DNA from: a bacterium
GTDB taxonomy: Bacteria; CG2-30-53-67; CG2-30-70-394
NCBI GenBank assembly: GCA_024278555.1
Contig: JAJRSX010000155.1
Coordinates: 1 to 6,232 of the forward strand
Direction of reading: 5' to 3'
Length of the DNA stretch: 6,232 nucleotides
Shown: in pieces, positions 1 through 6,232 of the stretch
Layout of the letters: the number at the start of each line of letters is the position of its first letter
Position numbering within the stretch: position 1 is the stretch's first letter
Position numbers and translations under genes: made by a program
The notes under the pieces: generated by a model
Told to the model about the DNA's origin: nothing
Seen by the model: only the letters and a program-made list of their open reading frames with translations
Database searches by the model: none

Positions 1-2
1 CG

Positions 3-47
3 CAGCGCGACGCGGTCTTGCAGATCGTCTACGCGCGCCTGGGCTAG
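3..47 (+). CDS. C-terminal tail of an unidentified upstream gene (partial)
   Basis: One plus-strand frame is open from the window edge and ends at a TAG at 45-47. The tail reads QRDAVLQIVYARLG. The codons are GC-rich at third positions, as in the neighbouring genes, and the ending looks like a protein helix, so a real gene running in from the left is likely. Fourteen residues are too few to name a family. The stop codon lies inside the string CTAGGAGCCTGTCGGGC, which may be the edge of a dispersed element (see the next entry). Confidence 0.4.
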   Translation, partial: QRDAVLQIVYARLG

Positions 48-278
48 GAGCCTGTCGGGCTTGTGCACGATCTACTGCGGGAAAGCGGATCTCGGCCAGA
101 ATCGTGCCCCGCTCTTCGTTACCTGCGCCCACTACGCGCCCGCACGGAGCCACCCGCCTCGCCCGCCCGTGGTGAAGCCGCCTTCCGGGCGCCATCGCGG
201 CCTGTCTTCTGCACCGGTGAGGCCCTAACATCCGTGTTCGTTCGCGGGAAAGAGCAATCGAAATGATGGAGTCGGCCA
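48..278. other. Intergenic region upstream of folD; possible dispersed repeat remnant
   Basis: No convincing gene is seen in these 231 bases. The short open frame at 63-266 has an arginine-, proline- and serine-rich translation typical of non-coding GC-rich DNA and resembles no family I know. The left part (about 44-70) contains AGCC-TGTCG-GGCT, a small 4-bp hairpin, inside a string that I associate from memory with repeated intergenic DNA in other proteobacteria; no matching inverted right end occurs in the window. No clear -35/-10 promoter pair is visible, although the folD promoter could lie here. The 3' end holds the folD ribosome-binding site, GGAG at 268-271. Confidence 0.35.
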
Positions 279-1172
279 ATGGCCTTTATTGATGGCAAGG
301 AGATCGCGGCGGGTATCAAGGAGCGGGTGGCGGCGCAGATAGCGGCGCTGCCCGACGGGGTGGTGCCGGGGTTGGCGACCCTGCTCGTCGGCGACGACTA
401 CGGCGCCGCCCAGTACCGCGGCCAGATCGAGCGGCTCACGACCAAGAGCGGCTTCCACTACGTGGACGCGCGGCTCCCCGCCACCGCCACCCTCGGCGAG
501 ATCCACGCAAAGCTCGATCGCCTCACCGCCGACCCGGCGGTCCACGGCATCCTGCCCCTGCGCCCCTTTCCCGACGGGGTGGGCGACGAGGCGGTGATCG
601 ATCGCCTGCCGCCGGAGAAGGATATCGACGGCTTCCACCCGGATAACCTCGGCCGCCTCCTCCTCGACGCCCCCCGCCTCATCCCCTCCACCGCCCGCGC
701 CTGCCTGGTGGCCCTGGACGCCGCCGGGGTCGACCTGAAGGGCAAGGAGGTGGTGGTGGTGGGGCGCTCCGCCACCGTGGGCAAGCCGGTGGGGCTCCTG
801 TGCATGGCGCGCCACGCCACCGTCACCACGCTCCACTCGCGCACCCGCGACCTCGCCCTCCACACCCGCCGCGCCGACGTGGTGATCGTCGCCATCGGCC
901 GGCCGCGCTTCCTCACCGCTGAGATGATCTCCGACGGGGCGGTGGTGATCGATGTGGGGATCAACTGGGAGGAGTACACGGACGCCGACGGCAACAAGAA
1001 GGGGCGGCTGGTGGGCGACGCCGACACCGATGGGTGCGCCGCGGTAGCTGCCGCCATCACCCCGGTCCCCGGCGGCGTCGGCGCGATCACCAACGCCTGC
1101 CTCCTGGAGAACACCCTGGCCGCCCTGCGGCTGCAGGACGGCGGTAGGCGGGGGCGCGCGGACTCGCGGTAG
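279..1172 (+). CDS. folD: FolD-family methylenetetrahydrofolate dehydrogenase, cyclohydrolase residues altered
   Basis: Canonical FolD, a cytosolic enzyme, oxidises 5,10-methylene-THF to methenyl-THF with NAD(P)+ and hydrolyses that to 10-formyl-THF. This 297-residue protein is near the usual 280-300. The N-terminal catalytic domain (about 1-120) keeps Tyr46 and the DIDGFHP motif (Asp117). The Rossmann half has GRSATVGKP at 162-170, VVIDVGIN at 222-229 and TPVPGGVG at 261-268. In the conserved Y-x3-K motif, the position of the catalytic Lys is Ile50. In the usual GILVQLPLP motif, the Gln is Leu94 (GILPLRPFP). The normal PCTPxG loop reads PSTARA (136-141), and GGVGPMT reads GGVGAIT. Family membership is secure. 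Loss of cyclohydrolase activity is inferred from the missing Lys and Gln; dehydrogenase activity may remain, as in monofunctional relatives such as yeast Mtd1. The ATG at 279 has GGAG seven bases upstream and begins the typical MAxxIDGKEIA opening. It is separated from the rib operon by a minus-strand remnant. Confidence 0.88.
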   Translation: MAFIDGKEIAAGIKERVAAQIAALPDGVVPGLATLLVGDDYGAAQYRGQIERLTTKSGFHYVDARLPATATLGEIHAKLDRLTADPAVHGILPLRPFPDGVGDEAVIDRLPPEKDIDGFHPDNLGRLLLDAPRLIPSTARACLVALDAAGVDLKGKEVVVVGRSATVGKPVGLLCMARHATVTTLHSRTRDLALHTRRADVVIVAIGRPRFLTAEMISDGAVVIDVGINWEEYTDADGNKKGRLVGDADTDGCAAVAAAITPVPGGVGAITNACLLENTLAALRLQDGGRRGRADSR

Positions 1173-1224
1173 GGTGAGGTCGGAGCGGCGTGGAGGGCCG
1201 CGCCTTGTTCACGACGGTATCTCC

Positions 1225-1242
1225 ACGCGGGTCATCCCGCGT
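1225..1242. terminator. 7-bp hairpin at the convergent end of folD and the PIN remnant
   Basis: ACGCGGG (1225-1231), loop TCAT, and CCCGCGT (1236-1242) form a perfect stem. It lies between the folD stop at 1172 and the minus-strand PIN stop at 1242-1244, the expected place for a bidirectional terminator. No T-run follows the stem on either strand, so it is not a classical intrinsic terminator. A second weak stem (GCGGC 1185-1189 with GCCGC 1197-1201, followed by TTGTT) lies closer to folD. Terminator function is inferred from position only. Confidence 0.25.
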
Positions 1243-1571
1243 CACAGGGCTACGGTGTGGAGGTCGTCGAAGCGTGCAAAGTCCCGGTCCTCGGTGAGGA
1301 GCCCGCTCACCCCGTGCTCACGACAGAGGGCGACGATCTGGGCGTCGAAGACGAGATTGCCGCGCACCCTGGTTTCGACGACTACGCCGCGCAGGAGGGA
1401 CCAGTAGCGTCTCCCCGGTGAGAGGAGGTGGAGCGTGGGGCTCGCGAGGAGGGCGTCGATCGCCGCCGTCGCCTCGTCGACTGCCGCGGGCGGGTCGCAG
1501 ATCCGCGAGTGGGTGGTGACCCGCAGGAACTCACCCACACAAGAGACGGGCAGGGCCCACGGCAGCCTCCC
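1242..1571 (-). pseudogene. 5'-truncated VapC-like PIN-domain toxin gene
   Basis: The minus-strand frame reads, in order, WALPVSCVGEFLRVTTH, a helical segment with LLASPTLHLLSPG, VFDAQIVALCREHG and LLTEDRDFARF. These match the middle and C-terminal parts of VapC-type PIN endoribonucleases, where the Asp of VFDAQI and the Asp residues of TEDRDF lie at the metal centre. Family members have about 130-150 residues and begin with a strand carrying an invariant Asp (DxN or DTN). That first third, some 35-40 residues, is missing. Homology-like sequence continues upstream of the nearest start (GTG at 1536-1538) to about 1569, then stops at the perfect palindrome at 1574-1610, where the frame meets TAG (complement of 1581-1583). 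No antitoxin gene is present. A 98-residue product could be made from the GTG but would lack the first catalytic Asp, so it is most likely a dead remnant. The stop is the complement of 1242-1244. Confidence 0.7.
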
Positions 1572-1573
1572 TT

Positions 1574-1610
1574 TTGTCCCCTATTTTCGCGTAGCGAAAA
1601 TAGGGGACAA
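1574..1610. repeat. Perfect 17-bp inverted repeat with 3-nt loop (REP-like palindrome)
   Basis: TTGTCCCCTATTTTCGC at 1574-1590 is the exact reverse complement of 1594-1610, with GTA between. It is AT-richer than its surroundings. Its outer bases (AATAGGGGACA on one strand) resemble, from memory, the palindromic REP sequences mobilised by REP-associated tyrosine transposases (RAYT), which are scattered through many proteobacterial genomes. No transposase gene and no second copy occur in this window. It abuts the broken end of the PIN gene and ends ten bases before the ribE start. In RNA, either strand would form a strong 17-bp hairpin. It is seen directly; assignment to the REP class is inference. 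Confidence 0.85.
1602..1607 (+). promoter_or_regulatory. Candidate ribE Shine-Dalgarno site inside the hairpin arm
   Basis: AGGGGA at 1602-1607 is the only purine-rich Shine-Dalgarno-like sequence near the ribE ATG at 1621; the bases between them are pyrimidine-rich (GCCCCTTCC just before the ATG). The spacing of 13 is long. Because the site is part of the right arm of the 17-bp palindrome, it would be base-paired in the folded transcript, which could lower ribE translation. No FMN riboswitch (RFN element) was recognised upstream. Confidence 0.4.
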
Positions 1611-1620
1611 TGCCCCTTCC

Positions 1621-2265
1621 ATGTTTACCGGAATTGTTGAGGAGCTGGGGAGGGTGGCGCGCATCGATCGGCGTGGTGAGGCCGCGCGCATGGCGATTGA
1701 CGGTGAGGTGGCGCGGGGCGCGGCGATCGGCGATTCGATCGCGGTGAACGGCTGCTGTCTCACCGCCACCGACCTGGATGGCGGGCGCTTCTTCGTGGAT
1801 GTGGCGCCGGAGACCCTGCGCCTCACCACCCTTGGCACCCTGCGGCCGGGAGACCGGGTGAACCTGGAGCGTGCCCTGCGCGCCGACGGCCGTCTCGGGG
1901 GCCATATCGTCAGCGGCCACGTGGACGGGGTCGGGCGGATCGCCGGGCTGCGCGAGGAGGCCAACGCGGTAGTCTACCGCTTCGAGGCCGACGAATCCCT
2001 CACCCGCCAGATGATCCCCCGCGGTTCGGTAGCGGTGGACGGCATCAGCCTCACCTTGATCGAGGTGGCGGCGGGGGGCTTCGCCATCTCGGTGATCCCC
2101 CACACCCGTGCGGTGACCACCCTCGGGGCCAAGGGGGTGGGGGCGGTGGTGAACCTGGAGACGGACCTTCTCGGGAAATATGTGCTCTCCTACCTCCAGT
2201 CGCTGCGCGGCGCGGGGGAGGCGACGGTGGACCGCACCTTTCTCGCCGAGCACGGCTTTCTGTGA
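1621..2265 (+). CDS. ribE: Riboflavin synthase alpha subunit
   Basis: The enzyme dismutates two molecules of 6,7-dimethyl-8-ribityllumazine to riboflavin plus the pyrimidine precursor, the last step of riboflavin synthesis. At 214 residues it has the usual length, with two lumazine-binding repeats of a homotrimeric enzyme. Repeat one starts with the hallmark MFTGIVEELG (1-10) and includes NGCCLT (43-48) and VDVAPETLRLTTLG. Repeat two starts at LGGHIVSGHVDG (92-103), continues with SVAVDGISLTL, and ends with NLETDLLGKYV. The ATG at 1621 is chosen because MFTGIVEE is the universal start of the family; the open frame running upstream to 1435 crosses the palindrome and the antisense PIN remnant and is not protein-like. 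It is the first rib gene here; ribD, often directly upstream in related clusters, is absent. A 58-base gap leads to ribBA. The gene is also called ribC in some species. Confidence 0.95.
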   Translation: MFTGIVEELGRVARIDRRGEAARMAIDGEVARGAAIGDSIAVNGCCLTATDLDGGRFFVDVAPETLRLTTLGTLRPGDRVNLERALRADGRLGGHIVSGHVDGVGRIAGLREEANAVVYRFEADESLTRQMIPRGSVAVDGISLTLIEVAAGGFAISVIPHTRAVTTLGAKGVGAVVNLETDLLGKYVLSYLQSLRGAGEATVDRTFLAEHGFL

Positions 2266-2312
2266 GGTCGATGGCCTGGGATGATGCGTTAACCGGGTGC
2301 GGGAGCATCCTG

Positions 2313-2318
2313 AAGGAG
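2313..2318 (+). promoter_or_regulatory. Ribosome-binding site of ribBA
   Basis: AAGGAG at 2313-2318 lies five bases before the ATG at 2324. It is a near-consensus Shine-Dalgarno sequence and fixes the start of ribBA at [13 protein letters not shown] rather than at the in-frame upstream GTG at 2297. It also shows that the short first reading frame of the frameshifted ribBA is the genuine 5' end of the gene. Confidence 0.75.
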
Positions 2319-2323
2319 ATTGG

Positions 2324-3528
2324 ATGGAGCACAAGATTGCGAGTGTCGAGGCGGCGATCGAGGCGACCCGCGCCGGCAAGATGGTCATCCTGGTGGATGA
2401 CGAGGATCGGGAGAACGAGGGCGACCTGTGCATGGCCGCCGACTTCGTCACCCCGAGGCGATCAACTTCATGGCCCGCTACGGCCGTGGGCTGATCTGCC
2501 TGACCCTTACCCCGGAGCGGTGCGACCAGCTCGAGCTGCCGATGATGGCGAGCCACAACACCTCGCGCTTCGAGACCGCCTTTACCATCTCCATCGAGGC
2601 GCGCGAGGGGGTGACCACCGGGATCTCCGCCGCCGACCGGGCCACGACCGTCAGGGCGGCGGTGGCCCCCGACGCCACCGCCCGGGATCTGGTGCGACCG
2701 GGCCACATCTTTCCCCTGCGCGCCAAGCCGGGCGGGGTGCTCCAGCGTGCCGGCCAGACCGAAGGCTCGGTGGACCTGGCGCGGATGGCCGGGCTCACCC
2801 CGGCGGGGGTGATCTGCGAGATCATGAACGACGACGGCACCATGTCGCGGATGCCGCAGCTCGAGGTCTTCGCGGAGGAGCACGACATCCCGATCGTCAC
2901 CATCAAGGACATGATCGCCTACCGGATGGTGAAGGAGTCTCTGGTGCGGCGCATCGCAGCGGCCCCCATCCCCACCGAGTACGGCACCTTCATCGCTACC
3001 GTCTACGGCAACGACATCGACAACAAGGAGCACGTGGCCCTGGTGATGGGAGATGTCACCACCGACGAGCCGGTCCTCGTGCGGGTCCACTCCGAGTGCC
3101 TCACCGGCGACGTCTTCCATTCCCAGCGGTGTGACTGCGGCGACCAGCTCCACGCCGCCCTGGCGACCATCGGCCAGGAGGGGCGGGGGGTCCTTCTTTA
3201 CCTGCGCCAGGAGGGGCGGGGGATCGGCCTGTCGAACAAGATCAAGGCGTACGCCCTCCAGGACGGCGGCCTCGACACGGTGGAGGCGAACCAGGAGCTC
3301 GGCTTCAAGCCGGACCTGCGTGACTACGGTCTGGGGGCGCAGATGCTCGCCGACCTCGGCCTCACCAAGCTGCGCCTGATGACCAACAACCCGCGCAAGA
3401 TTGTCGGCCTCTCGGGCTACGGATTGGAGGTGGTGGACCGCGTCCCCCTCGATATCCCGGCCGGAGAGCACAACGAGCGCTATTTGAAGACCAAGGCCGA
3501 GAAGATGGGCCACCTGCTTGGGGAGTGA
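2324..3528 (+). CDS. ribBA: Bifunctional RibBA (DHBP synthase / GTP cyclohydrolase II), frameshifted
   Basis: RibB makes 3,4-dihydroxy-2-butanone 4-phosphate from ribulose 5-phosphate; RibA opens GTP to the diaminopyrimidine that starts riboflavin synthesis. The first frame encodes residues 1-44 with the RibB acidic loop [10 protein letters not shown] (25-34), then is lost in a CCCC run (2451-2454). Adding one base restores [16 protein letters not shown] and a 401-residue protein, normal for RibBA. Further RibB motifs are [21 protein letters not shown] and MNDDGTMSR. The metal-binding His of the usual GHTEA motif is Gln145 (AGQTEG). The RibA half (about 205-401) has zinc ligands Cys259, Cys270 and Cys272 in [15 protein letters not shown], then [29 protein letters not shown] and [10 protein letters not shown], so it looks fully functional rather than the degenerate RibBX type. 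Read literally, the gene is broken: an internal start such as ATG 2470 would give RibA plus a RibB half without its acidic loop. A sequencing or assembly error is the simplest explanation. ribH starts two bases after the stop. Confidence 0.9.
2451..2454 (+). other. Apparent -1 frameshift in a C run within ribBA
   Basis: The run A-CCCC-GAGGCG should read ACC CCC GAG GCG for the conserved T-P-E-A sequence of RibB, which needs five C rather than four. Upstream, the start frame continues into PRRSTSW and stops at about 2492-2494. Downstream, the correct frame resumes at GAG 2455-2457 without further damage through to 3528. The position is tightly fixed because conserved residues flank the run on both sides. 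Four C is too short for a typical phase-variable tract. Confidence 0.85.
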
Positions 3529-3530
3529 CC

Positions 3531-3995
3531 ATGAACCGACTCGAAGGAAGGCTCGACGCCCACGACATGCGCTTTGGCCTGGTGGTGGCGCGCTTCAACG
3601 ACTTCATCACCGGCCGCCTGGTGGACGGCGCCATGGACGCCCTCACCCGCCACGGCGCGGACGCCGGATCGATTGACTGCGCCTGGGTCCCCGGCGCCTT
3701 CGAGATCCCCCTGGTGGCGCGCCGGATGGCGGCGAGCGGCCGCTACGACGCGGTGATCTGCCTCGGGGCGGTGATCCGCGGCGCCACCCCGCACTTCGAC
3801 TACGTCGCCGCCGAGGTCGCCAAGGGGGTGGGACAGGTGGGGCTGGAGGCGGGGGTGCCGGTCCTCTTCGGGATCCTGACCACCGACACCATCGAGCAGG
3901 CGATCGAGCGCGCCGGTACCAAGGCGGGGAACAAGGGGGTGGATGCGGCCCTGGCGGCGATCGAGATGGTGGATCTGCTGCGGCAGATGAAGTGA
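3531..3995 (+). CDS. ribH: 6,7-dimethyl-8-ribityllumazine synthase
   Basis: RibH condenses 5-amino-6-ribitylamino-uracil with the RibB product to form lumazine, the substrate of RibE, and normally assembles into pentamers or 60-mer capsids. The 154-residue protein has the family length and motifs: ARFNDFIT (20-27) and WVPGAFEIP (52-60) for the pyrimidine pocket, [13 protein letters not shown] (79-91) with catalytic His88, and [11 protein letters not shown] (126-136) with the phosphate-binding Arg127. The motif wording is closer to what I recall of Geobacter-type RibH than of E. coli. The ATG at 3531 is preferred because GGGGAG (3520-3525) ends five bases before it; a GTG at 3525 in the same frame overlaps the ribBA stop and would add only two residues. 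The two-base gap to ribBA indicates translational coupling in one operon. Confidence 0.96.
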
Positions 3996-4040
3996 CGGCC
4001 GCGCCATGCACCCCATCTTCGGGCCGTGTCCTCGCCCGTG

Positions 4041-4071
4041 CTCGTCGACGTACAACAAGTACGCCTCGTCG
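4041..4071. repeat. Short hairpin flanked by 7-bp direct repeats
   Basis: CTCGTCG occurs at 4041-4047 and again at 4065-4071. Between them, CGTAC (4049-4053), loop AACAA and GTACG (4059-4063) form a perfect 5-bp stem. A palindrome bracketed by direct copies is the shape of a small inserted element with target duplication, or of a regulatory stem-loop. The units are short, so chance cannot be excluded. Confidence 0.4.
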
Positions 4072-4173
4072 CCAGGGCTGCGGGCCGGCCCGAATCCGGG
4101 GCACCTGGCGCGGCCTACAGATGGGGCGGTGAAGGTGGCTCTACCTACGATGTTGAATTCACCAGCCCACGCA

Positions 4174-4197
4174 TCTCTGCGTCTCCGCGCCTCCGCG
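4174..4197. repeat. Three tandem 8-bp units (TCTCTGCG / TCTCCGCG / CCTCCGCG)
   Basis: The units at 4174-4181, 4182-4189 and 4190-4197 differ by one base from one to the next and are followed by TTGAG. From memory, a very similar string (CTCTGCGTCTCTGCGCC and its continuation) is a dispersed intergenic repeat in many unrelated bacterial genomes, including Geobacter-like and cyanobacterial ones. It ends about 30 bases before the nusB start, and the nusB Shine-Dalgarno (GGAG, 4213-4216) lies just beyond it. Its function is unknown. Confidence 0.6.
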
Positions 4198-4226
4198 TTG
4201 AGCGTTTCCTCCGGAGTTGTTCGCTG

Positions 4227-4670
4227 ATGGGTGCACGCACCAAGGGGCGGGAGCTCGCCCTCCAGTTTCTCTACGGCCACGAGTTCGTCACCGGCGACTG
4301 GGAGGCGGAGCAGGCGCGTTTTCTTGCCGCCTGCGGTCGCGGCGAGCGGGCGTGCGCCTTTGCCGCCCACCTCCTGCGCGGCCTCTGTCGCCACCAGACC
4401 GAGGTCGATGTCCTCCTCGAACAACTGGCGCCGGTGGAGTGGCCGGTGGTGCGCATGGGGTCGACCGATCGGGCCATCCTCCGTCTCGCCCTCTACGAGC
4501 TGCGCTTCGACGAGGCGACACCGCCGAAGGTGGTGATCAACGAGGCGGTGGAGCTCGCCAAGCGGTACGGCGACGCGGATGCCTACCGCTTCATCAACGG
4601 CATCCTCAACGCCAGCTACCAGGAGATGCTGGCGGCCCACCAGGTCGGCCCGGAGCCGCCCGCGGATTGA
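4227..4670 (+). CDS. nusB: Transcription antitermination protein NusB
   Basis: NusB is an all-helical RNA-binding protein that, with NusE (S10), binds boxA RNA and supports antitermination of rRNA operons. The 147-residue product has the family length and signatures. The N-terminal TKGRELALQFLYGHE (5-19) holds the conserved Arg-rich RNA-binding helix. The C-terminal half has RMGSTDRAILRLALYEL (76-92), PPKVVINEAVELAKRYG (99-115) and FINGILN (122-128). The ATG at 4227 is chosen because family members start within a few residues of R-x-x-A-R/G-E-L-A, and GGAG (4213-4216) lies ten bases upstream; longer in-frame starts add non-conserved sequence. nusB commonly follows ribH, but here 231 bases separate them, so its co-transcription with the rib genes is less certain. 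The short tail PEPPAD is a normal variable end. Confidence 0.94.
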   Translation: MGARTKGRELALQFLYGHEFVTGDWEAEQARFLAACGRGERACAFAAHLLRGLCRHQTEVDVLLEQLAPVEWPVVRMGSTDRAILRLALYELRFDEATPPKVVINEAVELAKRYGDADAYRFINGILNASYQEMLAAHQVGPEPPAD

Positions 4671-4698
4671 GGCCCGCGCCACGGCCCGGCGGTGATCC

Positions 4699-5430
4699 AT
4701 GGAGACCCTGCTGGAGGCACGTCGGCTGAGCTATCGCCACCCGCGGGGGGACGGTGGCGAGGTCGCCCTGGTGGGGGTGGACTTGGTGGTGGCGCCGGGG
4801 GAGGTGGTGGCGGTGGTCGGCCCCTCCGGGGGCGGCAAGACGACCCTGGTGCGGCTGCTCGCCGGCCTCACCCGCCCGGACACAGGCGAGGTCTACCTCG
4901 CCGGCCGCCCCTACGGCGAGCTCGACCTGCGGGAGGTGCGCCGCCAGGTGGGGCTCCTCTTCCAGGTGCCGCACATGTTCCCGGGGACGGTGGCGGAGAA
5001 CCTCTCCACCGCGGCGCGACTGGCCGGGGTGGATGTCGCCGGGGCGGAGGTCGCCGGCGCCCTGGCGGCGGTGGGGCTGGCCGACGTGCTCGCCCACCGC
5101 TCCGCGGATCGCCTCTCCGTGGGCCAGCAGCAGCGTGTCGCCCTCGCCCGCCTCCTGGCGATGGGGCCCCGTTGCCTGCTCCTCGACGAGCCCACCGCCG
5201 CCCTCGACCCCGCCTCCACCGGGGTGGTGGAGGCGCTCCTCGGCCGCCTGCGCGACGACCGTATGGGAATTGTCCTAGTGACCCACGAGATCCCCGTCGC
5301 CCGGCGGCTGGCGGATCGGGTGGTGGTCCTGGTCGACGGGCGGGTGGTGGAGGAGGGGAGGGCGGCGAAGGTCCTCAGCCGGCCGGCCCACCCGGCCACC
5401 CGGGCCCTCCTTGAGGAGGGGGTGGGGTGA
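4699..5430 (+). CDS. fetA: ABC transporter ATP-binding protein, FetA (YbbL) type
   Basis: This is the cytoplasmic ATPase of a two-gene ABC exporter. The 243 residues contain one complete nucleotide-binding domain: Walker A GPSGGGKTT (41-49), Q-loop Gln89 in LLFQVPHMF, signature LSVGQQQR (139-146), Walker B CLLLDEP (159-165) with catalytic Glu164, D-loop ALD (168-170) and H-loop His196. The signature has Val in place of the first Gly of LSGGQ, a tolerated change. The family call rests mainly on the next gene, a clear FetB/YbbM permease; the ATPase alone would only be a general ABC protein. In E. coli FetAB exports iron and helps survive peroxide stress; here that role is inferred. The ATG at 4699 gives the usual METLLEARRLSY opening, with a weak GGTGAT just upstream. 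It lies 28 bases after nusB and may be read through from it. Confidence 0.85.
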   Translation: METLLEARRLSYRHPRGDGGEVALVGVDLVVAPGEVVAVVGPSGGGKTTLVRLLAGLTRPDTGEVYLAGRPYGELDLREVRRQVGLLFQVPHMFPGTVAENLSTAARLAGVDVAGAEVAGALAAVGLADVLAHRSADRLSVGQQQRVALARLLAMGPRCLLLDEPTAALDPASTGVVEALLGRLRDDRMGIVLVTHEIPVARRLADRVVVLVDGRVVEEGRAAKVLSRPAHPATRALLEEGVG

Positions 5431-6170
5431 GCGCCTATCAGCTCGTCGCTGCCTACGGCCTGATCCTGCTCATGGCGGCGATCGCCCGCTGGCGGCGGGT
5501 CGGGGTGGAGGGGGACGTCTTTGTCTCTTCTATTCGCGCCGCGGTGCAGCTCGTCCTCATGGGGTACGTGATCCAGTGGATCTTCGACCTCCAGAGGATC
5601 GCCGCCCTGGTGGCGTTGTTGGCGGCGATGGTCCTGCTGGCGGCGCGCATCTCGGCGCGGCGCGGTGAGGCGATGGAGCGCGCCTACCCGGTCGCCCTGG
5701 CGGCGATCGGCCTGGCCACGGTGGTGATCGTGGGGACCCTGGTCGCCCTCGGCGTGATCGCCCCCACCGGCCGCTACCTTATCCCCCTCGGCGGCATGGT
5801 GATCGGCAACACGATGAACATCACCTCCCAGACCCTCAACCGCTTCCAGGCGGAGGTGGCGGCCAGGCGGGCGGAGGTGGAGACCCTCCTCTCCCTCGGT
5901 GCCAGCCGCCACCAGGCGGCGGAGGTGTTGCTCAGAGAGACGGTACGGGCGGCGATGATCGCGCCGCTCGACACGATGAAGGCGGTGGGGCTGATCCACA
6001 TCCCCGGGGTGACCGCCGGGATGATCCTCGCCGGCACCCCGCCGGTGGAGGCGGTCCGCTACCAGATCGTGGTGATGTACATGCTCGGCGCCGGCGTCAC
6101 CCTCTCCGCCCTCACCGCCGCCACCCTCTGCTACCTGCGCGCCTTTACCCCCGACCACCGGCTGCGGTAG
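5427..6170 (+). CDS. fetB: FetB (YbbM, UPF0014) iron exporter permease
   Basis: This is the membrane subunit of the FetAB exporter in the inner membrane. The 247 residues (E. coli FetB has about 259) contain hydrophobic segments at roughly 6-20, 36-53, 58-75, 89-111, 117-133, 186-203 and 213-236, consistent with a six- or seven-helix permease. Family hallmarks are SIRAAVQLVLMGYVIQWIF near the N-terminus, PLGGMVIGNTMN (120-131), the cytoplasmic stretch ending LSLGAS (155-160) that likely contacts the ATPase, and IPGVTAGMILAGTPP (192-206) followed by EAVRYQIVVMYML. The start is the GTG at 5427, whose bases overlap the fetA stop (GTGA), with GAGGAGGGGG (5413-5422) as a strong Shine-Dalgarno. The overlap indicates translational coupling and a stoichiometric complex with FetA. 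Iron as substrate comes from E. coli and is inferred here. Confidence 0.92.
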   Translation: MSAYQLVAAYGLILLMAAIARWRRVGVEGDVFVSSIRAAVQLVLMGYVIQWIFDLQRIAALVALLAAMVLLAARISARRGEAMERAYPVALAAIGLATVVIVGTLVALGVIAPTGRYLIPLGGMVIGNTMNITSQTLNRFQAEVAARRAEVETLLSLGASRHQAAEVLLRETVRAAMIAPLDTMKAVGLIHIPGVTAGMILAGTPPVEAVRYQIVVMYMLGAGVTLSALTAATLCYLRAFTPDHRLR

Positions 6171-6232
6171 GGGGGCGGGGGTGTCCGGGGGGGCAAAGGT
6201 CGATCCTGCGGGCCGAGTGCAGGGCGGGAGCC

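Follow-up and report, generated by a model that had tools for sequence, protein, structure and literature searches.

The window analysed here, a 6,232-nucleotide stretch of a bacterial genome from CG2-30-53-67, a candidate phylum in PMC11406059, opens with the 3' end of fchA (methenyl-THF cyclohydrolase; positions 3..47, forward strand, recognised by blastn against the corresponding locus of a sister species). This fragment is followed on the same strand by folD (279..1172), which encodes a 297-aa methylenetetrahydrofolate dehydrogenase of the Tyr-x3-Ile/GILPLRPFP type, as assigned by domain matches and alignment. FolD is routinely annotated as a bifunctional enzyme. Both FolD domains pass the gathering score in the window protein (PF02882, 191.1 bits with a cut-off of 27; PF00763, 84.3 bits with a cut-off of 32.8), and the predicted structure (pLDDT 93.6) superimposes on most FolD entries with Z of 36-40 and rmsd of 1.1-2.1 over about 280 residues, that is, the FolD fold extends along the whole chain. 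The protein scores under the cut-off of every NCBIfam FolD model that it matches, and all those models are named bifunctional.

We aligned the translation to the solved FolDs of Pseudomonas aeruginosa, Francisella and Escherichia coli. The alignment is gap-free from Tyr46 to the Lys column and across the GILPLRPFP region, so that E. coli Y-V-A-S-K corresponds to Y46-R-G-Q-I50, with the conserved Tyr of the Tyr-x3-Lys motif at 414..416 and Ile50 (ATC, 426..428) at the position of the catalytic Lys. GILVQLPLP of canonical FolD reads GILPLRPFP here, with Pro93-Leu94-Arg95-Pro96-Phe97 encoded at 555..569 and Leu94 (CTG, 558..560) falling on the column of the catalytic Gln. The pterin-binding Asp117 (627..629) is retained and aligns with the Asp of D[IV]DGFHP. 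The initial annotation of this gene had placed the two replacements at exactly these codons and had described canonical spacing with Tyr46 and Asp117 conserved, and both points are borne out by the alignment. Lys and Gln occupy the catalytic columns in all 93 canonical FolDs compared. Thus, the pair of residues that marks a bifunctional FolD, the Lys of Tyr-x3-Lys and the Gln of GILVQLPLP, is missing, and the pattern of a monofunctional FolD, in which the cyclohydrolase residues are lost and the folate-binding Tyr46 and Asp117 are kept, is present. The FolD of the sister species (genome G001), which is 82% identical, carries identical residues at the altered positions.

The genome, 3.06 Mb in 211 contigs and with an estimated completeness of 100%, encodes no other FolD: a search of the entire assembly for a second copy, canonical ones included, returned none, leaving ORF 279-1172 as the sole FolD. 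The initial annotation had argued that, in this case, the cell would need another methenyl-THF cyclohydrolase, and a stand-alone fchA indeed lies directly upstream. Most of this gene is located on another contig, C176 (L031, 3-548, minus strand), where it runs off the contig end after 182 codons; its last 14 codons are supplied by window bases 3-47, which encode QRDAVLQIVYARLG-stop, compared with REAVLQIVYGRLG-stop at the C-terminus of the intact sister FchA. In the sister genome (locus L047), fchA is intact and directly precedes folD. In blastn comparisons to this locus, the alignment of C176 stops at position 2030 and that of the window starts at 2071, with window bases 6-48 matching at 81% identity and the alignment picking up again from folD. 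It follows from these alignments that the window starts partway through the terminal codons of fchA, that roughly 40 bases between the two contigs are absent from the assembly, and that this genome, too, carries the fchA-folD pair. The only PF04961 gene in the genome is this stand-alone fchA rather than a fused FTCD (200.5 bits; cut-off 24.5). The sole family matched by its product is NCBIfam NF045657 (FchA), but the incomplete copy and the intact sister protein score 198.9 and 200.8 bits, respectively, under the cut-off of 275, so the partner is to be considered FchA-like rather than an equivalog by this model.

The genome search proposed along with the initial annotation further yielded no fhs (formate-THF ligase) in this or the sister genome, and no PurU was recognised among the PF00551 matches that we inspected. 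These matches include two PurN-like pieces, an Fmt-sized ORF (328 aa) and an embedded formyltransferase. The PurN-like pieces, at the ends of contigs C155 and C8 (L164 and L166), are similar but non-identical in sequence and represent either two copies of purN or a mixture of strains.

The association of fchA with the altered folD extends beyond this genome. A scan of the named genomes that carry the window FolD type covered 80 loci, 32 with altered and 48 with canonical FolDs; fchA is found in the flanks of all 32 altered FolDs, in contrast to none of the 48 canonical ones. It lies upstream on the same strand in 31 of the 32 altered loci; the remaining one (L127), with fchA downstream, encodes a FolD that keeps the Lys and has Glu in place of the Gln. 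One apparent exception among the altered FolDs (L149) turned out to be a misalignment, the sequence reading YVRNK, as in canonical FolD. The second sample comprised 57 genomes, most of them the only representative of their family, and FolD was considered altered if the Lys, Gln or Asp was changed; here, a stand-alone fchA accompanies 12 of 12 altered FolDs compared with 2 of 45 intact ones (G010 and G042). The Fisher p of ~1e-10 overstates independence, because the altered FolDs group together in the tree and the counts are not independent events. All nine genomes in which a long FTCD-like ORF is the only clear PF04961 match keep an intact FolD.

In phylogenetic analysis, the altered FolDs all lie to the same side of one branch, which has an SH-aLRT of 96, decreasing to 78 after removal of the motif stretches and of four long rows. 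Within this assemblage, the Ile/Val50-Leu94 type, for which the initial annotation had proposed such a tree, forms one group (YRxQ/PLRPFP; SH-aLRT 90 with the same exclusions). Position 50 is occupied by Val or Ile and position 94 by Leu in all 35 members of this clade, which indicates that Ile50 and Leu94 are due neither to chance nor to sequencing error. Seven residues, namely, Arg47 (417..419), Tyr61, Pro93, Leu94, Arg95 (561..563), Phe97 and Asn272, are invariant in the 35 FchA-paired members and rare or absent at the respective columns of the 93 canonical FolDs; column comparison shows Val or Ile at the position of Arg47 in canonical FolD and identifies Arg95 as specific to the clade. The invariance of these new residues argues for selection acting on an apparently maintained enzyme, as opposed to decay. 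Named members belong to Nitrospirota, Actinomycetota (Geothermincola, Solincola), Spirochaetota and Bacillota (Syntrophomonadaceae). When 386 genomes were surveyed for the GIxPLRPFP pattern, 7 FolD matches emerged, all in the window's own class, along with one further, chance match in a non-FolD protein; with the exact motif found in FolD only within its own class, this type is uncommon.

The clade is heterogeneous in residues that may bear on the choice of cofactor. The FolDs of the window genus have Arg163 (GRS motif; 765..767) and an S-R-T loop, as do most canonical FolDs, whereas in the rest of the clade residue 163 is His and the loop is longer. These differences tentatively suggest NADP+ as the cofactor in the window genus and, possibly, NAD+ in the rest of the clade. 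Outside the main subset, five FolDs (L066, L079, L083, L030 and L072) have the Lys replaced by Gln, Ile or Leu, and in three of these Glu also takes the place of the Asp; all five genomes encode a stand-alone fchA.

E. coli FolD has been characterised with mutations of either catalytic residue: the K54N enzyme is devoid of detectable cyclohydrolase activity and retains about 19% of the dehydrogenase activity, and Q98H retains about 1% and 8%, respectively (PMC5688156). In a model of human MTHFD2, Lys88 contacts both the pterin oxygen and Gln132 (PMC9173628). Taken together with the replaced residues, the single gene copy, the fchA neighbour, the co-occurrence across the clade and the predicted fold, all observed here, the sequence makes it highly probable that the window folD encodes a monofunctional methylene-THF dehydrogenase acting in tandem with the FchA encoded directly upstream. 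The suggestion in the initial annotation that the protein is a dehydrogenase only is thereby supported by sequence comparison.

The activities, cofactor and direction of flux that we infer are the following. FolD would use its Rossmann domain and the retained folate-binding residues, Tyr46 and Asp117, to oxidise 5,10-methylene-THF to 5,10-methenyl-THF, with NADP+ as the probable cofactor in the window genus; having neither the Lys at position 50 nor the Gln at position 94, it would be unable to open the methenyl ring, and FchA would hydrolyse methenyl-THF to 10-formyl-THF. A two-in-one enzyme would thus be replaced by a two-gene team. Because neither fhs nor a second FolD was found, the 10-formyl-THF needed for purine synthesis (PurN) and initiator tRNA (Fmt) is likely to be supplied by the FolD-FchA pair.

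Loss of the cyclohydrolase activity is the firm prediction. In human MTHFD1, a role in hydride transfer, in support of the dehydrogenase step, has been ascribed to Lys56 and Gln100 as well (PMC3368264). The window enzyme could therefore be a weak dehydrogenase unless further changes compensate, for which Arg47 and Arg95 are the most obvious candidates. It is conceivable, although we put this forward only tentatively, that the active site was rebuilt around Val/Ile50, Leu94, Arg47 and Arg95 in an uncharacterised clade present in several phyla (Nitrospirota, Actinomycetota, Spirochaetota and Bacillota as well as the window's class), producing a specialised dehydrogenase that hands methenyl-THF to the adjacent FchA, possibly within a complex, with a cofactor that differs between the window genus, which has NADP-like residues, and the other members.

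The enzyme could still be bifunctional if Lys56, Arg47 or Arg95 supplied the cyclohydrolase activity and FchA were redundant. New chemistry of this kind is conceivable inasmuch as the clade-invariant Arg47 and Arg95 adjoin the lost Lys and Gln, but the candidacy of Lys56, which the initial annotation had considered as a potential substitute, fails: the sister species has Ser at this position, and 32 of the 33 other clade members have Glu. Furthermore, the E. coli K54N enzyme has no detectable cyclohydrolase, and FchA is kept beside every altered FolD at the named loci, contrary to the expectation from redundancy; retention of both activities appears improbable. The rewritten active-site loops might instead hint at a substrate other than THF, and a different pterin or one-carbon carrier had indeed been suggested at the outset. 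This possibility, which we consider very unlikely, is neither supported nor needed: Tyr46 and Asp117 are kept, the FolD fold covers the full length, the partner belongs to the FchA family, which acts on methenyl-THF, and this sole FolD resides in a genome with PurN-like and Fmt-sized genes. PurN and Fmt need 10-formyl-THF. The disappearance of two catalytic residues would also be compatible with a decaying or inactive copy, but the ORF and its Rossmann domain are intact, there is no other copy, and the protein is conserved across several phyla with clade-specific invariant residues, making decay extremely unlikely.

The pairing of a FolD with a separate FchA has precedents. CpeFolD of Clostridium perfringens is reportedly monofunctional, without cyclohydrolase activity. 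As in the window genome, a FolD-family dehydrogenase is combined with a separate FchA, as established by Aluri et al. 2016 (pmid 26531681; cited in PMC7219735); however, C. perfringens also has Fhs, which was not found in the window genome or its sister. Similarly, fchA adjoins folD in the fhs-fchA-folD clusters of acetogens, such as C. autoethanogenum (PMC9618320; PMC10213532), in which fhs is present; none was found in the window genus. Bifunctional FolDs (E. coli, P. aeruginosa, human MTHFD1) share with the window protein the fold, length, folate-binding Tyr and Asp, and Rossmann domain but differ in having the catalytic Lys and Gln instead of Ile and Leu and in lacking the new Arg47, Pro93, Arg95 and Phe97. 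Yeast Mtd1 (PDB 1edz), a monofunctional NAD dehydrogenase of the same fold that lacks the catalytic Lys, resembles the predicted window enzyme in being dehydrogenase-only but is eukaryotic, is not known to be paired with FchA, and is more distant (23% identity; Z 30.4, compared with 36-40 for most bacterial and human FolDs).

Thus, the FolD/FchA split is already known, and the window FolD is an uncharacterised variant of this arrangement. What appears to be new is the combination of residues, the invariant replacements across the clade, the absence of detectable fhs in the genus and the strict co-occurrence; our literature search found no paper describing these features, which does not prove that none exists. 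Throughout the sampled loci, a FolD without the cyclohydrolase residues invariably predicts fchA in the genome, so that annotations and metabolic models can be corrected on the basis of two residues and a single neighbour. The clade is, moreover, a natural system in which to test what the Lys and Gln contribute to each half-reaction. Carolacton binding in E. coli FolD depends on Lys54 (PMC5688156), and FolDs of the window type may be insensitive to this compound.

The remainder of the window contains several additional features. Downstream of folD, a 98-aa VapC-like PIN ORF lies on the minus strand (1242-1538); its match to the family model is confined to the C-terminal two thirds of that model, and no antitoxin partner was seen, so this ORF is probably a remnant. 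At 1574-1610, just upstream of ribE, two perfectly matching 17-bp arms (TTGTCCCCTATTTTCGC / GCGAAAATAGGGGACAA) form an inverted repeat around a GTA spacer. In ribBA (2297-3528), a one-base frameshift near 2450-2460, which is either an assembly error or a real lesion, splits ORF 2297-2494 from ORF 2428-3528, the latter part matching bifunctional RibBA along most of its length. Beside the riboflavin-nusB genes, region 4699-6170 encodes an ABC ATPase paired with a FetB/UPF0014 permease.
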